DNA of 64,000 bases from Thermogemmata fonticola (GTDB taxonomy: Bacteria; Planctomycetota; Planctomycetia; Gemmatales; Gemmataceae), in NCBI RefSeq assembly GCF_013694095.1, contig NZ_JACEFB010000018.1, forward strand, positions 1-64,000, read 5' to 3'. The position numbers and the translations under genes were made by a program. Positions 1-64,000 of the stretch are shown here, piece after piece; within the stretch, counting starts at the first letter, position 1; every line of letters begins with the position of its first letter. Below the pieces are notes generated by a model. The model saw nothing but the letters and a program-made list of their open reading frames with translations, was not told where the DNA came from and did no database searches.

Positions 1-205
1 ATAACCAGTCGATGTAACTGACGTGATTGGCCACCAGCAGAACGCCTCCCTGGAGCGGAATCTGTTCCTGTCCAACCACGCGATAGCGATACAGGAGGCG
101 GCACAAGACCCAGCCGATAGGGCGCAGCAACAAGGAGGGCATCAGCCACGTTGCCGCCGCGGTGGTCACGAGCAGTCCAGCCAGGGTGAGCAGGATAAGG
201 GTCAT
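1..205 (-). CDS. lysophospholipid acyltransferase (PlsC family), N-terminal part only
   Basis: Only the first 68 codons are in the window; the gene runs off the left edge. It starts at an ATG at 205 with a GGAGG eight bases upstream. The first 30 residues are hydrophobic and form a membrane anchor. The segment NHVSYIDW carries the HX4D box in which His and Asp catalyse acyl transfer from acyl-ACP or acyl-CoA to a lysophospholipid or glycerol-phosphate acceptor at the inner membrane. Family assignment follows from that box and its distance from the anchor, as in 1-acyl-glycerol-3-phosphate acyltransferases. Whether this is PlsC itself, a 2-acyl-GPE acyltransferase or a domain of a larger protein cannot be told from the fragment. 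Confidence 0.82.
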   Translation of the reverse strand, partial: MTLILLTLAGLLVTTAAATWLMPSLLLRPIGWVLCRLLYRYRVVGQEQIPLQGGVLLVANHVSYIDWL

Positions 206-522
206 GGCTGTCCTCCAGGCGGGCTGTTTTTGGGGGAATTGCGCCACAGCGCTGGGGTAGTGCTCAGCTTACACTCTTTCCGCCAGCCTGCCAACGCGCC
301 GGATTCCCAGAATCTTCATGAATGCGCTTGCAGCCAAACCGCGGCGATGCTATACGCCCGCCACTCTCAGGAACTCCACACCGCTGGCGAGGAGGGAAGG
401 GGCGCGGGAACGTCCCGCGGGAGGGGGAAGTCGATGCTGCGATCGGCGCCCGCTGGGACGCCCCGCCTCCGAAGTCTCCGCGATAGCTAGCTGGGCCGGG
501 AGATAGGGGGAGGCACGCTCTG
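206..522. other. divergent intergenic region with one hairpin
   Basis: Gap between the leftward acyltransferase and the rightward small gene. It holds an inverted repeat at 403-419 (CGCGGGA, loop ACG, TCCCGCG; 7-bp stem) with no T-run, so it is not an obvious terminator. No coding frame here looks real, and no clear promoter pair was seen. Confidence 0.4.
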
Positions 523-891
523 ATGCCTGTGGCCTGCGAACCGCTACTGCGGCACATCCTGCGGGATGAGACCCTCACCCGCGGCTTGGGGGACATCGAG
601 GCGCGGATGCTCATCGACTGGCTCACCGACTGGACCCAACTGCTCGCGGATGCCGCTCGCTCCGAAGCCGAAGCCTGGTCCTGCGTCCGCCGCCTCTGCC
701 GGCGCGCCAGGGCCATCGCCCGCTTCGTGCAACTCTGGTCCCAACCGGCGGATCGAGGAGCGGCCGCCCAACTGGCCGCCTGCGAACGCTTCCGCTGGCC
801 CCTCCCCAATCGACCCCTCGAACCCCCTGACCTTATGCATCATATCCTCACTTGGGAAAATCAGCATCCCGATGCCACCGAGGCCGCCTAA
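523..891 (+). CDS. hypothetical protein, Leu/Ala/Arg-rich, probably helical
   Basis: A 122-residue protein of unknown function. The ATG at 523 follows a purine-rich GGGGGAGG about nine bases upstream, which supports it as a real start. The sequence is alpha-helical in character, with Trp-rich amphipathic stretches such as DWLTDWTQLLADAA near residues 33-46 and a basic segment (RRLCRRARAIAR) near 57-68. No signal peptide, membrane segment or catalytic motif is visible. It stands alone: a leftward acyltransferase lies upstream and a converging acyltransferase downstream. The amino-acid make-up is that of a folded protein rather than a shadow frame. The gene is moderately sure; the function is not recognised. 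Confidence 0.6.
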   Translation: MPVACEPLLRHILRDETLTRGLGDIEARMLIDWLTDWTQLLADAARSEAEAWSCVRRLCRRARAIARFVQLWSQPADRGAAAQLAACERFRWPLPNRPLEPPDLMHHILTWENQHPDATEAA

Positions 892-1010
892 ATCTGAACT
901 TGAAACAATTAGCCTCCCGACGCCGCCGAGACCCCTTGAAATCCCACGACCGAGCCGCCGGCTCTCTGCGGCAAGTGGCGCTTTATCCACCCACTTCCTG
1001 TTTCCTGGAT

Positions 1011-1054
1011 TGTCCGGTCCAGCCTGCCGAGCTGTCCGGTCTAGCCCGCCGTCC
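1011..1054. repeat. 22-bp direct repeat, 2 copies
   Basis: Units 1011-1032 and 1033-1054 both begin TGTCCGGTC and differ at a few positions. Intergenic. Confidence 0.6.
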
Positions 1055-1223
1055 ACCCGTGGAAGGAGGGATTTGTTCCCCTCGCCACTCCGCCGCCCCT
1101 GCCGCGGCGACAGAAGTTTTCCCCACTTCATGAAACGGACTTTCGCGAGAGTTACACGAGGGGCTACCGACTCAGGAGGGGAGACTGAATTGGATTTTGG
1201 GGCAACGTGGGACGATCAGGGGA

Positions 1224-1259
1224 AAGTTCACGAAGTTCACGAAGTCCGCCAAGTCCATT
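1224..1259. repeat. 9-bp tandem repeat, 4 copies
   Basis: AAGTTCACG occurs twice in a row, followed by AAGTCCGCC and AAGTCCATT. It lies just beyond the 3' end of the leftward acyltransferase. Confidence 0.6.
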
Positions 1260-1295
1260 CCCGTCTTTGAAGGCGGTATTTCCCTCAAGACGGCG

Positions 1296-2078
1296 TCAAG
1301 CTGGGATAGCCGCAGGGAGGGGTTCGCTGCCAGGCCAGGCGAGGAGTTCTGAGCGGATGCGGGTGTTTAGCATTTCTTCCAAGCGCTGGAGGGCACGGGC
1401 TGCCGTGGCTCCGTCGAAGACGCGGTGATCATAGATCAGTCGCACCGGGACGCATCCTTGCGGGTCGATCACTCCATAATTGAGGGTCACGGTCAACGGG
1501 GAGAGCGGATGGAGGGATTCCGCGCCGAGGGCGGAGTAGCTGGACAGGCCGAAGGTACCGCAGACATTGCCGCGCCAGTGGCGGCAATTGAGGCTCAGCC
1601 ACCAGAGGAGGCGGCGCAGGGGGCGAGGCAAGCCGCTGAGCCAGAGGGTCCGGCGGAAGTCCTTGATCTGGTCCAGAGGCGCTGTCTGAGCCTGGCGAAT
1701 GCGCTCGGCGATGGCGGAAAGCGGCAGGCGGGCCGGATGCTTGATCCGGATCGTCAGGACGGCCTTTTCGTCTTCCCAGTCCCGTTCCACAGCCACAGCG
1801 GCCACGCTGCGGTCGTACTCCACGAGGTGCGGCCGGGGGAAGGCACAATAGGCTCGGCGCAGCGGGGGCAGTTCTTCGGCGACGAGGGCGTAGGCTTTGA
1901 CGAACAAAGCGCTCCAGGGGGGCCGAGGGGCAGGCAGAGTGCTGCGGGCGGCCACCACCGGCGCCAGGCGGCAGAGGCGCTGCACGGGAATCGACGGCAC
2001 GCGCCGGGCAAAGTGCAACAGATCGTTGACGAAGATGCGCGGGCGGCTCCACGGCACCTTCCGGCCTCGGATCGCCAT
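1296..2078 (-). CDS. 2-oxoacid dehydrogenase-type acyltransferase, catalytic domain only
   Basis: A 260-residue protein whose C-terminal part matches the catalytic domain of dihydrolipoamide acyltransferases (E2). The active-site block YDHRVFDGATAARAL near residue 220 contains the catalytic His and Asp of the DHRxxDG motif. The preceding VTLNYGVID and GTFGLSSY segments fit the chloramphenicol-acetyltransferase-like fold. Unlike true E2 subunits there is no lipoyl domain and no E1/E3-binding domain, so it cannot work as a normal E2 core by itself. It probably transfers an acyl group to a small or lipid acceptor (inference). It starts 16 bases after the stop of the methyltransferase gene and is very likely co-transcribed with it. 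The start is ATG 2078, with GGTGGAG close upstream. Confidence 0.72.
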   Translation of the reverse strand: MAIRGRKVPWSRPRIFVNDLLHFARRVPSIPVQRLCRLAPVVAARSTLPAPRPPWSALFVKAYALVAEELPPLRRAYCAFPRPHLVEYDRSVAAVAVERDWEDEKAVLTIRIKHPARLPLSAIAERIRQAQTAPLDQIKDFRRTLWLSGLPRPLRRLLWWLSLNCRHWRGNVCGTFGLSSYSALGAESLHPLSPLTVTLNYGVIDPQGCVPVRLIYDHRVFDGATAARALQRLEEMLNTRIRSELLAWPGSEPLPAAIPA

Positions 2079-2094
2079 CGCTCCACCCCCGATT

Positions 2095-2916
2095 TCAGGC
2101 CGAGGATACGCTGCGGTCCCCGGATATGTTCCGATCTTCCTTTCCCTTGACGGCCCGGAAGACGTAAGCCTGACCGGCGTAGCTGCGGCGGTACTCCACG
2201 GCGGTGAAGCCGGCCGCCTTCAGCTTGCTTTGGACCGCCTCGGCTGGCAGATAATGGAAGCGGCCCCGGCGGGCTTCCGCTTTCAGCCATCGGCCATAGC
2301 GCAGCATCCGCCAGCTTCGGCGCAGAAACCGGAGCGGCTTGTCACTGCGGAAGGCATCGCCGAGGGAAGCCAAGGCCACCCGCCACCACTTCGGCTCCGG
2401 CACATTGACCGAAAACACGAAGCGGCCGCCCGGCTTGAGCACCCGCCACACTTCCCGCAGCAGCCGGTCATATGCCTGGGTTGTCCAGCGCTGCTCCGCC
2501 TCCGACCAGCTTTGCGCATAACTGATGGACAGGCCGGAGATGGCATGGTCAAAGCTGGCATCGGGGAAAATCTCCAGGCCGTTGCTGAAATCGTGGGTCA
2601 GGAAGCGGAGGCGGGAACCGGGCGCAGGGTGGAGCACGCGCCGGAGATGTTCGTAAGCCTCGGCGTTGACGGCGGCGCAATCCAGCCCCACGATCTCGGC
2701 CACTTGGCCCCGCGAGGCTTCCCACAAACCCCGGCTCAAAGCCCCGCTGCCGCACCCCAAATCCAGCCAGCGCTCCCCAGCCTGCGGAGCGGCCCACGCC
2801 AGCGTGTCACGGTGAAGCTGCCGGTACGGCGTCGTTTCCTGCTGCGACCAAAACGCCTTTGCGCATTTGGCCTCCAGCCAGTGATTCACAGCGCTCCTAC
2901 CGGCCCGCGGTGGCAT
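2095..2916 (-). CDS. class I SAM-dependent methyltransferase
   Basis: A 273-residue methyltransferase. Motif I, the SAM-binding loop, is seen in WLDLGCGSGALS near residues 47-58. An acidic residue at the end of strand 2 (VGLDCAAVN) and the post-motif VLKPGGRFVFSVNVPE complete a Rossmann-like core of the UbiE/Methyltransf_11 type. The substrate cannot be read from sequence. The ATG at 2916 is preferred because AGGAGGA lies five bases upstream; the open frame continues far upstream but only as a shadow of the phosphate permease gene. The downstream acyltransferase begins 16 bases after the stop, so the two probably form an operon and may modify the same compound (inference). Confidence 0.82.
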   Translation of the reverse strand: MPPRAGRSAVNHWLEAKCAKAFWSQQETTPYRQLHRDTLAWAAPQAGERWLDLGCGSGALSRGLWEASRGQVAEIVGLDCAAVNAEAYEHLRRVLHPAPGSRLRFLTHDFSNGLEIFPDASFDHAISGLSISYAQSWSEAEQRWTTQAYDRLLREVWRVLKPGGRFVFSVNVPEPKWWRVALASLGDAFRSDKPLRFLRRSWRMLRYGRWLKAEARRGRFHYLPAEAVQSKLKAAGFTAVEYRRSYAGQAYVFRAVKGKEDRNISGDRSVSSA

Positions 2917-3164
2917 ACTTCCTCCTGCCAAGTCCTGATCCCTGCCGCATTCGACGCACCACAGTAGCTTTCCCCCATGGCAGCGGTCAAGGCGAGATGC
3001 CCGCCCCCCAGCGATTTTCCACCTTTGGGATGACGCGTTCTGCTCCCCCTCTGAAGTGCGTTCCCCATCGCCGCCGAAACACGAAGGGGGCGGCAGGCTC
3101 GGAGGGAGGAAAGGATATGGCCGCCAGCGCGCCCTGGAAGTGTGGAGCCGACCCAGGGCAGCCC

Positions 3165-5114
3165 TCAGCGTGCACTGTGCGCGGAACGGGACAGCCATCG
3201 GCTGGTGACGTTGATGCACAGGACCAGGACCAGCAGGATGAAGGCGCCGGCCCAGGCGAGGCGCTGCCAGGCTTCGTCGGGTTTCTGAGCGAAGTCGTAC
3301 ACGTAGAACGGCAAGGAGGGAGTCGGGTCGGCCAGGGAACGGGGGAAGAATTGGGAGCCGCGGGCCGTCAGGATGAGGGGGGCCGTCTCGCCGAGGATTC
3401 GTCCGGCCGCGAGCAGGATACCGGTGAGGATGGCCGGCCAGGCCGCCGGAAGCAACACAGCCCGCAGAGTCTGCGCCCGCGTCGCTCCCAAGGCGGCTGC
3501 CGCTTCCCGCAGTCCCGCCGGCACCGCACGCAGCGCTTCTTCCGCCGCACGGGCCACCACCGGCACCATCATCACTGCTAGGGCAAAGGCCCCGGCATAC
3601 GCCGAGTAACCCCACGGGCGGCTGCTCCACGGCGGCGAGACCAGCAAAACGTAGCCGAACACGCCGATCAGGATCGACGGCACGGCGGTCAGCCACTCCG
3701 CAGCGCGGCGCACCAGACCGTTGAGCGGATGCTGCGGATATTCGCTCAGGAAGATGGCCACCAGCACGCCCCAGGGGACGGCCACTGCCGCCGCCAGCAG
3801 CACCAGGATCGCGCTGCCGTACAGGGCGTGGGCCAATCCCGGCGGCTCATCCCCCGGCAAGTGGGTAAAGACCGCCCAGGAAACTTCCCCCGCCCCTTGA
3901 TACGTGATGTACCCCAGAATCAGGAACAACGGCAGAATGGTCAGCCACTGGCAGAGGGCGAGCAGCCAGCTCATGATGCGGTCGATCCGCGCTGCCCCAC
4001 GGCGATTCGCCGCCCGGCGGAACGTGGCCGGCGTGATGCTTTCCCCAGAGAGCCGCTGCGGTCCGACATCCGGGGGCGGCTCCGCAGTGGGAAATGAGGG
4101 AGCGGAGGAAGCCGAGAGGGAAACCGAGGAAGACCGCCGCCATTTCCAGAATCGCCACCAGGCATAGCGTGCGGATTGACCCGTTACCTGGTGGCGCACC
4201 ACCGCTCGGCCTGCACTGTTCATCAGCCACGCCAGCAGCAGCAGGAGCAGTCCCAGAGCCATCAGCACCGCTCGCCGCGGTTCCTGCGGCGTGGTCTCAT
4301 GCAGTTGCTTGGCAATCAGGCTGGGAATCGTGTCCCCCGTCGCCGTCAGGGAGAAGTTGAAGTACTGGGCATTGCCGATGACCATCGTGACGGCCATGGT
4401 CTCGCCCACGGCCCGGCCCAAGGCGAGCAAGATGGCAGCGACAATCCCTGGCCGAGCAACCGGAAGAATCACGTGCCGGATCATCTGCCACCGCGTCGCT
4501 CCCAAGGCCAAGGCGCCTTCCCGCAACGCCAGAGGGACCGACCGGCAGGCGTCGTAACTCAGGGCCGTAATGTACGGCAACACCATCACGGACAGGACCA
4601 AACCCGCCGCGAGCAGCCCTTCCCCGGACGCCTGCTTCCACCCGGCCCAGGCATAAAGCGGTCCGAGCAGCCGTCGGGCAAGGAACTCCAAGGCCCAAAA
4701 GCCGAACACCACGCTGGGAATCGCCGCCAACAGTTCCAGAAAGAAGGCACTGATGCGCCGCCGCCTCGGTGTGGCCAGCTCCGACAAATATACCGCCGTC
4801 CCCACTCCCAACGGCACCGCCACCAGCAAGGCAATCGCCGAAGTGACGCAACTGCCGTACACGAACAGCAAGGCCCCATAGGAGCCGCGCTCCGGGTCCC
4901 AATTGGTACTGCTCAGCAGGTTCCAAAGGCCCAGATGCCCCAGCGCCGGCCAGCCCTGATGCAGCAGCACGGCGATCAGAGCCGCCGCTAAGATCAGCAC
5001 TCCCCCAGCACCGCCCTGGCAAATCAAGGCCACCAGCCGATCGCTGCTCAGCCGTCCCCGCAGGACCCAGCCGAGGAAAAAACGGCGGACCGCTGATGGC
5101 GGAGGAGGTGTCAT
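3165..5114 (-). CDS. pstC-pstA: fused phosphate ABC transporter permease PstC-PstA
   Basis: One 649-residue frame contains both Pst permease subunits. Residues about 15-320 are PstC-like, with membrane segments and the EAA-type loop EGALALGATRWQMIRHVILP. Residues about 380-645 are PstA-like, with a second EAA loop REAAAALGATRAQTLRAVLLP and GRILGETAPLI. They are joined by a Ser/Pro/Arg-rich linker near 320-380 with no stop codon or frame slip. In most bacteria these are two genes of roughly 300 residues each. The protein forms the inner-membrane channel through which phosphate delivered by PstS passes, driven by PstB. It lies 12 bases after the pstS stop in the same operon. The fusion is intact; its linker is predicted to be cytoplasmic. 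Confidence 0.93.
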   Translation of the reverse strand: MTPPPPSAVRRFFLGWVLRGRLSSDRLVALICQGGAGGVLILAAALIAVLLHQGWPALGHLGLWNLLSSTNWDPERGSYGALLFVYGSCVTSAIALLVAVPLGVGTAVYLSELATPRRRRISAFFLELLAAIPSVVFGFWALEFLARRLLGPLYAWAGWKQASGEGLLAAGLVLSVMVLPYITALSYDACRSVPLALREGALALGATRWQMIRHVILPVARPGIVAAILLALGRAVGETMAVTMVIGNAQYFNFSLTATGDTIPSLIAKQLHETTPQEPRRAVLMALGLLLLLLAWLMNSAGRAVVRHQVTGQSARYAWWRFWKWRRSSSVSLSASSAPSFPTAEPPPDVGPQRLSGESITPATFRRAANRRGAARIDRIMSWLLALCQWLTILPLFLILGYITYQGAGEVSWAVFTHLPGDEPPGLAHALYGSAILVLLAAAVAVPWGVLVAIFLSEYPQHPLNGLVRRAAEWLTAVPSILIGVFGYVLLVSPPWSSRPWGYSAYAGAFALAVMMVPVVARAAEEALRAVPAGLREAAAALGATRAQTLRAVLLPAAWPAILTGILLAAGRILGETAPLILTARGSQFFPRSLADPTPSLPFYVYDFAQKPDEAWQRLAWAGAFILLVLVLCINVTSRWLSRSAHSAR

Positions 5115-5126
5115 CGCTTCCCAGTA

Positions 5127-6242
5127 TCACTCGAACAGGACGGTATCGAGCAGTTCCGCTCCGCGGCGGGACAACTCCGGTGGTAAAGGGGCGTATCCCA
5201 AATCTGCGGTATAACTCTGCCCTTCCTGAAGCGCCCACTTCAAAAACGCTACGATGGCCCGCCCCGACTCCGCCGGCTGCTTTTGATACAGCAAAGCGTA
5301 GCTGACCCCGACGATCGGATAGGCTTCCGCAGCGGAAGCATCCGTACAGGAGAAGGCCAGAGGGTGGAGGGAATAGGGTTCCTCTTTCTTCGGGGCTTGC
5401 AGGGCGGCCTGGGCGGCTGCCGTTACCGCCGCGGACTCCGGGGCTACCGCTTGGCCCGCCGCATTCACCAGCCGCGCGACGCTCAGTTGGTTCTTGCGCG
5501 CATATTCCAGTTCCACATACCCGATGCTCCCCGCGGTCTGCTTCACTTGAGCGGTGATGCCCGCATTCCCTTCCTTGCCCAAAATCTCCACCGGCCATTT
5601 CGGACTCTTGCTCGCCCCGACGGCCTCGGCGAACTTCTGGCTCCGCTTGCTCAGATACTCTGTGAAAATAAAGGTGGTCCCGCTGGACTCCGCCCGCCGC
5701 ACTGGCAAAACCGGCAGGTGCGGCAGCTTCGCTTGGGGATTGAGCGCTGCCAGGCGGGGATCGTCCCAATGTTGAATCCGTCCCAGGTAAATGTCCGCTA
5801 GCACTTCCCCGGAAAGGATCAACTCCGGCACCTCCGGCAGGTGGTAAACAATCGCCACGGCGCCGAGCGTCAACGGAATATGCAGCACCTCCCCACCGGC
5901 AGCGCGGGCGCCTTCCCATTCGCTGCGGCTCATTGGAGCGTCGCTGCAACCGAAGGCCAGGTTCCGATTGATCACGTTCGTGATCCCGTAGCCGGAGCCT
6001 TTCGCGACGTAGTCGATCTCCACGCCCTGCTGCCGACGGTATTCCGCGGACCACTTCTGCATGAGCGGGTCAATGAACGTGGCCCCGCCGGCGCTGATCC
6101 GTAGCGGTGCGCTCCCCCCCTGCCGTTGGCACGCCGGAACTGCGAGCACTCCCAGCACGAGGACCAGAACCCTGCCCATCCCGCGGATGCCCGCCCTTCG
6201 GACGGCTCGCATCCACCGCCAGCGGTTGACCCAGCCACTCAT
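5127..6242 (-). CDS. pstS: phosphate-binding lipoprotein of the Pst ABC transporter
   Basis: A 371-residue periplasmic phosphate-binding protein. The N-terminus is basic, followed by the hydrophobic stretch RVLVLVLGVLAVPAC; the Cys near residue 38 is a likely lipidation site although the box (VPAC) is not canonical. GGATFIDPLMQKW and ESSGTTFIFTEYLSK are the PstS segments that hold phosphate through backbone and Ser/Thr contacts, and GSGYGITNV and FGCSDAPMS follow the family pattern. The ATG at 6242 is chosen; an in-frame GTG at 6335 would add a poorly conserved leader. The ribosome-binding site is weak in both cases. It is first in an operon with the fused permease and divergent from pstB, so phosphate control of both directions from the shared gap is likely (inference). 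Confidence 0.93.
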   Translation of the reverse strand: MSGWVNRWRWMRAVRRAGIRGMGRVLVLVLGVLAVPACQRQGGSAPLRISAGGATFIDPLMQKWSAEYRRQQGVEIDYVAKGSGYGITNVINRNLAFGCSDAPMSRSEWEGARAAGGEVLHIPLTLGAVAIVYHLPEVPELILSGEVLADIYLGRIQHWDDPRLAALNPQAKLPHLPVLPVRRAESSGTTFIFTEYLSKRSQKFAEAVGASKSPKWPVEILGKEGNAGITAQVKQTAGSIGYVELEYARKNQLSVARLVNAAGQAVAPESAAVTAAAQAALQAPKKEEPYSLHPLAFSCTDASAAEAYPIVGVSYALLYQKQPAESGRAIVAFLKWALQEGQSYTADLGYAPLPPELSRRGAELLDTVLFE

Positions 6243-6578
6243 GATCTCGTAACCCTTCGCGGGATCAGTACCCACAACCCCGCTGACAGCCGTCCCTTCT
6301 TCCTCGTCTGCCAGCGGCATTTCCCGTCTGTCCACGGCACTCCGACGCGCCGGAAACCGCCGGAGGGAAGCGTCGACTTTACCCTATGCCCGCCTCGCAG
6401 AGAAACTGTGCAATTTCTGCAAAGAATAAGTGAAGATCGCCGGTGGCAATCTACACCAAAAGCTCATCGTTCCTTTACGTCAGTCCCGTGTTCTGCCGGT
6501 ATGCTCAACGTTGGACAGAGAGCGAAAGCGACGGGCCGAGAAGGAAAACGGGGACTCCCGAGATAAGGATGACCCGCT
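6243..6578. other. pstS/pstB divergent control region
   Basis: This gap separates the leftward pstS-pstCA operon from the rightward pstB gene and must hold both promoters. A candidate minus-strand pair is TTGCCA with TATTCT 15 bases downstream, around 6422-6448. The region 6400-6480 is clearly richer in A/T than its surroundings. No convincing pair of direct Pho-box repeats was found by eye. Confidence 0.4.
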
Positions 6579-7427
6579 ATGAGCGCAGTTGCCCCTCCGG
6601 TCACCCTGGGAACATGGGCGGGAACAAGGACCGCGGCAGCGGGAGCGAGCGTCGTGGCAGGAATGCCCTCCGCGGCGGTCCGATTTCGCCTGGAAAGGGT
6701 CAATTTCTGGTACGGTTCGCACCAGGCGTTGTATGACATCACGCTGTCCATACCGGCCCGCGCGGTGACGGCGTTCATCGGGCCGAGCGGCTGCGGCAAA
6801 AGCACCCTGCTGCGCCTGCTCAACCGGATGAACGATCTGATTGAAGGAACACGACACACGGGACAAGTCCTGCTGGACGGTGAGGACATTTACGCTCCGG
6901 GTCAGGACGTGGTGGAGCTGCGGCGGCGCGTCGGAATGGTGTTTCAAAAGTCCAACCCCTTCCCCAAGTCGATCTACGAGAATGTGGCGTTCGGGCCGCG
7001 GATGGCGGGCTGGCGATCGGGCCGTGCCCTGGATGAGCTGGTCGAGCGCTGCTTGCGCCAGGCCGCCCTGTGGGAGGAGGTGAAAGATCGCCTCCACACC
7101 TCCGCTTGGGCGCTCTCCGGCGGCCAGCAGCAACGGCTGTGCATCGCCCGTGCCCTGGCCACTCAGCCCGAAGTCCTGCTCATGGATGAACCATGCAGCG
7201 CCCTGGACCCCAAGAGCACCCAGGCGGTGGAAGAATTGATCCTGCAATTGAAACAGCACTACACCATCGTCATCGTGACCCACAACATGCAGCAAGCGAT
7301 GCGCGTCGCCGATTTCACCGCCTTCTTCTACGAAGGCCGACTGATCGAAAACGGACCGACAGCGGAGATGTTCGCCCACCCCAAGGAAAAGCGCACCGCC
7401 GACTATCTCTCCGGCCGGTTCGGCTGA
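6579..7427 (+). CDS. pstB: phosphate ABC transporter ATP-binding protein
   Basis: A 282-residue ATPase that powers phosphate import. Walker A is [12 protein letters not shown], followed by the PstB-specific [10 protein letters not shown]. The Q-loop is [16 protein letters not shown], the ABC signature is [16 protein letters not shown], Walker B is [13 protein letters not shown], and the switch His is in [14 protein letters not shown]. The Cys in DEPCSALD is typical of PstB. About 30 extra residues precede the usual N-terminus. The ATG at 6579 has AAGGA about nine bases upstream; an in-frame ATG at 6663 is an alternative. It is transcribed away from pstS and pstCA rather than ending that operon, and no phoU follows. 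Confidence 0.95.
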
Positions 7428-7663
7428 AATCCCTCCTGGCTCTCCTCCCACGACGGAGCGCCGCCACACCTTCCGTTCCCCGCAGGTTGGGTGGAGACAA
7501 GCCCCCCTCTCCTTGCCGCCTTCCCATTCTTTGTTACCCTCCTGTCCTCTTTGTCTGCCTTCCCATCTCCTCGACACTCTCCAGCCGTAGGAGGACGATG
7601 AACTGGACCGAGACAATGGTTTGACGAAGGCCTGTCAGTCCAATGGTCTGGCAGTGGGGGGAA

Positions 7664-9466
7664 TTAACTCTTGTGCAAGATGGGGATGGCGCCGCTCCAG
7701 GAAGCGGGGGGCTTGCGATTGTGTTGGAGGATGATTTCCATGAGGAGGTCTTTGCCGCGGTCGTCGGGTGGGATGCGATGGAGGAGGCGGTAGGCTTCGT
7801 CCCAGTGGCCTGCGAGGAAGGCATCGAGGGCTTGTTCGTAGGTGGTGATGTCGCTGTCGCTCAGGGGGGCCAGCGGACCGGCGGGAAGCAGTTCGGCCAC
7901 GGTGAGGGGGCGGGTCAGCCCTGCGGGGATGAGGCGGGCCAGCCGGCGGACGCGCAGAAGCGAGCCGCTCTCACTTCCTTGCCGCAGGGCCGTGGCGGTG
8001 GCCTCGTCCAGAAGGATGGGAACGCGCAGGAGGCGGGTCAGGTCTTGCAGGCGCGCCGCGAGATTGACCGGCGGGCCGAAAACTGTGACTTTGACTTGCT
8101 CCGCCGTGCCGATGCCGCCGGCCACTGCCCGGCCGGAGGCGATCCCGATGCCGGCACAAAAACCGTGCAGGATGTGGCCTTCGTCCTGGCTCTTCGCGGT
8201 CAGCTCCCCGTGAATGTCCAGGGCGGCCAAGGCAGCATCACGCATGCGGGCGGGCTGCGGTGTCGGCCAACCCCAGAAGCCGAGAGCCGCATCCCCCAGG
8301 AAATCCGCCACGACTCCCCCATGCCGCAGGATCGCCTGGGTCATAATTCCCAGAGCGGCGCTGACCCGTTGCAAGGCTGGCAGTAGGTTTCCCTCCGCGG
8401 CTTCCACCGTGCGGGAGAAACCCCGCAGATCGCAGAAAAGCACGGTGACATCCGCCTCACGCGGTTCCAGCGCTTCCCCCGCGGCTCGGCTGCCGAGCAG
8501 CTCCAGCACGGCCGGCGAGAAGAAGCGGCGGAACAAACCCTGCCGTTCCTGCAACTGCTGCACCTGCCGCAGCGCCCCGTAGATGTCCGCCACCAGCTCC
8601 GCGAACTTGATGTCTTCGTGGAGTTGCTGTTCGTGCCACGGCAAGGGAGTGCCGGCTGCCGTCGCGAAACGCCCCGCCACGTACAACCCTCTTTCTGGCC
8701 CGCTCTCCTGGCGCAACGGTGTGCAGAAAGCCCAATCGAAGCTCTCGTGCAGAGTGTAAGCCGCAGCCGAAGCAGCGGGGGCAGACGGAGAGGGAGGCGA
8801 AGAGGAGGACGCTGAGCCAGCGGGCGGCCAAAGGTGCAGCACCGTCTGACGCTGTTCGCGCAGGGCCTGGCGGATCAGCCGCCGGCTGGGCAGGAAGCGC
8901 CCCTCGCCGCTACGCCGCCGGTCCCAGAAGAGAACGGCCTCCGTGGTAACGATGGCCGCCGCCTCGGCAGAGCGAATCCCGGCCAGGAGCAGGTCCACCA
9001 GGCGGGCCAGTCCCTCGCGTTCATCGGCGGCGCTGCGGATGACCTCCGGCAAGCGGCGGAGGACGTCCAGGCGGCGAGGCGCATCCCGAAAGGGAACCGC
9101 TTCCAGCTCCTGCACCGTGATGGTGCGGCTCTGGACCGGCAGGGGGTCGGCTGCCTCGCCGGGCTTCTCGGAATCCGCCTCCAGCGTGAAGAGGGTCCGC
9201 CCGATGACAAAACTGTCCCCCACCTCCAGTACGGCCTCTTCGACTTCAGCACCGCGGTGAAAAACGGGATTCCTCGCTTGAGGCAACCGGCGGAGACAAA
9301 CCGCGGACCCTTGCACCTGCAATTCGGCATGGCGGCGCGACAGAAATGGTTCCCACGGCACAGGCCAAGCTCCGCTCGCGCGTCCGAGGATGACGCTGCC
9401 TTGCGGCGGGAGGGGACGCCGCCAGTGCTCGGTCGGTTCCGTACCCTGGGCCACCAGTATCAGCAT
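7664..9466 (-). CDS. FHA-domain class III adenylate/guanylate cyclase
   Basis: A 600-residue signalling enzyme. Residues about 20-95 form an FHA domain, with ILGRASG and the FLSRRHAEL block carrying the Ser, Arg and His used for phosphothreonine recognition. Residues about 150-310 look like a GAF-type sensor, interrupted by a Ser/Pro/Ala-rich insert. Residues about 340-540 are a class III nucleotide cyclase domain: VTVLFCDLRGFSR has the first metal-binding Asp, FLGDAALGFWG the second, and VNLAARLQDLTR the conserved Asn/Arg block. The usual GD before VNLA is replaced by GPP, so the ATP/GTP preference is unclear. A short TPR-like tail follows. It lies downstream of the transmembrane kinase gene on the same strand, so phosphorylation-dependent recruitment or control is plausible (inference). 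Confidence 0.88.
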   Translation of the reverse strand: MLILVAQGTEPTEHWRRPLPPQGSVILGRASGAWPVPWEPFLSRRHAELQVQGSAVCLRRLPQARNPVFHRGAEVEEAVLEVGDSFVIGRTLFTLEADSEKPGEAADPLPVQSRTITVQELEAVPFRDAPRRLDVLRRLPEVIRSAADEREGLARLVDLLLAGIRSAEAAAIVTTEAVLFWDRRRSGEGRFLPSRRLIRQALREQRQTVLHLWPPAGSASSSSPPSPSAPAASAAAYTLHESFDWAFCTPLRQESGPERGLYVAGRFATAAGTPLPWHEQQLHEDIKFAELVADIYGALRQVQQLQERQGLFRRFFSPAVLELLGSRAAGEALEPREADVTVLFCDLRGFSRTVEAAEGNLLPALQRVSAALGIMTQAILRHGGVVADFLGDAALGFWGWPTPQPARMRDAALAALDIHGELTAKSQDEGHILHGFCAGIGIASGRAVAGGIGTAEQVKVTVFGPPVNLAARLQDLTRLLRVPILLDEATATALRQGSESGSLLRVRRLARLIPAGLTRPLTVAELLPAGPLAPLSDSDITTYEQALDAFLAGHWDEAYRLLHRIPPDDRGKDLLMEIILQHNRKPPASWSGAIPILHKS

Positions 9467-9813
9467 GCCGTGCGATCCTTTATTAGCATAAAGTTCGATC
9501 CGTTCGGAACCGCCGCTTCGGGATTTCCGCTGCCCCTTCCCTTCCCTCTCATTCCCGCTGCCGTTTCCCTTCCTTCCATCTGCCGCTGTTTCCTTCTTAC
9601 CGCCCTCCGTTGTCTTGGGATCGTCAGTCGCCTGCCGGTGTTATCCCAGGGCGCTCTCCCCCTGCGAATGGGGCTATGGAGCCGAGCGGTATCAGGGAAT
9701 GTTGCCGGCCGAGCCGGTTCATCCGCATCCCGTCGCCTTTCTTTGCTTTGCAGCCCGCCGGTCGGCTTCGCAAGTCCAACATGCGGACCAGGCGAAGCAA
9801 GCAGGGGGAACAC
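9467..9813. other. gap between kinase and cyclase genes
   Basis: Holds a strand-asymmetric tract (purine-rich on the gene strand) made of a 28-bp repeat at 9528-9611, listed separately. No further gene is seen. Confidence 0.4.
9528..9611. repeat. 28-bp degenerate tandem repeat, 3 copies, pyrimidine-rich
   Basis: Units start at 9528, 9556 and 9584, each beginning CGCTG followed by C/T-rich sequence. The array lies 60-145 bases upstream of the cyclase start. Confidence 0.6.
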
Positions 9814-12036
9814 TCATGGTTTATTATCGGCCCAGGTAGCGGGTTGAGATGTCGAGCGCGGTGTGGCCAGAGGGACCGTAGGGGTGGGCGTGTGGAGGGA
9901 TTCCGGCCAGGGAGGCGGGGCGAGCCAGCGGCGGAAGAAACGAGCCAAGCGGGAGGAGGGCACCGGCTGGAACAACGCCGTCAACCCCGTGGTCCAGACG
10001 ACAAACAGGAGCACAAGCAGGCCTAGGGCCGCCGCCGCACCCAAGCCCAGCCGCCATTGCAAGGCCCGCACTGGGGCCAGGACTTCGTCCCGCCGCTGCT
10101 GCACCAGCACCACAAAACCGCTATCCAGGGGATGCTCTTCATCCGCGAGGATGGTGACCGGCACCGCCGCCGCCAGCCAGCTTCCCGCGAAAGCCGGATC
10201 ATCCACCGGATCGGTGTAAGACTCGAACCAGACACCCGCGGAAGGGGAGGCCAGGGCGGGAGCATCCTGCACCGGCTGGGCGACCAGGGCTTCGACCACG
10301 TTGTGAGCGTAGTACAGCGGCAGGTTCTCATCCGGCAGGTCGGGAGGCAGGCGGGTCATGTACGGATGGCGGATGATCAGACCGGCGCGCCCTTCCTTCT
10401 CGTCCGGCCGGCGGTCGATGAGCACGGAAAAGCGGGGCGTATCCGCCGGGGCTGCGTCTTGCTTGAGGTCGACCGACATCGCCAGCACGCCGATCGGTTC
10501 CAGATCATCTGGCATGGCATAGACCGGGACACTGAAGGTGACGGTCCAGGTGCGTGTACTGCGGCGGCGGTACACCAGGGAGCGGTGGGGGGCGGTGATG
10601 ATGGCCTGCGGCGGGCCGGCTCTGTCCTCGGGAAGATTGTGCCCCAGACCGGTGAAGTAGTCGCGGTAGCCGAAGTAGTGCAAGCGGAAGCGGCTGGAGG
10701 GCGATGCGCCGCGAAGGATGCCGTCGGCATCGAGGGCCATCCACAGCGAGGCTTCGGAACCGGCGCGGAAATCCCGATTGTATTTGGCCCGCCGTTCCGT
10801 GAGCCACTGCTCCAGCGCCACTTGGGCCTGGGGATTCTCGGCGAAGCGGTCATCGGTGAGCCACTGATGCAGTTGCGGATCGGCGGCCTCAAACTCCAGC
10901 AGCCGCCAGCGGTGCTCGATCTCCATCGCCAGTTGATTGGCTTCCGCCGCAGCCGCGAAATGATTGGCCGCCAGGGCACGCTGCACCACTTCCCGTTCCG
11001 CGGTGGTGATCGTGGTGTAGAACCCATAGGCGCCCAGGAGGGAAAGGATCAGCAGCAGGCTGGCAAAGGCAGCGGCGGTGATAGCCAGCAACGGGCGGCG
11101 CAGGCGTTGCAGTTGCCAGGCGTCCAGGGCGGAGAGCACGGCCTGGGGATTGGGGTAGCGTTGCTCCGGCTGAACCGCCAGGCAGCGCTCCACGATCGCG
11201 GCCAGACCCGCATCCACGCCCGGCACCTGGCGGTGACCGCGGGGAGGGGGTGCTGTCAGCAGATGCTGGCGATAGGCGGCCAGGCGCTGGGACAGAGGCA
11301 GGGCCTCATGCCACGGACCCTCGCCGACGTAGGGCGGCACGCCGGTGAGCATGCGGTAGAACACTGCCCCCAGCGCATACACGTCCCAGCGGGCATCCGG
11401 CACCGCCTCCAGATCGGCCTGTTCCGGGGCCATGTAAAACAGCGTGCCTAAAGCCGGCGAGGCTTCCTGCACCAATCGGGCCTGGCCAAAGTCCGCCAGA
11501 CGGGGCCGACGCTCGCGGTCCAGCAGAATGTTCGCCGGCTTCAAATCGCAGTGCAGAATCCCCTTGTCATGCGCCTGGATCAACGCCACGGTGATCTCGC
11601 GGAAGTAAGCGACCGCCTGGTCCACCGGCAGCGCCCCCTGCGCCTGGAGCAGCTCCTCCAGCGAGCCGTTCTCCATGTACTCCATGACGTAATACGGCGG
11701 GTCAGCCTCCCAACCGATCTCGAACAGTTGCACCACGGAACGCTCAGAGAACAGATGCCGAAGTTTGTCCACTTCCCGCGCCAGACTGGTCCAATCCACT
11801 CCTCCGCGGTCGGTGAAAAACTTGATGGCCACCTGCCGGCCGGTGTTGCGGCTGATCGCCGTCCAGACCTCGCCATACGCCCCGCGGCCCAGAAAACGCT
11901 GCAACGTGTAGCCCGGCACCTGGGGGATGCGCCGCCCCCCGCGCCGGCTCAAAGCCTGAGCCGTAGCGTATTGCTCCCGATCCATGCGCGGGGTGCTGTC
12001 CCCTGGCCCGGTTGCGTTGTCCCCACTGTTCGTCAT
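9814..12036 (-). CDS. transmembrane Ser/Thr protein kinase with extracytoplasmic Cache-like sensor
   Basis: A 740-residue Hanks-type kinase. The kinase domain spans about 43-300: glycine loop LGRGAYGEVW, ATP-binding Lys in VAIKFF, catalytic loop ILHCDLKPANILL and metal site LADFGQA. The usual Arg before the catalytic Asp is Cys (HCD instead of HRD), suggesting activity that does not depend on activation-loop phosphorylation. A membrane segment near 312-335, a region of roughly 330 residues outside the membrane and a second segment near 670-692 follow; the region between resembles a double-Cache ligand sensor (YFTGL, SVPVYAM, GVLAMSVDL). Placing the sensor C-terminal to the kinase is a planctomycete habit. 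ATG 12036 is chosen; the frame upstream is repeat sequence. Confidence 0.87.
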   Translation of the reverse strand: MTNSGDNATGPGDSTPRMDREQYATAQALSRRGGRRIPQVPGYTLQRFLGRGAYGEVWTAISRNTGRQVAIKFFTDRGGVDWTSLAREVDKLRHLFSERSVVQLFEIGWEADPPYYVMEYMENGSLEELLQAQGALPVDQAVAYFREITVALIQAHDKGILHCDLKPANILLDRERRPRLADFGQARLVQEASPALGTLFYMAPEQADLEAVPDARWDVYALGAVFYRMLTGVPPYVGEGPWHEALPLSQRLAAYRQHLLTAPPPRGHRQVPGVDAGLAAIVERCLAVQPEQRYPNPQAVLSALDAWQLQRLRRPLLAITAAAFASLLLILSLLGAYGFYTTITTAEREVVQRALAANHFAAAAEANQLAMEIEHRWRLLEFEAADPQLHQWLTDDRFAENPQAQVALEQWLTERRAKYNRDFRAGSEASLWMALDADGILRGASPSSRFRLHYFGYRDYFTGLGHNLPEDRAGPPQAIITAPHRSLVYRRRSTRTWTVTFSVPVYAMPDDLEPIGVLAMSVDLKQDAAPADTPRFSVLIDRRPDEKEGRAGLIIRHPYMTRLPPDLPDENLPLYYAHNVVEALVAQPVQDAPALASPSAGVWFESYTDPVDDPAFAGSWLAAAVPVTILADEEHPLDSGFVVLVQQRRDEVLAPVRALQWRLGLGAAAALGLLVLLFVVWTTGLTALFQPVPSSRLARFFRRWLAPPPWPESLHTPTPTVPLATPRSTSQPATWADNKP

Positions 12037-12062
12037 GGATACCGTCCGTCCTGCAAAGCCTG

Positions 12063-12100
12063 GGCGAGCAAAGTCCTGGAGGGCGAGCGGAGTCCTGGAG
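12063..12100. repeat. 19-bp direct repeat, 2 copies
   Basis: Units 12063-12081 and 12082-12100 differ only in AA versus GG. First of four unrelated arrays in this gap. Confidence 0.7.
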
Positions 12101-12117
12101 GGCGGATGCCTTTGCCT

Positions 12118-12169
12118 GCATCTTACACCGCTGTGATGCAAAAGCATCTTACACTGCTGTTATCCGAAT
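12118..12169. repeat. 26-bp direct repeat, 2 copies
   Basis: Both units begin GCATCTTACAC, starting at 12118 and 12144. Degenerate toward the 3' end. Confidence 0.65.
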
Positions 12170-12197
12170 CGGAGACGGAGGGAGGACAAAACAGCGC

Positions 12198-12289
12198 TTC
12201 CAACGGGGACAAAGTGCTAGTTCCAAAGTGGACCAAGCAGCGGTTCCGACGTGAATAAAACACCGGCTCCGACGTGAACAAACGGTGAT
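12198..12289. repeat. 23-bp degenerate tandem repeat, 4 copies
   Basis: Units begin (T/C)TCC at 12198, 12221, 12244 and 12267, an exact 23-base step. The last two units are the most alike (TCCGACGTGAA). Confidence 0.75.
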
Positions 12290-12362
12290 TCATGACGGAG
12301 ATAACGTCGCAATGCCGACAGGGGTGAAGCGGCGGTCCGAAAGGGTCCGAGACAGCGGACCT

Positions 12363-12492
12363 CGCCATTAGGGATCGTAAGTATCGCCACCAGGGATAAG
12401 TAGAGTAGGCCTCGCCACCAGGGATAGTAGGCATCACCATCAGGGATGGTAGGTCTCGCCACGGGGGATAGTGATCCTCGCCCTCAGGGGGG
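12363..12492. repeat. 22-bp degenerate tandem repeat, about 6 copies
   Basis: Units begin CGCC or CACC at 12363, 12385, 12413, 12435, 12457 and 12479. The second unit has a 6-base insertion. The core CACCAGGGAT is shared. Each unit could form a short imperfect hairpin in RNA (for example CCATC-CCT-GATGG). The last unit runs into the end of yidD. Confidence 0.78.
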
Positions 12493-12759
12493 ATCGAAGC
12501 CGCTCCCGCCCCACGGATGGCAGCGGCAGAGCCGCCACAGACCCTTGAGACTGCCCCGCCACGGACCGTACTTGCGCACTGCGGCGATGAAATACTCGCT
12601 GCAACTCGGCTGGAAGCGGCACATGTTGGGAGGCAGTAGCGGCCGGATCAGCCCCTGATAGAGGCGAACCAGACCGATGAGCAGAGCAGCCGCCCCCTGC
12701 CGGCAAAGATGGCCGGTCGAGCGCACCGCTGCCGCGAGCCAAGCCAGCCAGGGTTTCAC
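12484..12759 (-). CDS. yidD: membrane protein insertion efficiency factor YidD
   Basis: A 91-residue protein that helps insertion of inner-membrane proteins together with YidC. The diagnostic block is [20 protein letters not shown], with the conserved Cys residues, followed by [19 protein letters not shown]. Its GTG start at 12759 overlaps the rnpA stop as GTGA (4 bases), and GGAG sits eight bases upstream, so translation is coupled to rnpA. The frame stays open far upstream inside rnpA, but that part is an antisense-like, Ser/Gly-rich shadow. The rnpA-yidD order is conserved in many bacteria. Here no yidC follows; instead a repeat-filled gap and the kinase gene. Confidence 0.93.
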
Positions 12760-13424
12760 GATCGTTTCTCCGGCGCAAGGGAAGCGGACGCGGGCGAGTT
12801 CGAGGCCAAAGGCGCTTCCTGAACCCCAAGGGCTTCCTGAACCCCAAGGGCTTCCTGAACTGGGGGTGGCTCCTGCGCCCCAGGTGCTTCCTGAGTCATC
12901 GGGGGTTCCTGAACGGCGGGTGGTTCCTGGGTGGGCGGCGATTTCTGCTGCGCCGGTGGTTTTGGCGGGGAAGGAGACGGGGCAGCCTCCGCGAGCCGGC
13001 GGGACAAGCGGCGGGCCAGACGCATCAGCGAACGCCGAATGGCCTCCAGAGAGGGAACCTCCGCAGTGAGACGGGGCAGAACCACGTAGTCGATACCGGC
13101 GGGCAGTTCGTGCTGCGACAGGCGAAAGGCTTCCCGGAGCAGCCGCTTGAGGCGATTGCGGCGCACCGCCTTGCCCCACTTGCGGGATACCACGCAGCCC
13201 AGGCGCGGGTAAGGCAGTTGGCTCGGATAGCCATAAACGATCAACACCTCGTCAGCAGTGGAGACTTTGTGGGCGAAACAGCGCTCAAACTCCACGGCCC
13301 GCTTGAGGCGCAAGTGAGCCGGAAAGGTGTAACGGCGCGGCGGGTTCCCTCTCCCTGACACCGCTTCACCTGCTCCTCCACCCTCCGGTGCGACACTGGG
13401 TGGGAGCGGCTGTCCCCCCTTCAT
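12756..13424 (-). CDS. rnpA: ribonuclease P protein component with repetitive C-terminal extension
   Basis: A 222-residue protein, about twice the usual RnpA length. Residues about 31-145 are the RnpA core, binding the RNase P RNA and pre-tRNA leaders; the RNR motif is seen in [17 protein letters not shown]. The N-terminal 30 residues are Pro/Gly-rich. The C-terminal 75 residues are a low-complexity tail built of hexapeptides such as QEPPPV and QEALGV, encoded by an 18-bp minisatellite. The ATG at 13424 is preferred because GGAGGAGAAGGG stands directly upstream; upstream ATGs at 13580 and 13595 lack a ribosome-binding site. No rpmH gene precedes it, unlike the common rpmH-rnpA order. The stop overlaps the yidD start. 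Confidence 0.93.
12814..12939. repeat. 18-bp in-frame minisatellite in rnpA, 7 copies
   Basis: Units step by 18 bases from 12814; the first two are identical (GCTTCCTGAACCCCAAGG) and the others drift. They encode the hexapeptide repeat of the RnpA tail and keep both the rnpA frame and the opposite yidD-upstream frame open. Confidence 0.88.
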
Positions 13425-13631
13425 CGGTCCCTTCTCCTCCGGCTGTTGGATCGGCCCCGCCTCCTCCGCTCGTGGCGGTCCGGCAGTCGTCAGCGCACGC
13501 GGTTCGATCGGCAGCGGCGGAGTCGGATCGGGAGGTCGTTCGCCGCCTTCCCCCGACTTCCGAGAGCCATCCGGAAGCATGGAGTGCGAGAGCATAGCGG
13601 TTGCAGGAAGAGCAGCCTCGCCGGAGCGGAA

Positions 13632-14561
13632 TTAGGCCGAGGCCCAAGGTACATTGGCCCGCGGATTGTAGGGGTTGCGTCGGGCGAACTCGGCGATCAA
13701 CTCCCGGCTGTGGGCATCGACTTCCCCCGGCGGCACCATAACTTTGAACACCAGGTACAAATCCCCGCCCTGAATGCCTTTGCCGCGGATGCGGGCGCGC
13801 TTGCCGCTGGACGTGCCGGGTTGCACTTTCACTTCCAGCCGCTCCCCGGTGAGCGTGGGAACCTCGACGCTTCCGCCCAGGATGGCCTCGGCAATGCTGA
13901 TGGGCACATCCAGAAGCAGATCGTTCCCTTCCCGGCGGAAATAGGGGTGGGGTTCGATATGCACCTTGAGCAGCACGTCCGTACTGCCGGTGGCCTCCGC
14001 CGGCACGCGCAACTTCTTTCCCTCTTCGATCCCTGGTGGAACTTTGACATCGATCTGCCGCCCGCCCACCTGGATGGAAACCGTGCCCCCCAGCGCGGCG
14101 GTTAGGAAGGGGATGGAGACCTCCGTCTCGACTGGTTCCACAGTCGGAGTGGCGCGCACCCGCGTCCGGCTTCCGGTGCGCCTCCGGGGACCACCGAACA
14201 GGTCCTCCAGGTTGCTGAAGCCGCCGAAGCCGCCAAAGCCACCGAAGCCGCCCATGAAGCGGCGGAACAACTCCTCCGCCATTTCTGGATCAACATGGAC
14301 CTGTTCCGCGTTGCCAAACCCGCCGCCGAATCCCCCCGGCGGCGGACCGGCGAACCCGTACCGATCGTAGGCCGCCCGCTTCTGCGGATCGTTCAGAATC
14401 TCATACGCCTCCTGCACCTCCTTATAGGCATTCTCCGCCTGCTTATCCCCCGGATTGCGGTCCGGGTGATATTTCTTGGACAGTTTCCGGTACGCCTTCT
14501 GAATCTCCTCGGCAGTAGCATTGCGCGACACGCCGAGCACTTCATACGGATCACGCGGCAT
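13632..14561 (-). CDS. DnaJ-type co-chaperone without zinc finger (CbpA-like)
   Basis: A 309-residue type II J-domain protein. The J domain (residues 4-70) has the HPD motif in KYHPDRNPGD that stimulates the DnaK ATPase. A Gly/Phe region follows with a repeated GGFGGFGGFGGF. The C-terminal half has the two substrate-binding beta domains: GGTVSIQVGGRQIDVKVPPG, RREGNDLLLDVPI and GKRARIRGKGIQGGDLYL. No CxxCxGxG zinc motifs are present, so this is the CbpA/DnaJ2 type rather than canonical DnaJ. It is upstream of rnpA on the same strand with a gap of about 200 bases. The start is ATG 14561. Confidence 0.93.
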   Translation of the reverse strand: MPRDPYEVLGVSRNATAEEIQKAYRKLSKKYHPDRNPGDKQAENAYKEVQEAYEILNDPQKRAAYDRYGFAGPPPGGFGGGFGNAEQVHVDPEMAEELFRRFMGGFGGFGGFGGFSNLEDLFGGPRRRTGSRTRVRATPTVEPVETEVSIPFLTAALGGTVSIQVGGRQIDVKVPPGIEEGKKLRVPAEATGSTDVLLKVHIEPHPYFRREGNDLLLDVPISIAEAILGGSVEVPTLTGERLEVKVQPGTSSGKRARIRGKGIQGGDLYLVFKVMVPPGEVDAHSRELIAEFARRNPYNPRANVPWASA

Positions 14562-14649
14562 AGTGGTTTCCCATTCCGTTGGTCTCTATCCTCTTGGTTT
14601 CCAAGCCTGCCGGGTTGGAATCTTCTCGATCGCTTCCCTGGTGGTCCCT

Positions 14650-14711
14650 GTCGGGCTTCTGCTTCCGCCCTGGTGAGGCGGTCGGGCTTCCGCTTTCGCC
14701 ATACCCCTGGA
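14650..14711. repeat. 31-bp direct repeat, 2 copies
   Basis: GTCGGGCTTC begins at 14650 and 14681; the unit continues with a C/T-rich GCTTTCGCC-like block. Confidence 0.6.
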
Positions 14712-15002
14712 CTTCCCCGTCGGGAAGCACATTTGCCGAATCTACTGCCATTTTACGGCTTGCGGCCCTTCTCAACCGCTGCCCCAGGGGGGAAATGGCT
14801 CTCCCCCACTTCGTGCGACGGGCTGCTCCGTTTGTATGGGCGGCTTTGTCTTTGCTGGCTCGGCTCCCCGTTTCCTCCAATCCTTCCCCGCAGCCCCTGC
14901 CTTCTCCTGTCCTTTCCGGCAAGCTGCCTCTCTGGTAAGCTGCCTCGCCGCTTCGATGAGTCAGAGAGGAATCGGGAGAGGAGGGATTCACCGCGGTCCG
15001 TG

Positions 15003-15095
15003 TTTCTGCTGCCTCCGTGATCGTTTGGGAACTTTTCTGCTGCCGCCACGATCGCTTGGGCACACTTCCGCCGTCTGGGCAATCGTTGGGGAACA
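15003..15095. repeat. 31-bp degenerate tandem repeat, 3 copies
   Basis: Units at 15003, 15034 and 15065 share the pattern TTCTGCTGCC(T/G)CC then GATCGTTTGGG, with an exact 31-base step and increasing divergence. Confidence 0.72.
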
Positions 15096-15130
15096 TGAAC
15101 ATATCGGGGGAAACTGAACCAGGACAACCT

Positions 15131-15338
15131 CTTCAGCCGTCGCCGTAGGGGAAGGAACCGCAAAGGGAACATATCGTTTAGAAACAAGCATATGGGAAGG
15201 AACTGGAGGATAGTCTCTTCAGCCGTCGCCGTAGGGGAAGGAACCGCAAAGGGAACATATCGTTTAGAAACAAGCATATGGGAAGGAACTGGAGGATAGT
15301 CTCTTCAGCCGTCGCCGTAGGGGAAGGAACCGCAAAGG
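15131..15338. repeat. 86-bp perfect tandem repeat, 2.4 copies
   Basis: Copies 15131-15216 and 15217-15302 are identical by eye. A third copy is truncated after 36 bases (15303-15338), 33 bases before the stop codon of the DUF3754 gene. A diverged trace of the unit is visible at 15095-15130. Identity over 86 bases implies a recent duplication or active homogenisation. It contains stretches that resemble the unit ends (GGGAAGGAAC versus GGGGAAGGAACCGC). Confidence 0.95.
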
Positions 15339-15370
15339 AAAAAGTCTCCGCCAAGGGAGGGAAGCAGGGA

Positions 15371-16744
15371 TTAGGCGCCCACCTCTTCGGCTTCGGGGAG
15401 CGTTTCGGTCTCGGCGGTGGCGATGCGGCCGGCAGTCTCGGTGATGGAGACGCTGCTGACGGCGAACTGGCGGAGTTTTTCCGTGGCGGTGGCAATGGGG
15501 ACGGCGAGGAAGCGTTCCAGGCGGCGGGGCGGTGCTGAAGCCGGGGTTGTGGGAGCAGCTAGGGACAACTCGGCTGCGGAGTCTGCATCTGCGAGGGTTT
15601 CCCGGATTTCCACCAGGCCGAGGCGGCGGAGCTTGGCCAGAGCGTCGTCGATTTCAAAGTCGATCTTCATGTTGAGGCGCCGTTCCAGGTCCAGTTCGAC
15701 GTAGTCATCCAATTCGGCAGCGGACCAGCCGGGGGCGCGGGCATAACGCCAGAGGTAGAAGTAGGACAGGAGGATTTCCCGCAATTCCTGTTCCTCGGCT
15801 TCGTCCATCATGCGGTGGAACACGCCGGCGTTGTTGTCCAGGTTCTGATAGTAAAGGCTCTGGTGAAGCTGGAGCATGTAGGTTTGCCGGGTGGTCTGGA
15901 AGCTGGCGTAGGTCTTGTAGCCGTAGCCGAGGATCAGGGCCAGGGGGGTGTAGAGGGTCAGCAAGCCGAGTAGGCCCGTGCCGCCGGCGAGGGTGAAGCC
16001 GGTCAGCGGGACGGCGCTGAGCTTCCAGCCGACGTAGCCGATGGAACCCGCCGCGGAACCGCCGAGTTTGCAGCGGTCCGTCCAGGGCATTTTGATCCGT
16101 GTGCCGGGGAGGAGCATCTCGATGTCCATCTGGGGGATGTCTTTGAAGAGTTTGAGGAAGACGCTTTCGGTGTCGGCATAAGAGCCGAGGCGGCGGTGGG
16201 GCCGCTGTTTGAGGACAATGACGACCCGCTGGAAGATGGGCACGGACACCGTTTCCCGGCGGAAGAGGCGATACCAGCGGCGGCGGACCCGCTTACCGAT
16301 CCCTTTCCCTCGGATGAACACCTCCAGGGTCTCAAAGCAATTCCACTCCACATCCATATCCACGCCCCAGTCGCTGGCCCCTTGCATGATCTGTTCCAGC
16401 TCCGGGCGGGTCAGGCGGATGTAATTGGCCCGCTCCATCAGGTGGATGATGTCCGCCATCAAGGACTGGCAGGCCTGGGCGCGTTCCTGGGCAGTAAGCT
16501 GGCGCAAGGGACGGGTATCGGCATCGGGGTCGAAAGGGGCATAGGCGTTTTTGAGGCGCTGCAAGTGGGCATGGCACTGGGCGTGGACGCAGGCCGCCGC
16601 GGCATCAGCGAAGGCGCGGAATTGCTCGCGTTCCTCCGCCGTCAGTGGATTGACACCTCCCGGACCGCTGTCCGTACAGAGCAGATCGAGCAGGTCGGGG
16701 ACCCGCAGGGGGATGAAATGTTCGCGGTCGGCATATTCGGCCAT
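15371..16744 (-). CDS. DUF3754 (TMEM143) family membrane protein
   Basis: A 457-residue protein of the DUF3754/TMEM143 family. The family block KLFKDIPQMDIEMLLPG near residues 215-231 is recognisable, followed by the hydrophobic pair GGTGLLGLLTLYTPLALILG near 265-290, which probably crosses the membrane as a hairpin, and by ILLSYFYLWR near 335. The N-terminal half is soluble and acidic to neutral; the last 60 residues are Ala/Thr/Glu-rich and probably disordered. Biochemical function of the family is not established; members occur in cyanobacteria, plastids and mitochondria. The start is ATG 16744 with GGAGG seven bases upstream. It is followed directly by the 86-bp repeat array. Confidence 0.75.
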   Translation of the reverse strand: MAEYADREHFIPLRVPDLLDLLCTDSGPGGVNPLTAEEREQFRAFADAAAACVHAQCHAHLQRLKNAYAPFDPDADTRPLRQLTAQERAQACQSLMADIIHLMERANYIRLTRPELEQIMQGASDWGVDMDVEWNCFETLEVFIRGKGIGKRVRRRWYRLFRRETVSVPIFQRVVIVLKQRPHRRLGSYADTESVFLKLFKDIPQMDIEMLLPGTRIKMPWTDRCKLGGSAAGSIGYVGWKLSAVPLTGFTLAGGTGLLGLLTLYTPLALILGYGYKTYASFQTTRQTYMLQLHQSLYYQNLDNNAGVFHRMMDEAEEQELREILLSYFYLWRYARAPGWSAAELDDYVELDLERRLNMKIDFEIDDALAKLRRLGLVEIRETLADADSAAELSLAAPTTPASAPPRRLERFLAVPIATATEKLRQFAVSSVSITETAGRIATAETETLPEAEEVGA

Positions 16745-16919
16745 GATACGTCCTCCGTGGGGTGTTTTCCTCGTTCGGTTTGGGAGGCGGTATTGGTCCG
16801 ACGGTATTTGTCCTCAGGGGGCCGGGTGTGTTCGGGGAACGGAGGGCGGGGCGCGCGTCGGAGGTTCTCCACCAGCAGCAGGGATTCGCGGTTCTCCTCG
16901 GTTCAATGGGGGACGAAAC

Positions 16920-18029
16920 TCAGGGGGTGCGGACGGAGTCGCCGCGCAGATGCTCGGTCATGGCCTGGAACATGGGCAGCAGATAGGCGGCGGCTCCGAC
17001 ATGGGTGGCTTCGAGCCAGAGGATGCGGGGCTTGCCGGTGGCTTCCCAGAGTTGCCGTCCGGCTCGTGGTGGCACGATGTCATCGCGAGCCGCGCAGATC
17101 AGCAGCAGGTTTTTGCGTCGTAATTGGGGAGCGTAAGTGAGCGGGTCCATTGGGGCGATCAGGGCGCGGAGAGCGGCCTTGCCTCCCGCGGCTTCGATCA
17201 AGGGCAGATAGCGCTGCGCCAGGGGATGATCCGCGTAGGCATCGACCAGTCCGCCGCCGCCCAGCAGGAGGCAGACGTGTTGCAGCCGCGGTTCGTTGGC
17301 GGCCGCGATCGCCCCGATGAGGCTGCCCAGGCTCGTCCCGGCCAGACCGAGCCGCTGGGAATCAAACACCGGTTGGCTGGCTAGCCAGGCGGTCGCACAG
17401 CGGATGTCCAACACCGTCTGCCGGACGCCGCTGAGTGTGCGGGGAAGGTCGGTGGAGATCAGGCGGATGGAGCTTCCCGGCGGGCGGCGCGGCCCGTAGT
17501 ACGCCATGTGCACCACCAGACCCGCCACCCCATGCTGCGCTAGCCACAAAGCCTTGGCCCGCGATACCAGCGCATTCCCCTGCATGATGTCCAAAACGAT
17601 GGCCGCTGGAAACGGACCCGCGCCAGGTGGCAGGAACAACTCCGCATGCACCGTGTTGTTCTCCACCACGTCCGTGGTCACCGGCGAGGGAAAGGTCAGA
17701 TCGTAAATCCGCACGCCGCAGCAGATCAACTCCTGCCGCAACCGCAAGGTATAGCGAAAGGTGTAGGGCTTGGGAAAGCGGAACAATTCAGCGACACCGG
17801 CCGCCTCGTCGTTGCGAGAATCCACCGTGATCTGCCCGCTGGGCTGAGCTTCCAGGCGGTGCGCTGCCGAGAGGGAGCGTGGCGCTTCCATATCATCTGC
17901 GGCCTGCGCCTGACCCGGACGGCCCCACCCTCCGGCCATCACCCCGGCCAGCCCACCCAAGGCTACCATGACCAGCCGCCACACCTTCGCCTGACCCGGC
18001 TGTGCGTTCCACGATCGGCTCGTCTGCAT
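16920..18029 (-). CDS. secreted alpha/beta hydrolase (dienelactone-hydrolase/acetyl-xylan-esterase-like)
   Basis: A 369-residue esterase-like protein. A signal peptide runs from the basic N-terminus through VMVALGGLAGVMAGG to a likely cleavage after GQAQA. The nucleophile elbow is LAGTSLGSL (GxSxG). The acid is in AARDDIVPP and the catalytic His in LEATHVGAA, in the right order for the alpha/beta-hydrolase fold. It probably cleaves ester bonds of polysaccharide substituents or small molecules outside the cytoplasm; substrate unknown. The ATG at 18029 is chosen over the upstream frame because GGGGAGG lies eight bases upstream and the signal peptide begins there. It stands between the DUF3754 gene and a repeat-bearing gap. 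Confidence 0.83.
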   Translation of the reverse strand: MQTSRSWNAQPGQAKVWRLVMVALGGLAGVMAGGWGRPGQAQAADDMEAPRSLSAAHRLEAQPSGQITVDSRNDEAAGVAELFRFPKPYTFRYTLRLRQELICCGVRIYDLTFPSPVTTDVVENNTVHAELFLPPGAGPFPAAIVLDIMQGNALVSRAKALWLAQHGVAGLVVHMAYYGPRRPPGSSIRLISTDLPRTLSGVRQTVLDIRCATAWLASQPVFDSQRLGLAGTSLGSLIGAIAAANEPRLQHVCLLLGGGGLVDAYADHPLAQRYLPLIEAAGGKAALRALIAPMDPLTYAPQLRRKNLLLICAARDDIVPPRAGRQLWEATGKPRILWLEATHVGAAAYLLPMFQAMTEHLRGDSVRTP

Positions 18030-18363
18030 ACTCTCGGCCTCCCCTACGGCTTGGTCCCCCCCTACGGAGGGATTCGCTCGGAGCGGCATCGTATTGTCCC
18101 GCTTCAGGGACTCGGAGCACGGACACTCCCGAAACCGCCCCGCACCTTCCCGACAATTACCGATCATACCGCAGGGGCCGCCGCGCCCTCAAGGGTCGTA
18201 GTTTCTGTTTTCATCAGATGGGAATTGGACCAAAGCAAGCACAGCGAAGGCCGGCTTCCATCGGTAACTCCAACGTTGAATATATTGGCAGGCTGAGCCT
18301 CAGCGTTGAACATGCTAGCCGATCGGGCTTTAGTGTCGAACTGGCAATCGAAAGAGGCGGCCG
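18030..18363. other. gap with 30-bp repeats
   Basis: Upstream of the hydrolase gene and downstream of the small secreted protein. It contains most of the 30-34-bp array at 18272-18390. No gene is seen. Confidence 0.4.
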
Positions 18364-18390
18364 TCAGCGTCGAATACGCTGGTAGGTTGG
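18272..18390. repeat. 30-34-bp degenerate tandem repeat, 4 copies, entering the 3' end of a gene
   Basis: The core (A/G)(C/T)GT(T/C)GAA recurs at 18273, 18303, 18333 and 18367. The last copy contains the stop codon of the small secreted protein gene. A related GGCGTTGAG element is present near 18811, on the other side of that gene. Confidence 0.6.
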
Positions 18391-18753
18391 AAGAGGCGGC
18401 TGGTTGTAATTCGGATAGCGTGTGGAGGGAAACAGGGTGGGAGCCGGGAGGGGACTCGGCCCGGCCTGGGTATGCGGCACCACAATTTTCTTGCCGAAGA
18501 GGTTGTTGATCGTCTTGACGTAGCCGTTGTTTTCGACGGCCTGGGCGGTGGTCGCCCCCAGGAGCTGGATGGTCTTCTCCGCCAGCGAAGCCGAAGCCTG
18601 GGTAGGCCGAACCAATAGCCGGTTCACATCGATGGGCTTGTACACAATGTCCTGGGCCTGCACTTGCGGCAGACTCTGAGCCAGGCCGAGGCACAGGGCC
18701 AGGGCCAATCCTCCGCGGACGAACCAGGGCGAAATGGGAATGGAGCGCGGCAT
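18364..18753 (-). CDS. small secreted protein of unknown function
   Basis: A 129-residue protein with a clear signal peptide: basic start, hydrophobic GGLALALCLGLAQSL, and a probable cleavage after QVQA near residue 33. The mature part has a conserved-looking block (AEKTIQLLGATTAQAVENNG, then YVKTINNLFGKKIVVP) and a Pro/Tyr-rich tail ending YQRIRR. No catalytic motif, Cys pair or membrane anchor is visible. The ATG at 18753 has GGGGGAAA about 12 bases upstream. A near-consensus promoter precedes it (18853-18880), suggesting substantial expression. The function is not recognised. Confidence 0.72.
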   Translation of the reverse strand: MPRSIPISPWFVRGGLALALCLGLAQSLPQVQAQDIVYKPIDVNRLLVRPTQASASLAEKTIQLLGATTAQAVENNGYVKTINNLFGKKIVVPHTQAGPSPLPAPTLFPSTRYPNYNQPPLPTYQRIRR

Positions 18754-19065
18754 CGCCTGTTTTCCCCCATAAGAGTGACCGGGCTGAGAGGGAAGACGCC
18801 GGGAACCCCCGCTGAGCCTCGGCGTTGAGTGCCCGCAATGTGGGGCGTGCGGCTTATAACCTTTGCGGCGGACGTGTCAAGAGGAAATGGTCGAACATCC
18901 CATGCTCTGCGGCATAGCACCCGCCGGGGGGATCGGTTGAGGGGACCGCCTGGGCCGTCGGGCCGATTCGCCCACCGAGATGGCGAACACATTCGAGCGC
19001 CGGTAAGATCGGGAAAAGGGATACAATGTCCGAAGGAAGTTGGATCGCACGGGGAGGCGGTTTTG
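18754..19065. other. divergent intergenic region
   Basis: Between the leftward secreted-protein gene and the rightward LRR gene. It holds the minus-strand promoter above and a possible plus-strand -10 box TACAAT at 19022-19027, without a clear -35 partner. Confidence 0.4.
18853..18880 (-). promoter_or_regulatory. near-consensus sigma-70 promoter for the small secreted protein
   Basis: On the minus strand, TTGACA (18880-18875) is followed after 16 bases by TATAAG (18858-18853). The -35 box is perfect and the -10 box matches five of six positions. The implied start near 18845 gives a leader of about 90 bases. Confidence 0.72.
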
Positions 19066-20394
19066 ATGCGGGAGCGTCCAGTACCGGAACCGCTCAAGGT
19101 GGAGCCGTGGTGGCAGCGCTTCGGCTTCGAGGTCAAGGCTTTGCTCCGCCAGATCGCCCAATCCCCCTTCGACCCTCTGCCGCGCCTGATTCTCGCGGAC
19201 GCTCTGGAGGAAGCCGGCGCGCCGACGCGGGCCGAGTTCATCCGCCTCCAGGTCCAACACTTGCGGGACCAGTTACTTTCCTGGGAAGACGACAGCTTTC
19301 TCACACGGCGCGAACGGCAACTGCTCGCACGGCATCGGGCCGAGTGGCTCCAGGGACTGCCGAAAGGCTTGAAGTGGCAATTCTGGGGCGGCCTGGCCGA
19401 AGGGGTGGAGATCGAGCAAGCCGAAGAGCTGGAGCGCGCCAAGCGGCATCTCGATGTGCGGCGGGTGCTCTGGCGGGTCAACTCGCGCGAGCATCTGCTG
19501 ACGCATCTGGCCCTGCTCTCCGGGGTGGCCGCTCTCCACTTGTCCGGACGGCGGATCGAAGCGGCGGGGGTAGCCCTGTTGGTCCACTCTCCCTATGTCC
19601 AGGACCTGGCGGTGCTGAACCTTTGGGACAATCGGATCAACGTGTCCGGGGCTGCCACGTTGGCCAACTCGCCCTATCTGCAAAACCTCTCGGCCCTCCA
19701 TCTCGGCAATAACGACCTGGGCAATTACGGCGTGCAAGCCCTGGCTGAATCCCCTTATCTTGGGAAGCTGAAGGTGCTGAATCTCCATTCCAACCGGATC
19801 GGTCCGGCGGGTGCCTTGGCCTTGGCTCAATCGTCTCAGTTCCCGCAACTGGCCACTCTGATTGTGAGCCGCAATCCGCTCGGCGACGCCGGAGCAGAGG
19901 CGTTGGCCCAGTCGGCGAACTGGCAGAACCTCTCGGTCCTGAACCTGGGGTACGCCGGGATTGGACCCGCCGGGGCAGCCGCCTTGGCCCAATCGGCCCT
20001 CCTCCAAAACCTGACCACCCTCAACCTGCAAGGCAATGCGATCGGCGATGAGGGAGCAGCGGCCCTCGCCGCCTCGCCCCACCTCCAAAAACTCACAACC
20101 CTGGAACTGGGAGGAAACGCGATCGGCGATGAGGGAGCAGCGGCCCTCGCCGCCTCGCCCTACCTCCAAAAACTCACAACCCTGATCTTGTGGAACAACC
20201 GGCTCAGCACAGAAGGAGCGAAATCGCTGGCTCAGTCCCCTTTCCTCCAGAATCTCGCCACCCTCAAACTTCAGGGCAATCTGATCGGCGAGGAGGGCTG
20301 GGACGCCTTAGAGAAGTCGCCGCATTTGCGCCGCTGCCGCTCGGATTTCCGCCTTCAGAGGAAAAGGACCTTCAGTACGGGCGATCCGAGTTGA
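19066..20394 (+). CDS. leucine-rich-repeat protein with TIGR02996 leader
   Basis: A 442-residue protein. Residues about 15-50 (ALLRQIAQSPFDPLPRLILA, then DALEEAGAPTRAEFIRLQ) match the TIGR02996 domain common in Gemmata-like planctomycetes. After a linker, residues about 170-430 are ribonuclease-inhibitor-type leucine-rich repeats of 24-27 residues with the pattern LxxLxLxxNxIGxxGAxALAxSPxL. It is probably an intracellular protein-interaction scaffold; no catalytic motif or signal peptide is seen. ATG 19066 is chosen because GGGGAGG lies eight bases upstream and it places the TIGR02996 domain at the N-terminus. Two repeat units are almost identical at the DNA level (see the 81-bp repeat). Confidence 0.87.
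   Translation: MRERPVPEPLKVEPWWQRFGFEVKALLRQIAQSPFDPLPRLILADALEEAGAPTRAEFIRLQVQHLRDQLLSWEDDSFLTRRERQLLARHRAEWLQGLPKGLKWQFWGGLAEGVEIEQAEELERAKRHLDVRRVLWRVNSREHLLTHLALLSGVAALHLSGRRIEAAGVALLVHSPYVQDLAVLNLWDNRINVSGAATLANSPYLQNLSALHLGNNDLGNYGVQALAESPYLGKLKVLNLHSNRIGPAGALALAQSSQFPQLATLIVSRNPLGDAGAEALAQSANWQNLSVLNLGYAGIGPAGAAALAQSALLQNLTTLNLQGNAIGDEGAAALAASPHLQKLTTLELGGNAIGDEGAAALAASPYLQKLTTLILWNNRLSTEGAKSLAQSPFLQNLATLKLQGNLIGEEGWDALEKSPHLRRCRSDFRLQRKRTFSTGDPS
20038..20199. repeat. 81-bp duplication of an LRR unit
   Basis: Units starting at 20038 and 20119 share about 66 nearly identical bases (one C/T difference seen), then diverge. This adds one 27-residue LRR unit in frame and looks recent. Confidence 0.88.
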
Positions 20395-20411
20395 CACGCG
20401 CCGCCGGTCTC

Positions 20412-20429
20412 TTGATCGATCTGGATCAA
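20412..20429. terminator. possible weak terminator between converging genes
   Basis: TTGATC, six-base loop, GATCAA between the LRR gene and rsgA, which converge. There is no T-run, so it is only a candidate. Confidence 0.2.
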
Positions 20430-20502
20430 TAGGGGAACTTCATTCCATCTCTGGAGCAACGCGCAGCGCCGGTTTCTGGGAGGACACATCACTCCCCTCC
20501 CC

Positions 20503-21705
20503 TCACCATTTATCTTCCGGCAGGTCGTAGAAGAGGCCGAGGTAGGAGTGGTAGCGCCGGGGACTGATGCGATTGCGAGCGACGGCCTGCTGGATGGCGC
20601 AGCCGGTCTCGTGGGTGTGGGTGCAATCGGCGAAGGCACACAGGGGCACAAACGGCCGGAACTCCAGGAACAGCCCTTCCACTTCTTCTCGCTGGATCTT
20701 CCAGAGCTGGAGCTGGCGCACGCCGGGAGTATCGACCACCCATCCCCCGTCGGGCAAGGGGAGAAGCTGAGCGTAGGTCGTGGTGTGGCGCCCTTTCTCG
20801 GTAGCGGCACTGACCGCGCGCGTCGGCAGATGCAAATCCGGCAGGAGAGCATTAAGCAGGGAAGATTTGCCTACCCCGGATTGCCCCGCGAAGACGGTGA
20901 CCCGCTGGTGCAGATACTGCCGCAGGTGCTCCAGGCCATAGCCGGTGGTAGCGCTGGTGAGCAGCACGGGAATGCCCAACTGGGCGTAGTAGCCGATGAG
21001 GGGCTGATAGACGGACGGCTCAGGCACCAGGTCCACCTTGTTGAGGAGGATGAGGGGCTGAAGCTGGCCGAGGGCGGCCGCCGCCAGATAGCGGTCGATC
21101 AGGTGGGGTTTGAGTTCCGGCTGCATCAGGGAGAGTACGATAGCCGCCTGATCGACATTGGCCGCGACGACATGTTCCCGTCCCCGGCTGGCCCGGGTGA
21201 GCAAGCCGTGGCGCGGTTCCACGCGTTCGATGAGTCCTTCACGCGGGGCGTTGGGATCGCCGCCACTGGCCGGGGCGGGCCGGAGCCAAACCACGTCGCC
21301 GCAGGTGACGACGTGGCGCTCCTCCGTCGCCAGACTTTTGAGCAAGCGGCGGACGGCACAGCGGTAGGTGCGGCCATCCTCCCCCGCGACGATCGACAGC
21401 AAGCCGTGGACCCGCAACACTCGACCCCGGATGCACTGCTGCGAATCGACCGCCGGCAAGGCAGCCGCCTCTCCCTCGCCCGTCCCTTCCGTAACCACCG
21501 TGCGCCGCCGCGACAATTCCCCCTTGGCGCGGACCCGCTCGCTGGTGGGAATGTCGTCCGCCTCCTCCCCGCTGGCGAACTCCCGCGTCAGGTCTTTCTC
21601 CCGCCGCCGCCGGGACAGATTCTTGCGCAGCTCCACGCGAATTTTCTTCTTCGGCGGTTCCCGCTCGGACTCAGCATCAGAGGATCGGCTCATACCGATC
21701 ATCAT
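20503..21705 (-). CDS. rsgA: ribosome small-subunit-dependent GTPase A
   Basis: A 400-residue circularly permuted GTPase that acts late in 30S ribosome maturation. After a basic, probably disordered N-terminal 90 residues comes the OB-fold (RGRVLRVHGLLSIVAGEDG). The GTPase motifs appear in permuted order: G4 LLNKVDLV, then G1 FAGQSGVGKSSLLNALL, and G3 DTPGVRQ. The C-terminal zinc-binding region has the Cys/His pattern CAFADCTHTHETGC. The start at ATG 21705 (reading MMIGMSRSS) is supported by GGAGAAGGG immediately upstream; the ATGs at 21702 and 21693 are alternatives. The lysine/arginine-rich extension is longer than in Escherichia coli. Confidence 0.95.
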   Translation of the reverse strand: MMIGMSRSSDAESEREPPKKKIRVELRKNLSRRRREKDLTREFASGEEADDIPTSERVRAKGELSRRRTVVTEGTGEGEAAALPAVDSQQCIRGRVLRVHGLLSIVAGEDGRTYRCAVRRLLKSLATEERHVVTCGDVVWLRPAPASGGDPNAPREGLIERVEPRHGLLTRASRGREHVVAANVDQAAIVLSLMQPELKPHLIDRYLAAAALGQLQPLILLNKVDLVPEPSVYQPLIGYYAQLGIPVLLTSATTGYGLEHLRQYLHQRVTVFAGQSGVGKSSLLNALLPDLHLPTRAVSAATEKGRHTTTYAQLLPLPDGGWVVDTPGVRQLQLWKIQREEVEGLFLEFRPFVPLCAFADCTHTHETGCAIQQAVARNRISPRRYHSYLGLFYDLPEDKW

Positions 21706-21991
21706 ACGCCCTTCTCCGCCCGCCGAGCACCCGATTTGCACACCTTCCACCAAAATATTCTGAAGCACATCCCTCTTGCTTCTTCTGCCTTCCCCGCAAG
21801 CCCACCCTTGACGGAACCGTCTCACTTCCTCACACTGGGAACAAGATCACCCCACCTAAGGAGAGGAACGGGAATAATTCAAGGGGGAATCCCAAACTCC
21901 CCATGCCAGAAACGGGAACACCCCCTCTGGGAAAGCAGGACGCTCCCCCACTGGTGCCGACTCGACCCTCTCAAGCTCAAGGAGATTCCCC

Positions 21992-23053
21992 ATGATCCGA
22001 ACCCTTGTCGGGAAACCCACTGCATGGCCTGCCTTCGTCCTGGCGGCAAGTCTGGGGCTGGGCGCGAACACGGCCTGGGCCGCCGAGGTGCAAGCGGAAG
22101 TCCTGCCGGGAGCGATCGTGTTCAAGGTCGGGCAGGAGGTGGTCGCGCGGTATGTGACGGACAAGCAGTATGCCAAGCCTTTCCTTTATCCGTTGCGGGC
22201 GCCATGCGGGGCGCCGGTCACGCGCGGCTGGCCGGTGGAAAAGGGGCTGCCCGGAGAAGTCACCACCGACCACGTCCACCAGAAATCAGTCTGGTTCTGC
22301 CACGGCGATGTCATCCCCGAAGGGATTCCGCTCAAAATCCTGACCACGGAGCGCGGCGGGCGGGGAGTGGACTTCTGGAGCGAAGCGCGGGACAAGGACG
22401 GCACTCCCCGGCACGGGCGGATCGTCTGCGTCCAGGTCGGCAAACCGCAGGTGGTACGCCCCGGCCACATCCGCGTGGAAACGCTCAACGAATGGCTAAC
22501 CCCGGAGGGGACCCGCATCCTGGACGAAGTCCGCGTGATCCACTTCCTCGACTGCCCGCACGGTCGGCTGTTCGTCTTCGACATCACCTTGCAGGCCAAG
22601 GTCTGCCCCATCACCTTCGGGGATACGAAGGAAGGCTCGTTTGGCATCCGGGTGCACGACGCCCTGCGGCCCAGCGTCGCCGGCGGAGGCACCATCACCA
22701 CGGCCGAGGGGAAGACTATCACGCCTCCGGCCAAGGATAACCTGCCCATCTGGGGCCATCCCGCCGCTTGGATCGACTATTCCGGCAAAGTCGGGGACAA
22801 GGCGGTAGGGGTGGCTGTCTTCGATCATCCGTCCAACCCCCCGGCGAGCTGGCATGTGCGCGCCTACGGTTTGAACGCCGCCAACCCCTTCGGGCGCCAG
22901 CGCAGCGGTTTTCCCTCCCAGAAGGGGAAAACGGAGCTGCTCCACCTGGCCAAAGGCGTGGAGCTGAAACTGCGCTACGGTGTGTATGCGCACGACGGGG
23001 ACGCCGCCGCCGCCCAGGTAGCCCAGGTGTACGAACTGTTCCGCAAGCTGTAA
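21992..23053 (+). CDS. secreted DUF6807 (PmoA-like) family protein
   Basis: A 353-residue protein with a signal peptide (WPAFVLAASLGLGANTAWAA). The mature part shows the family pattern PFLYPLRAPCGAPVTRGWP, then DHVHQKSVWFCHGDV with conserved His residues, and DFWSEARDKDGTPRHGRI. It belongs to a group often named 'PmoA family' in planctomycetes although it is unrelated to particulate methane monooxygenase; a role in carbohydrate metabolism is suspected from the usual company of such proteins but is not shown. ATG 21992 has AAGGAG eight bases upstream. It is divergent from rsgA. Confidence 0.82.
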   Translation: MIRTLVGKPTAWPAFVLAASLGLGANTAWAAEVQAEVLPGAIVFKVGQEVVARYVTDKQYAKPFLYPLRAPCGAPVTRGWPVEKGLPGEVTTDHVHQKSVWFCHGDVIPEGIPLKILTTERGGRGVDFWSEARDKDGTPRHGRIVCVQVGKPQVVRPGHIRVETLNEWLTPEGTRILDEVRVIHFLDCPHGRLFVFDITLQAKVCPITFGDTKEGSFGIRVHDALRPSVAGGGTITTAEGKTITPPAKDNLPIWGHPAAWIDYSGKVGDKAVGVAVFDHPSNPPASWHVRAYGLNAANPFGRQRSGFPSQKGKTELLHLAKGVELKLRYGVYAHDGDAAAAQVAQVYELFRKL

Positions 23054-23298
23054 GACAAACACGCCAGCGCGGCGCAAGCGGGCCGAGGCCGTTGGCCTCG
23101 CGGACAGGGTTCGGTCCGACTGCCCCCCTGCGCTGCCAGCGTCCGGTCCGACCGGCACGGCTGGCATGCCCGCGAGCTGACTGGTTCTGCCGCATCCTCC
23201 GCCTGCTCGGCCAAGGCAAGGCTGCTTGGCCAAGGGAAGGGTAGGTTAGGGTGCCGCGGCCCGGAGCAACAGGAACGTTTTTTCGAGCCGAAGCCAAC

Positions 23299-25128
23299 AT
23301 GAATCTTTTGGAGCGCATCCGAGAATGGGTCCGGCCGGCGCTCGCCGCGCTGGTTTCGGAAACCGCGGTGATCGAGGAGCTGCTGGGCACGATTCGTACT
23401 GCCGGCAGGCCGGAACATGGGGATTACCAGATCAACGCCGCTCTCCCTTTGGCCAAGCGCCTGGGCCGGCCCCCCCGTCAGATCGCCGAGGAATTGCTCC
23501 GGCACCTGCCCCCCGCGGAGGCTTGGGAAACCCCGGAAATCGCCGGACCGGGCTTCATCAATCTGCGCTACCGCAATAGTTTCCTGGCCGAAACCTTGAC
23601 AGCGGTGGCTGCGGATGAGCGGCTGGGCGTCGCACCGGTCCGCCCTCCCCGCCGTTACGTCATCGACTACAGCAGCCCCAATGTCGCCAAGCCGCTGCAC
23701 GTCGGCCATCTCCGCAGCACCATCCTGGGAGACGCTCTGACCCGCCTGTTGCGCTTCCTGGGGCATACCGTCATCACCGATAACCACCTGGGCGACTGGG
23801 GCACGCAATTCGGCATTCTCATCTACGGCTACAAGCATTTCGTTGACCCCCAGGCTTATGCGGCGGACCCGGTCCGGGAGCTGGCCCGCTTGTATGTCCA
23901 TGTGCGCAGCCTGTTCCGCAAAAAAGGGGACGACGACGAGGACGAAGACGGCGGCGATGACCCCATCCGCCAGGCCTGCCGGCTCGAAACCGCCCGCCTC
24001 CACGCCGGCGATCCCGAAAACCTCGCCCTCTGGCGGCAATTCCTTCCCCACTGCCTGGAGATGATCGAGCGCATCTACCGCCGCCTCGGCATTCTCCCCT
24101 TCGACTACCAGTTAGGGGAAAGTTTCTACCATCCGTTTCTGCCGGCGATCGTGGAGGAAATGCTCGCACGGGGTCTGGCCGAAGAAAGCGAAGGGGCGGT
24201 GGTCATTCCCAATCCTGCCGGGCGGATTCCGCGCACCCCGGAGGAGTGGCAGCGGGACGACCCGCCGGGCATCCTCCGCAAGCGGGACGGCGCCTTCACC
24301 TACCTGGCCACCGACTTGGCCACCATCCGCTACCGCGTCGAGCATTTCCAGCCGGACGCCATTCTGTACGTGGTGGACGCCCGCCAGGCGCTGCACTTCC
24401 GCACCTTGTTCGCCCAGGCCCGCCGCTGGGGCTACAACCAGGTCGAACTGCACCACATCAGCTTTGGCACGATCCTGGGAGAAGACCGCCGCCCCTTCGC
24501 TTCCCGCACGGGAGGAGCGCCGGAACTCGAAGAGCTGATCGAACAAGCTGTCCGCTTGGGACGGCACAAATACGAGCAGTCCCGTCAGGAACGGCTCGCC
24601 CAAGGCCACAAACTCCCGGACTTGAGCGACGCGGAGATCGCGGCCATCGCCGAAGCCGTGGGCATTGGCGCGATCAAATACGCCGATCTCAGCCAGAATC
24701 GCACAAGCGACTACGTCTTTAGTTACGACAAAATGCTCGCCACCGACGGAAACACTGCCACCTACATGCAATATGCCTACGCCCGCTGCCGTAGTATCTT
24801 CCGCGAAGGAAACGTGGCCGAGGAGCGCTTCCGCACCCAACCCCCACCGATCCAGATCACTCACCCCAGCGAGCGGGCTTTGGCCCTGCAACTGCTCCGC
24901 TTCCCGGAAGCCTTACAGGCCGCCGCCAGCGAATACCTCCCCCACTACCTCACCAATTACCTGTGGGAGCTGGCAAAGACCTTCAGCGGCTTCTTCGAGC
25001 ATTGCCCGGTGCTCAAAGCCGAGCCGGCTTCCCTGCGGGACAGCCGCCTGCTCTTGGTGGACCTGACGGCCCGCATCCTGCGCCAAACCCTGGAGCTGCT
25101 CGGCATCCGCACCGTGGAACGGATGTGA
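23299..25128 (+). CDS. argS: arginine--tRNA ligase
   Basis: A 609-residue class I aminoacyl-tRNA synthetase that charges tRNA-Arg. The N-terminal Add-1 domain (residues 1-100) includes EHGDYQINAALPLAK. The HIGH signature is in SPNVAKPLHVGHLRSTI, and NHLGDWGTQFG follows. There is no canonical KMSKS, as is common for ArgRS; instead FASRTGGAPELEELIEQA occupies that position. The DALR anticodon-binding domain ends with LTARILRQTLELLGIRTVERM split around the C-terminus. A Glu/Asp-rich insert (KKGDDDEDEDGGDD) near residue 215 is unusual. The ATG at 23299 is chosen because it matches the normal N-terminus; the in-frame GTG at 23251 adds 16 poorly conserved residues. Confidence 0.95.
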   Translation: MNLLERIREWVRPALAALVSETAVIEELLGTIRTAGRPEHGDYQINAALPLAKRLGRPPRQIAEELLRHLPPAEAWETPEIAGPGFINLRYRNSFLAETLTAVAADERLGVAPVRPPRRYVIDYSSPNVAKPLHVGHLRSTILGDALTRLLRFLGHTVITDNHLGDWGTQFGILIYGYKHFVDPQAYAADPVRELARLYVHVRSLFRKKGDDDEDEDGGDDPIRQACRLETARLHAGDPENLALWRQFLPHCLEMIERIYRRLGILPFDYQLGESFYHPFLPAIVEEMLARGLAEESEGAVVIPNPAGRIPRTPEEWQRDDPPGILRKRDGAFTYLATDLATIRYRVEHFQPDAILYVVDARQALHFRTLFAQARRWGYNQVELHHISFGTILGEDRRPFASRTGGAPELEELIEQAVRLGRHKYEQSRQERLAQGHKLPDLSDAEIAAIAEAVGIGAIKYADLSQNRTSDYVFSYDKMLATDGNTATYMQYAYARCRSIFREGNVAEERFRTQPPPIQITHPSERALALQLLRFPEALQAAASEYLPHYLTNYLWELAKTFSGFFEHCPVLKAEPASLRDSRLLLVDLTARILRQTLELLGIRTVERM

Positions 25129-25185
25129 TGGCAGCGGGTCGCTATCGGCGTAGCCCCCGCCTACCCCACCTCGGAATATCCCGTC

Positions 25186-27027
25186 TCAGGGTCGGGCATA
25201 GCGTTCGGCGCGTGCGGCGAGCTGATCGGCCAGAGGGGCACGACCCGGCATGGCGGCATGGAAGGCGGCGTACTGCCCGCGGTAGGTCCGCCAGGCCCGT
25301 GCAGCGATACCCCAGGCTTCCCGCGCGTCCTCCCGCAAGCGGGGAGCATCCGCCGCCGAAGCATGTTCGTAGCGCAGTTGCACCCGCTCCGCCTGTTCAT
25401 GCTGGCAGAGGGCGAGTAGGAAGGTGGCCTCGGCCTGGCCCACTTCGCACACCGCCTGGTCCAGGAGCACCGCCGCCGCCTCGCTCCGCCAGTGCTGCTC
25501 GATCCGCGCCAAAGCGTCCGGATCGCGCCCGATCTTCTCGTAGAGTTCCACCGCCTGCTGAATCCACTCGCGGCGGAGCCGATCGACATTCGGTGTGTTG
25601 CGGATGCGGGACAATCCCCGGCCAAACTCATCCTGCAAGCTGACCAGCAACCGGGCTGCATCCTGGAACTGACCCCGCTGAATGCGCTCGCGCGGCGTCG
25701 GCGGCTCCAGAAACCGCACGGCATACTGCGTCCGGGCCACCTGGGCGATCCGCTCCCCCACATCCCGCATCAAGGCGGCGTTCTCCCGTAACTCCGCGGG
25801 CACCACTTGCCCCGGCGGCGGAAGCTGCGACAGATAGTACAGGTCGAACACCCGGCTGCCGACCGGCGATGAATCGCTGCCCCCATGATCGGGCGGCAGG
25901 AAGGTGCGGCTGGTCCGCCCGTAGGCGAAGCGATCCTCCAGTGGATTCCAGAAGCGGGGCTGCCACTCCCCCCAGCGTTTCTGCCACGCTCCCGGATCGA
26001 TCGCCAGCTGCACCTGCAACGCTTCACCGAGTTTGTCCTGCAACAGGCGCATGCGAGGTGAGAGAGCGGAAACCGGCACGGCCAGATACAGGACGGCGCT
26101 CCGCACCGCCTCCACTGTCAGGCCGGAGACATGCTCGCGAGCGGCGAACCAGTCCGCATACGCTGAAGGATTGGCCCGCAGGCTGCGCCACATCGCCGGG
26201 AACGGCACCCCGCGCCACGGATCGAACAGCAGCACGTCCTGATCCAGGCGCACGCCCACGGCCCAGAACGGCCCCCGCGGCGCACCCGTGAGTACTTGAT
26301 CCCCCGCCAAGGCCACATGGCCGGCGTGATGGGCGACGGCCTCCGGCGGACCCACCAAGCAGCCTTCCAAACCCATTTGCTGCACCACGGCCAGAAAGAC
26401 ATACATCCGCTCCAGGCCAGAACCCGTACCGCGGCGCAACACCGCTGTGGGCGGCAAAGCCGTGGCCATTAGACCCCGTTCGGTCGGCACCACCCACGGC
26501 TGAAGCCACACATGCCGGCACACCCAGGCGAACGCCCGCTCCGCTTTCTCCCGATCCGTCATTTCCGGGAGCACCACCTGGCGCGCCACATCCCGCAGGT
26601 AGAGGCAGTCCGCCAGATAAACGCCATCTTGCGGGGTGAATTGCAGGGAGCGTAGCTCCTCGCGATCGCCGGTATCTAGAGGCACCAGCCGCTGCAATCC
26701 CTCCAGGGCTTCGGCGGACAGTGCCGGAGGGCGCAGGGCTTCATCCGCTCCCAGTTCCTGATTGAGTGTCTGCATCAGGGCGCGGCAGGCGGTGGCGCTG
26801 GTCTCCTTGCGCAGTTGCCGCAGGGCGTTGTCCCACGGGTCTGTCCGCTCAGCAGTTCCAGTCCCCTCTTGAGGGGCCACCAGACGCGGGGGCCGACTGC
26901 AACCCGCTGCCACTGTCCCCAACACGAGGGCCATCACCAGACTAAGCCGGACGAGAAAACGAGTCCGAATCACGCATTGGGAGCGTTTCGAGCATTCAGG
27001 GGCTGGTAAGCGATCGGGTTCACTCAC
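25186..27027 (-). CDS. lipoprotein with degenerate transglutaminase-like domain
   Basis: A protein of about 613 residues, anchored by a lipobox ([13 protein letters not shown]). Residues about 110-320 resemble a transglutaminase/SLEI-type fold: [12 protein letters not shown] precedes [20 protein letters not shown], then [20 protein letters not shown]. In active family members the segment RRGTGSG holds the catalytic Cys (GxC); here it is Gly/Ser, so catalysis by thiol is unlikely. The C-terminal 250 residues are helical and may form TPR-like arrays. Two starts are possible: GTG 27027 with AGGA upstream, overlapping the kdsA stop by eight bases, or GTG 26973 giving a standard-length signal peptide. 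Overlap implies translation coupled to kdsA. Confidence 0.72.
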
Positions 27028-27892
27028 GATTTCTATCCTGGAGAGAACTCTCAAGCACCACCTGGCGCAGTCGCAGGCAGACACGGATCACCTCCGGCAG
27101 TTGGTCGAGCGGGAGCATATTGGGGCCATCGGAGGGGGCCTGATCGGGGTCCGGGTGGGTTTCCAGGAACAGGCCATCGCACCCGGCAGCCACAGCGGCA
27201 CGGGCCAAAAGCGGCACCATTGAGCGATCCCCTCCGCTGCGATCGCCCAGCGCCCCTGGTTTCTGTACGCTGTGCGTGGCATCAAAGATCACCGGCGCGC
27301 CGCACTGTTGCATCCAAGCAATGCCGCGCATGTCGTTGACCAGCCAGCCGTAGCCGAAGGTCGTCCCCCGCTCCGTCAGCAGCACCCGCTCATTGCCCAC
27401 ATCCGCCAGTTTGGCGATCACCTGCCGCATCTCCCAGGGTGCCATGAATTGGCCCTTCTTCACGTTCACCACCCGCCCGGTGCGCCCGCAGGCTTCCAAG
27501 AGGTCGGTCTGCCGGGCCAAAAACGCCGGCACTTGCAGCACGTCGCACACCTCCGCCGCTGCCGCCGCTTGATACGGCTCGTGCACGTCCGTGGTCACTG
27601 GCAAGCCCGTCGCCGCCCGCACCGCTGCTAGCGCCGCCAGACCCGCCTCCAACCCTACACCCCGGAACGACCGCCCCGACGAACGATTCGCCTTGTCAAA
27701 CGACGCCTTGAACACCAACGGCAGGCCCAACTCATCCGCCAGACGCCGCAAACGCTCCGCCACCATCAGCACATGGTCCCGGCTCTCGATGACGCACGGA
27801 CCGCAAATCCACAGCAGCGGTTGATCTGCTCCGACCGTGTACGGCCCCACCCGGACTGGCCGATACCCTCCGGCTTCGCTCCGCTCTGCCAT
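27020..27892 (-). CDS. kdsA: 3-deoxy-8-phosphooctulonate synthase
   Basis: A 290-residue enzyme condensing phosphoenolpyruvate and arabinose-5-phosphate to KDO-8-phosphate, the first step toward the KDO of lipopolysaccharide. Characteristic segments are [62 protein letters not shown] and [12 protein letters not shown]. The Cys in WICGPC fits the metal-dependent group. ATG 27892 is chosen because AAGGAGG lies nine bases upstream; the longer open frame upstream has no ribosome-binding site. It implies a Gram-negative-type outer membrane with KDO, which fits planctomycetes. It overlaps the following lipoprotein gene by eight bases. Confidence 0.95.
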
Positions 27893-28453
27893 AGCTGCGC
27901 CTCCTTGCTCGCCCCCAGTCGCCGCGGGCTGGTCTTCCACCCTCCCGCCATCCCCGCATCTCCTGCCGCCGGTGCCGCTTTCGTCCTGATTCCAGGCAGC
28001 ACCCTTGGCCTTTTGAGGGAGGGCATCTTCCATATCGTTGTAACCCCCCGCGCACAAGATGGCCAAAACGACCGCTCTCCTTCCTCTCCTCACCATTCAG
28101 GGCACACTCCTGGCTTTACCTTCTCAGGGCACACACACCTGGCTTTACCTTCCCGCGCAACTTCTGGTTTTCTATCCTCGTTTTCCCCTGGAATCCCAAA
28201 GCAACCGCATTCAGGACGGGGTAAGGAAGCGAACCCAGAGAGACGGCCCCCCTCGCCGCCGGCGGCTCACTGTCCCCTGCCGACCGGCTAAGGAGTCTGG
28301 AGGGGAGGGAATTGGGCTTGTAATTTTTACCGCCTGCATGGCAAAAAGTGCTCTTACTTTGGGAGATGTGACCTGGTAAAGTGCCGCCCGTCCTGGGACG
28401 GGATGCGTTCCCGCAGAGCAGAACCGGCGGGGCGCAACAGGGAGGGGGTGCCG
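27893..28453. other. divergent gap, kdsA / histidine kinase
   Basis: A 561-bp gap with a 27-bp duplication at 28098-28153 and an A/T-richer stretch at 28316-28378 that probably holds the histidine-kinase promoter. A GG..GC pair near 28340 has the wrong spacing for a sigma-54 promoter. No gene is seen. Confidence 0.4.
28098..28153. repeat. 27-29-bp direct repeat, 2 copies
   Basis: CAGGGCACAC and CCTGGCTTTACCTTC recur from 28098 and 28125; the second copy has an extra AC pair. Confidence 0.7.
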
Positions 28454-30088
28454 GTGGCTCGTCCCCGCCGCTTACGCAGCAAGTTGTTGCTCGGTCTGGG
28501 CCTGATGGTCGGCAGTGTGGGGCTGCTCCTGGGCGGCACCCTCTACGGCATTCGGGCCTATTACACCACCGTCCGGGTCACCGAACGGAAGATGTATGAG
28601 CTACAACTGGCAAACATTCTCATCGAAACGCTCAAAGGGGCGGATGCGGCGGAACCCACGGTAGAAGCCCTGCAAGCGGTGGAGGCCCATCTGAGCATTT
28701 TCCGGGAGGAACAGGAGCGCTCCGTCAGCGCCGGCCTAGACCCTGACGCGGGAGACCAGGAGCGCGGCCTGCTGGACCAACTGGCGCGCGATGTGCAACA
28801 ACTGCAATGGCTGCTGCACGAGTTGAAAAGCTCGCCCCGGCTGCTCCCGGACGGGCGAAGCGAACCGCTCGGCCAGCATCCCCCACTGCGCACCCTCTTC
28901 GATCGCGCCCGCCGCAGCGCGGAACATCTTCGCTTGGCGATCATTCACGACATCGAAAGCAGCACGCGGCAGGCCAATCGGACCATCCGCCAAAGCCAGT
29001 GGGTTGTCGCCCTGGCGGCGACCTGGGCGGTGGTCCTGGTCCTGACTCTGCTCTATTACTTCCGCGTGTGGATGTTCGCACCCATCCGGCAATTGCAAGC
29101 GGGCGTCCAGCGCGTCCATGCCGGCGACTTCTCCCAGCCGATCTGCTTGCATTCCGGGGATGAATTGCAGGAACTGGCCGACGAATTCAACGCCATGACT
29201 GCCCGCCTGGCCGCCGTCTATGCGGACCTGGCCCGCCAGGTCGATGAACGGAGCCGGCAACTGGTCCGCAGCGAACGGATGGTCTCCGTCGGTTTTCTCG
29301 CCGCCGGCGTCGCCCACGAGATCAACAATCCCCTGGCCAGCATCCTCTTTTGTGCCGAAGCCCTGGAGCGCCGCCTCAAGGACCTGATCCCGGCGGACAT
29401 TAGCTCCTCTCCTCTGCCCGCCTCCGCCTCTCCCCTGCCGCCCCCTGCCGCGGAGGACCGCGAGGTCATCATCCGCTACCTGAGCATGATCCAGCAGGAA
29501 GCCCTCCGCTGCAAGGAGATCACCCAGAAACTGCTGGACTTCAGCCGCAGCGGCGAACGCCAGCGGGAACCGACCGACTTGGCCGGCCTGATCCGCGGCG
29601 TGCTGGAAATGGTCCGCCACCTGCCCCATTGCCGCGGCAAGCAGATCGTCTTTGAACCGAGCGAATATGTCGTCGCCCCGGTCCACGCCCAGGACCTCAA
29701 AAGCGTTGTGCTCAACCTGGTAGTCAATGCCCTGGAAAGCATGGACGAAGGCGGACGCCTGACCATCACCCTGGCGGCGCGCGGCGACTGGGCCGAGATG
29801 ACCTTCAGCGACACCGGCTGCGGCATGACGCCAGAGGTCCTTGCCAACCTCTTCGAGCCGTTCTTCACCAAAAGCCGCACCGGCAAAGGGACTGGCTTGG
29901 GACTGTTCATCAGCCATCAGATCATCGATCAGCACGGCGGCACCATCACCGCCAGCAGCCCCGGTCCGGGACGGGGCAGTACGTTCACGGTTCGCTTACC
30001 TTTGCGCCCTGTGACAGCAGGGTCGGAAACACCGGCGGCTAGCCGCACTCCCACTCTGCCGGCTGTCCGCCTTGCCTCGGCTGCCTAA
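28454..30088 (+). CDS. membrane sensor histidine kinase (NtrB-like)
   Basis: A 544-residue two-component sensor. Membrane segments lie near residues 8-30 (LLLGLGLMVGSVGLLLGG) and 180-205 (VVALAATWAVVLVLTLLYYF), enclosing a sensor region of about 145 residues. A HAMP linker follows (FAPIRQLQAGVQRVHAGDF). The H-box GVAHEINNPLASILFC has the phospho-acceptor His288. The ATPase domain shows N-box LVVNALESM, G1 DTGCGM, F-box FEPFFT and G2 GKGTGLGLFI. The H-box motif HEINNPL is of the NtrB/AtoS kind. GTG 28454 is preferred as GGAGGGGG stands just upstream; ATG 28403 adds 17 residues. The sigma-54 response regulator about 350 bases downstream is its likely partner. Confidence 0.92.
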   Translation: MARPRRLRSKLLLGLGLMVGSVGLLLGGTLYGIRAYYTTVRVTERKMYELQLANILIETLKGADAAEPTVEALQAVEAHLSIFREEQERSVSAGLDPDAGDQERGLLDQLARDVQQLQWLLHELKSSPRLLPDGRSEPLGQHPPLRTLFDRARRSAEHLRLAIIHDIESSTRQANRTIRQSQWVVALAATWAVVLVLTLLYYFRVWMFAPIRQLQAGVQRVHAGDFSQPICLHSGDELQELADEFNAMTARLAAVYADLARQVDERSRQLVRSERMVSVGFLAAGVAHEINNPLASILFCAEALERRLKDLIPADISSSPLPASASPLPPPAAEDREVIIRYLSMIQQEALRCKEITQKLLDFSRSGERQREPTDLAGLIRGVLEMVRHLPHCRGKQIVFEPSEYVVAPVHAQDLKSVVLNLVVNALESMDEGGRLTITLAARGDWAEMTFSDTGCGMTPEVLANLFEPFFTKSRTGKGTGLGLFISHQIIDQHGGTITASSPGPGRGSTFTVRLPLRPVTAGSETPAASRTPTLPAVRLASAA

Positions 30089-30104
30089 ACCCACGGGAGG
30101 ACTT

Positions 30105-30365
30105 ATGCCTAACACGCCGCCTGGATCACTTTCTCCACTCCACGCTGCCGCCGAAGCGATTCCCCTTTGGTCAAGGGCCGCCGCAGCAGGAACTGCTGGA
30201 AACGGCAGCGCCGGAAATGCCACCCCCGGCAACGGCAGCGCCGGAAATGCCACCGCCGCAGAAGGAGCCGCTAGCCCCTTCGGCTTGCCCGCGCCAAGTT
30301 CGGCTCACTCCCGCCCAAGCGCTCTTGCATTTCCTGGCGCAGAGTCTAAGTTGGGCTGCCCATAG
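30105..30365 (+). CDS. possible small protein, Gly/Asn/Ala-repeat
   Basis: An 86-residue frame starting at an ATG preceded by GGGAGG four to five bases upstream, lying between the sensor kinase and its regulator on the same strand. The product is low-complexity, with the decapeptide GNGSAGNATP occurring twice because of a 30-bp DNA repeat. No signal peptide or known motif. The good ribosome-binding site argues for translation; the repeat origin argues against a conserved function. It could be a spurious frame. Confidence 0.3.
   Translation: MPNTPPGSLSPLHAAAEAIPLWSRAAAAGTAGNGSAGNATPGNGSAGNATAAEGAASPFGLPAPSSAHSRPSALAFPGAESKLGCP
30201..30260. repeat. 30-bp direct repeat, 2 copies
   Basis: AACGGCAGCGCCGGAAATGC recurs at 30201 and 30231. 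A diverged earlier trace is visible at 30191. Confidence 0.8.
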
Positions 30366-30445
30366 GGGGAACACCTGAAGCGATAGTCAGGCTGGAACCG
30401 CCAGGAGCGGGAATCCGCCCAGGGATCAGGCAAGGAGTGCTGCCC

Positions 30446-32023
30446 GTGGCTCACACACCGCCGCATCACCGCTTACGCATTCTCTTCGTGGACGACGAGA
30501 CACACCTGCGGGAATTCATGCGCACCGAGTTGCCCCGCTTAGGGCATGAAGTCGTCGTCTGCCCCGATAGCAAGGCCGGTATCGAAGCGGTCAAGCGCCA
30601 GGCCTTCGACGCTGCCATCCTCGATCTGCGCATGGAGCACGACCGGGCGGGGTTGGAAGTGCTGGCCGCGCTCAAGCAGCATTCCCCCGACACCGAAGCG
30701 GTCATCCTCACCGGCTACGGCAGCACGGAAACCGCTGTGGAAGCCCTGCGCCTGGGCGCCTGCGACTACCTGACCAAGCCCTGCAAGCTGGCCGACATCG
30801 AAGCCCTGCTCCTGCGCATCCAGGAGAAGCGCAAGCTCAAGCAGAAGGCCGCCGCGTTAGAACGCCGCGTCCAGGCCGTGGAAGGCCCCGGACTGCTCAT
30901 CGGTTCCTCCCCCGCCATGCAACCGGTCCTGCAATTCATCGAACGGATCGGACCAACCGATGGCCGCGTCCTGATCACCGGCGAAACTGGCACCGGCAAG
31001 GAAGTCGTCGCCCGGGCCATCTACCAGAAAAGCAAGCGGGCCGAGATGCCCTTTGTCCCCGTCAACTGCGGCGCCTTGACCACCCACCTGGCCGAAAGCC
31101 AGCTCTTCGGGCACCGTAAAGGGGCCTTCACCGGGGCCGACCGCGACCACAAAGGTTTCTTTGAAGTCGCCAACGGCGGCACTGTCTTCCTCGACGAACT
31201 CGGCGAACTCGACCGCCACATCCAGGTCAAACTCCTCCGCTTCCTGGAATCCGGCGAAATCCAGCGCGTGGGCGATAGCGTCCCCTTCACCGTGGATGTG
31301 CGCATCATCTCCGCCACCCACCGCGATCTCCGCCGCCTCATCGCCGAAGGCCACTTCCGCGAAGACCTGCTCTACCGCCTCAACATGTTCCACGTCCATC
31401 TTCCCCCCCTGCGCGAACGGCGGGAAGACATCCCGGAGCTGGCCCGTTATCTTCTGGCCCGCGCCGCCCGCAAGCCAGTGGAAATGGTCGCTGATCTGCT
31501 GACCGCGGAAGCCCTCGACCTCATGATGCATCACGACTTCAAAGGCAACGTCCGCGAACTGGCCAATGCGATGGAGTACGCCTGGATTGTCTCCGGCGGC
31601 CAGCCGATCACCGCCGCCCATCTGCCGCACGACATCCGTTCGCCCGGCCCGCGCACTTATGCCGCCACGCCGCCGCCCGACCCCTACGCTCCGGCCAGCG
31701 CTGCACACTTTCCCGCGGCCGCCTACCCTGCCTCCGCCGTCTCCTACGGCACCGCTGCTTCCCCTGCCCCGCTCCTGCCGCCAGGTACTCCGCCCGCCCC
31801 GGTCGCCGCTGCCCCGGCCGTCAGTGTGGTGCCGTTCACTCCGCCCCAGCCCGGACAACCGGCCAAATCCCTCGCCGATGTCGAGATGGAATATATCCTC
31901 CAGGTTTACGCCAAAAACAACTTCAACAAACAGGCCACCGCTGCCGAGCTGGGGATCAGCCTCAAGACCCTTTACAACAAGCTCCACAAATACGAGGAAG
32001 AGCGCCGCCTCAAGGCAGGGTGA
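30446..32023 (+). CDS. sigma-54-dependent response regulator (NtrC family)
   Basis: A 525-residue activator. Receiver domain, residues about 10-125: acidic pocket FVDDE, phospho-acceptor Asp in DAAILDLRM, Thr/Lys in VILTGYGS and LTKPC. AAA+ domain, about 150-390: Walker A GETGTGKEVVARAI, the sigma-54-contacting loop GAFTGA intact, Walker B GGTVFLDELGEL and the arginine-finger region REDLLYRLNMFHVHLP. A Pro/Ala-rich linker of about 80 residues follows, then a Fis-type helix-turn-helix (NKQATAAELGISLKTLYNKL). It should drive RNA polymerase holding RpoN. GTG 30446 is preferred with AAGGAG eight bases upstream. Target genes are not evident nearby. Confidence 0.94.
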   Translation: MAHTPPHHRLRILFVDDETHLREFMRTELPRLGHEVVVCPDSKAGIEAVKRQAFDAAILDLRMEHDRAGLEVLAALKQHSPDTEAVILTGYGSTETAVEALRLGACDYLTKPCKLADIEALLLRIQEKRKLKQKAAALERRVQAVEGPGLLIGSSPAMQPVLQFIERIGPTDGRVLITGETGTGKEVVARAIYQKSKRAEMPFVPVNCGALTTHLAESQLFGHRKGAFTGADRDHKGFFEVANGGTVFLDELGELDRHIQVKLLRFLESGEIQRVGDSVPFTVDVRIISATHRDLRRLIAEGHFREDLLYRLNMFHVHLPPLRERREDIPELARYLLARAARKPVEMVADLLTAEALDLMMHHDFKGNVRELANAMEYAWIVSGGQPITAAHLPHDIRSPGPRTYAATPPPDPYAPASAAHFPAAAYPASAVSYGTAASPAPLLPPGTPPAPVAAAPAVSVVPFTPPQPGQPAKSLADVEMEYILQVYAKNNFNKQATAAELGISLKTLYNKLHKYEEERRLKAG

Positions 32024-32088
32024 AAAATACTCCCGCGGCGAACGAATGGCTGGCTCCCCGGCATGGCGAGCTGGCCAGCAGCACCAGA

Positions 32089-33060
32089 TCAACGGCCTTG
32101 CCGGCGATGCCATTCCCAGGCGGTGGCCACAATCTGCCGCAGATCGGTATAACGGGGTCGCCAGCCCCACTCCTGGCCGATGCGCCGGTTATCCGCGATC
32201 AGGACCGGAGGATCGCCGGGGCGGCGGGGGGAGGCACGCACAGGGATGGACCGCCCGGTCACTTCCTCGGCGGTGGCGATCACTTCCCGCACGCTGTAGC
32301 CTCGGCCCAAGCCGACATTGTAGGCGAGAAACTGGCCGGCCTGAGCGTGCTCAAGGGCCAGGGCGTGCGCCGTCGCCAGGTCCTCCACATGGACATAATC
32401 CCGCACGCAGGTGCCATCGGCGGTGGGATAGTCGGTGCCGAAAATCTCCACCACGGCTTCCCGCCCCAAGGCGGCCCGCAAGACCCGCGGGATCAGGTGT
32501 GTCTCTGGTTCGTGGTCCTCGCCGAGGCTGCCATCCGGGGCCGCGCCCGCCGCGTTGAAATAACGTAAAGCCACTGCGGCCAGACCGTAAGCGGCGGCGT
32601 AATCCCGCAGAGCATATTCCAGGGCCAGCTTCGTGCGGCCGTAAGCCTGAATCGGCGCCAAGGGGGCCTCCTCCGCAATCGGCACCTGCTGCGGCACCCC
32701 ATACACCGCACAACTGCTGGAAAAGACGAAAATTTTCACCCCATTGCGGCGGCATCGCTCCAGCAACTGCAAACCGTAAAGCAGATTGTTCACGTAATAC
32801 CCCGCCGGATCACGCACCGATTCCGCCACCTGGCACCGCGCCGCAAAATGCACCACCGCCTCGATCCGCTCCACGATCAGCAACTGATCAATCTGGTCGG
32901 CATCGCGCAAATCGCCCACCACCAGGCATTCCGCGGGCACTGCACGCCGGTGTCCTGTGCTCAGATTGTCGAAGACGGTCACGGTATGCCCTTGGGCCAG
33001 AAGGTGCCGCACCGTGAAACTGCCCACGTATCCCGCTCCGCCCGTCACCAAAACACGCAT
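32089..33060 (-). CDS. galE: UDP-glucose 4-epimerase
   Basis: A 323-residue extended short-chain dehydrogenase. It has the NAD-binding VTGGAGYVGSFTVRHL, the Ser block VFSSSCAVYG and the catalytic pair YGRTK. LRYFNAAGA and GTDYPTADGTCVRDYVHVED are GalE-specific segments, the latter contacting the nucleotide sugar. It interconverts UDP-glucose and UDP-galactose for polysaccharide synthesis in the cytoplasm. The start is ATG 33060 with GAGGAG upstream. It converges with the NtrC-like gene over a 65-base gap and lies downstream of the HEAT-repeat gene on the same strand. Confidence 0.94.
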   Translation of the reverse strand: MRVLVTGGAGYVGSFTVRHLLAQGHTVTVFDNLSTGHRRAVPAECLVVGDLRDADQIDQLLIVERIEAVVHFAARCQVAESVRDPAGYYVNNLLYGLQLLERCRRNGVKIFVFSSSCAVYGVPQQVPIAEEAPLAPIQAYGRTKLALEYALRDYAAAYGLAAVALRYFNAAGAAPDGSLGEDHEPETHLIPRVLRAALGREAVVEIFGTDYPTADGTCVRDYVHVEDLATAHALALEHAQAGQFLAYNVGLGRGYSVREVIATAEEVTGRSIPVRASPRRPGDPPVLIADNRRIGQEWGWRPRYTDLRQIVATAWEWHRRQGR

Positions 33061-33418
33061 AATCGCCGCCGTCTCCTCACTGAGCTGTTGTTAGGCTCCG
33101 AGAGATTCCCAGGCTCCCGATTCCGCCTCCGAATCATCGCTCCCGGAAGGCTTCACACCGTCCCAACCGGAAAGGCTTTCCCAAGCCGCTCCCGGAAGGT
33201 GTCCCGAAGTCTGTTATGGGAATCTTTGCATTGGCTGTCCGCCAGACATCCCAGGGTCGATCCCAGCGGTCAGACCGTTCCATTCGCGCAAGTCCCAACA
33301 GCCGAGGCGGCAGCGGGTCACCCGCCAGAGAAGCTAGTGCCACCACAGGCGAGGGCAAGGCAGAAGCCAATCCCCTGGAAAGCAGGAACTCGCGCAGGGG
33401 AAGGCGGGAGCGGAGGGG
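33061..33418. other. gap between HEAT-repeat gene and galE
   Basis: Holds a 24-25-bp degenerate repeat (33138-33210). No gene is seen. Confidence 0.4.
33138..33210. repeat. 24-25-bp degenerate repeat, 3 copies
   Basis: CCGGAAAGG-like cores at 33143, 33167 and 33192, flanked by C-rich sequence. Confidence 0.45.
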
Positions 33419-34387
33419 TCAAGGAGTCTCGGCGCTGTCGCTGAGGATGTGTTGCACGGCTTGTTGAGCGGCCCGCCGCAAGGCAGGAAAGCCGCGCTGA
33501 GCCAGCGCTTGCAGGATGGGCAAAGCGGTCCGCGCCGCCTGGCCCAATCGTCCCAAGGAGAGCGCCGCATGGACCAGGCAGCTCTGTTCCGGGGAGAGGC
33601 TTTCCTCGGCAGGTTCCGCGGTGAGCTGCGGCGGCGTGGTGGCCTCGGCATCCACGTCCCCCGCTTGCAGCGGGGTGCGCTGGGGGTCGGCCGGCATTGG
33701 CTCCCTCGCTTCGGCGAGCGGGCGGGTATCGCTGTCGGCTTCCCGGAGGAGGCGGGCCAGGTGCGGGATCGCTACCTGAGCCAGCGGACCCATCCATCCC
33801 AGCGCCAGGGCCGCTTCCCCCCGCACAAACGGATCGTGATGATACAGATGCCCGATGAGAGTGGACAAAGCGGGCGGGCCGATCTGGCTCAGCGCCTTGG
33901 CGGCTAGGCGGCACAGGACGATGTTCGTTCCGCACATCGCCTCGGTCAGAGCGGGCACAGCTTCTGCCGCCGCTTCCCCCATGTTGCCCAGGGCTTGAGC
34001 CGCCCCGCTGGCTGTCCGCGGATCGCTATCCCTGAGGGCGGCACACAAGGCCCCCAGGGCCGCCTTAGCGCCACGGCCCAGCCGCCCCAGCGCCCACACC
34101 GCCTGCCGCCGCACATACTTGTCCTCATGCCGCAGGAGCAGGGCCAGTTCGCGCAGGGCCAGCGCTCCCATGCCCCCGATGGCCGCCGCCGCCGCTTCCC
34201 GGACTCGCCCATCCGCGTCCTGCGTCGCCCGGAGCAACTCCTCCAGCGCCTCGCACGCCAGCGGCCCCAAACGTCCCAAATCCCGCGCCGCCCGCAGGCG
34301 CAGCGCCGCCTCCGGCGACTGCAAGGCCTCCACCAGTTCCGGCAAGGGATCGTCGCTCACGGGCAACCTGGGCGATGATGACGCCAT
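33419..34387 (-). CDS. HEAT-repeat protein
   Basis: A 322-residue, all-helical protein with about seven HEAT/PBS-lyase-type units of 30-37 residues, for example LRLRAARDLGRLGPLACEAL, VREAAAAAIGGMGALALREL and VRRQAVWALGRLGRGAKAAL. An acidic, Pro/Thr-rich insert lies near residues 225-265. No signal peptide is present, so it is probably cytoplasmic. HEAT arrays mediate protein contacts; no specific partner can be named. The start is ATG 34387. It is the only gene between galE and the ketosynthase, and it is transcribed away from the ketosynthase across an 811-base gap. Confidence 0.85.
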   Translation of the reverse strand: MASSSPRLPVSDDPLPELVEALQSPEAALRLRAARDLGRLGPLACEALEELLRATQDADGRVREAAAAAIGGMGALALRELALLLRHEDKYVRRQAVWALGRLGRGAKAALGALCAALRDSDPRTASGAAQALGNMGEAAAEAVPALTEAMCGTNIVLCRLAAKALSQIGPPALSTLIGHLYHHDPFVRGEAALALGWMGPLAQVAIPHLARLLREADSDTRPLAEAREPMPADPQRTPLQAGDVDAEATTPPQLTAEPAEESLSPEQSCLVHAALSLGRLGQAARTALPILQALAQRGFPALRRAAQQAVQHILSDSAETP

Positions 34388-34623
34388 CTCGCTTCCACTT
34401 CGAGCATCGGGTTCGGCTTAGCCGCTCCGCTCGTTCCTGCGAACCGGTCCTTCCCCTCCTCCCATCCGGTTATCCCACAAATCTAGCTCATCCGTCCACC
34501 TCCCGCCAATGGGCTTTCCGCCGCTTTCGTCCCCCCGCAACTCCTTTCGGTTGCCGCTTTCCATCCCAACACAATTCTGCGGGCACACCGGAGCCACACA
34601 CCCTCACCTCCGCGCGAAAAAGT

Positions 34624-34680
34624 TCCCCGCCGCGGGAAACACTCCCCGCCGCGGGAAACACTCCCCGCCGCGGGAACATA
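34624..34680. repeat. 19-bp tandem repeat, 3 copies
   Basis: TCCCCGCCGCGGGAAACAC at 34624 and 34643 is identical; the third copy at 34662 ends ATA instead of CAC. Each unit holds the palindrome CCGCGG. Confidence 0.9.
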
Positions 34681-35069
34681 GACCGCGCCAGCTTGATGGG
34701 AATCAAGCGGGTCGCGCTTCCGCCTCGCGTCCCCTGTGCAAGTCTCCCAATTTGTGCCCTCTGCGAAATTGGGCACGCCCTTTGCACTTCCCCGCTTCAT
34801 CCCCGCGCAGGTGCCGTCGCGGCAGCCGTTCAGAGGATGAAAGGCGGAAACGGCACCCCTAACCACGCCGACTCAAGGAGTTAAGGCCCGGCGCGGCTCC
34901 CTGCAAACAAGGCAGGCGGAGCAAACCCAGGATACGGGTGGTGCGAAGCTAGTGAATCTGGCGGATCTATCTCGGAGGAATCCTTTGGGAACCTGTTGCG
35001 AAAAGAGGACGATTCTGGTAAATATGCATAGGATAGGAGAAATAGCGAAGAATGATGTAGTAGAACGGT

Positions 35070-35129
35070 GCCTCCGTGGGGGACGGAGGCTGCCGCGAAG
35101 GAAGATGCCCCTGCCGGGAGCGGCAGGGG
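35070..35129 (+). promoter_or_regulatory. two hairpins in the leader of the ketosynthase gene
   Basis: Hairpin 1: GCCTCCG (35070-35076), seven-base G-rich loop, CGGAGGC (35084-35090). Hairpin 2: CCCCTGCCG (35108-35116), loop GGAG, CGGCAGGGG (35121-35129), a perfect 9-bp stem. They lie 70-130 bases before the start codon. Neither is followed by a T-run, so they may be a structured leader or a remnant terminator. Confidence 0.45.
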
Positions 35130-35198
35130 TGCGGATTTGGGGTGTCCAAACTCGACTCAGGAAGGAGGCGGGAGGGCAGGTGTGCGGGGGTGGGGATC

Positions 35199-36491
35199 AT
35201 GCGTAGGGTAGTGGTGACCGGTTTGGGAGTGGTCGCCCCCAACGGCATCGGGAAAGACGCCTTTTGGAAGTCGTGTGTCGAAGGGCGCAGCGGCATTGGT
35301 CCGATCCGGTCGTTCGATGCCTCGCAGCATCCGATTCAGGTCGCGGGGGAAGTCCACGATTTTGATCCGGAGCCGTTCATTCCGCCGGCGTTTCGCAAGT
35401 CGCTCAAGGTGATGGGCCGGGCGGCGCGCTTTGGGGTCGGCGCGGCGGGCCTGGCGGTAGCGGACAGCGGCCTGGAGCTGCACAAAATCCAGCCGGAACG
35501 CTTCGGCGTGGTCATGGGAGCTGGCCTAGTGCCGATTGACTTGGGGGAACTGGCGCCGCTGCTGGCCCGTGCCGTCCACGAGGATGGCCACTTTGATCCC
35601 CGCGCTTTGGCCGACTCCTCTCGGCCCGACAGCGCTCTGTTCCCTCTCTGGCTGCTCAAGTACCTGCCGAACATGACCGCCGCCCACATCTCGATGGCTT
35701 TCAATTGCCAAGGCCCGAACAACACCGTGGTGACGGCCTGCGTGGCGGGCACCCAGGCCGTAGGGGAAGCCTTCCGCCTCATCGCCCGCGGCGATGCTGA
35801 CATCATGCTCGCCGGCGGCGCGGACAGCCGCATCGATCCCCTCATGCTCCTGGCTTACACCGCCCTGGGCACCCTCAGCCGCTCTACCGACCTGGCCCCG
35901 GAAGAACGCTCCCGCCCCTTCGACCGCTTGCGCGATGGCTTCGTCATCAGTGAAGGGGCCGCCGTCCTGGTGCTGGAAGAATACAACCACGCCAAGGCTC
36001 GCGGTGCGAACATCTACGCGGAAGTGCTCGGCTGGGGCAGCTCCTTCGATGCCTACTCCGTGACCAAACCGGACCCCGAAGGACGCGGTGGAGCGCGGGC
36101 CATCCAGGCCGCCCTCCGCGAAGCCCGCGTCGACTTCCGCGATGTCGGCTATATCAACGCTCACGGCACCAGCACTAAACTCAACGATGCGATGGAAACC
36201 CAGGCCGTCAAGCGCGTCTTCGGCGACTACGCCCGCCAGGTGCAACTCTCGTCTATCAAATCGATGATCGGCCACTCCATCGGCGCCAGCGGAGCTATTG
36301 AAGCGGCAGCCCTCGCCCTCAGCCTCAAAACCCGCATCTACCCCCCCACCATCAACCTGAAGTATCCCGATCCCCAGTGCGATCTCGACTACATCCCCAA
36401 TGTCGCGCGGGAGGGGCGGGTCAAGTATGGCTTGTCCACGAGCTTTGGCTTCGGCGGCCAGAACGGCGCTCTGGTCATGGCCGCTATCTGA
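35199..36491 (+). CDS. beta-ketoacyl-ACP synthase II-type enzyme
   Basis: A 430-residue thiolase-fold condensing enzyme. The active-site Cys181 is in VVTACVAGTQAVG; the two catalytic His residues are in NAHGTSTKLND and MIGHSIGASG. GADSRIDPL, SRPFDRLRDGFVISEGA and the C-terminal FGFGGQNGALV are typical of FabF. It condenses malonyl-ACP with a growing acyl chain in the cytoplasm. No ACP or other fatty-acid genes adjoin it, so it may serve a secondary lipid pathway rather than the main fab cluster. ATG 35199 is chosen; the open frame upstream covers the hairpin leader. Confidence 0.92.
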   Translation: MRRVVVTGLGVVAPNGIGKDAFWKSCVEGRSGIGPIRSFDASQHPIQVAGEVHDFDPEPFIPPAFRKSLKVMGRAARFGVGAAGLAVADSGLELHKIQPERFGVVMGAGLVPIDLGELAPLLARAVHEDGHFDPRALADSSRPDSALFPLWLLKYLPNMTAAHISMAFNCQGPNNTVVTACVAGTQAVGEAFRLIARGDADIMLAGGADSRIDPLMLLAYTALGTLSRSTDLAPEERSRPFDRLRDGFVISEGAAVLVLEEYNHAKARGANIYAEVLGWGSSFDAYSVTKPDPEGRGGARAIQAALREARVDFRDVGYINAHGTSTKLNDAMETQAVKRVFGDYARQVQLSSIKSMIGHSIGASGAIEAAALALSLKTRIYPPTINLKYPDPQCDLDYIPNVAREGRVKYGLSTSFGFGGQNGALVMAAI

Positions 36492-36741
36492 CCTCACGCC
36501 GGAGGGATCGCCACTGTCCAAATAGCGCCGGAGTCATCCCGGCCGCCTCTACTCCATTGCTTGATGCGGAGCAGCCAGCCAAATCATGCTCTCCAGAGGA
36601 TAGACATGCTTTCCAAATAATCCCTTGGCTCGAATCCCTGGCTTTAGGGCGGCTATCGGACCGGCCTCTGGTCATCCGGCGGGGACAGTCCCTAGGACAC
36701 CAGGGCGAATCGCCGGGACTTCTGCGGGATAATCGTCGGCC

Positions 36742-38121
36742 ATGCGCGTGTCGCTACGGTATCGCCTGCTTTGGCCGCTGGCCCTGCTGGTGTTGGGGGA
36801 AGCGGGGGCGACGGCCTGGACAGCTTATGCCGCGGCACGCCATGCGGAGCACCAATTGGCTGCCCAGCAGTCGGCCATTGCCCGGACCCTGGCCGAACCC
36901 CGCAGCACCTTTCCTCTTACACCCCGTGTGCTGGAACAGATGAAGGGCCTCTCCGGCGCGGAGTTCATTCTCCGCCTGCCCAACGGCACTGTGGAAACTA
37001 CCTTCCCCCTGGCTCCCGATACTCTCCCCGCTCTCGAAACCTGGCCGGACCAGGAGGAACCGGATCAACTCGGCCCGCCGCTGCTGATTCAGGACAGCCT
37101 CTTCCGCTGCCGGCGCATTGCCCTGAAGCCTCCACATCCGCAAGCGGGCGCGGAGCTGTTCGTTCTCTTCCCGGAGAGTTTGCGGCGCACGGCGATTGCC
37201 GATGCCGTCCGGCCGCTTCTGTGGCTTGGTGGTCTGAGCGGCCTGTGTGCTTTGGCGTTGATGTGGGGTCTGAGCGCGCGCCTGCTTCGCCGCCTGCGCC
37301 AGCTCCATGCCCGCACCCAGTGGATCGCCGCGGGAGATTTGCGCCCGCAACCGCTCCCCGCCGCTGATGACGAACTGCGGGACCTCGCCGCGGCGCTCAA
37401 CGAGATGGCTCGGCAACTGGCCCAGCTCCACGAACAGCTCCAGCATGCGGAACGCCTGCGCCTGCTGGGGCAATTCTCCGGCGGCTTGGCCCACCAGCTC
37501 CGCAACACTGCCGCCGGCGCCCGCCTGGCCATCCAACTGTTCCTCCAGGAAAACCCTCACCTGGGCGACCCAGAACCCCTCCAAGTGGCCCTGCGCCAGC
37601 TCACCCGCCTGGAAGTCTCCGTGCGTCAGTTTCTGACCCTGGGCCGGCCTCCGACTTTGGACCTGCACGCGGTGGATGCGCGCGACCTGCTGGATCAGGC
37701 CGTTCAACTGCATCTGCCCCAGGCTCGCCACGCCAATGTCACCCTCCAGTGGCAACGTCCGGACACTCCCTGCCTTCTCACCGCTGATCCCGAACAGCTC
37801 CTGCACGCCGTGGCCAATCTGCTGACCAACGCTCTGGAAGCCGCGGGGGACGGAGGAAGCGTCACCGTGGCGTGCCAGGGAGACGAGGAGGGAGTGCGGA
37901 TCGAGGTGTGTGACAGCGGGCCGGGACCGCCGCCGCATCTCGCCGAGCGCCTCTTCGATCCCTTCGTCACCGGCAAGCCCGACGGCATCGGACTGGGACT
38001 GGCTGTCGCCCGGCGGCTCATCCACGCCCACGGCGGCTCCCTCCACTGGCAACGCCGCCAGAACCGCACCTGCTTCACCATCCGCCTGCCCCTCACCCCG
38101 CCCCCTTCCCCACCGGCCTAA
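36742..38121 (+). CDS. membrane sensor histidine kinase, orphan
   Basis: A 459-residue sensor kinase. Membrane segments are near residues 7-30 (LLWPLALLVLGEAGATAW) and 160-185 (LLWLGGLSGLCALALMWGL). A HAMP linker follows (QWIAAGDLRPQPLPAADDEL). The H-box GLAHQLRNTAAGARLAIQ has phospho-acceptor His251. ATPase motifs are NLLTNALEAA, CDSGPGPP, LFDPFVTGKPDG and GIGLGLAVARRL. No response regulator adjoins; htpG follows about 70 bases later on the same strand and may be co-transcribed. The start ATG 36742 has no strong ribosome-binding site. Confidence 0.9.
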   Translation: MRVSLRYRLLWPLALLVLGEAGATAWTAYAAARHAEHQLAAQQSAIARTLAEPRSTFPLTPRVLEQMKGLSGAEFILRLPNGTVETTFPLAPDTLPALETWPDQEEPDQLGPPLLIQDSLFRCRRIALKPPHPQAGAELFVLFPESLRRTAIADAVRPLLWLGGLSGLCALALMWGLSARLLRRLRQLHARTQWIAAGDLRPQPLPAADDELRDLAAALNEMARQLAQLHEQLQHAERLRLLGQFSGGLAHQLRNTAAGARLAIQLFLQENPHLGDPEPLQVALRQLTRLEVSVRQFLTLGRPPTLDLHAVDARDLLDQAVQLHLPQARHANVTLQWQRPDTPCLLTADPEQLLHAVANLLTNALEAAGDGGSVTVACQGDEEGVRIEVCDSGPGPPPHLAERLFDPFVTGKPDGIGLGLAVARRLIHAHGGSLHWQRRQNRTCFTIRLPLTPPPSPPA

Positions 38122-38191
38122 AATATCTCTGCCTGCGATCTCTATGCTGCTGCCAACCTCGATCCTACTCCTTCCGTTACGGAGGACTACT

Positions 38192-40093
38192 ATGGCGGAA
38201 ACACTGGAATTTAAAGCGGAACTTCGGCAACTGCTTCATATCATCACCCATTCTCTTTACACACACCGGGAAATCTTCCTCCGGGAATTAATATCCAATG
38301 CTTCCGATGCGATTCATAAAGTCCGGTTCGACGCGCTGTCTCACGCGGACCTGCTCCAGGGGGACACCGACTGGAAAATTCGGGTCATTCCCCAGGCCGA
38401 CGCCGGCACGCTGACCATTTCCGACAACGGCATCGGCATGTCCCGGCAGGAAGTGATCGAGCATTTGGGGACCGTGGCCCATTCCGGCACGCGGGCCTTT
38501 CTCCAGGCGATGAAGGAGGCGGGCAAGGGCACCGAAGCCCTGGGATTGATCGGCCAATTCGGCGTCGGCTTCTACTCCGCCTTTATGGTGGCCGACCGCG
38601 TCACCGTCCGCACCCGCCGCTTCGACAGCACCGAAGCCGTCTGCTGGCAGTCCGATGGCCAGGGCACCTACACCCTGGAAAGCTGCGACAAGCCCCAGCG
38701 CGGCACCGACGTCATCCTCCACCTCAAAGACGACGCCCGCGAATTCCTTGAGCCAGAACGCTTGCGGGAACTGATCCGTAAATACTCCAACTATATCGAA
38801 TTCCCGGTGGTCTTAGTCCTGGAAACTACAACGGATGGACAGAAAAAAGTCACGGAGGAAATTGTCAATCAACGCCAGGCAATCTGGCTGCGGCGCAAAC
38901 AGGAAGTTACACAACAGGAGTATGAGGAGTTCTACAAAGCCCTCACACATGATACCGAACCGCCCGCTGAGGTCATCCACTATGCCGCGGAAGGGAAGCA
39001 TGAGTTCAAGGTGCTGGCCTTCATCCCCGCCCACAAACCCCTCGGCTACGACTGGCGCGAACCCCAATGCGGCCTGCGCCTTTACATCCAGCGCGTCCTC
39101 ATCATGGAACGCTGCGACAAGGTCCTCCCCTTCTATCTCCGCTTCGTCGAAGGGGTGGTAGATAGTTCCGAGCTGCCTCTCAACGTCTCCCGCGAGCAAA
39201 TCCAGGCCCACCCCCTGCTCGACACTATTCAGAAAAGCGTGGTCAAAACCGTCCTCGACACCCTGGCCTGGATGAAAAGCTCCCACTTCGACAAATACAT
39301 CCGCTTCTACCAGAACTTTGGCTCGATCCTCAAGGAAGGACTGGCCAAGGACTGGAACAACCGGGACAAGATCGCCGACCTGCTCCTCTTCGAGAGCCTC
39401 CAGACCCCGGCGGGACAATACCTCACGCTAGAACAATATCTGAACAAGATGCCCAAAGGCCAGGAGGCGATTTACTACCTGCTGGGGGAATCGGCGGAGA
39501 GCCTGCGGCGCTCCCCGCATGTGGAAGCCTTCCGGGCCAAGGGATATGACGTGCTCTTCCTTACCGATCCGATCGACGCCTTCATTTATCCCTATCTGTC
39601 GCCGTATCGGGGCCAGCGGCTGCTGCCGGCGGATCGGGCCGATAGCCTGCCCGACGGAGAGGTGAGCTGGGAAGAACGAGACCGCTTCGCCGCTCTGGTG
39701 TCGTTTGTCAAGGATCAGGTGCCGGAGGTGGCGGAGGTGCGTTTGAGCCGGCGGTTGACCGAGAGCGCCGCCTGTTTGGTGCAGGACCAGCACGCCACGC
39801 CGCCGCATGTCCGCCGACTGCTGGAGCGCCTGGGGCAGGAAGTGCCGCCTGATAAGCGCATCCTGGAGCTGAACCCGCAGCATCCGGCCGTCGCTGCCTT
39901 GGAGGAGTTGCACCGCCGCGCCCCGCAGGACCCCCGCTTGGCGGAATATGCCCGCCTCCTCTACGAACAGGCTCTGGTGGCGGAAGGCTCCCCCCTGCCT
40001 GATCCGCCCGGCTTCTTCCGCCGCCTCAACGAGTTGATCCGGCGCGATGCCGCTTCCCCCGCCCCCGCACCATCCTCCCCATCCTCACCCTGA
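38192..40093 (+). CDS. htpG: molecular chaperone HtpG (Hsp90)
   Basis: A 633-residue Hsp90. The N-terminal ATP-binding domain shows IFLRELISNASDAIHKVR, DNGIGM and GQFGVGFYSAFMVAD. The middle domain contains LIMERCDKVLPFYLRFVEGV and SSELPLNVSRE with the catalytic-loop Arg. The C-terminal dimerisation domain ends near NPQHPAVAALEELH, followed by a Pro/Ser-rich tail. ATG 38192 has GGAGG six bases upstream. The open frame upstream overlaps the histidine kinase in another frame and is not real. It converges with miaB. Confidence 0.96.
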   Translation: MAETLEFKAELRQLLHIITHSLYTHREIFLRELISNASDAIHKVRFDALSHADLLQGDTDWKIRVIPQADAGTLTISDNGIGMSRQEVIEHLGTVAHSGTRAFLQAMKEAGKGTEALGLIGQFGVGFYSAFMVADRVTVRTRRFDSTEAVCWQSDGQGTYTLESCDKPQRGTDVILHLKDDAREFLEPERLRELIRKYSNYIEFPVVLVLETTTDGQKKVTEEIVNQRQAIWLRRKQEVTQQEYEEFYKALTHDTEPPAEVIHYAAEGKHEFKVLAFIPAHKPLGYDWREPQCGLRLYIQRVLIMERCDKVLPFYLRFVEGVVDSSELPLNVSREQIQAHPLLDTIQKSVVKTVLDTLAWMKSSHFDKYIRFYQNFGSILKEGLAKDWNNRDKIADLLLFESLQTPAGQYLTLEQYLNKMPKGQEAIYYLLGESAESLRRSPHVEAFRAKGYDVLFLTDPIDAFIYPYLSPYRGQRLLPADRADSLPDGEVSWEERDRFAALVSFVKDQVPEVAEVRLSRRLTESAACLVQDQHATPPHVRRLLERLGQEVPPDKRILELNPQHPAVAALEELHRRAPQDPRLAEYARLLYEQALVAEGSPLPDPPGFFRRLNELIRRDAASPAPAPSSPSSP

Positions 40094-40143
40094 GCCGCAC
40101 CTGCTGACACGGCATTGTCCTGGCGGAATCGTGTCCCACTGCC

Positions 40144-40197
40144 GGGAACCCCAAATCGCGTCACTCCTTCGGAAACCCCAATTCGGGAAAGCGGCCT
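40144..40197. repeat. 27-bp degenerate direct repeat, 2 copies
   Basis: GGGAACCCCAAATCG and GGAAACCCCAATTCG, 27 bases apart, between converging htpG and miaB. Confidence 0.4.
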
Positions 40198-40322
40198 GTT
40201 TCCTAGGCCCCAGGCCGTACTGGGGTAGCGACAGCGTTGTCCGCCAGGGCCGGAAGTATCCGAGGAACCCGCTCCAGAAAGGACCATCGCCAGGTCAGCG
40301 AAGGCAAATCGAGGGGAAAAGC

Positions 40323-41807
40323 TCACAGTACTGGCAACGGCACGCGGCGAGGGAAGGCGGCCGCTTCCGGCAGCCCGGCCAGGCCGGCGGAGTCGCAGGA
40401 TGCAGCCGAGCTAACCACGCCGAAGAGGGTGAAGGGGGAAGCATCGATAATGTCCACGTCGATGATCTGGCCGATGAGGCGCGGCGAGCCGTCGCAGACG
40501 ACGATGTGATCGGTCATGGTCCGGCCCGTCAGTTGCAAGGTGTCGCTGGGAGACGCGGCGGCGAAGCGGTTTTGATCCCGCTTGCTCGGCCCCTCCACCA
40601 GAATGGAGACGCGCTGGCCGATCCAGCGGCGGTGCTCCTGGCGGCTGATTTCCGTCTGCACGGCTAATAGGTCATTATTGCGGCGCTTCTTGACTTCCTC
40701 CGGCACATCATCCGCGTAGCGCTGGGCGGCCTTGGTACCAGGCCGTTCGCTGTACTTGAAGATGTAGGAGTTTTTGAAGCGGGCCTGTTCGACCAGGCGG
40801 ACCGTGCGGGCGAAGCTCTCCTCACTTTCTCCGCAGAAGCCGACGATGAAGTCGGAACTGATGGCGACACCGGGGACCTTCTCCCGGCAGCGGGCGAGCA
40901 TATCGGTGTAAAAAGCGACGGTGTAGTTGCGCTTCATGCGTTGCAGCACCAGATCGCAGCCGGATTGCGCCGGCACGTGCAGGTATTTGACGACTTTGGG
41001 CAGGGAGCGGACGGCGTCGAGCAAGTCGTCGGTCATGTCCTTGGGGAAGTTGGTGACGAACTTGAGGCGTTCCAGGCCGGGCAGATCGTGGAGGGCGGCC
41101 AGCAAGTCGCTCAGGCGTGTCACGCGCCCGTCACCATGCTGGAAGCGGTAGCTGTTGACGGTCTGGCCCAGGAGGGTGATTTCCTTGCAGCCTTGTTCGA
41201 CGAGCTGGCGGGCTTCGGCGAGGATGTGGGCGGGGGGGCGGCTCTGCTCCGGGCCGCGGGTCGATGGCACGACGCAGTAGGTGCAGAACTTGTCGCAGCC
41301 GATTTGAATCCGCACATACGCCTGGAACGGCGTGGGGCGCATGGTGGGGTCCCGTACCGGATCGAAGCTGACGAAGCTGGCCTCCACCTCCGCCCGGCCT
41401 GCCTCAGCGCGGCCCAGACTGACCGCCATCTGCAACCGACGGCTGCTGCGCGCCTCCTCGATCAGACGGGGCACTTCCGCCAACTGACCCGGCCCGACGA
41501 TCAAATCGACATGCGGCGCCCGTTCCGCGATCCGGTGCTGATCCTTCTGCGCCATGCAACCGAGCACGCCGATGACTGCCTGCGGATTGTGCCGCTTGAG
41601 GGAGCGCAGCCGGCCCAGAGCGGAATAGATTTTGTCCTCTGCATGCTCGCGGACCGAACAGGTGTTGAACAGGATGACATCCGCCTGGGCGGGGCTGTCC
41701 GCCAGCGTGTATCCCTGCCGCCGCAGCGTGCCAATGACCACCTCGCTGTCCAGCACGTTCATCTGACAGCCGACCGTCTCAATGTACACCTTCCGCGACA
41801 TGCTCAT
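40323..41807 (-). CDS. miaB: tRNA-2-methylthio-N6-dimethylallyladenosine synthase
   Basis: A 494-residue radical-SAM methylthiotransferase that adds the 2-methylthio group to i6A37 of tRNAs. The N-terminal UPF0004 domain has three cluster-binding Cys, in TVGCQMNVLDSE, FNTCSVREHAE and LGCMAQKD. The radical-SAM cluster motif is CDKFCTYCVVPSTRGPE. The C-terminal TRAM domain (GQRVSILVEGPSKRD) binds tRNA. About 30 extra residues end the protein. ATG 41807 has AGGA about nine bases upstream; ATG 41801 is an alternative. Confidence 0.95.
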   Translation of the reverse strand: MSMSRKVYIETVGCQMNVLDSEVVIGTLRRQGYTLADSPAQADVILFNTCSVREHAEDKIYSALGRLRSLKRHNPQAVIGVLGCMAQKDQHRIAERAPHVDLIVGPGQLAEVPRLIEEARSSRRLQMAVSLGRAEAGRAEVEASFVSFDPVRDPTMRPTPFQAYVRIQIGCDKFCTYCVVPSTRGPEQSRPPAHILAEARQLVEQGCKEITLLGQTVNSYRFQHGDGRVTRLSDLLAALHDLPGLERLKFVTNFPKDMTDDLLDAVRSLPKVVKYLHVPAQSGCDLVLQRMKRNYTVAFYTDMLARCREKVPGVAISSDFIVGFCGESEESFARTVRLVEQARFKNSYIFKYSERPGTKAAQRYADDVPEEVKKRRNNDLLAVQTEISRQEHRRWIGQRVSILVEGPSKRDQNRFAAASPSDTLQLTGRTMTDHIVVCDGSPRLIGQIIDVDIIDASPFTLFGVVSSAASCDSAGLAGLPEAAAFPRRVPLPVL

Positions 41808-42274
41808 GCCAGCTCATCCTGCCAGGTATCGGGAGCACCGTTATCAACGGGACCGACCAGGGTGGCGCTCGCTTTCGGCCCGTCATTTCTGAGCCGCCGC
41901 GCCGCCACACGCCTGACTTTATTGTACGACCTCGCCATTGTACGACCTCACCGCGCCACCGGCGGCGAATCACCGCCTCTCCCTGACTTCCCTGCCTCCT
42001 GCCTGCCGCCGTCCTCTTCTCCACCTCGGAATGCTCTCGCTGGCCCCCTGTGCTCGCCCTCCTCCAACTGCCCCTTCGGACTTCGTCGGACCCCTGCGAT
42101 CCTTGACGGCTTCCTAGCGATCTGATAACCTGCAACAAGTTACACTCCTCAGGGAGCCGCCCCCACCGGCGGACCAGAGCTGGAGATAAAGACTCGCTGC
42201 CCACGTGTCCTACACCGAAATCCCGAACACATTCCAGGAGTTTCCACATTCTGTTTTTGAGGAGATCGATACTC
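41808..42274. other. divergent gap, miaB / YbjN-like
   Basis: Holds a 16-bp duplication (41921-41952) and a weak plus-strand promoter candidate: TTGACG (42103-42108) and GATAAC (42124-42129), 15 bases apart. No gene is seen. Confidence 0.4.
41921..41952. repeat. 16-bp direct repeat, 2 copies
   Basis: ATTGTACGACCTCGCC at 41921 and the same with A for G near the end at 41937. Each holds GTAC. Confidence 0.8.
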
Positions 42275-42682
42275 ATGAACGCAGAGTTGATCACAACGGA
42301 CAACTTGGACAATGACGTGTTGCGGGAATTGTTCGATGCCGCCCTGTTCGACTACCACCTCGACGACGATGGCGATGTGGTGGTCCAGGATCAGTTCCGG
42401 GTGCTGGTGACGCATCACAACAACCGCTACATCCGGTTCACCTCGTTTTTCCGCGTGCGCCCGGAGACGCCGGAGGAACTGGCTCACAGCTTGTGCAACC
42501 GCATCAATGACGAGCTGATCATTCTCCGCGCCTCCATCCACGATGGCGACACCCTGGTCATCGATTGGTACCTTCCGGTATTCAGCGGCATCTCCAAGCG
42601 GACGGTGGTGATGGCGTTCCGCAAATTCGTGGAACTGCTGGGTCAAATCGGCCAGTATGATGTGGAAGATGTCATCGAATGA
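42275..42682 (+). CDS. YbjN-domain protein
   Basis: A 135-residue acidic protein. The alternation of strands and helices, with DGDVVVQDQFRVLVTHHNNR and YIRFTSFFRVRPETP, followed by LCNRINDELIILRASIHDGD and a C-terminal helix MAFRKFVELLGQIGQYDVED, matches the YbjN/DUF1790 family, a type III secretion chaperone-like fold of unclear role. ATG 42275 is preferred with GAGGAG ten bases upstream. It ends about 65 bases before converging rsmB. Family assignment is moderate; the function is unknown. Confidence 0.68.
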   Translation: MNAELITTDNLDNDVLRELFDAALFDYHLDDDGDVVVQDQFRVLVTHHNNRYIRFTSFFRVRPETPEELAHSLCNRINDELIILRASIHDGDTLVIDWYLPVFSGISKRTVVMAFRKFVELLGQIGQYDVEDVIE

Positions 42683-42747
42683 GTGAAGCAAGGCTTGGGA
42701 TCGCATGAGTGAAGCACAGAAGGGAGGCGGGGGAAGGGAAGCGGCGG

Positions 42748-44139
42748 TCAACGGCAGCGGAGGCGGACGTGGTAGCCGCCATCGGCGGGCCGTCCAGGGA
42801 TGGCGTGATATTCCTCTTCGACTTCCAGCCGGGGAAAGGCGCGGAGCAATTCCTGGATCAGCCGTTCATTTTCTTCCGGTTCCAGGCTGCACGTCGCATA
42901 GACGAGGGTTCCGCCGGGCCGGACGGCGGCGAGCGCCTGGCGGAGCAGGTCGGCCTGACGGCGGGTGAGGGTTTTCAGGTCCTGGGTGCGCCAGCGCCAG
43001 CGGGCTTCTGGGCGGCGGTGTAACACGCCGGTGTTGCTGCATGGGGCATCGACCAGGACGGCGTCGAAGGGGCCGCTCGGCGGCGGTTCCTGTGGATGGA
43101 GCAGGTGCGGTTCGATGCAGTTCAGGCCGAGTCTCTGGGCCAGGCGGCGGAGGGTTTCCAGGCGGCGGGGGTGGATGTCGCAGGCCAGGACGTGGCCCTG
43201 ATCGTTCATCAACTCAGCCAGGTGCGTGGTTTTGCCTCCGGGAGCGGCGCAGAGGTCCAGGATGCGCATGCCGGGATGAGGTTCGAGAGCGGACGCTACA
43301 AGCATGGCGGAGAGGTCCTGGACGGTGAACTTTCCTTCGGCGTAACCGGGAATCTGGCGGACCGGCGGGGGATCGGGCAGGTAAAGGCTCTGGGGATGGG
43401 GGCCGGGCTGGGACGCAATGCCGGCGGCTGCCAGGCAATCGCGGAAGGCTTCACGGGAAACCCGGCGGGTCTGGACCCGCAACCACAGCGGCGGCGGCGC
43501 ATTGAACCAGGCAGCCCAGCGGATCGTTTCCTGCCACCCCTGCCTTTCCAGCCAGCGGCTCACGAGCGATCGCGGCAGCGAAAAGGCGGCGGCGAGATAC
43601 TCCAGACTCTGCTCCTGGGGATCGGGCAACAGCGCCTGGCGCAGGCGGCGGTAGCGCAGCGGCGGCGAGTCGGCGGACCAGGATTCCAGGGGCAAGGATT
43701 CATCAAGGGGAACAGCATCCGCGGCGGGAGAAGAAACAAAGTCTTCGCTCACCAGGGCTGCCAGGCGGCGCAGAACGGCGTTGAGGAACCCCTTGGCTCG
43801 CGGCCAGCCCAGCTCCCCCGCGGCGGAGACGGTCGCATCCACGGCAGCGTAAGCGGGGATGTGCGTCAGCACCACGAGCTGGTACGCTCCCAGGCGCAGC
43901 AGGTCTTGCAGGACCGGTTCTACCGCGGACCACGGCCGCTCCACCAGCGGCTGGATCAGAGCGTCCAGGGTCGCCCGGCGGCGGATCACGCCACAAACCA
44001 GTTGGGTCAGCAAGCGGCGGTCCGGACCGGAGAGCACCGTGTCTTCCGCAAGCCATTGATCGAGCAATTCCGGAGCGAAGGCGCGGCCCGAACGGCAGCG
44101 CTGGAGAAGTTCGGCAGCAGCAGAACGAACCGTTTTCAT
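42748..44139 (-). CDS. rsmB: 16S rRNA (cytosine-967-C5)-methyltransferase
   Basis: A 463-residue RsmB/Sun protein. The N-terminal NusB-like RNA-binding domain spans about 1-140 (GVIRRRATLDALIQPLVERP, LRLGAYQLVVLTHIPAYAAV). The Rossmann methyltransferase domain has ILDLCAAPGGKTTHLAE for SAM binding, VDAPCSNTGVLHRRPE with the first Cys and YATCSLEPEEN with the nucleophilic Cys. It methylates C967 of 16S rRNA. ATG 44139 is chosen with GAGGTGA upstream. It lies 42 bases after fmt on the same strand; fmt-rsmB is a common bacterial pair. Confidence 0.94.
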   Translation of the reverse strand: MKTVRSAAAELLQRCRSGRAFAPELLDQWLAEDTVLSGPDRRLLTQLVCGVIRRRATLDALIQPLVERPWSAVEPVLQDLLRLGAYQLVVLTHIPAYAAVDATVSAAGELGWPRAKGFLNAVLRRLAALVSEDFVSSPAADAVPLDESLPLESWSADSPPLRYRRLRQALLPDPQEQSLEYLAAAFSLPRSLVSRWLERQGWQETIRWAAWFNAPPPLWLRVQTRRVSREAFRDCLAAAGIASQPGPHPQSLYLPDPPPVRQIPGYAEGKFTVQDLSAMLVASALEPHPGMRILDLCAAPGGKTTHLAELMNDQGHVLACDIHPRRLETLRRLAQRLGLNCIEPHLLHPQEPPPSGPFDAVLVDAPCSNTGVLHRRPEARWRWRTQDLKTLTRRQADLLRQALAAVRPGGTLVYATCSLEPEENERLIQELLRAFPRLEVEEEYHAIPGRPADGGYHVRLRCR

Positions 44140-44181
44140 GCGAAGGATCACCTCGGCGGAGCAATCGCTGGCATCCCAGTG

Positions 44182-45198
44182 TCAGTGCTCTTGTTCGGGA
44201 CCGAGGCGGGCGCCGGGATAGAGGGGGTGGCCGCGGAGGAACTCCGCCGCGCTCATGCGGCGCTTCCCGGCCGGTTGCAGCTCTGTGATCAGGGCCAGGC
44301 GGTCCGTGCCGGTCCGCACCGCGAGGGGGAAACCGGGGGGAGCCTCTTCCGGCAGCAGCAGAGTTCCGGGGGGCGCGGGGGGCGTATTCTCCGGCACCTC
44401 CGGTCCTACCTGCAAGCGCGTGATGATCCAGCGCTGCGGCGGACGGCCCGGCTGGTGCAAAAAAGTGTAAGCCGTCGGCCACGGCTGCATCGCCCGCACG
44501 AACCGCTCCAGATACTCCGGCGATTGCGACCAGTCGATCAGGCCGAAGCTCTTGCGAATCTTCGGGGCGCGGGTGGCCTGAGCCGGATCCTGAGGAAGCG
44601 GCGGAGGGAGGTTGCCCCTGTGGAGCCGCTGGAGCCACTCGACGAGCAAGCGCGCCCCCAGCTCGGCCAAGCGGGCTTCGAGGCTGCCGGTGGTGTCGTC
44701 CGGCTCGATGGGAATGGCCTCCTGGGCCAGAATATCGCCGGCATCGAGTTGCGGCGTCATGCGGATGAGGGTGACTCCCGTCTGAGTGTCGCCCTGAAGG
44801 ATGGCGTGAGCCACGGGCGCAGCGCCCCGGTAGCGCGGCAGGAGGGAAGCATGGACGTTGACCGCCCCCCAGCGGGGAATTGCCAGCACCTGCGGGGAGA
44901 GAATCTGGCCGTAGGCCGCCACCACCAGCACATCCGGCTGCCACCGTTCCAGCTCCGCCCTGGCCTCCGGCGTGTTGATCGACTCCGGTTGCAGCACAGG
45001 CAGACCGTGATGCTGGGCCAAAGCGACGAGCGGCTGCCCCGCTAGGCGGGTCGTGCTTCGCGTCTGGCCGGTGTGCCGGGACGGCTGCGTGACCAGCCCC
45101 ACCACCCCCTGGGGAAACGCCTCCAGCAGGGCCGTGAAAATGGGCAGGGCGAAGCTGCCCGTACCCATCATAACCAGTCGGGCCGCCTTGTCCGTCAT
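44182..45198 (-). CDS. fmt: methionyl-tRNA formyltransferase
   Basis: A 338-residue enzyme that formylates initiator Met-tRNA. MMGTGSFALPIFTALLE starts the Rossmann domain. The formyl-transfer residues are seen in NVHASLLPRYRGAAPVAHAI (Asn, His) and in RMTPQLDAGDIL (Asp). The C-terminal OB-like domain contains IRKSFGLIDWSQSPEYLERF. The ATG at 45198 has GAGGTGCT upstream. It is followed closely by rsmB; no def gene is adjacent, unlike the common def-fmt-rsmB order. Confidence 0.95.
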   Translation of the reverse strand: MTDKAARLVMMGTGSFALPIFTALLEAFPQGVVGLVTQPSRHTGQTRSTTRLAGQPLVALAQHHGLPVLQPESINTPEARAELERWQPDVLVVAAYGQILSPQVLAIPRWGAVNVHASLLPRYRGAAPVAHAILQGDTQTGVTLIRMTPQLDAGDILAQEAIPIEPDDTTGSLEARLAELGARLLVEWLQRLHRGNLPPPLPQDPAQATRAPKIRKSFGLIDWSQSPEYLERFVRAMQPWPTAYTFLHQPGRPPQRWIITRLQVGPEVPENTPPAPPGTLLLPEEAPPGFPLAVRTGTDRLALITELQPAGKRRMSAAEFLRGHPLYPGARLGPEQEH

Positions 45199-45238
45199 AG
45201 CACCTCGCTTCTCCTTCTTCCAGGAGTTTACATTTTCG

Positions 45239-45284
45239 GGCTAGTTCTGTCCGGTTCGCCAGGCTGGTTTTGTGCGGCTCACCA
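45239..45284. repeat. 23-bp direct repeat, 2 copies
   Basis: GGCT(A/G)GTT at 45239 and 45262, about 17 of 23 bases alike. It lies 40-85 bases upstream of fmt; looser GTGGGACGCC-like repeats follow to about 45420. Confidence 0.6.
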
Positions 45285-45438
45285 AAGGGAGCGGGAAGCC
45301 CAGGGACGCAGCAGGGCGGACGTGGGACGCCGACCGGAATCGATGGGCACGGGGGGGAACCAGCAGTGGGACACCCGCCGGAAGTTGAGAGTGGAACGCC
45401 CTACCGGCATCGGTTCCTCCGGTGCGGCACCCGAGGCG

Positions 45439-47247
45439 TCAGCCGAACTTGGGGATCATGCTGCGGGCGCAGGCGAGCAGGGCGGGATCGTCGTTGTCGT
45501 CAAGGGCTTGCAGGCGTTCGCGGATGCGGCGGAAGGCCAGCTCCAGGAAGTAGCGCCCTGCGGCGAGGTCGGCGTAGGGATCGTCCCGGCCGGCGGGAGC
45601 ACCGTTGGCGAGCGGCTGTTGCATCAGGTGGTCGAGTCGGGCCAAGGTGCAGGCGGCGGCGTACAGATCGATGGCGATGTCCGCCAGGCGTTCGTGGATC
45701 AACTGGGCCTGGGCGAAAGCCGCCTCATCTTTGAGGGCCAGGAACAGATGGGGCAGCTTGAGGCCGAAGCGGCGGACGAGGCGGGCCAGCGTCTGGGCCG
45801 GAGCCTGGAGCTGGGCCGAGCGGACGGGCACGGCGGGAGTTCCCGCCGCCAACCAGGGCGCCACCAGGCGCGCCCCCACTCCCAGCGCCGCGGGCAAGCG
45901 GCGGAAAAAGCCCCGCCAGCCGCTGAACAACTCCTGCTGCAAACCCTTCAGATACATACCCGGTCCGCGGCACCCCACCACCGCGATAAACGCCTTGAGC
46001 ACCTCGTTCGCCCCTTCCCCGATCAGATTGATCCGGGCATCCCGCATCCACCGCTCGATCGGCTGATCGCTGAAATAGCCTTTGCCGCCCCAAACCTGCA
46101 ACGTATCGTTGACGATCGTCCAGAGATGCTCGGTGGCGAACACCTTGAGCATGGCGGTTTCCAGCATGTAGTCTTCCGCCCCGCGGTCGATGAAGGCGGC
46201 GCATTCGTGGGTCATCGCCTCCATCGCAAAACAGTGGGCAGCGGCGAAGGCGATCTTCTTCTGCACCAGTTGGAACTCCGCGAGCGGCTGCTGGAACTGC
46301 ACCCGGCGGCGGGCATGCTCGATCATCGCCCGAATGCAAGCCTTGGCATGCCCCGTGCACGTCGCCCCAAAGGTGATCCGCCCGTAATCCAGCACCGTCA
46401 GAGCCAGCTTCAAACCTCGCCCGATCTCGCCGAGAATGTTCTCCTTGGGCACGCGCATGTTGGTGAAGCGAATTTTGCCCGTGGCCGTCCCCCGAATGCC
46501 GCACTTGGGCATGCGCGCTTCGAGGACCTCGAATCCCGGCATGTCCGGCGTGACCAGAAAAGCTGTCACCTTCCCTTTGGGCGTGCTCGGATCGGGCGTG
46601 CGAGCCATGACTGTGAGGACATGGGCAATCCCGCCGTTGGTGATGTAATGCTTGATGCCATTGAGGATGTAGGCGGAGCCATCCTCGGTGGGGGTCGCCG
46701 TGGTCTGGACATTGCCGGCGTCGGAGCCGGCCTCCGGTTCCGTCAAGGCGAAGGCGCACAGCTTGGTGCCGTCGTACAGTCCCGGCAGCCACTTCGCCTG
46801 CTGCTCCTTGGTTCCGAAGAGCACCAAGGCCCGCACCCCGATGCTGTGATGGGCATTGACAAACACCGCCGTGCTGGCGCAATGCCCCCCGATCACCTCC
46901 ATGACCTGCAAATACTGCTGCTGGGAAAACCCCAGCCCGCCGTACTCCTTGGGAATTGTCAGCTTGAACACCCCCAGGTCGGCCAGGCCGCGGATCACCT
47001 CATCGGGAATGTTCGCCTCCCGGTCGATGCGCATGTGATCGATGTGGGCTTGAGCAAAGGCCCGCACGCGCTCGGCCATCTCCTCGGCGGCGGCTTGCTG
47101 CTCCGGCGGCAAAACCGGATACGGAAACAGCAATTCCCCCTTGAACCGCCCGAAAAACAACGCCTTGGCAAAGCCGACATCCGGACCGGCGATCAGTTCC
47201 TCGACTTGCTTACGTTGCTCGGCGATCTGCTGCGCGGTCAGTGCCAT
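45439..47247 (-). CDS. acyl-CoA dehydrogenase with C-terminal extension
   Basis: A 602-residue flavoprotein. Residues about 40-430 are the acyl-CoA dehydrogenase core: ALTEPEAGSDAGNVQTTA binds FAD, YITNGG and FEVLEARMPKCGIRGTAT follow, and INLIGEGANEVLKAFI holds the catalytic Glu in the position used by VLCAD-type enzymes. A helical extension of about 150 residues ends the protein, as in the mitochondrial VLCAD/ACAD9 branch; it may mediate membrane contact or dimerisation. It introduces a trans double bond into acyl-CoA during beta-oxidation. No electron-transfer flavoprotein genes adjoin. The start is ATG 47247. Confidence 0.93.
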   Translation of the reverse strand: MALTAQQIAEQRKQVEELIAGPDVGFAKALFFGRFKGELLFPYPVLPPEQQAAAEEMAERVRAFAQAHIDHMRIDREANIPDEVIRGLADLGVFKLTIPKEYGGLGFSQQQYLQVMEVIGGHCASTAVFVNAHHSIGVRALVLFGTKEQQAKWLPGLYDGTKLCAFALTEPEAGSDAGNVQTTATPTEDGSAYILNGIKHYITNGGIAHVLTVMARTPDPSTPKGKVTAFLVTPDMPGFEVLEARMPKCGIRGTATGKIRFTNMRVPKENILGEIGRGLKLALTVLDYGRITFGATCTGHAKACIRAMIEHARRRVQFQQPLAEFQLVQKKIAFAAAHCFAMEAMTHECAAFIDRGAEDYMLETAMLKVFATEHLWTIVNDTLQVWGGKGYFSDQPIERWMRDARINLIGEGANEVLKAFIAVVGCRGPGMYLKGLQQELFSGWRGFFRRLPAALGVGARLVAPWLAAGTPAVPVRSAQLQAPAQTLARLVRRFGLKLPHLFLALKDEAAFAQAQLIHERLADIAIDLYAAACTLARLDHLMQQPLANGAPAGRDDPYADLAAGRYFLELAFRRIRERLQALDDNDDPALLACARSMIPKFG

Positions 47248-47300
47248 AGGACTCGCCCCCGCGGGTAGAAGCTGGAGAGGAAACCGGAAGCCAGGCGGGC

Positions 47301-47352
47301 CGCCGCTGCTCCTCCATTCTGGGGAACGCCGCTGCTACTCCATTCTAGGGAG
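47301..47352. repeat. 26-bp direct repeat, 2 copies
   Basis: GCCGCTGCT then CTCCATTCT recur at 47301 and 47327 with few differences. Confidence 0.8.
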
Positions 47353-47440
47353 CCGGGGAATAGCCGACTCCAACGGTGATCTTCCCGCCCCCCTGCTCCT
47401 CCTCATTTCCCCGCTTTTCTTCCTCCCTTTCCCTCCCGAT

Positions 47441-47470
47441 TTCCCCTGTTCCGATTTCCCCTGTTCCGAT
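47441..47470. repeat. 15-bp perfect direct repeat, 2 copies
   Basis: TTCCCCTGTTCCGAT at 47441 and 47456, with a diverged third trace just upstream. Confidence 0.85.
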
Positions 47471-47480
47471 TCCGCCACCT

Positions 47481-47524
47481 GTCCTTCTGAACGAGCCTGC
47501 ACGTCCTTCTGAACGAGCCTGAAC
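47481..47524. repeat. 22-bp direct repeat, 2 copies
   Basis: GTCCTTCTGAACGAGCCTG at 47481 and 47503, differing only at the last bases. Confidence 0.88.
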
Positions 47525-47771
47525 CGGAACCCACAGCATGGCGAAGGGTTCTCCCAGCCTGGCCCAGCCGGGTTGCGGTGTCCTGCGTCACTCTCCCCGA
47601 CAGGGATCCGAACCGGCCAGGGGAAACGGGAGCGGGGGTGCTCGCCGTTGGCCGCGGGGATTCTTACAATCTCGGCACGCCGACACGCCAGGTCACGTTC
47701 CCGGAGCGCGCGGTATCGGACAGCGGAGGACGCACGGGACTGAAACAGTGGGTTTGTGGGGAGGAACGACG

Positions 47772-48959
47772 ATGCCAACGAATGCACCGCTCAATCGGAA
47801 GTTGCGGATGGGATTGGTCGGAGGGGGCCAGGGCGCTTTCATTGGCCGGGTGCATGCCACCGCCGCCATTCTGGACAATCGGGCTGCCCTGGTCGCCGGG
47901 GCTTTGTCGTCCGATCCGGCCAAGTCGAAAGCCTCGGCCCCCGACTACGACATCCCCCCCGATCGGGCCTATGGTTCCTACCAGGAAATGGCTGAGGCGG
48001 AAAAGAAACGCGCCGACCCCATCGACTTCGTCTCCATCGCCACGCCGAACCATACGCACTTCGACATCGCCAAGACCTTCGCCCTGGCGGGTTTCAACGT
48101 CATCTGTGACAAGCCGATGACCTTCGACCTCCAGCAGGCGGAAGAGCTGGTGCAGATCGTGGAGCAAACGGGAATTGTCTTCGTGCTGACGCACAATTAC
48201 ACGGGCCATCCCCTGGTGCGGCAGGCACGGGAGATGGTCCTCAACGGCGATCTGGGAGAAATCCAGGCGATCCGGGCATTTTACATTCAGGGCTGGCTCC
48301 GCACCCGCCTGGAAAGCACGGGGCAGAAGCAAGCCAGTTGGCGGACCGATCCCAAGCAGTCCGGCGCGGCGGGGTGCTTCGGGGACATCGGCACCCATGC
48401 CTACAACCTGGCGCGGTACATCTCCGCCTTGCTCCCGCTGGAAGTGTCCTGTCAGCTCAAGACCTTCGAGCCGGGCCGCGCTCTGGACGACTACGGCACC
48501 GCCATCATCCGGATGGAAAACGGCGCCCTGCTGACCGTGACGGCCTCCCAGATCAGCCACGGGCGGGAAAACGACATCTTCATCGAGATCGACGGCACCA
48601 AGGCTTCGCTGGAATGGCATCAGGAAGAGCCGAACAAGATGTATGTGCGCAAAAACGGCGAGCCGCACAAAGTGTACACCCGCGCTGGCGGCCCTTACTT
48701 GGGCGCCGCGGCGGCCCAGGCCACCCGCATCCCCAGCGGCCACCCCGAAGGCTACCTCGAAGCCTTCGCCAACATCTACACCGCGGGCTACGAGGCCATC
48801 ATCCAGCGCAGCACCGGCCAGCGCTTCGAGACCGTCAACACCATCTATCCCAACGTCTATGACGGCCTCGACGGCATGCTCTTCATCACCCGTTGTGTGG
48901 AAAGCAGCCGGGAAAACGGCGCCTGGCGGCCCCTGCGCCACCCCAAGCTCCGCCGCTGA
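47772..48959 (+). CDS. Gfo/Idh/MocA family oxidoreductase
   Basis: A 395-residue NAD(P)-dependent oxidoreductase. The N-terminal Rossmann fold has GLVGGGQGAFIGRVHATAA, FVSIATPNHTHFDIA and the catalytic-site segment VICDKPMTFDL (CDKP variant of the EKP motif). The C-terminal half has GAAGCFGDIGTHAYNLARYI with the conserved Asp and His. No Tat or Sec signal is seen, so it is cytoplasmic. The family oxidises sugars, inositols or their derivatives; the substrate is unknown. ATG 47772 with GGGGAGGA eight bases upstream. Planctomycetes carry many paralogues. Confidence 0.93.
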   Translation: MPTNAPLNRKLRMGLVGGGQGAFIGRVHATAAILDNRAALVAGALSSDPAKSKASAPDYDIPPDRAYGSYQEMAEAEKKRADPIDFVSIATPNHTHFDIAKTFALAGFNVICDKPMTFDLQQAEELVQIVEQTGIVFVLTHNYTGHPLVRQAREMVLNGDLGEIQAIRAFYIQGWLRTRLESTGQKQASWRTDPKQSGAAGCFGDIGTHAYNLARYISALLPLEVSCQLKTFEPGRALDDYGTAIIRMENGALLTVTASQISHGRENDIFIEIDGTKASLEWHQEEPNKMYVRKNGEPHKVYTRAGGPYLGAAAAQATRIPSGHPEGYLEAFANIYTAGYEAIIQRSTGQRFETVNTIYPNVYDGLDGMLFITRCVESSRENGAWRPLRHPKLRR

Positions 48960-49177
48960 AAGCCGCTGACGCGACCCGGAACCTGGGCGTGGAACTCCGA
49001 CTTGGCCGCCATCGGAAGCGCCACGCCCGTAATGACCCCCTGGCCGTGCACGACCAATGACAGCGCGGCAACAAGGACAACGCGGCAACAGCTTGAGGTC
49101 CCGCTGTGGTCTCTGCTTCGCCTTATACGCGGGCTGCCGCGGGACGAGAGCTGCCGCCACCCCTGTGAGCACCTGGC

Positions 49178-50479
49178 ATGGCAGAGATTCGCGCTTTCCG
49201 CGGCTTCCGCTACGACCCGGCCCGTGTCGGCCCCTTGGCCGAGGTGGTGTGCCCTCCCTACGACGTGATCGATCCGCCCTTGCAGGAGCAGTTGTACGCC
49301 GCCAGTCCGTACAATGCCATCCGCCTGGAATTGACCCGCGACGAACCGGGAAGCCCCGCCTCCCGCTACGAGCGGGCCGCGGCCACCCTGCGGAGCTGGC
49401 TCCTCGACGGCATCCTCCGCCAGGACACCGCCCGCAGCCTCTATGTCTACGAGCAGGAATTCGAGCTGGAGGGAACCCGCCAGTGCCGCCGCGGATTTTT
49501 CGCCCGCGTGCGCCTGGAACCGTTCGGCCAAGGCTCGATCTTTCCCCACGAGCAAACCCTCGCCGGACCCAAGGCGGACCGCCTGCAACTGTACCGGGCC
49601 ACCGGCTTCAACATCTCCCCGATCTTCGGCCTCTATCCCGATCCGGCGCAGGAAGTGATCGCGTTGCTGGAACCCTTCACTCGCCTGGCCCCGCCCCTGG
49701 AGGCCCGCGACCATCTGGGAGTCATCCACCGCCTCTGGCCCGTCAGCGACTCCGCCGCCATCAGCCGCACAGTCGGGGCTATGGGACCGCGGCCCATCTA
49801 CATCGCCGATGGCCATCACCGCTACGAAACCGGCCTGAATTACTTGAATGAACTGCAAGCGGCGGGCGAAGCCCTCGATCCCGAACACCCGGCCCGCTTC
49901 ACCCTGATGATGCTGGTGGGCATGAGCGATCCGGGCCTGGTCATTCTGCCGACGCACCGCTTGATCGACGCTCCCCGGCCCATCCGCCGTGCCGAACTGG
50001 AGCGCCATCTGACCCCGCACTTCGAGGTGGTCCAGCGCTGGAGCGAGGATGCCGCCGCGGCCTGGGAATATCTCCAACTGGACGGTTCCCAACAGGTGCT
50101 GGCCTTTGGAGTCGCCGCCGAGCGGGAATGGATCGCCGTCCGCCTTCGCCAGCCGGAACTGATGGAGCGCGTGGCCCCGGAACACAGCCCCGCCTGGCGC
50201 AACCTCGCCGTGAGCATTCTCCACCGTCTGGTCCTGGAACACCTCCTGCCGCCGGACCTTTTCGGCGCTCCGCCCCGCTGCCGCTATGTCCATCGCCTCG
50301 ACGAAGTGCTGGCCAATTGGGGACAAGGCGAGTGCCGCCTGGCCGTGCTCGTTCCGCCCGCCACGATGGACCACCTCATTGCCGTCGCCGCCGCGGGAGA
50401 AACCATGCCCCCCAAATCCACCTACTTCTACCCCAAGCTGCTCACCGGCCTGGTCTTCCACTCCCTCCGCAAAGATTGA
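49178..50479 (+). CDS. DUF1015 family protein (SerK-like kinase fold possible)
   Basis: A 433-residue protein of the DUF1015 family. Diagnostic segments are AFRGFRYDPARVGPLAEVVC at the N-terminus, PPYDVIDPPLQEQLY, IFPHEQTLAGPKADRLQLYR, YIADGHHRYETGLNYLNE and FYPKLLTGLVFHSL at the end. The archaeal serine kinase SerK belongs to a related ParB/DUF1015-like group, so an ATP- or ADP-dependent kinase is conceivable but not established here. ATG 49178 has no clear ribosome-binding site. Its last codons, including the stop, are repeated downstream (41-bp array). Confidence 0.87.
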   Translation: MAEIRAFRGFRYDPARVGPLAEVVCPPYDVIDPPLQEQLYAASPYNAIRLELTRDEPGSPASRYERAAATLRSWLLDGILRQDTARSLYVYEQEFELEGTRQCRRGFFARVRLEPFGQGSIFPHEQTLAGPKADRLQLYRATGFNISPIFGLYPDPAQEVIALLEPFTRLAPPLEARDHLGVIHRLWPVSDSAAISRTVGAMGPRPIYIADGHHRYETGLNYLNELQAAGEALDPEHPARFTLMMLVGMSDPGLVILPTHRLIDAPRPIRRAELERHLTPHFEVVQRWSEDAAAAWEYLQLDGSQQVLAFGVAAEREWIAVRLRQPELMERVAPEHSPAWRNLAVSILHRLVLEHLLPPDLFGAPPRCRYVHRLDEVLANWGQGECRLAVLVPPATMDHLIAVAAAGETMPPKSTYFYPKLLTGLVFHSLRKD

Positions 50480-50562
50480 TCCACCCTATCCACCTTTCTC
50501 ACCCTCTCCGCAAAGATTGATCCTCACTCTCCCTCCTCGACCCCCCCTTCCGCAATGATCGT
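50465..50562. repeat. 41-bp repeat copying the 3' end of the DUF1015 gene
   Basis: CTCCGCAAAGATTGATCC, which includes the gene's stop codon, starts at 50465, recurs at 50506 and again in diverged form near 50547. The duplicate is out in the intergenic region. Confidence 0.75.
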
Positions 50563-51064
50563 TCCCCCATGCCCCTTCTCAGCCCCTTCCTCCGCCAGGA
50601 TGGATCAGGATCGACCCTCCGCCTCGCCACCTAGCTCGATGGTTTTTGCCGACCCCGTTTCTCCCCTCCTTTCCCGGCAGCATGGGGATGGCCGCCTGTT
50701 TTCCTCTTTTTTCCTCTGGGGAACTTGCGGACCAGAAGGAGGAGCCAGTGGGTGTAACCAACTTCTCTTGGGGGCTATTTGTCCAGTTGGTGGTCCCGTC
50801 TCCGAATGAAAGCTGCAGGATGGAATGCCAAGCAAGGGGTTAAATTGTCTGTCACCGCAAAGCCTTGCCCTCCCAGGGTCTGCGGGAAAACGAGATGACC
50901 CCAGAAAATCTGGTTGCACCCGAGCCAGTTGTCCGGCGCCAATTGGCGCTGACAGAGGGGCGGGGGATGAGTATAGGGGGCGTGGTCGTGATGTTTCTGG
51001 GGCGGCAGCGGCAGGCGGGTAGCCTGTCGGCAGCGCCTCGGTGTTCAGGGAGGAACAACGCGCC
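50480..51064. other. 585-bp gap upstream of the LptA-like gene
   Basis: Contains the end of the 41-bp array and a perfect 14-bp palindrome (50936-50949). No gene is seen on either strand; the long minus-strand frame across 50605-51516 is the Pro/Ala-rich shadow of the next gene. Confidence 0.45.
50936..50949. promoter_or_regulatory. 14-bp perfect palindrome, possible operator
   Basis: GCGCCAATTGGCGC is self-complementary and flanked by GTC and GAC arms. It lies about 115 bases upstream of the LptA-like gene. Could be a dimeric-regulator site; no partner is known. Confidence 0.3.
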
Positions 51065-52192
51065 ATGCTGTGGATGCGATGGAAACTGCTGGCGGGCGGA
51101 CTGGCGGTGAGTTTGGGCGGCTTGGCCGCCTTGGCCGGACCCTGCACCCGCACGGACAACAGCAAGGGGAGTGCGCCAGGTAGCGCGGCGTCGGCCCCGG
51201 CACCCCGGCCCCTGGAGAGCGCGCAGCACGCCGAAGCCAAGGGGACCGTTTCCTCCTCGGAAGCTACCGCTCCCCCGGCTCTTGCCGCCTCCGAGAGCGT
51301 ACCGCTTCCCCCCGTCGGAGGGCCTGCGCGCGCTCCAGCTTCTTCCGGCCCTGCCCCCGATGGGCCGCCGCCTCCGGCCAGTATTCCAGCGGCACCCGGC
51401 AGCATCCCGCCGGCTTCGGCCAGCAATAGCGCGGCCGGCCCCGAAGGGGAAGCCATTTCCGTCCCCGCACCGCCGGCCATTGCCATGCCGATCCCGGCTC
51501 CACCGGCGGGCCTCACTCCGGTCCCGGCACCCTCAGCCAGTGTCGCTTCGCCAACGCAAGCCGTTCAGCCTGTCTTGCCGGAGGTTCCACCTCCTGCGGC
51601 CGTGGGTTCCTCCGCTTCTTCCAGCGGGGTTTCTTCCCACGGGGAACGGACCGGGCCGGCAACCCCAATGACTCCGCCTGCGCCCCCGGCCCTGCCAGAA
51701 GCGGCGCCGTCACCGGCGGCGGTTCCCCCGGCGGCTGTCCAGCCGGCTGTTCCGGTTCCCTCGGCTCCGCCAGCGGTGGAAAAACCGGTGGTGCACCGCG
51801 AGGCAGCGGCCCTGCCCCAACTGGCCCAAGTGTCGCAGCGCTTCCGCGTCCTGCTGCGCGTGGGAGAAGGGGAACCGGCGTTTGAAGTCCGCTGCGGCGA
51901 CGATCTGATGCTCAAGGTCGTCTGTGAACGTGTGGATGTCAAATCCGCGGCTGAGCCAGGGGAAGGATTGGCGAGTGTCAAGGCGATGGGGCGGGTCCGC
52001 TTCGTCGGCTTCGGGGCGGAAGGAACGTGCGAAGAGCTGTCCTTCCTCGCCGGCGATGGCAGCGTGCAGCTCCAGGGACGTGTGGTCGTCCGCGTCAAGG
52101 ACAAGCTGGGCCGGGTGGAATCCGAGCTGAGCGGGGAGAGTCTGCGTTACCGGATCGACCCCGCGGCGATGGGCGGAGTGCTGCGCCCCTGA
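51065..52192 (+). CDS. secreted Pro/Ala-rich protein with LptA/OstA-like C-terminal domain
   Basis: A 375-residue protein. A signal-like hydrophobic stretch (WKLLAGGLAVSLGGLAALAG) is followed by about 220 residues of Pro/Ala/Ser-rich linker, probably extended. Residues about 265-370 are a beta-rich domain (FEVRCGDDLMLKVVCERVDV, FVGFGAEGTCEELSFLAGDG, SVQLQGRVVVRVKD, ESLRYRID) with the strand pattern of the OstA/LptA beta-jellyroll that carries lipopolysaccharide across the periplasm. A transport or envelope role is inferred from that likeness only. ATG 51065 has GGGAGGA ten bases upstream. It converges with the sigma-factor gene. Confidence 0.65.
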   Translation: MLWMRWKLLAGGLAVSLGGLAALAGPCTRTDNSKGSAPGSAASAPAPRPLESAQHAEAKGTVSSSEATAPPALAASESVPLPPVGGPARAPASSGPAPDGPPPPASIPAAPGSIPPASASNSAAGPEGEAISVPAPPAIAMPIPAPPAGLTPVPAPSASVASPTQAVQPVLPEVPPPAAVGSSASSSGVSSHGERTGPATPMTPPAPPALPEAAPSPAAVPPAAVQPAVPVPSAPPAVEKPVVHREAAALPQLAQVSQRFRVLLRVGEGEPAFEVRCGDDLMLKVVCERVDVKSAAEPGEGLASVKAMGRVRFVGFGAEGTCEELSFLAGDGSVQLQGRVVVRVKDKLGRVESELSGESLRYRIDPAAMGGVLRP

Positions 52193-52376
52193 CAAGTGCT
52201 CCCCTCGGAAAAGCGCTCGTTCCCTCCGGCAAACACCGGGAACCAATGCATACCGGTGTCGAAGCGAAGGAGCAGGAACGGCGCGGTCGGGTATCGAAAC
52301 GGGTCCGCTGGATCGCACCGAGAACGAAGAAAGAAAGGGCGCAGGCCGATCCGCCGATCTCCGTCGCCCTGGGCTT

Positions 52377-53213
52377 TCAGTCGCCGCAGAGGCAGTCGCC
52401 GAGTTTGGCCAAGGCTTCGTTTTCGATCTGGCGGACGCGCTCGCGGGTCAATCCCAGGCGTTCGCCGATCTCTTTGAGGGTCTTTGGCTCTTCGTCGTCG
52501 AGTCCAAAGCGCATGCGCAGGACGGCGGCTTCGCGCGGGTCCATCTTGTCCAAAAGCTCCATGACCGTTTGCAGGTCGTCCGTCTCGACCATTTCGGTGT
52601 CCGGGGTCTTGGAGCGGCTGTCCGTGAGGATTTCCTCGATGCTCCAGCCGTCGTCTTGGGGATCGGGTTGGGGCAAGGCGTTGTAGACGCGGATGGCTTT
52701 TTTGATGATGTTGAGTTTTTTGCGGGGCAGGCCCATGAAACGGGCGACTTCCTCGTGGGTGGGAGGCCGGCCCAACTCATCCTGGAGGTGGTTGGTCGCG
52801 CGCCGCCACTTGGCAAGCAGTTCCATCATGTAAGCCGGAATGCGGATCGTCTTGGCCGTATTGACCAAGGCCCGCTTGATGCTCTGCTTGATCCAGTAGC
52901 TGGCATAGGTGGAAAAACGGGTATTCATGTTGGGGTCGAACCCCTCGACCGCCCGGAGCAGCCCCAGGTTCCCTTCCTCGATCAGGTCCTGGAGGGACAA
53001 GCCCTTGCCGACGTAGCTGCGGGCGATGTTAACCACCAGGCGGAGGTTGGCGCGCACCATCTGGTCGCGGGCTTCGATGTCCCCTTGACTGATGCGGCGG
53101 GCCAGCTCTTTTTCCTCCTCGGCGGAAAGTAGGGCCGTGGAGTTGATTTCCCGCAGATAGGTTTCCAGAGGAGATTGGACAGCATCCGAGCGTTGGCGTC
53201 GCAATCGCGTCAT
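52377..53213 (-). CDS. RNA polymerase sigma-70 family factor (RpoD/SigA-type)
   Basis: A 278-residue primary-type sigma factor lacking the long region 1.1. Region 1.2: SPLETYLREINSTALLSAEE. Region 2: RLVVNIARSYVGKGLSLQDL, IEEGNLGLLRAVEGFD and RFSTYASYWIKQSI, which contact core enzyme and the -10 element. Region 3: RIPAYMMELLAKWRRA. Region 4: LKEIGERLGLTRERVRQIE, the -35-binding helix-turn-helix. Length and gaps fit group 2 sigma factors (SigB/RpoS-like class) or a compact SigA, both common in planctomycetes. ATG 53213 with AAGGA about ten bases upstream. Confidence 0.93.
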   Translation of the reverse strand: MTRLRRQRSDAVQSPLETYLREINSTALLSAEEEKELARRISQGDIEARDQMVRANLRLVVNIARSYVGKGLSLQDLIEEGNLGLLRAVEGFDPNMNTRFSTYASYWIKQSIKRALVNTAKTIRIPAYMMELLAKWRRATNHLQDELGRPPTHEEVARFMGLPRKKLNIIKKAIRVYNALPQPDPQDDGWSIEEILTDSRSKTPDTEMVETDDLQTVMELLDKMDPREAAVLRMRFGLDDEEPKTLKEIGERLGLTRERVRQIENEALAKLGDCLCGD

Positions 53214-53283
53214 GAACGGGCTTCCTTGTCAGGTCCAGCGGGCCAATCCTGGGTGCCCGGAGACTTTCCCGGCCCAACGGCCT

Positions 53284-53514
53284 TCAGCCTCCGTGCGCCA
53301 CAACGTATCGACCGCTGGCACGTTCCATAGGTAATCCGGGAACGTTAGAAGCGCCGGCAGAGGGGGGAAACGACCGGCATGGCTCGCACACGTCGCACAA
53401 TCGGAACGTCGCCTCGGCCTGACCCGACGCCACGCTGGCGGCTGCGAGTACCGCTGGGCGACCGATTGCACGGTTCCTGACGATCGGACGAGTTATCGCC
53501 AGGACAACGTCCAT
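53284..53514 (-). CDS. possible small protein upstream of the sigma factor
   Basis: A 76-residue frame with an ATG at 53514 and GGGAG eight bases upstream, ending about 70 bases before the sigma-factor start. A fair promoter lies 77 bases upstream (53591-53618). The product has a hydrophobic N-terminal third (MDVVLAITRPIV, AVLAAASVA) and a Cys cluster (LCDVCEPC). It could be a leader peptide or regulator of the sigma gene, or a chance frame. No family is recognised. Confidence 0.33.
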   Translation of the reverse strand: MDVVLAITRPIVRNRAIGRPAVLAAASVASGQAEATFRLCDVCEPCRSFPPSAGASNVPGLPMERASGRYVVAHGG

Positions 53515-53590
53515 GATAAAAGCTCCCGGCGGGACTTCAACTCTTTTTTCCCCTTTTGGCAGGATTTCCTCCCGCCTCGAAACACTCCTC

Positions 53591-53618
53591 TTGATATCTG
53601 CCCCAGACTTTTTGCCAA
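53591..53618 (-). promoter_or_regulatory. candidate sigma-70 promoter for the sigma-factor transcript
   Basis: On the minus strand TTGGCA (53618-53613) and TATCAA (53596-53591) are 16 bases apart, in an A/T-rich island unlike its surroundings. The expected start is near 53584, giving a leader of about 370 bases to the sigma gene. Confidence 0.45.
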
Positions 53619-53849
53619 AGGCATAATCGAAGGTTTTTGACTTTTGTTGCCTGGTTTTTCTCTTTTCTCAAATCCGGCCTCTCCTCAGAAACTTATGCAG
53701 CCTCGTCCCACCGGCGGCCCCTTGAAAGCTCCGCTTCCCTGCTCTGATCGAGGCGTTCTAACTTTCGGCACACTCACCCTGGAAGCCAACCCCTGGCCCG
53801 GAGGCAAAGGCGGAGCAAACGCAGACGGAGCAGACGCAGACAGAGCGAA

Positions 53850-55328
53850 TCAAGGCGGTGTGGCACCGCTTGGTCTTGCGTCGGCGGGCATCGCGGCGTC
53901 AGGGGAAGCGGGTGGCGGGAAGCGGTGGAGGAACTCGGCGGTGAGCCGTTCGGCTTCCTCGGCGCAGTCATTGAGGGCGATGCCGCGGTAGGCGTTGCCG
54001 GAGAGGAACAGGTGGGGCCAGCGTTGCACGGCAGCATCGAGACGTTGCAAGCGGGCTAGATGGCCGATTTCGTACTGGGGAATCGCCCGCGGATAGCGGA
54101 TGATGCGGACGAAAGCCGGGGGGGCTTGCACGTGGAGGACTTGGGCCATTTCCTGCTGCACGGCGCGCAGGAGGGTTTGGTCGTCCCAGTCCAGGATGTC
54201 GCCGCGCTGGACACCGCCGCAGAGCGCCCGCCACAGGACCATGCCCGCCGGGGCACGCTCCGGGAAGATCGCGGAGCACCACTGGACGCCAAGGACATCG
54301 CGCCTTTGGCTTTGGGGAGCAATGTAGCCGAAACCGTCCGGCACCTGGGGGCAATCGACCTGGCGATACCCCAGGGCCACGACCGCGATGCGATTGTAGG
54401 GGATGGCGGCGACTTCCGCGGCGAGGGGCGGATCGAGTGGGGCGAGCAATTCCGCCTGAGCATAGGCCGGGCAGGCAAGTACGACAGCGTCCGCTTCGAG
54501 GGGAGGCGAACCGGTGCTGTGGAGGAGCCAGCGGGGCGCTGGACCATTGCCCGTGGCCAGTTGCAGGGCGGTCACCGCAACTCCCAAGCGCAGGGAACCG
54601 CCCAGAGCCTGGACGAGGGCGTCGATAAGGCGTTGCAAACCTTCGCGGAAAGACCACAACTGGGGCGGCGACGGCGGCGGTTGGCCCGCCCGGCGCGCTT
54701 GCCGCTTCCGCTCGCGCGCGTGCCGAATCAGTCCGCGAATGATGCTGCCGTACTGCTGCTCCAGGGCCACGATGCGGGGGAAGCAAGCCGCCATGCTCAA
54801 CCGCCGGGGATCGCCCCCCTGGATGCCAGTGACCAGGGCATCCGCGAAGAGATCAGCCGCCTCCCGCCCGGCCCTTCGGGCCACGAAGTCGTAGACGGAC
54901 TCGTCCGCCTCGGCGGCGGAAGGCCGGCGCGGGCGCCGCCACAGTTCCGCCAGCAGGTCCCTCTTCCCGCGCCAGGATAACAGCGGGGTGGCCAGCAGGC
55001 CGAGCGGGCCGTTGGGCAAGCGGTAGAGCCGCCCGTGGACGCAGAGGAAGCGGAAGCGCCGGCTGCCGCGGCTGGCTGGGACAAGTTGATCGCTCAATCC
55101 GAGGGCTTGCACCAAGCGGGGCAGCGCCGGGGTGCGATCGAGGAAGCCATTCGGCCCCCGTTCGACACGGTAGCCGTGGACTTCGTCCGTCCCCACATTT
55201 CCGCCGGCCCGCTCCCGCGCCTCCAGGACCACGACGTCCAGATGGGCCGCACGCCGCTGGAGCCAGAAGGCCGTGGCCAGGCCGGTCAGGCCGCCGCCCA
55301 CAATCGCAATCCGTGGCATGAGCACCAT
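53850..55328 (-). CDS. hemG: protoporphyrinogen/coproporphyrinogen oxidase (HemY type)
   Basis: A 492-residue FAD enzyme of the oxygen-dependent HemY/PPOX family acting near the end of haem synthesis. The dinucleotide-binding start is RIAIVGGGLTGLATAFWL; ERAGGNVGTDEVHGYRVERG and GPNGFLDRTP follow. The PPOX-typical segment is ESVYDFVARRAGREAADLF with VTGIQGGDPRRLSM. The C-terminal FAD block is LFLSGNAYRGIALNDCAEEA. Whether it oxidises protoporphyrinogen or coproporphyrinogen III cannot be told. Start ATG 55328 or 55319; neither has a strong ribosome-binding site. No other haem gene adjoins. Confidence 0.92.
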   Translation of the reverse strand: MVLMPRIAIVGGGLTGLATAFWLQRRAAHLDVVVLEARERAGGNVGTDEVHGYRVERGPNGFLDRTPALPRLVQALGLSDQLVPASRGSRRFRFLCVHGRLYRLPNGPLGLLATPLLSWRGKRDLLAELWRRPRRPSAAEADESVYDFVARRAGREAADLFADALVTGIQGGDPRRLSMAACFPRIVALEQQYGSIIRGLIRHARERKRQARRAGQPPPSPPQLWSFREGLQRLIDALVQALGGSLRLGVAVTALQLATGNGPAPRWLLHSTGSPPLEADAVVLACPAYAQAELLAPLDPPLAAEVAAIPYNRIAVVALGYRQVDCPQVPDGFGYIAPQSQRRDVLGVQWCSAIFPERAPAGMVLWRALCGGVQRGDILDWDDQTLLRAVQQEMAQVLHVQAPPAFVRIIRYPRAIPQYEIGHLARLQRLDAAVQRWPHLFLSGNAYRGIALNDCAEEAERLTAEFLHRFPPPASPDAAMPADARPSGATPP

Positions 55329-55668
55329 TGTAGCAGCCGTCCATCCAGCAGGCAGGCCAGGGGAAGCACCGAAGTGCCAAAGTTTACAAGTGAGACGAAA
55401 CAGCAAATCCCCTGCCTGAGGCGGGATGAGCATGTTCTCGTGAGTGTGTTCTATGCTTGAGGAGCAGGCGGTGCCGGCCACGCCCTTCCCCCTGGGGGGT
55501 TCAACCGCATGCACCCGCGAGTCCGCCGCCACACCCCCTTTCGCCCCGGACCGGGTCCGCTCCACGGCTACGCAGGATGACCTGAAACCGCCCCGCGGGA
55601 TCGCCCGGACACCGCGGGATCACCCGGACACCGCGGGATCGCCCGGACAGCGCAGGAAAGGGAGAAGC
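55329..55668. other. divergent gap with 19-bp array
   Basis: Between the oxidase gene and the zinc-ribbon gene. It contains the array at 55595-55651; its last diverged copy merges with the ribosome-binding site of the zinc-ribbon gene. No gene is seen. Confidence 0.4.
55595..55651. repeat. 19-bp tandem repeat, 3 copies plus a diverged fourth
   Basis: GCGGGATC(G/A)CCCGGACA starts at 55595, 55614 and 55633; a fourth, GCAGGA, begins at 55652 and leads into the GGGAG ribosome-binding site. Confidence 0.88.
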
Positions 55669-56763
55669 ATGCAACTATACTGTCCAACTTGTGCGATGGT
55701 GTTTCCGGGTGCCACGCGCTGCCCGCGCTGCGGCGGAATCCTCTTGATGCCGCATGAATTGGCCCCTACCGATCAGCCGCTGTTGACCCGTATGCACCAG
55801 GGCGGACCGGAGGAAGGAAGCCTGGCACGCCGCTTAGGCGTGGGGCTGGGGCTAAGTGTCGGCTGTTATCTCGGCTTGCGGGAAATCTGGCACAGCATTC
55901 CCCTTTTTGGGGGAAGCGATCCGCAGCAATGGTCCACCAGCTTCGCTGGGCTGATCAGTCTCTATGCCGCGCAAGCGATCGCGGTGGCAGTCGGCGGGGT
56001 GGTGGTGGCAGCGGCTCGACCGCACGGCTACACCTTGGGGTTGTTCCTGGGGCTGGGCAGCGGTGCGCTGTTTTTCCTTTGGGAAGTGCAGCAGAATGCG
56101 GCGATGCGGCAATCCCCCTTGCTGCTCCAGATCCCCCTGGTGGCCTGGGTGGGGCTGCTCGCGGGCTGGGTGGGGGAGCGGCTCTGGCCGCCACCGCCGG
56201 CGTTGGAATTGCCCCAGCCGCGCTCCAGTCTGCTCAGTTCTTTGCAGTTCAGCCGCTCGGTGGTGCACACACCGCCGTCGGCGCCGCCGACCCGCTGGTT
56301 CCGCATTCTGGCCGGGGCCACGCTGGCGGTCGCCCTGCTGGTTAGCGCGGATACCATTCGCCAGGCGGTGCAGCAATACTCCCTAGGGCTGTTCCAGGCC
56401 CCAGGGATCGGCCAGGCTCAGTTTTTGAGCTGGCTGATCGCCCTATTCGGCTTGTTCCTGGGCGGGGTGTTTGCTGCGGCGGGCAGTCCGGCGGGATTGC
56501 GCCACGGAGCGTTCACGGGTCTGCTGGCCGCCCCGGTCGTATTGGCCTTTGCCATGCAGCAGGACGCCCTGCCCACACCGCTGGAATACACCCTCACCCG
56601 TGCGGGGCTAGCCGGCGTACCGTTGAGCGATCCGATCGCCGCCGCTTTAGTCCTCGGCGGGATTCTGGCTAGCTGCACGCTGGGAGGATGGTTCGGCTCG
56701 GCTTTGTTTCCCCCGCTGGTGCCACCGGCCTTACGCCGCCCGATCCGCCACGAGATGGCCTGA
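55669..56763 (+). CDS. zinc-ribbon multispanning membrane protein
   Basis: A 364-residue protein. The N-terminal zinc ribbon is formed by YCPTCAMVFPGATRCPRCGG (two CxxC pairs). About eight hydrophobic segments follow, including GVGLGLSVGCYLGL, AIAVAVGGVVVAAA, LGLFLGLGSGALFFLW, VAWVGLLAGWVG, LAVALLVSA, LIALFGLFLGGVFAAAG and ALVLGGILASCTLGGWFG. Glycine-rich spacing suggests two related halves. It is probably an inner-membrane protein; no transporter signature is recognised. ATG 55669 has GGGAG six bases upstream. It is followed after 318 bases by the second Ser/Thr kinase on the same strand. Confidence 0.72.
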   Translation: MQLYCPTCAMVFPGATRCPRCGGILLMPHELAPTDQPLLTRMHQGGPEEGSLARRLGVGLGLSVGCYLGLREIWHSIPLFGGSDPQQWSTSFAGLISLYAAQAIAVAVGGVVVAAARPHGYTLGLFLGLGSGALFFLWEVQQNAAMRQSPLLLQIPLVAWVGLLAGWVGERLWPPPPALELPQPRSSLLSSLQFSRSVVHTPPSAPPTRWFRILAGATLAVALLVSADTIRQAVQQYSLGLFQAPGIGQAQFLSWLIALFGLFLGGVFAAAGSPAGLRHGAFTGLLAAPVVLAFAMQQDALPTPLEYTLTRAGLAGVPLSDPIAAALVLGGILASCTLGGWFGSALFPPLVPPALRRPIRHEMA

Positions 56764-57081
56764 TTTCTCCTCGACCGGCGGGAAAGGGATCGTTCAGGGC
56801 GGCCTTTTTAGGAGCTACTGCTTGCCTAAGAGCCATCGCTTACGTAAGGGCCACCGCTTATGTAAGAGCCATCGCTTGCGGGGCCGAAGGAACTGCCGGT
56901 CGGCTTTCTCGGCAAGCGTGAAAAATTGCGGCGGGGGTACAACCGCGGGGGAAAGGAACCATTTTCCGAGTTGGCGTGCGAAGAATCTGGCTGCTAGACT
57001 TGTGTGATGGTTCAGAGCAGCCTGGGGTTTCCCTGGGGTTTCCCGCAGGGCCGGCCTGAGCCAGGGAGCAGGTATCTCTTC
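56764..57081. other. gap upstream of the second Ser/Thr kinase
   Basis: Holds the 18-bp array at 56814-56885. The kinase frame is open from 57004, but the segment 57004-57081 is probably leader. A weak A/T-rich stretch at 56985-57010 may be promoter. Confidence 0.4.
56814..56885. repeat. 18-bp degenerate tandem repeat, 4 copies
   Basis: Units at 56814, 56832, 56850 and 56868 share GCCA(T/C)CGCTTACGTAAG with an exact 18-base step. The unit core TTACGTAAG is itself palindromic. Confidence 0.82.
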
Positions 57082-58422
57082 ATGATCGGACGCATCTTTT
57101 TGGGGCGGTACGAAGCCCGCCGCTTGCTGGGCGAGGGGGGGATGGGGCGGGTCTATCTCGCCCGGCAGGTGGACACCGGACGGGATGTCGTCGTCAAAGT
57201 CATGCATGAGCAGATCGCCCATGACCCCAAGTTCCGCGACCGCTTCGAGCGGGAGATGGAGCTAATGCGGCGCTTCCGCCATCCCGGCGCGGTGCAACTG
57301 TACGAAGCCGACCTGAACAATCCCACCGGCCCTTGCCTGGTCATGGAGTACGTCAAAGGGGTGAACCTGGAGACCCTGCTGGCCCGCAGCGGGCGGATGA
57401 GTCCGGCACGCGTCGGACGGATCATCGGCGAATTGTGCGAAGTGCTCCAGGCCGCCCACGATGAAAACATCATCCACCGCGATCTCAAGCCGGCCAACCT
57501 CATGATCATCGACCCGGACACTCCTCGCGAGCGGGTCAAGGTCATGGACTTCGGCCTGGCCAAACTCCTGGATAAAGAGGACTTGATCAAGAAGGTCACC
57601 GACACCAACGTGGATTTCGCCGTGGGCACGCCGGGGTACATCTGCCCGGAGCAGGTACGGGGCGAAGAGATGGACCACCGCGGCGACATCTACTCGGTCG
57701 GCGTCATCATGTACGAGCTGCTCACGGGCCGCCTGCCCTTTGTGGGGGGCAGCAGCATGGACATTCTACTGGCCCATGCGACGGAGCCGCCGCCCCGCTT
57801 CGCCGAAATCGGCCTCAAAGGGGTGGTGCCGCCGGAGATCGAAGAGCTGGTCTTGCAATGCCTAGCCAAGGACCCGGCGGATCGGCCCCAGCAAGCCCGC
57901 GACCTGGCCGAACGCTACGACACCGCCCTGGTCCGCTGGGAAAGCCAACAGGAGGAACGCCTGGCCCGGCAGCGGCCCCAACCCGGCTCCAGCCACCTGC
58001 TCCCGGTCAGTCCTTCCACGCCCACCCCGCCGCCTCGCAGCTCCACGGCTGAAGGCAGCGACGCCCTCACCTTCCAAATGGAAGCCTGGCTCCCCGAACG
58101 GATCGCCTTGATGAAACTCCGCGGCTTCGTCTATGACGCTGGCGGCGAAGTGCTCGACAGCCAACCGGGATGCGTGGTCGTCCGGCTCGGCGGCAAACGT
58201 ACCGGCTTGTCCTGGTTCGGCCTTGCCCGCCGTGCTACCGGACCTCTCGATGTCGAATTGCACCTGACCCACGCCCATCCCCAGGAACCCAACCGCCTGA
58301 CCGTCCAGGTCGTCTTCCGTCCCTCCCATCCCAGCTTGCTGGACGATCCCCAGTGGCAAAAGCGCTGCTCCGACGTCTTCGTGCAACTGCGCTCCTACCT
58401 CATGGGCCGGGTCACGTCCTGA
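57082..58422 (+). CDS. Ser/Thr protein kinase with unrecognised C-terminal domain
   Basis: A 446-residue soluble Hanks-type kinase. Kinase domain about 8-275: glycine loop LGEGGMGRVYLA, Lys in VVVKVMHE, catalytic loop NIIHRDLKPANLMII, metal site VMDFGLAKLL and GTPGYICPEQ. The HRD motif is intact, unlike the other kinase in this window. A Pro/Thr/Ser-rich linker (about 290-330) joins a beta-rich C-terminal region of about 115 residues (GFVYDAGGEVLDSQPGCVVV, FGLARRATGPLDVELHLTHA) that is not a PASTA, TPR or WD domain. No membrane segment is present. ATG 57082 is preferred because it starts just before the kinase fold; GTG 57004 and ATG 57007 are alternatives. Confidence 0.87.
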   Translation: MIGRIFLGRYEARRLLGEGGMGRVYLARQVDTGRDVVVKVMHEQIAHDPKFRDRFEREMELMRRFRHPGAVQLYEADLNNPTGPCLVMEYVKGVNLETLLARSGRMSPARVGRIIGELCEVLQAAHDENIIHRDLKPANLMIIDPDTPRERVKVMDFGLAKLLDKEDLIKKVTDTNVDFAVGTPGYICPEQVRGEEMDHRGDIYSVGVIMYELLTGRLPFVGGSSMDILLAHATEPPPRFAEIGLKGVVPPEIEELVLQCLAKDPADRPQQARDLAERYDTALVRWESQQEERLARQRPQPGSSHLLPVSPSTPTPPPRSSTAEGSDALTFQMEAWLPERIALMKLRGFVYDAGGEVLDSQPGCVVVRLGGKRTGLSWFGLARRATGPLDVELHLTHAHPQEPNRLTVQVVFRPSHPSLLDDPQWQKRCSDVFVQLRSYLMGRVTS

Positions 58423-58510
58423 AACCGATTCGCGGCTATCGCACCGCGCCGCTTTCGATCGCGTCTGACCTAGTCCGCTCCGTTTGTCCTTCCCTCAATC
58501 ATCCTCGTCT

Positions 58511-58534
58511 TCTGAGGCAGAGTCTGAGGCAGAG
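58511..58534. repeat. 12-bp perfect direct repeat, 2 copies
   Basis: TCTGAGGCAGAG twice in a row between the converging kinase and TolC-family genes. Confidence 0.8.
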
Positions 58535-58616
58535 ACGGAAAGGACAACGAATGCGTCCGCAGGAGTAAGAGGCGAGGCGCTTGGAAGGTCGCCGTCCGGC
58601 TCGCTGTGGGCAGCGG

Positions 58617-61148
58617 TCAGGGGACTGGAGGGGACGTAGGCGGCGGGGTGATCGCCGGCAGGGCGGGCAGAGGGGGCAGCGAAGGCGGCGTGTTGCCGAT
58701 GCCGGTTTCCGGCGGGGGTGTGGGCAACACGATGTCCGGCGGCGGCACGGGGAGCGACAGGCGGGGCAGGCCGCTGTCACTGCTGCGCGACGGGGGTGGG
58801 CAACTGGGCACTGCGGGCAGACGGCGCTCCCGCCGGGGGAGGATGACACGACCGGAGGGGCGGAAGTAATCCCCCGGTGCCGGCTCCGCCGCGGTAGGTG
58901 GCGGTGGTGTGTCACTTCCACCTCCGCTGCTTCCGGCGGGCGGCCAGGTTCCCGGCGGCGATCCGCCCGGCGTGCGGGAGGATTCGGACCCCGGCGTCCG
59001 ACCCGGTGCCCCAGAGGAGGAATTCGGACCCGGCGCGGACCGTCCTGTACTCCCTGGCGGCACCACCGGCGGCACCCCGGGCGGTTCCCCGGGACGCGGC
59101 AGGGGAACATCCTCCGGCAGCGGGGGCCGCGGCTGAGCGAACGGCGGCAGCTCCGAAAGCAACGGCGTACCGACCGCTGGACCGACCGGCTGCCCGCCGA
59201 TGCCTGCCGCTCCCGCAGGAGGCGGAGCCAGGTCCCGCTCCCGCAGCTTGATCGCCGCTTCCGTCCGCTCCCGAATGTAATCCGCCGCCTTCTTCTGCAC
59301 CCACGGCGGCGGCGGACCTTCCAGCACGCTCACGTTGTTGTACCGCTGGATCGTCCCCTTGGCGTACTCAAACGCCGCTAGGGCCGTGTTGTAATCCGCA
59401 ATCGCCCGATGCTCCCGTGCGATCGCCTGCGCCAGTTGCTGCTGCACCGTCAAATAGTTCTGGTAAAATGCCTGATTCCACGTCCCAATGGCGATGACCT
59501 CGGCCACTTTGCCCAGATACATCTGCAAATACTCGCGCTCCGCCCGGCGGTAGCCAATGACCGTGTGGGCTTGAATCACCCGGCGGTACTGGGCCAGCAG
59601 ATATTCCAGGGCTTTCATCTCAGCATCGCGCAGGGCGAAGTAGCTGCGGGCCAGGTTCAGTTGGGCTTCTCGTACGGAAGCGTTGGCGTCCCGCAGACCC
59701 AGGGGCATATCCAGGCGCAGCCCAATGGTCCAACTGTTGAACTGATTGTTGCCGAAGCTGGCCAGGGCGTTGCCGGGAATGGTGTTGGCCGGATCAGCGA
59801 ATTCGCGGCCATCGAGGCGCGTGCCTAGCCCGGCGATGTCGTACTGGGCGAAGACCCGCAGGTCAGGCCGGCGCAGGTTCTTCTGGAGCAGCAGGTTGAG
59901 TTGCTGGGCTTTGAGGTCCTGCCGCAGTTGCAGCAGTTCCGGGCGGTGGGCCAGGGCTTCGTTGGCCGCCTCGTAGAAGTCCGGCACGTAGGGGGCCTCG
60001 TTGGGCTTGTCGATCGGGACCAAGCGGAAGCCGTCGTCGCTGCGCAAGCCGAGCAAGCCGCGCAGTTGCCGCTCCGCCTCCAGCACCTGCCCCCGCGCCT
60101 CGACCACATCCCCCCGGAAGCGCTCGAACTGCGCCCGCGCCTGATATTCACTCTGCGGCGGCTCATTCCCCGCCAGCACCCGCAAGCGGATGAACCGGTA
60201 CCCCTCATACGCCTGCCGCAACCCCTCTTCCTGGGCGTAGAGATTGTAATACGCCGCATACAGGTTCCAGTACGCCGCCTCCACGTTGAGCAGCAGATAG
60301 TTGATCTTCACGTCGAAGTCGGTCCGCTGCTGGTCCAGGCGGATACGGCTGATCAGGATGCCTTCCGTACCTGCCCCGCCGCTCGGCGGCAAATTCAACA
60401 GCACACTGCCGGGATGGCTCGGTGACAACTGATTGACTTCCACTCCGAAGAGACGCAAGAGCGGCTGCTCCACCGTGAACTGCAAGCGCGGCGTGTAGTT
60501 GGGATTGACAAACCCGCCGAAAAAGGCCTGGGGCAATGCGGCAAACTTGGAGTAATCCGTGCTGAAGGTGATCCCCGCCACACCGCCGGTCGGCAACGGT
60601 TTGATCAAACTGCTGCTGAAGGAGGCGGCATCCCGCTGCTGCTGGAAGGCGATGAACTGCGCCGCCACGGGCTGGTCCACCTTCTGCCAGGTCATGGCCG
60701 TCACCCAGCGGGCGTCGAACTTGGACAGCGAACGTTCTAGCTCCGCCGCGGCAATGGCCGGATCGATGGCGAAGACCCGCACGGCGTCCGAACCCACCAC
60801 GCCGCGGCCTGTGAATTGCCCCAAGGTGTCGTTCTTCAGGCCGGGATTGGTCGCCGATTGGATGCCCGTGTTCCCCTGTTCCAGGGCCAGGGCGATGCAT
60901 TCCTTGAGCGTGATGTAGCGCGGCGGGCGTTCCGGATCGAGCACCGTTGCCGGGCCGTTGCCGATCCGCTGCACCACGCTGGGCGTGATCGGATCGTGCG
61001 GCCGGTCCTCCAGGGCCGGAGGAAGCTGCTGCAAGACCGCATCCTTGTAATCCCCCGGTTCCAGAAAAATGGGCTGCCGGCAGCCGCTCAATCCGCTTGC
61101 CGCCACCCAGCCGGCCAACGCCCCGCGAATCCAGCGTGACTTGAGCAT
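58617..61148 (-). CDS. TolC-family outer-membrane lipoprotein with long Pro-rich tail
   Basis: An 843-residue protein. A short lipobox signal (LAGWVAASGLSGC) gives a lipidated Cys. Residues about 70-690 follow the outer-membrane-efflux pattern: paired long helices with LNVEAAYWNLYAAYYNLYAQ, SEYQARAQFERFRGDVVEAR, SVREAQLNLARSYFALRDAE and QQQLAQAIAREHRAIADYNT, and beta-strand inserts (FTVEQPLLRLFG). This is considerably larger than TolC (about 470 residues), with long insertions. The last 150 residues are Pro/Gly/Ser-rich and probably disordered. It would form the outer-membrane exit duct of an efflux or secretion machine, but no membrane-fusion or pump gene adjoins. ATG 61148 with GGGGAG close upstream. 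Confidence 0.87.
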   Translation of the reverse strand: MLKSRWIRGALAGWVAASGLSGCRQPIFLEPGDYKDAVLQQLPPALEDRPHDPITPSVVQRIGNGPATVLDPERPPRYITLKECIALALEQGNTGIQSATNPGLKNDTLGQFTGRGVVGSDAVRVFAIDPAIAAAELERSLSKFDARWVTAMTWQKVDQPVAAQFIAFQQQRDAASFSSSLIKPLPTGGVAGITFSTDYSKFAALPQAFFGGFVNPNYTPRLQFTVEQPLLRLFGVEVNQLSPSHPGSVLLNLPPSGGAGTEGILISRIRLDQQRTDFDVKINYLLLNVEAAYWNLYAAYYNLYAQEEGLRQAYEGYRFIRLRVLAGNEPPQSEYQARAQFERFRGDVVEARGQVLEAERQLRGLLGLRSDDGFRLVPIDKPNEAPYVPDFYEAANEALAHRPELLQLRQDLKAQQLNLLLQKNLRRPDLRVFAQYDIAGLGTRLDGREFADPANTIPGNALASFGNNQFNSWTIGLRLDMPLGLRDANASVREAQLNLARSYFALRDAEMKALEYLLAQYRRVIQAHTVIGYRRAEREYLQMYLGKVAEVIAIGTWNQAFYQNYLTVQQQLAQAIAREHRAIADYNTALAAFEYAKGTIQRYNNVSVLEGPPPPWVQKKAADYIRERTEAAIKLRERDLAPPPAGAAGIGGQPVGPAVGTPLLSELPPFAQPRPPLPEDVPLPRPGEPPGVPPVVPPGSTGRSAPGPNSSSGAPGRTPGSESSRTPGGSPPGTWPPAGSSGGGSDTPPPPTAAEPAPGDYFRPSGRVILPRRERRLPAVPSCPPPSRSSDSGLPRLSLPVPPPDIVLPTPPPETGIGNTPPSLPPLPALPAITPPPTSPPVP

Positions 61149-61419
61149 GCACTCCCCCCGTCGGCGTGCCAGCGCAGGAGAGGGAACCTCCGCGTCACCG
61201 GGCATCGCTTCCTCTTCTTCATCGGCCAGCAAGCGGCGCAAAGTTTATCTAGTCTAACGGACTAAGCGAAAGAAACGAACTTGCGGACTGGGTAAGTGGG
61301 TCGAAACAAACGGGGCAAGCGGCTCAAAATAGAGCGGTGTCCGACTTCAGCCGAGTAGGAACTGCTCGGAATATGCTGTTCGGAATGATTTGGGCCAGCG
61401 ACTCGGAGTGGGGCGGTAC

Positions 61420-62418
61420 TCACTTCCCCTCTGGGATCGGCAAGCGGATGGTGAAGCGGGTTCCGTGGCCGGGGGTGCTCTGGACCTCGATGCTGCCGCC
61501 GTGGGTCTGGACAATGCGGCGGGTGATGGCCAGACCCAACCCGTGCCCGTTGGGCTTGGTGGAAAAAAACGGCTGGAAGAGCTTGGGCAAAATGGCGGGC
61601 GGAATGCCCACCCCGGTGTCAATCACCTCCAGGCACACCCAATTCCCCTCCCGGCGCCCCAGCAGCGTGAGCGTCCCGCCTTCCGGCATCGCTTGTTCCG
61701 CGTTGAGCAAAAGGTTGAGCAGGCATTGTTCAAACAGGTCCCGGTCCAGGAGCACAGCGGGCAGGTCCGGCGCCAGCAGCCAGTGAATCTCGATCCCTTT
61801 CTCGCGAGCCGTTGGCGAGAGGAAATCGACCAGCCGCGTGATCACATCTTCCAAAGCCACCGGCTGGAGATGCAGGTCCCGCACGCGGGCGAAGCGGAGG
61901 AAGTCCGCCGCCAGATCGACCAGCTTCTGGCATTCCTCCTGGAGGCGCTCGATCCGCTGCCGGGCGCGCCGTTCCCGCGGCGTCGCCGCTTCCGGCAAAT
62001 CCTCCGCCAACAGTTGCAGATTCAGCGACACCGCCCCGATGCGGTTTTTGATCTCGTGAATGAAGCCGCCCGCCGCCTGGGCCAGCTCCTGATACGCCGC
62101 CAAAAGGTCGTTCCCGCCGGAGGGTGCCGGACTGCTTTCCCCTGGACGCGGTCCCGCCGCCGCGGCACCTCCCTCACCCCCTCTGGCTTCAGAAGCCGGG
62201 GAGCTGGCATCGTCCGAGGAGGGAGAAGTAGCCGTGGGGGCACTGGCCGGCGCCGCGGGGGGCAAGGGCGGGGTAGCAGCCGATGGCGACGACGAAGGAG
62301 AAGCGTCCGAAGCCGTCGGCGGTTCGTCCGAGACGGGGGTTGAGTCCGTCGTATTCGCTGGAGCTGGCGGGGGGGACGCCGAGGAGGCAGCCGAGATGGA
62401 CGCCGAAGAGCCGCTCAT
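61420..62418 (-). CDS. soluble sensor histidine kinase
   Basis: A 332-residue kinase without membrane segments. The first 100 residues are Ser/Ala/Pro/Thr-rich and probably disordered. The dimerisation H-box GGFIHEIKNRIGAVSLNLQL has phospho-acceptor His121. ATPase motifs: N-box LLNLLLNAEQAM, G1 IDTGVGIPP, F-box LFQPFFSTKPNG, G2 HGLGLAITRRI. There is no HAMP, PAS or GAF domain, so its input must come from a partner. ATG 62418 has GAGGG seven bases upstream. It lies 157 bases downstream of pnp on the same strand. No response regulator adjoins. Confidence 0.9.
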   Translation of the reverse strand: MSGSSASISAASSASPPPAPANTTDSTPVSDEPPTASDASPSSSPSAATPPLPPAAPASAPTATSPSSDDASSPASEARGGEGGAAAAGPRPGESSPAPSGGNDLLAAYQELAQAAGGFIHEIKNRIGAVSLNLQLLAEDLPEAATPRERRARQRIERLQEECQKLVDLAADFLRFARVRDLHLQPVALEDVITRLVDFLSPTAREKGIEIHWLLAPDLPAVLLDRDLFEQCLLNLLLNAEQAMPEGGTLTLLGRREGNWVCLEVIDTGVGIPPAILPKLFQPFFSTKPNGHGLGLAITRRIVQTHGGSIEVQSTPGHGTRFTIRLPIPEGK

Positions 62419-62574
62419 GATACGCCCTCACTCACCGGCGGACGTTTGGGGAATGGATCGCGGGGAATGCGGCGTTCGTTCTTCGGAGAGCGCCGGGGAG
62501 GGGTTCCTCTCCACGGGGGAACTCGCGGTTCGCGGCGGACGGCTTCGGCGGTGCATTTGGCCCCACGCGGTGCC

Positions 62575-63999
62575 TTAGCGGCGGGGTGTCGGGGAGGGAG
62601 TCCGCCCGCGACTGCGGTCCCCATTGCCGCCGTTGTCGCCCCCGCCCGCCGTCAGCAGCGCCTTGCGGGAGAGCTTGATCCGGCCCTGGTCGTCGATGGC
62701 GATGACCTTGACCAGGACGCGGTCGCCCACTTGCACCACATCCTCCACACGGCCCACGTAGCCGACATCCAGCTCCGAGATGTGGCACAGGCCGTCACGT
62801 CCGGGGGCGATCTCGATGAAAGCCCCGAACTCCTTGATGGAGATCACCTTGCCCTCGTAGATCGCTCCGATGCGGATTTCCGCACCCAGGGCTTCGATCC
62901 GGCGGCGGGCTTCCTCCACCCCGGCGCTGTCGGTCCCCGCGATGGACACCGTGCCGTCATCCTGCACCTCGATCTTCGTCGCCGTCTCATCTTGCAGAGC
63001 ACGGATGTTCTTGCCTCCTGGACCGATGAGCAAACCGATCTTGTCCGGCGCAATCCGGGTGGTGACCAGCCGCGGGGCATAGGCGCTGATCTCCTTGCGC
63101 GGGGCGGACAAGCTCTGGAGCATGATCTTGAGAATCTGCATCCGCGCCTCACGGGCCTGATCCAACGCCTGCCGGATGATTGGCTCCGTGATCCCTTCGA
63201 TCTTGATGTCCAACTGCACCCCCGTGATTCCCTTCTGCGTCCCCGCCACCTTGAAGTCCATGTCCCCGTAGTGGTCCTCATCCCCCTGGATGTCCGTCAG
63301 CAGGGCGTAACGTTCCCCTTCGGTCACCAGGCCGATGGAAATCCCCGCCACGGGACGCTTGATGGGCACCCCCGCATCCATCAGGGCCAGGGTTCCTCCG
63401 CACACGGTCGCCATGCTCGAAGAACCGTTGGATTCCAGAATCTCCGAGACCAGGCGGATGGTGTAGGGGAAGCGTGTCGGCGGCGGAATGACCGCCTTGA
63501 GCGACCGCTCGGCCAGCATGCCGTGGCCGATCTCCCGCCGGCCCGGTCCGCGGATCGGCTTGCACTCCCCCACCGAATACGGCGGGAAGTTGTAGTCCAG
63601 CATGAACTTCTTGGAGTATTCCTCGAAGAGGTCATCGACCTTCTGCTCATCGGCGATGGTGCCCAGAGTGGCCACGACCAGGGCCTGGGTTTCCCCACGC
63701 TGGAAGACGGCTGAGCCGTGTGTCCGCGGCAACACCGCCACTTCGCAGGAGACCGGCCGCAATTCCCGGTGGCCTCGCCCGTCGATCCGCGTGCCGCTGA
63801 GCGTGATCTCCTTGAAAATCCGCTCCCGCAAGGCGGCGAACGCCTCGTAAATCTGCACCAGGTTGTACTTCGGCTTGCCGCTCTCATCCACCTGCACAAG
63901 ATACTCCGCCTGAATGCGCTGCTTGAGTTCTTCGATGGCCGCCAGGCGCTGCTGCTTCCCTTTGGTCAGGTAGCGCTCGCGGAACTCCGCGCCGAAGCG
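62575..63999 (-). CDS. pnp: polyribonucleotide nucleotidyltransferase, C-terminal two-thirds
   Basis: The 3' 474 codons of pnp; the gene begins beyond the right edge. Visible are the end of the helical domain (FREREYLTKGKQQ-like start, with QQRLAAIEELKQRIQAEYL), then the second RNase-PH domain with RIDGRGHRELRPVSCEVAVL, HGSAVFQRGETQALV and the catalytic-site VAGISIGLVTEGERYALLTD followed by GDEDHYGDMDFKVAGT. Next come the KH domain (IGLLIGPGGKNIRALQDET) and the S1 domain (GAFIEIAPGRDGLCHISEL). It degrades RNA by phosphorolysis. The C-terminus is a short Gly/Arg-rich tail. No rpsO is seen, as it would lie upstream outside the window. Confidence 0.96.
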   Translation of the reverse strand, partial: RFGAEFRERYLTKGKQQRLAAIEELKQRIQAEYLVQVDESGKPKYNLVQIYEAFAALRERIFKEITLSGTRIDGRGHRELRPVSCEVAVLPRTHGSAVFQRGETQALVVATLGTIADEQKVDDLFEEYSKKFMLDYNFPPYSVGECKPIRGPGRREIGHGMLAERSLKAVIPPPTRFPYTIRLVSEILESNGSSSMATVCGGTLALMDAGVPIKRPVAGISIGLVTEGERYALLTDIQGDEDHYGDMDFKVAGTQKGITGVQLDIKIEGITEPIIRQALDQAREARMQILKIMLQSLSAPRKEISAYAPRLVTTRIAPDKIGLLIGPGGKNIRALQDETATKIEVQDDGTVSIAGTDSAGVEEARRRIEALGAEIRIGAIYEGKVISIKEFGAFIEIAPGRDGLCHISELDVGYVGRVEDVVQVGDRVLVKVIAIDDQGRIKLSRKALLTAGGGDNGGNGDRSRGRTPSPTPRR

Positions 64000-64000
64000 G

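Follow-up and report, generated by a model that had tools for sequence, protein, structure and literature searches.

A conserved receptor kinase–FHA cyclase gene pair of Planctomycetia and its possible function as a phosphothreonine relay

Organization of the locus

The window, a 64,000-nucleotide stretch of Thermogemmata fonticola contig NZ_JACEFB010000018.1, carries on its reverse strand two neighboring genes, the products of which are a transmembrane kinase and an FHA domain-containing cyclase:

9814-12036, − strand: transmembrane Hanks-type Ser/Thr kinase with a dCache-like sensor, 740 amino acids (Pfam PF00069, E of 8.5e-45)
11983-11994, − strand: T15-P-R-M18, a T-x-x-[Q/M] string in the kinase N-terminal extension, candidate phosphothreonine docking motif (conservation)
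11140-11910, − strand: kinase domain with the HCDLKPAN (non-RD) and DFGQ signatures, residues 43-299
11008-11091, − strand: transmembrane helix 1, residues 316-343 (hydropathy; long helix in the AlphaFold model)
10057-11007, − strand: extracytoplasmic dCache-like sensor, residues 344-660
9994-10050, − strand: transmembrane helix 2, residues 663-681 (hydropathy)
7664-9466, − strand: protein with an FHA domain, a middle domain and a class III cyclase domain, 600 amino acids (Pfam)
9176-9466, − strand: FHA domain with G28 R29, S43, H46 and N66 (Pfam, conservation)
8528-9115, − strand: middle domain with a GAF-like order of strands and helices, residues 118-313 (secondary structure of the model)
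7862-8467, − strand: class III cyclase catalytic domain, residues 334-535
8303-8305, − strand: D388, where canonical adenylyl cyclases have their adenine-specifying lysine
7667-7861, − strand: conserved C-terminal extension, residues 536-600

An earlier note on this DNA had placed the kinase and the FHA cyclase side by side on one strand, and the coordinates together with Pfam matches to Pkinase, FHA and Guanylate_cyc bear this out. The cyclase gene lies downstream of the kinase gene, with 347 bp between the two. The length of the kinase is counted from the ATG at 12036; an alternative start of this open reading frame is found at 12147. A Pfam survey of the T. fonticola genome gave about 50 matches to Pkinase and 15 to FHA, and class III cyclases (PF00211) are represented by one match, the FHA cyclase of the window. 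The pstB gene was considered as a member of a conserved operon with the pair and rejected, as it is located on the opposite strand in convergent orientation.

The kinase belongs to a non-RD lineage

The kinase displays the features of a Hanks-type Ser/Thr kinase, namely a kinase domain with the catalytic lysine and aspartate and the DFG motif, and in a structure comparison this domain matches Stk1/PknB (Z of 28-29; mean pLDDT of 84.0 for the AlphaFold model of the kinase). The protein is not of the PknB-like RD type, in which HRD is combined with an activation-loop threonine: HCD is found throughout, and the segment that runs from DFG to the P+1 loop GT contains no conserved threonine in the aligned paired kinases. 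All 30 cyclase-adjacent kinases carry both HCD[LI]KP[AG]N and DFGQ. The other kinases of the T. fonticola genome that were examined carry HRD, HGD or HLD, and HCD is present in none of those listed. Judged by HCD in place of HRD plus DFGQ, the paired kinase is a distinct lineage. In non-RD kinases, the arginine of HRD is replaced and phosphorylation of the activation loop is generally not needed.

The earlier note also described the protein as a Cache-sensing transmembrane kinase. Two helices bracket the sensor segment, and 21 of 29 orthologues match dCache_1 (Pfam, best E of 3e-15), but the protein of the window itself falls below the Pfam cut-off for this family (E of 0.05). A profile of the segment also matches, weakly, the dCache chemoreceptors 4wy9 and PctA.

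Domain structure of the FHA cyclase

In the AlphaFold model of the cyclase (mean pLDDT of 89.8), an all-strand N-terminal stretch at the site of the Pfam FHA match is followed by an α/β middle domain, a long helix, the catalytic domain and a helical C-terminal extension. The match to FHA PF00498 is narrowly over the cut-off (E of 2.5e-4, 21.8 bits vs 20.7), and the phosphopeptide-binding residues of FHA domains (G-R, S-x-x-H and N) are all found. R29 is conserved in 100, S43 in 93 and H46 in 98 of the 101 cyclase homologues, and the conservation of N66 is at least 90%. In the model, the FHA domain begins at residue 1-2 of the protein.

The identity of the middle domain as a GAF domain is unproven, with no Pfam GAF match in 63 members of the family and no PDB profile match. 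The C-terminal extension is folded into helices 537-551, 555-562 and 570-581 in the model and contains W590 and G592, which are invariant in 63 sequences.

The catalytic domain matches Guanylate_cyc PF00211 over the cut-off (E of 9.7e-9) and has the fold of class III nucleotidyl cyclases, with OaPAC as its best structural match (Z of 22.8, rmsd of 2.0 over 207 residues). The metal-binding aspartates D346 and D392 and the transition-state residues N468 and R472 are present in 101 of 101 homologues, and because these residues are invariant, as in active class III enzymes, catalysis is plausible. D388, which is an aspartate in 99 of the 101 homologues, aligns with the lysine of OaPAC and of the 6fht cyclase, and we therefore do not file the enzyme as an adenylyl cyclase. 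The second nucleotide-specifying site is T in most homologues and G in 21, and the family has GP in place of the usual GD before VN. Guanylyl cyclases carry Glu at the lysine position and a varied second residue, the pair being E-G in Cya2 (PMC4215837); relative to the pattern of Glu followed by C/S/T/H/A/G, the family has Asp instead of Glu, and its second residue is mostly T or else G. As an aspartate replaces the adenine-specifying lysine, the sequence hints at cGMP, which is a fair guess at the product and not a result.

In 12 loci of a paralogous clade of D-G cyclases, a gene for a class II cyclic-nucleotide phosphodiesterase lies beside that of the cyclase or one gene further on (these neighbors were grouped by clustering, and one member, L114, was identified by Pfam), which argues that the FHA cyclase family makes a cyclic nucleotide.

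The kinase and the cyclase are retained together across Planctomycetia

Among 158 Planctomycetia genomes, 83 contain both genes, 13 the cyclase only, one the kinase only and 61 neither, which gives totals of 96 genomes for the cyclase and 84 for the kinase. This link far exceeds chance: the Fisher p for co-occurrence is 1.5e-29 in the whole sample and 5e-4 within the family of T. fonticola alone, both values being uncorrected for the species tree and thus overstating independence, because shared ancestry is not accounted for. We are highly confident that the two genes are genetically coupled, and their joint retention or loss suggests that the kinase controls a second messenger.

Of the 83 genomes that have both genes, at least 43 show them side by side, frequently with an overlap (42 by match coordinates and one, G040, in which the kinase match is partial and adjacency was seen in the locus survey), and in most of the others, about 40, they are apart, yet both are kept. 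A kinase of the paired type lies directly upstream of the cyclase on the same strand in 30 of 101 cyclase-homologue loci, mostly at spacings that range from an 8-base overlap, seen in five pairs, to 347 bp. Exactly one kinase orthologue was found elsewhere in 42 of the 47 genomes reached from cyclase loci that lack an adjacent kinase. Conservation of the pair across Gemmataceae had been proposed as a check, and the idea withstands it: adjacency is conserved and co-occurrence extends to unlinked genes. The pair also occurs outside Gemmataceae, and the approximately 40 genomes mentioned above do not have the two genes adjacent. In a sample of 244 genomes across the phylum, all 38 matches fall inside the class Planctomycetia.

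Four of the 13 cyclase-only genomes (G010, G119, G164 and G191) have a diverged kinase near a copy of the cyclase, each of these kinases carrying HCD and DFGQ, and a partner kinase was not detected in nine cyclase-bearing genomes of the 158-genome class sample. The paired kinases resemble each other in the sensor region as well as in the kinase domain, except for a diverged subgroup (L039 and L047) in which the adjoining FHA cyclase keeps its FHA residues and the kinase lacks a clear T-x-x-[Q/M].

A conserved threonine in the N-terminal extension of the kinase

The extension that precedes the kinase domain is poorly conserved and modeled with low confidence. Within it, T15 is conserved in 96% of 28 aligned orthologues, and it is the only highly conserved threonine of the kinase apart from the catalytic T198. 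The string T-x-x-[Q/M] is present in 60 of 64 kinase relatives, cyclase-adjacent and unlinked alike, against a mean of 15.4 and a maximum of 24 in shuffled sequences; one of the 60, L138, was counted for a string located elsewhere and should rather be grouped with the exceptions. Control kinases from the T. fonticola genome contain the string in 9 of 33 cases, mostly as T-x-F-Q and in a different N-terminal context. Most relatives also have a Ser or Thr 15 residues beyond the motif threonine. The four relatives without the motif are L039, L047 and L139, all of which lack sensor homology, and L098; L139 belongs to the kinase-only genome, G008, which has no cyclase of this FHA cyclase family.

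A threonine followed by a fixed residue at +3 resembles what FHA domains read, which makes T15 a candidate docking site. Two other locations were rejected for this role: the Ser/Thr-rich C-terminal tail of the kinase, which is conserved in neither sequence nor length, and a threonine of the activation loop, as in PknB, the loop containing no conserved threonine. Whether Q or M stands at +3 was also tested for covariation with the FHA columns; the best column shares 0.65 bits, but the analysis is uninformative because this column tracks the split between Gemmataceae and the rest.

Proposed mechanism and alternatives

Combining these findings, we consider it somewhat probable that the two proteins form a dedicated relay, in which the Cache kinase would phosphorylate its own tail and the tail would dock the cyclase FHA domain and change the output. 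Binding of a ligand to the extracytoplasmic dCache-type sensor would set the activity of the cytoplasmic kinase, which would autophosphorylate T15 in the flexible stretch ahead of the kinase domain. Next, the cyclase would bind pT15 through its FHA domain, which would read the Q or M at +3, and this docking would bring the cyclase to the receptor and alter the production of a 3′,5′-cyclic nucleotide, perhaps cGMP. The broader path postulated in the earlier note, from an external ligand through kinase, phosphothreonine and FHA domain to the cyclase, fits everything computed here and is partly supported.

Hanks kinases are known to signal via FHA-domain effectors, as in the PknB-GarA, PknG-OdhI and PknH-EmbR pairs. 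The effectors of these pairs regulate metabolism or act as a transcription factor, and none is a nucleotide cyclase. A closer precedent is DgcB of Bdellovibrio, an FHA-GGDEF diguanylate cyclase that is activated when a phosphothreonine tail docks onto its FHA domain, which has a +3 pocket (PMC6733907). The likeness lies in an FHA domain that gates second-messenger synthesis, which for the present pair is a proposal drawn from sequence. DgcB differs in that its cyclase domain is GGDEF and not class III, and in that the tail is its own and its kinase is unknown, whereas the present pair has a known kinase gene, and it is the kinase that bears the conserved threonine. As a hypothesis, the path postulated in the earlier note is well supported. 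Conserved adjacency, co-occurrence, the motif and the parallel to DgcB speak for the tail-docking relay. Counted against this relay are the narrow margin of the FHA match of the window cyclase, the 15 FHA matches of the genome, any of which could be served by the docking motif, the motif-less diverged pairs L039 and L047, and the nine cyclase-bearing genomes without a detectable partner.

The DgcB precedent can also be turned in another direction, for its tail is located on the cyclase. The two proteins could cooperate in such a way that the kinase phosphorylates a site on the cyclase or on a third protein, which the FHA domain reads, while T15 serves in dimerization or turnover of the kinase. 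Co-occurrence and adjacency show coupling only, and the diverged pairs keep the FHA domain without the motif, both of which favor such an arrangement. Nevertheless, an FHA domain that starts at residue 1-2 leaves the cyclase no N-terminal tail of the DgcB type, and, catalytic residues aside, the kinase has no highly conserved threonine other than T15, whose +3 residue is fixed; we regard this alternative as unlikely, if worth keeping in mind.

The chemistry of the cyclase could be called into question independently of docking. The near-invariant D388 in place of lysine, along with GP for GD before VN, might mark an altered domain that is no longer a cyclase and binds, for example, another nucleotide, but neither the two metal aspartates nor the transition-state N and R vary, the paralogues adjoin a class II phosphodiesterase, and guanylyl cyclases are likewise acidic (Glu) at the lysine position (PMC4215837), so we find an altered domain quite improbable. 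Least probable of all is that the phosphorylated T-x-x-[Q/M] recruits a different FHA protein while the cyclase FHA domain reads another kinase: the Pkinase and FHA repertoire of the genome would permit it, but the two genes are retained or lost jointly and the kinase of the one kinase-only genome is without the motif.

Returning to the dedicated relay, its most far-reaching version would be an ancient receptor-kinase-to-cGMP pathway of Planctomycetia, in which a Cache-sensing non-RD Hanks kinase docks its phosphorylated N-terminal tail and thereby activates a guanylyl cyclase that is gated by its FHA domain and recognizes its nucleotide by a new pair of residues, D-T or D-G. In this full form we consider the proposal speculative and rather doubtful.

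Relation to known systems

As far as the accessible part of its description goes (PMC1262709), Pkn2 of Myxococcus xanthus, which together with DgcB comes closest to the present pair, likewise unites a Hanks kinase and a class III-like cyclase in one signaling unit, but does so in one polypeptide, for which neither an FHA nor a Cache domain is mentioned there. The kinase/cyclase fusion of the TOMM system (TIGR03903) also has both activities in one system, in this case as a single fused protein, and the window kinase scores 64 bits against that model, the cut-off of which is 706. Cya2, the guanylyl cyclase of Synechocystis (2w01; PMC4215837), shares with the window cyclase the bacterial class III fold (Z of 20.1) and an acidic residue at the lysine position, and its G at the second position is found in part of the window cyclase family; it differs in being E-G, whereas the family is D-T or D-G and has an FHA domain in addition.

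Planctomycetes carry from dozens to more than 100 Hanks kinases (PMC11032199). One of these kinases becomes directly testable now that an FHA-bearing effector enzyme is genetically tied to it and a specific residue can be named as its candidate phosphosite, and the relay, if true, would join Ser/Thr phosphorylation and cyclic nucleotides in one bacterial receptor pathway. In the open-licence literature, we found neither a paper joining FHA domains, class III cyclases and planctomycetes nor a planctomycete cyclic-nucleotide pathway. A search of the T. fonticola genome for class II phosphodiesterases (PF02112) gave no match. The sole cNMP-binding domain of this genome is fused to an ABC ATPase, and the fusion protein is a possible receiver of the cyclic nucleotide.

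Genes of possible relevance to the cyclase and kinase

At several loci from other planctomycetes where the kinase gene lies directly upstream of the cyclase gene on the same strand, the cyclase gene is followed by one for a response regulator receiver protein about 200 amino acids long (L036, L085, L091, L108 and L116, among others), and this protein is possibly a third component of the kinase-cyclase system.

L036:5152-5745 (-), response regulator receiver gene, after the cyclase

In some genomes a further, divergent form of the kinase, with an indistinct N-terminal motif, is encoded close to one of the cyclase copies (loci L212, L213, L214 and L215). A class II cyclic-nucleotide phosphodiesterase (PF02112) is encoded next to, or one gene away from, a paralogous FHA cyclase of the D-G type (Asp at the adenine-specifying Lys position, Gly at the second) at locus L114 and 11 similar loci. 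The sole cNMP-binding domain found in the window's genome is carried by an ABC transporter ATPase as a C-terminal fusion.

L114:9828-10592, paralogous D-G type FHA cyclase/PF02112 phosphodiesterase locus
L132:367-1824 (G000:C22), ABC transporter ATPase with C-terminal cNMP-binding domain

Other genes of the window

PstC and PstA matches fall within a single ORF, a fused phosphate permease, and the rnpA ORF has, from its putative start, about 90 additional residues N-terminal to the domain.

3165-5114 (-), fused phosphate permease, 649 amino acids (PstC match, residues 36-308; PstA match, 379-644)
12756-13595 (-), RNase P protein (rnpA) ORF, putative start
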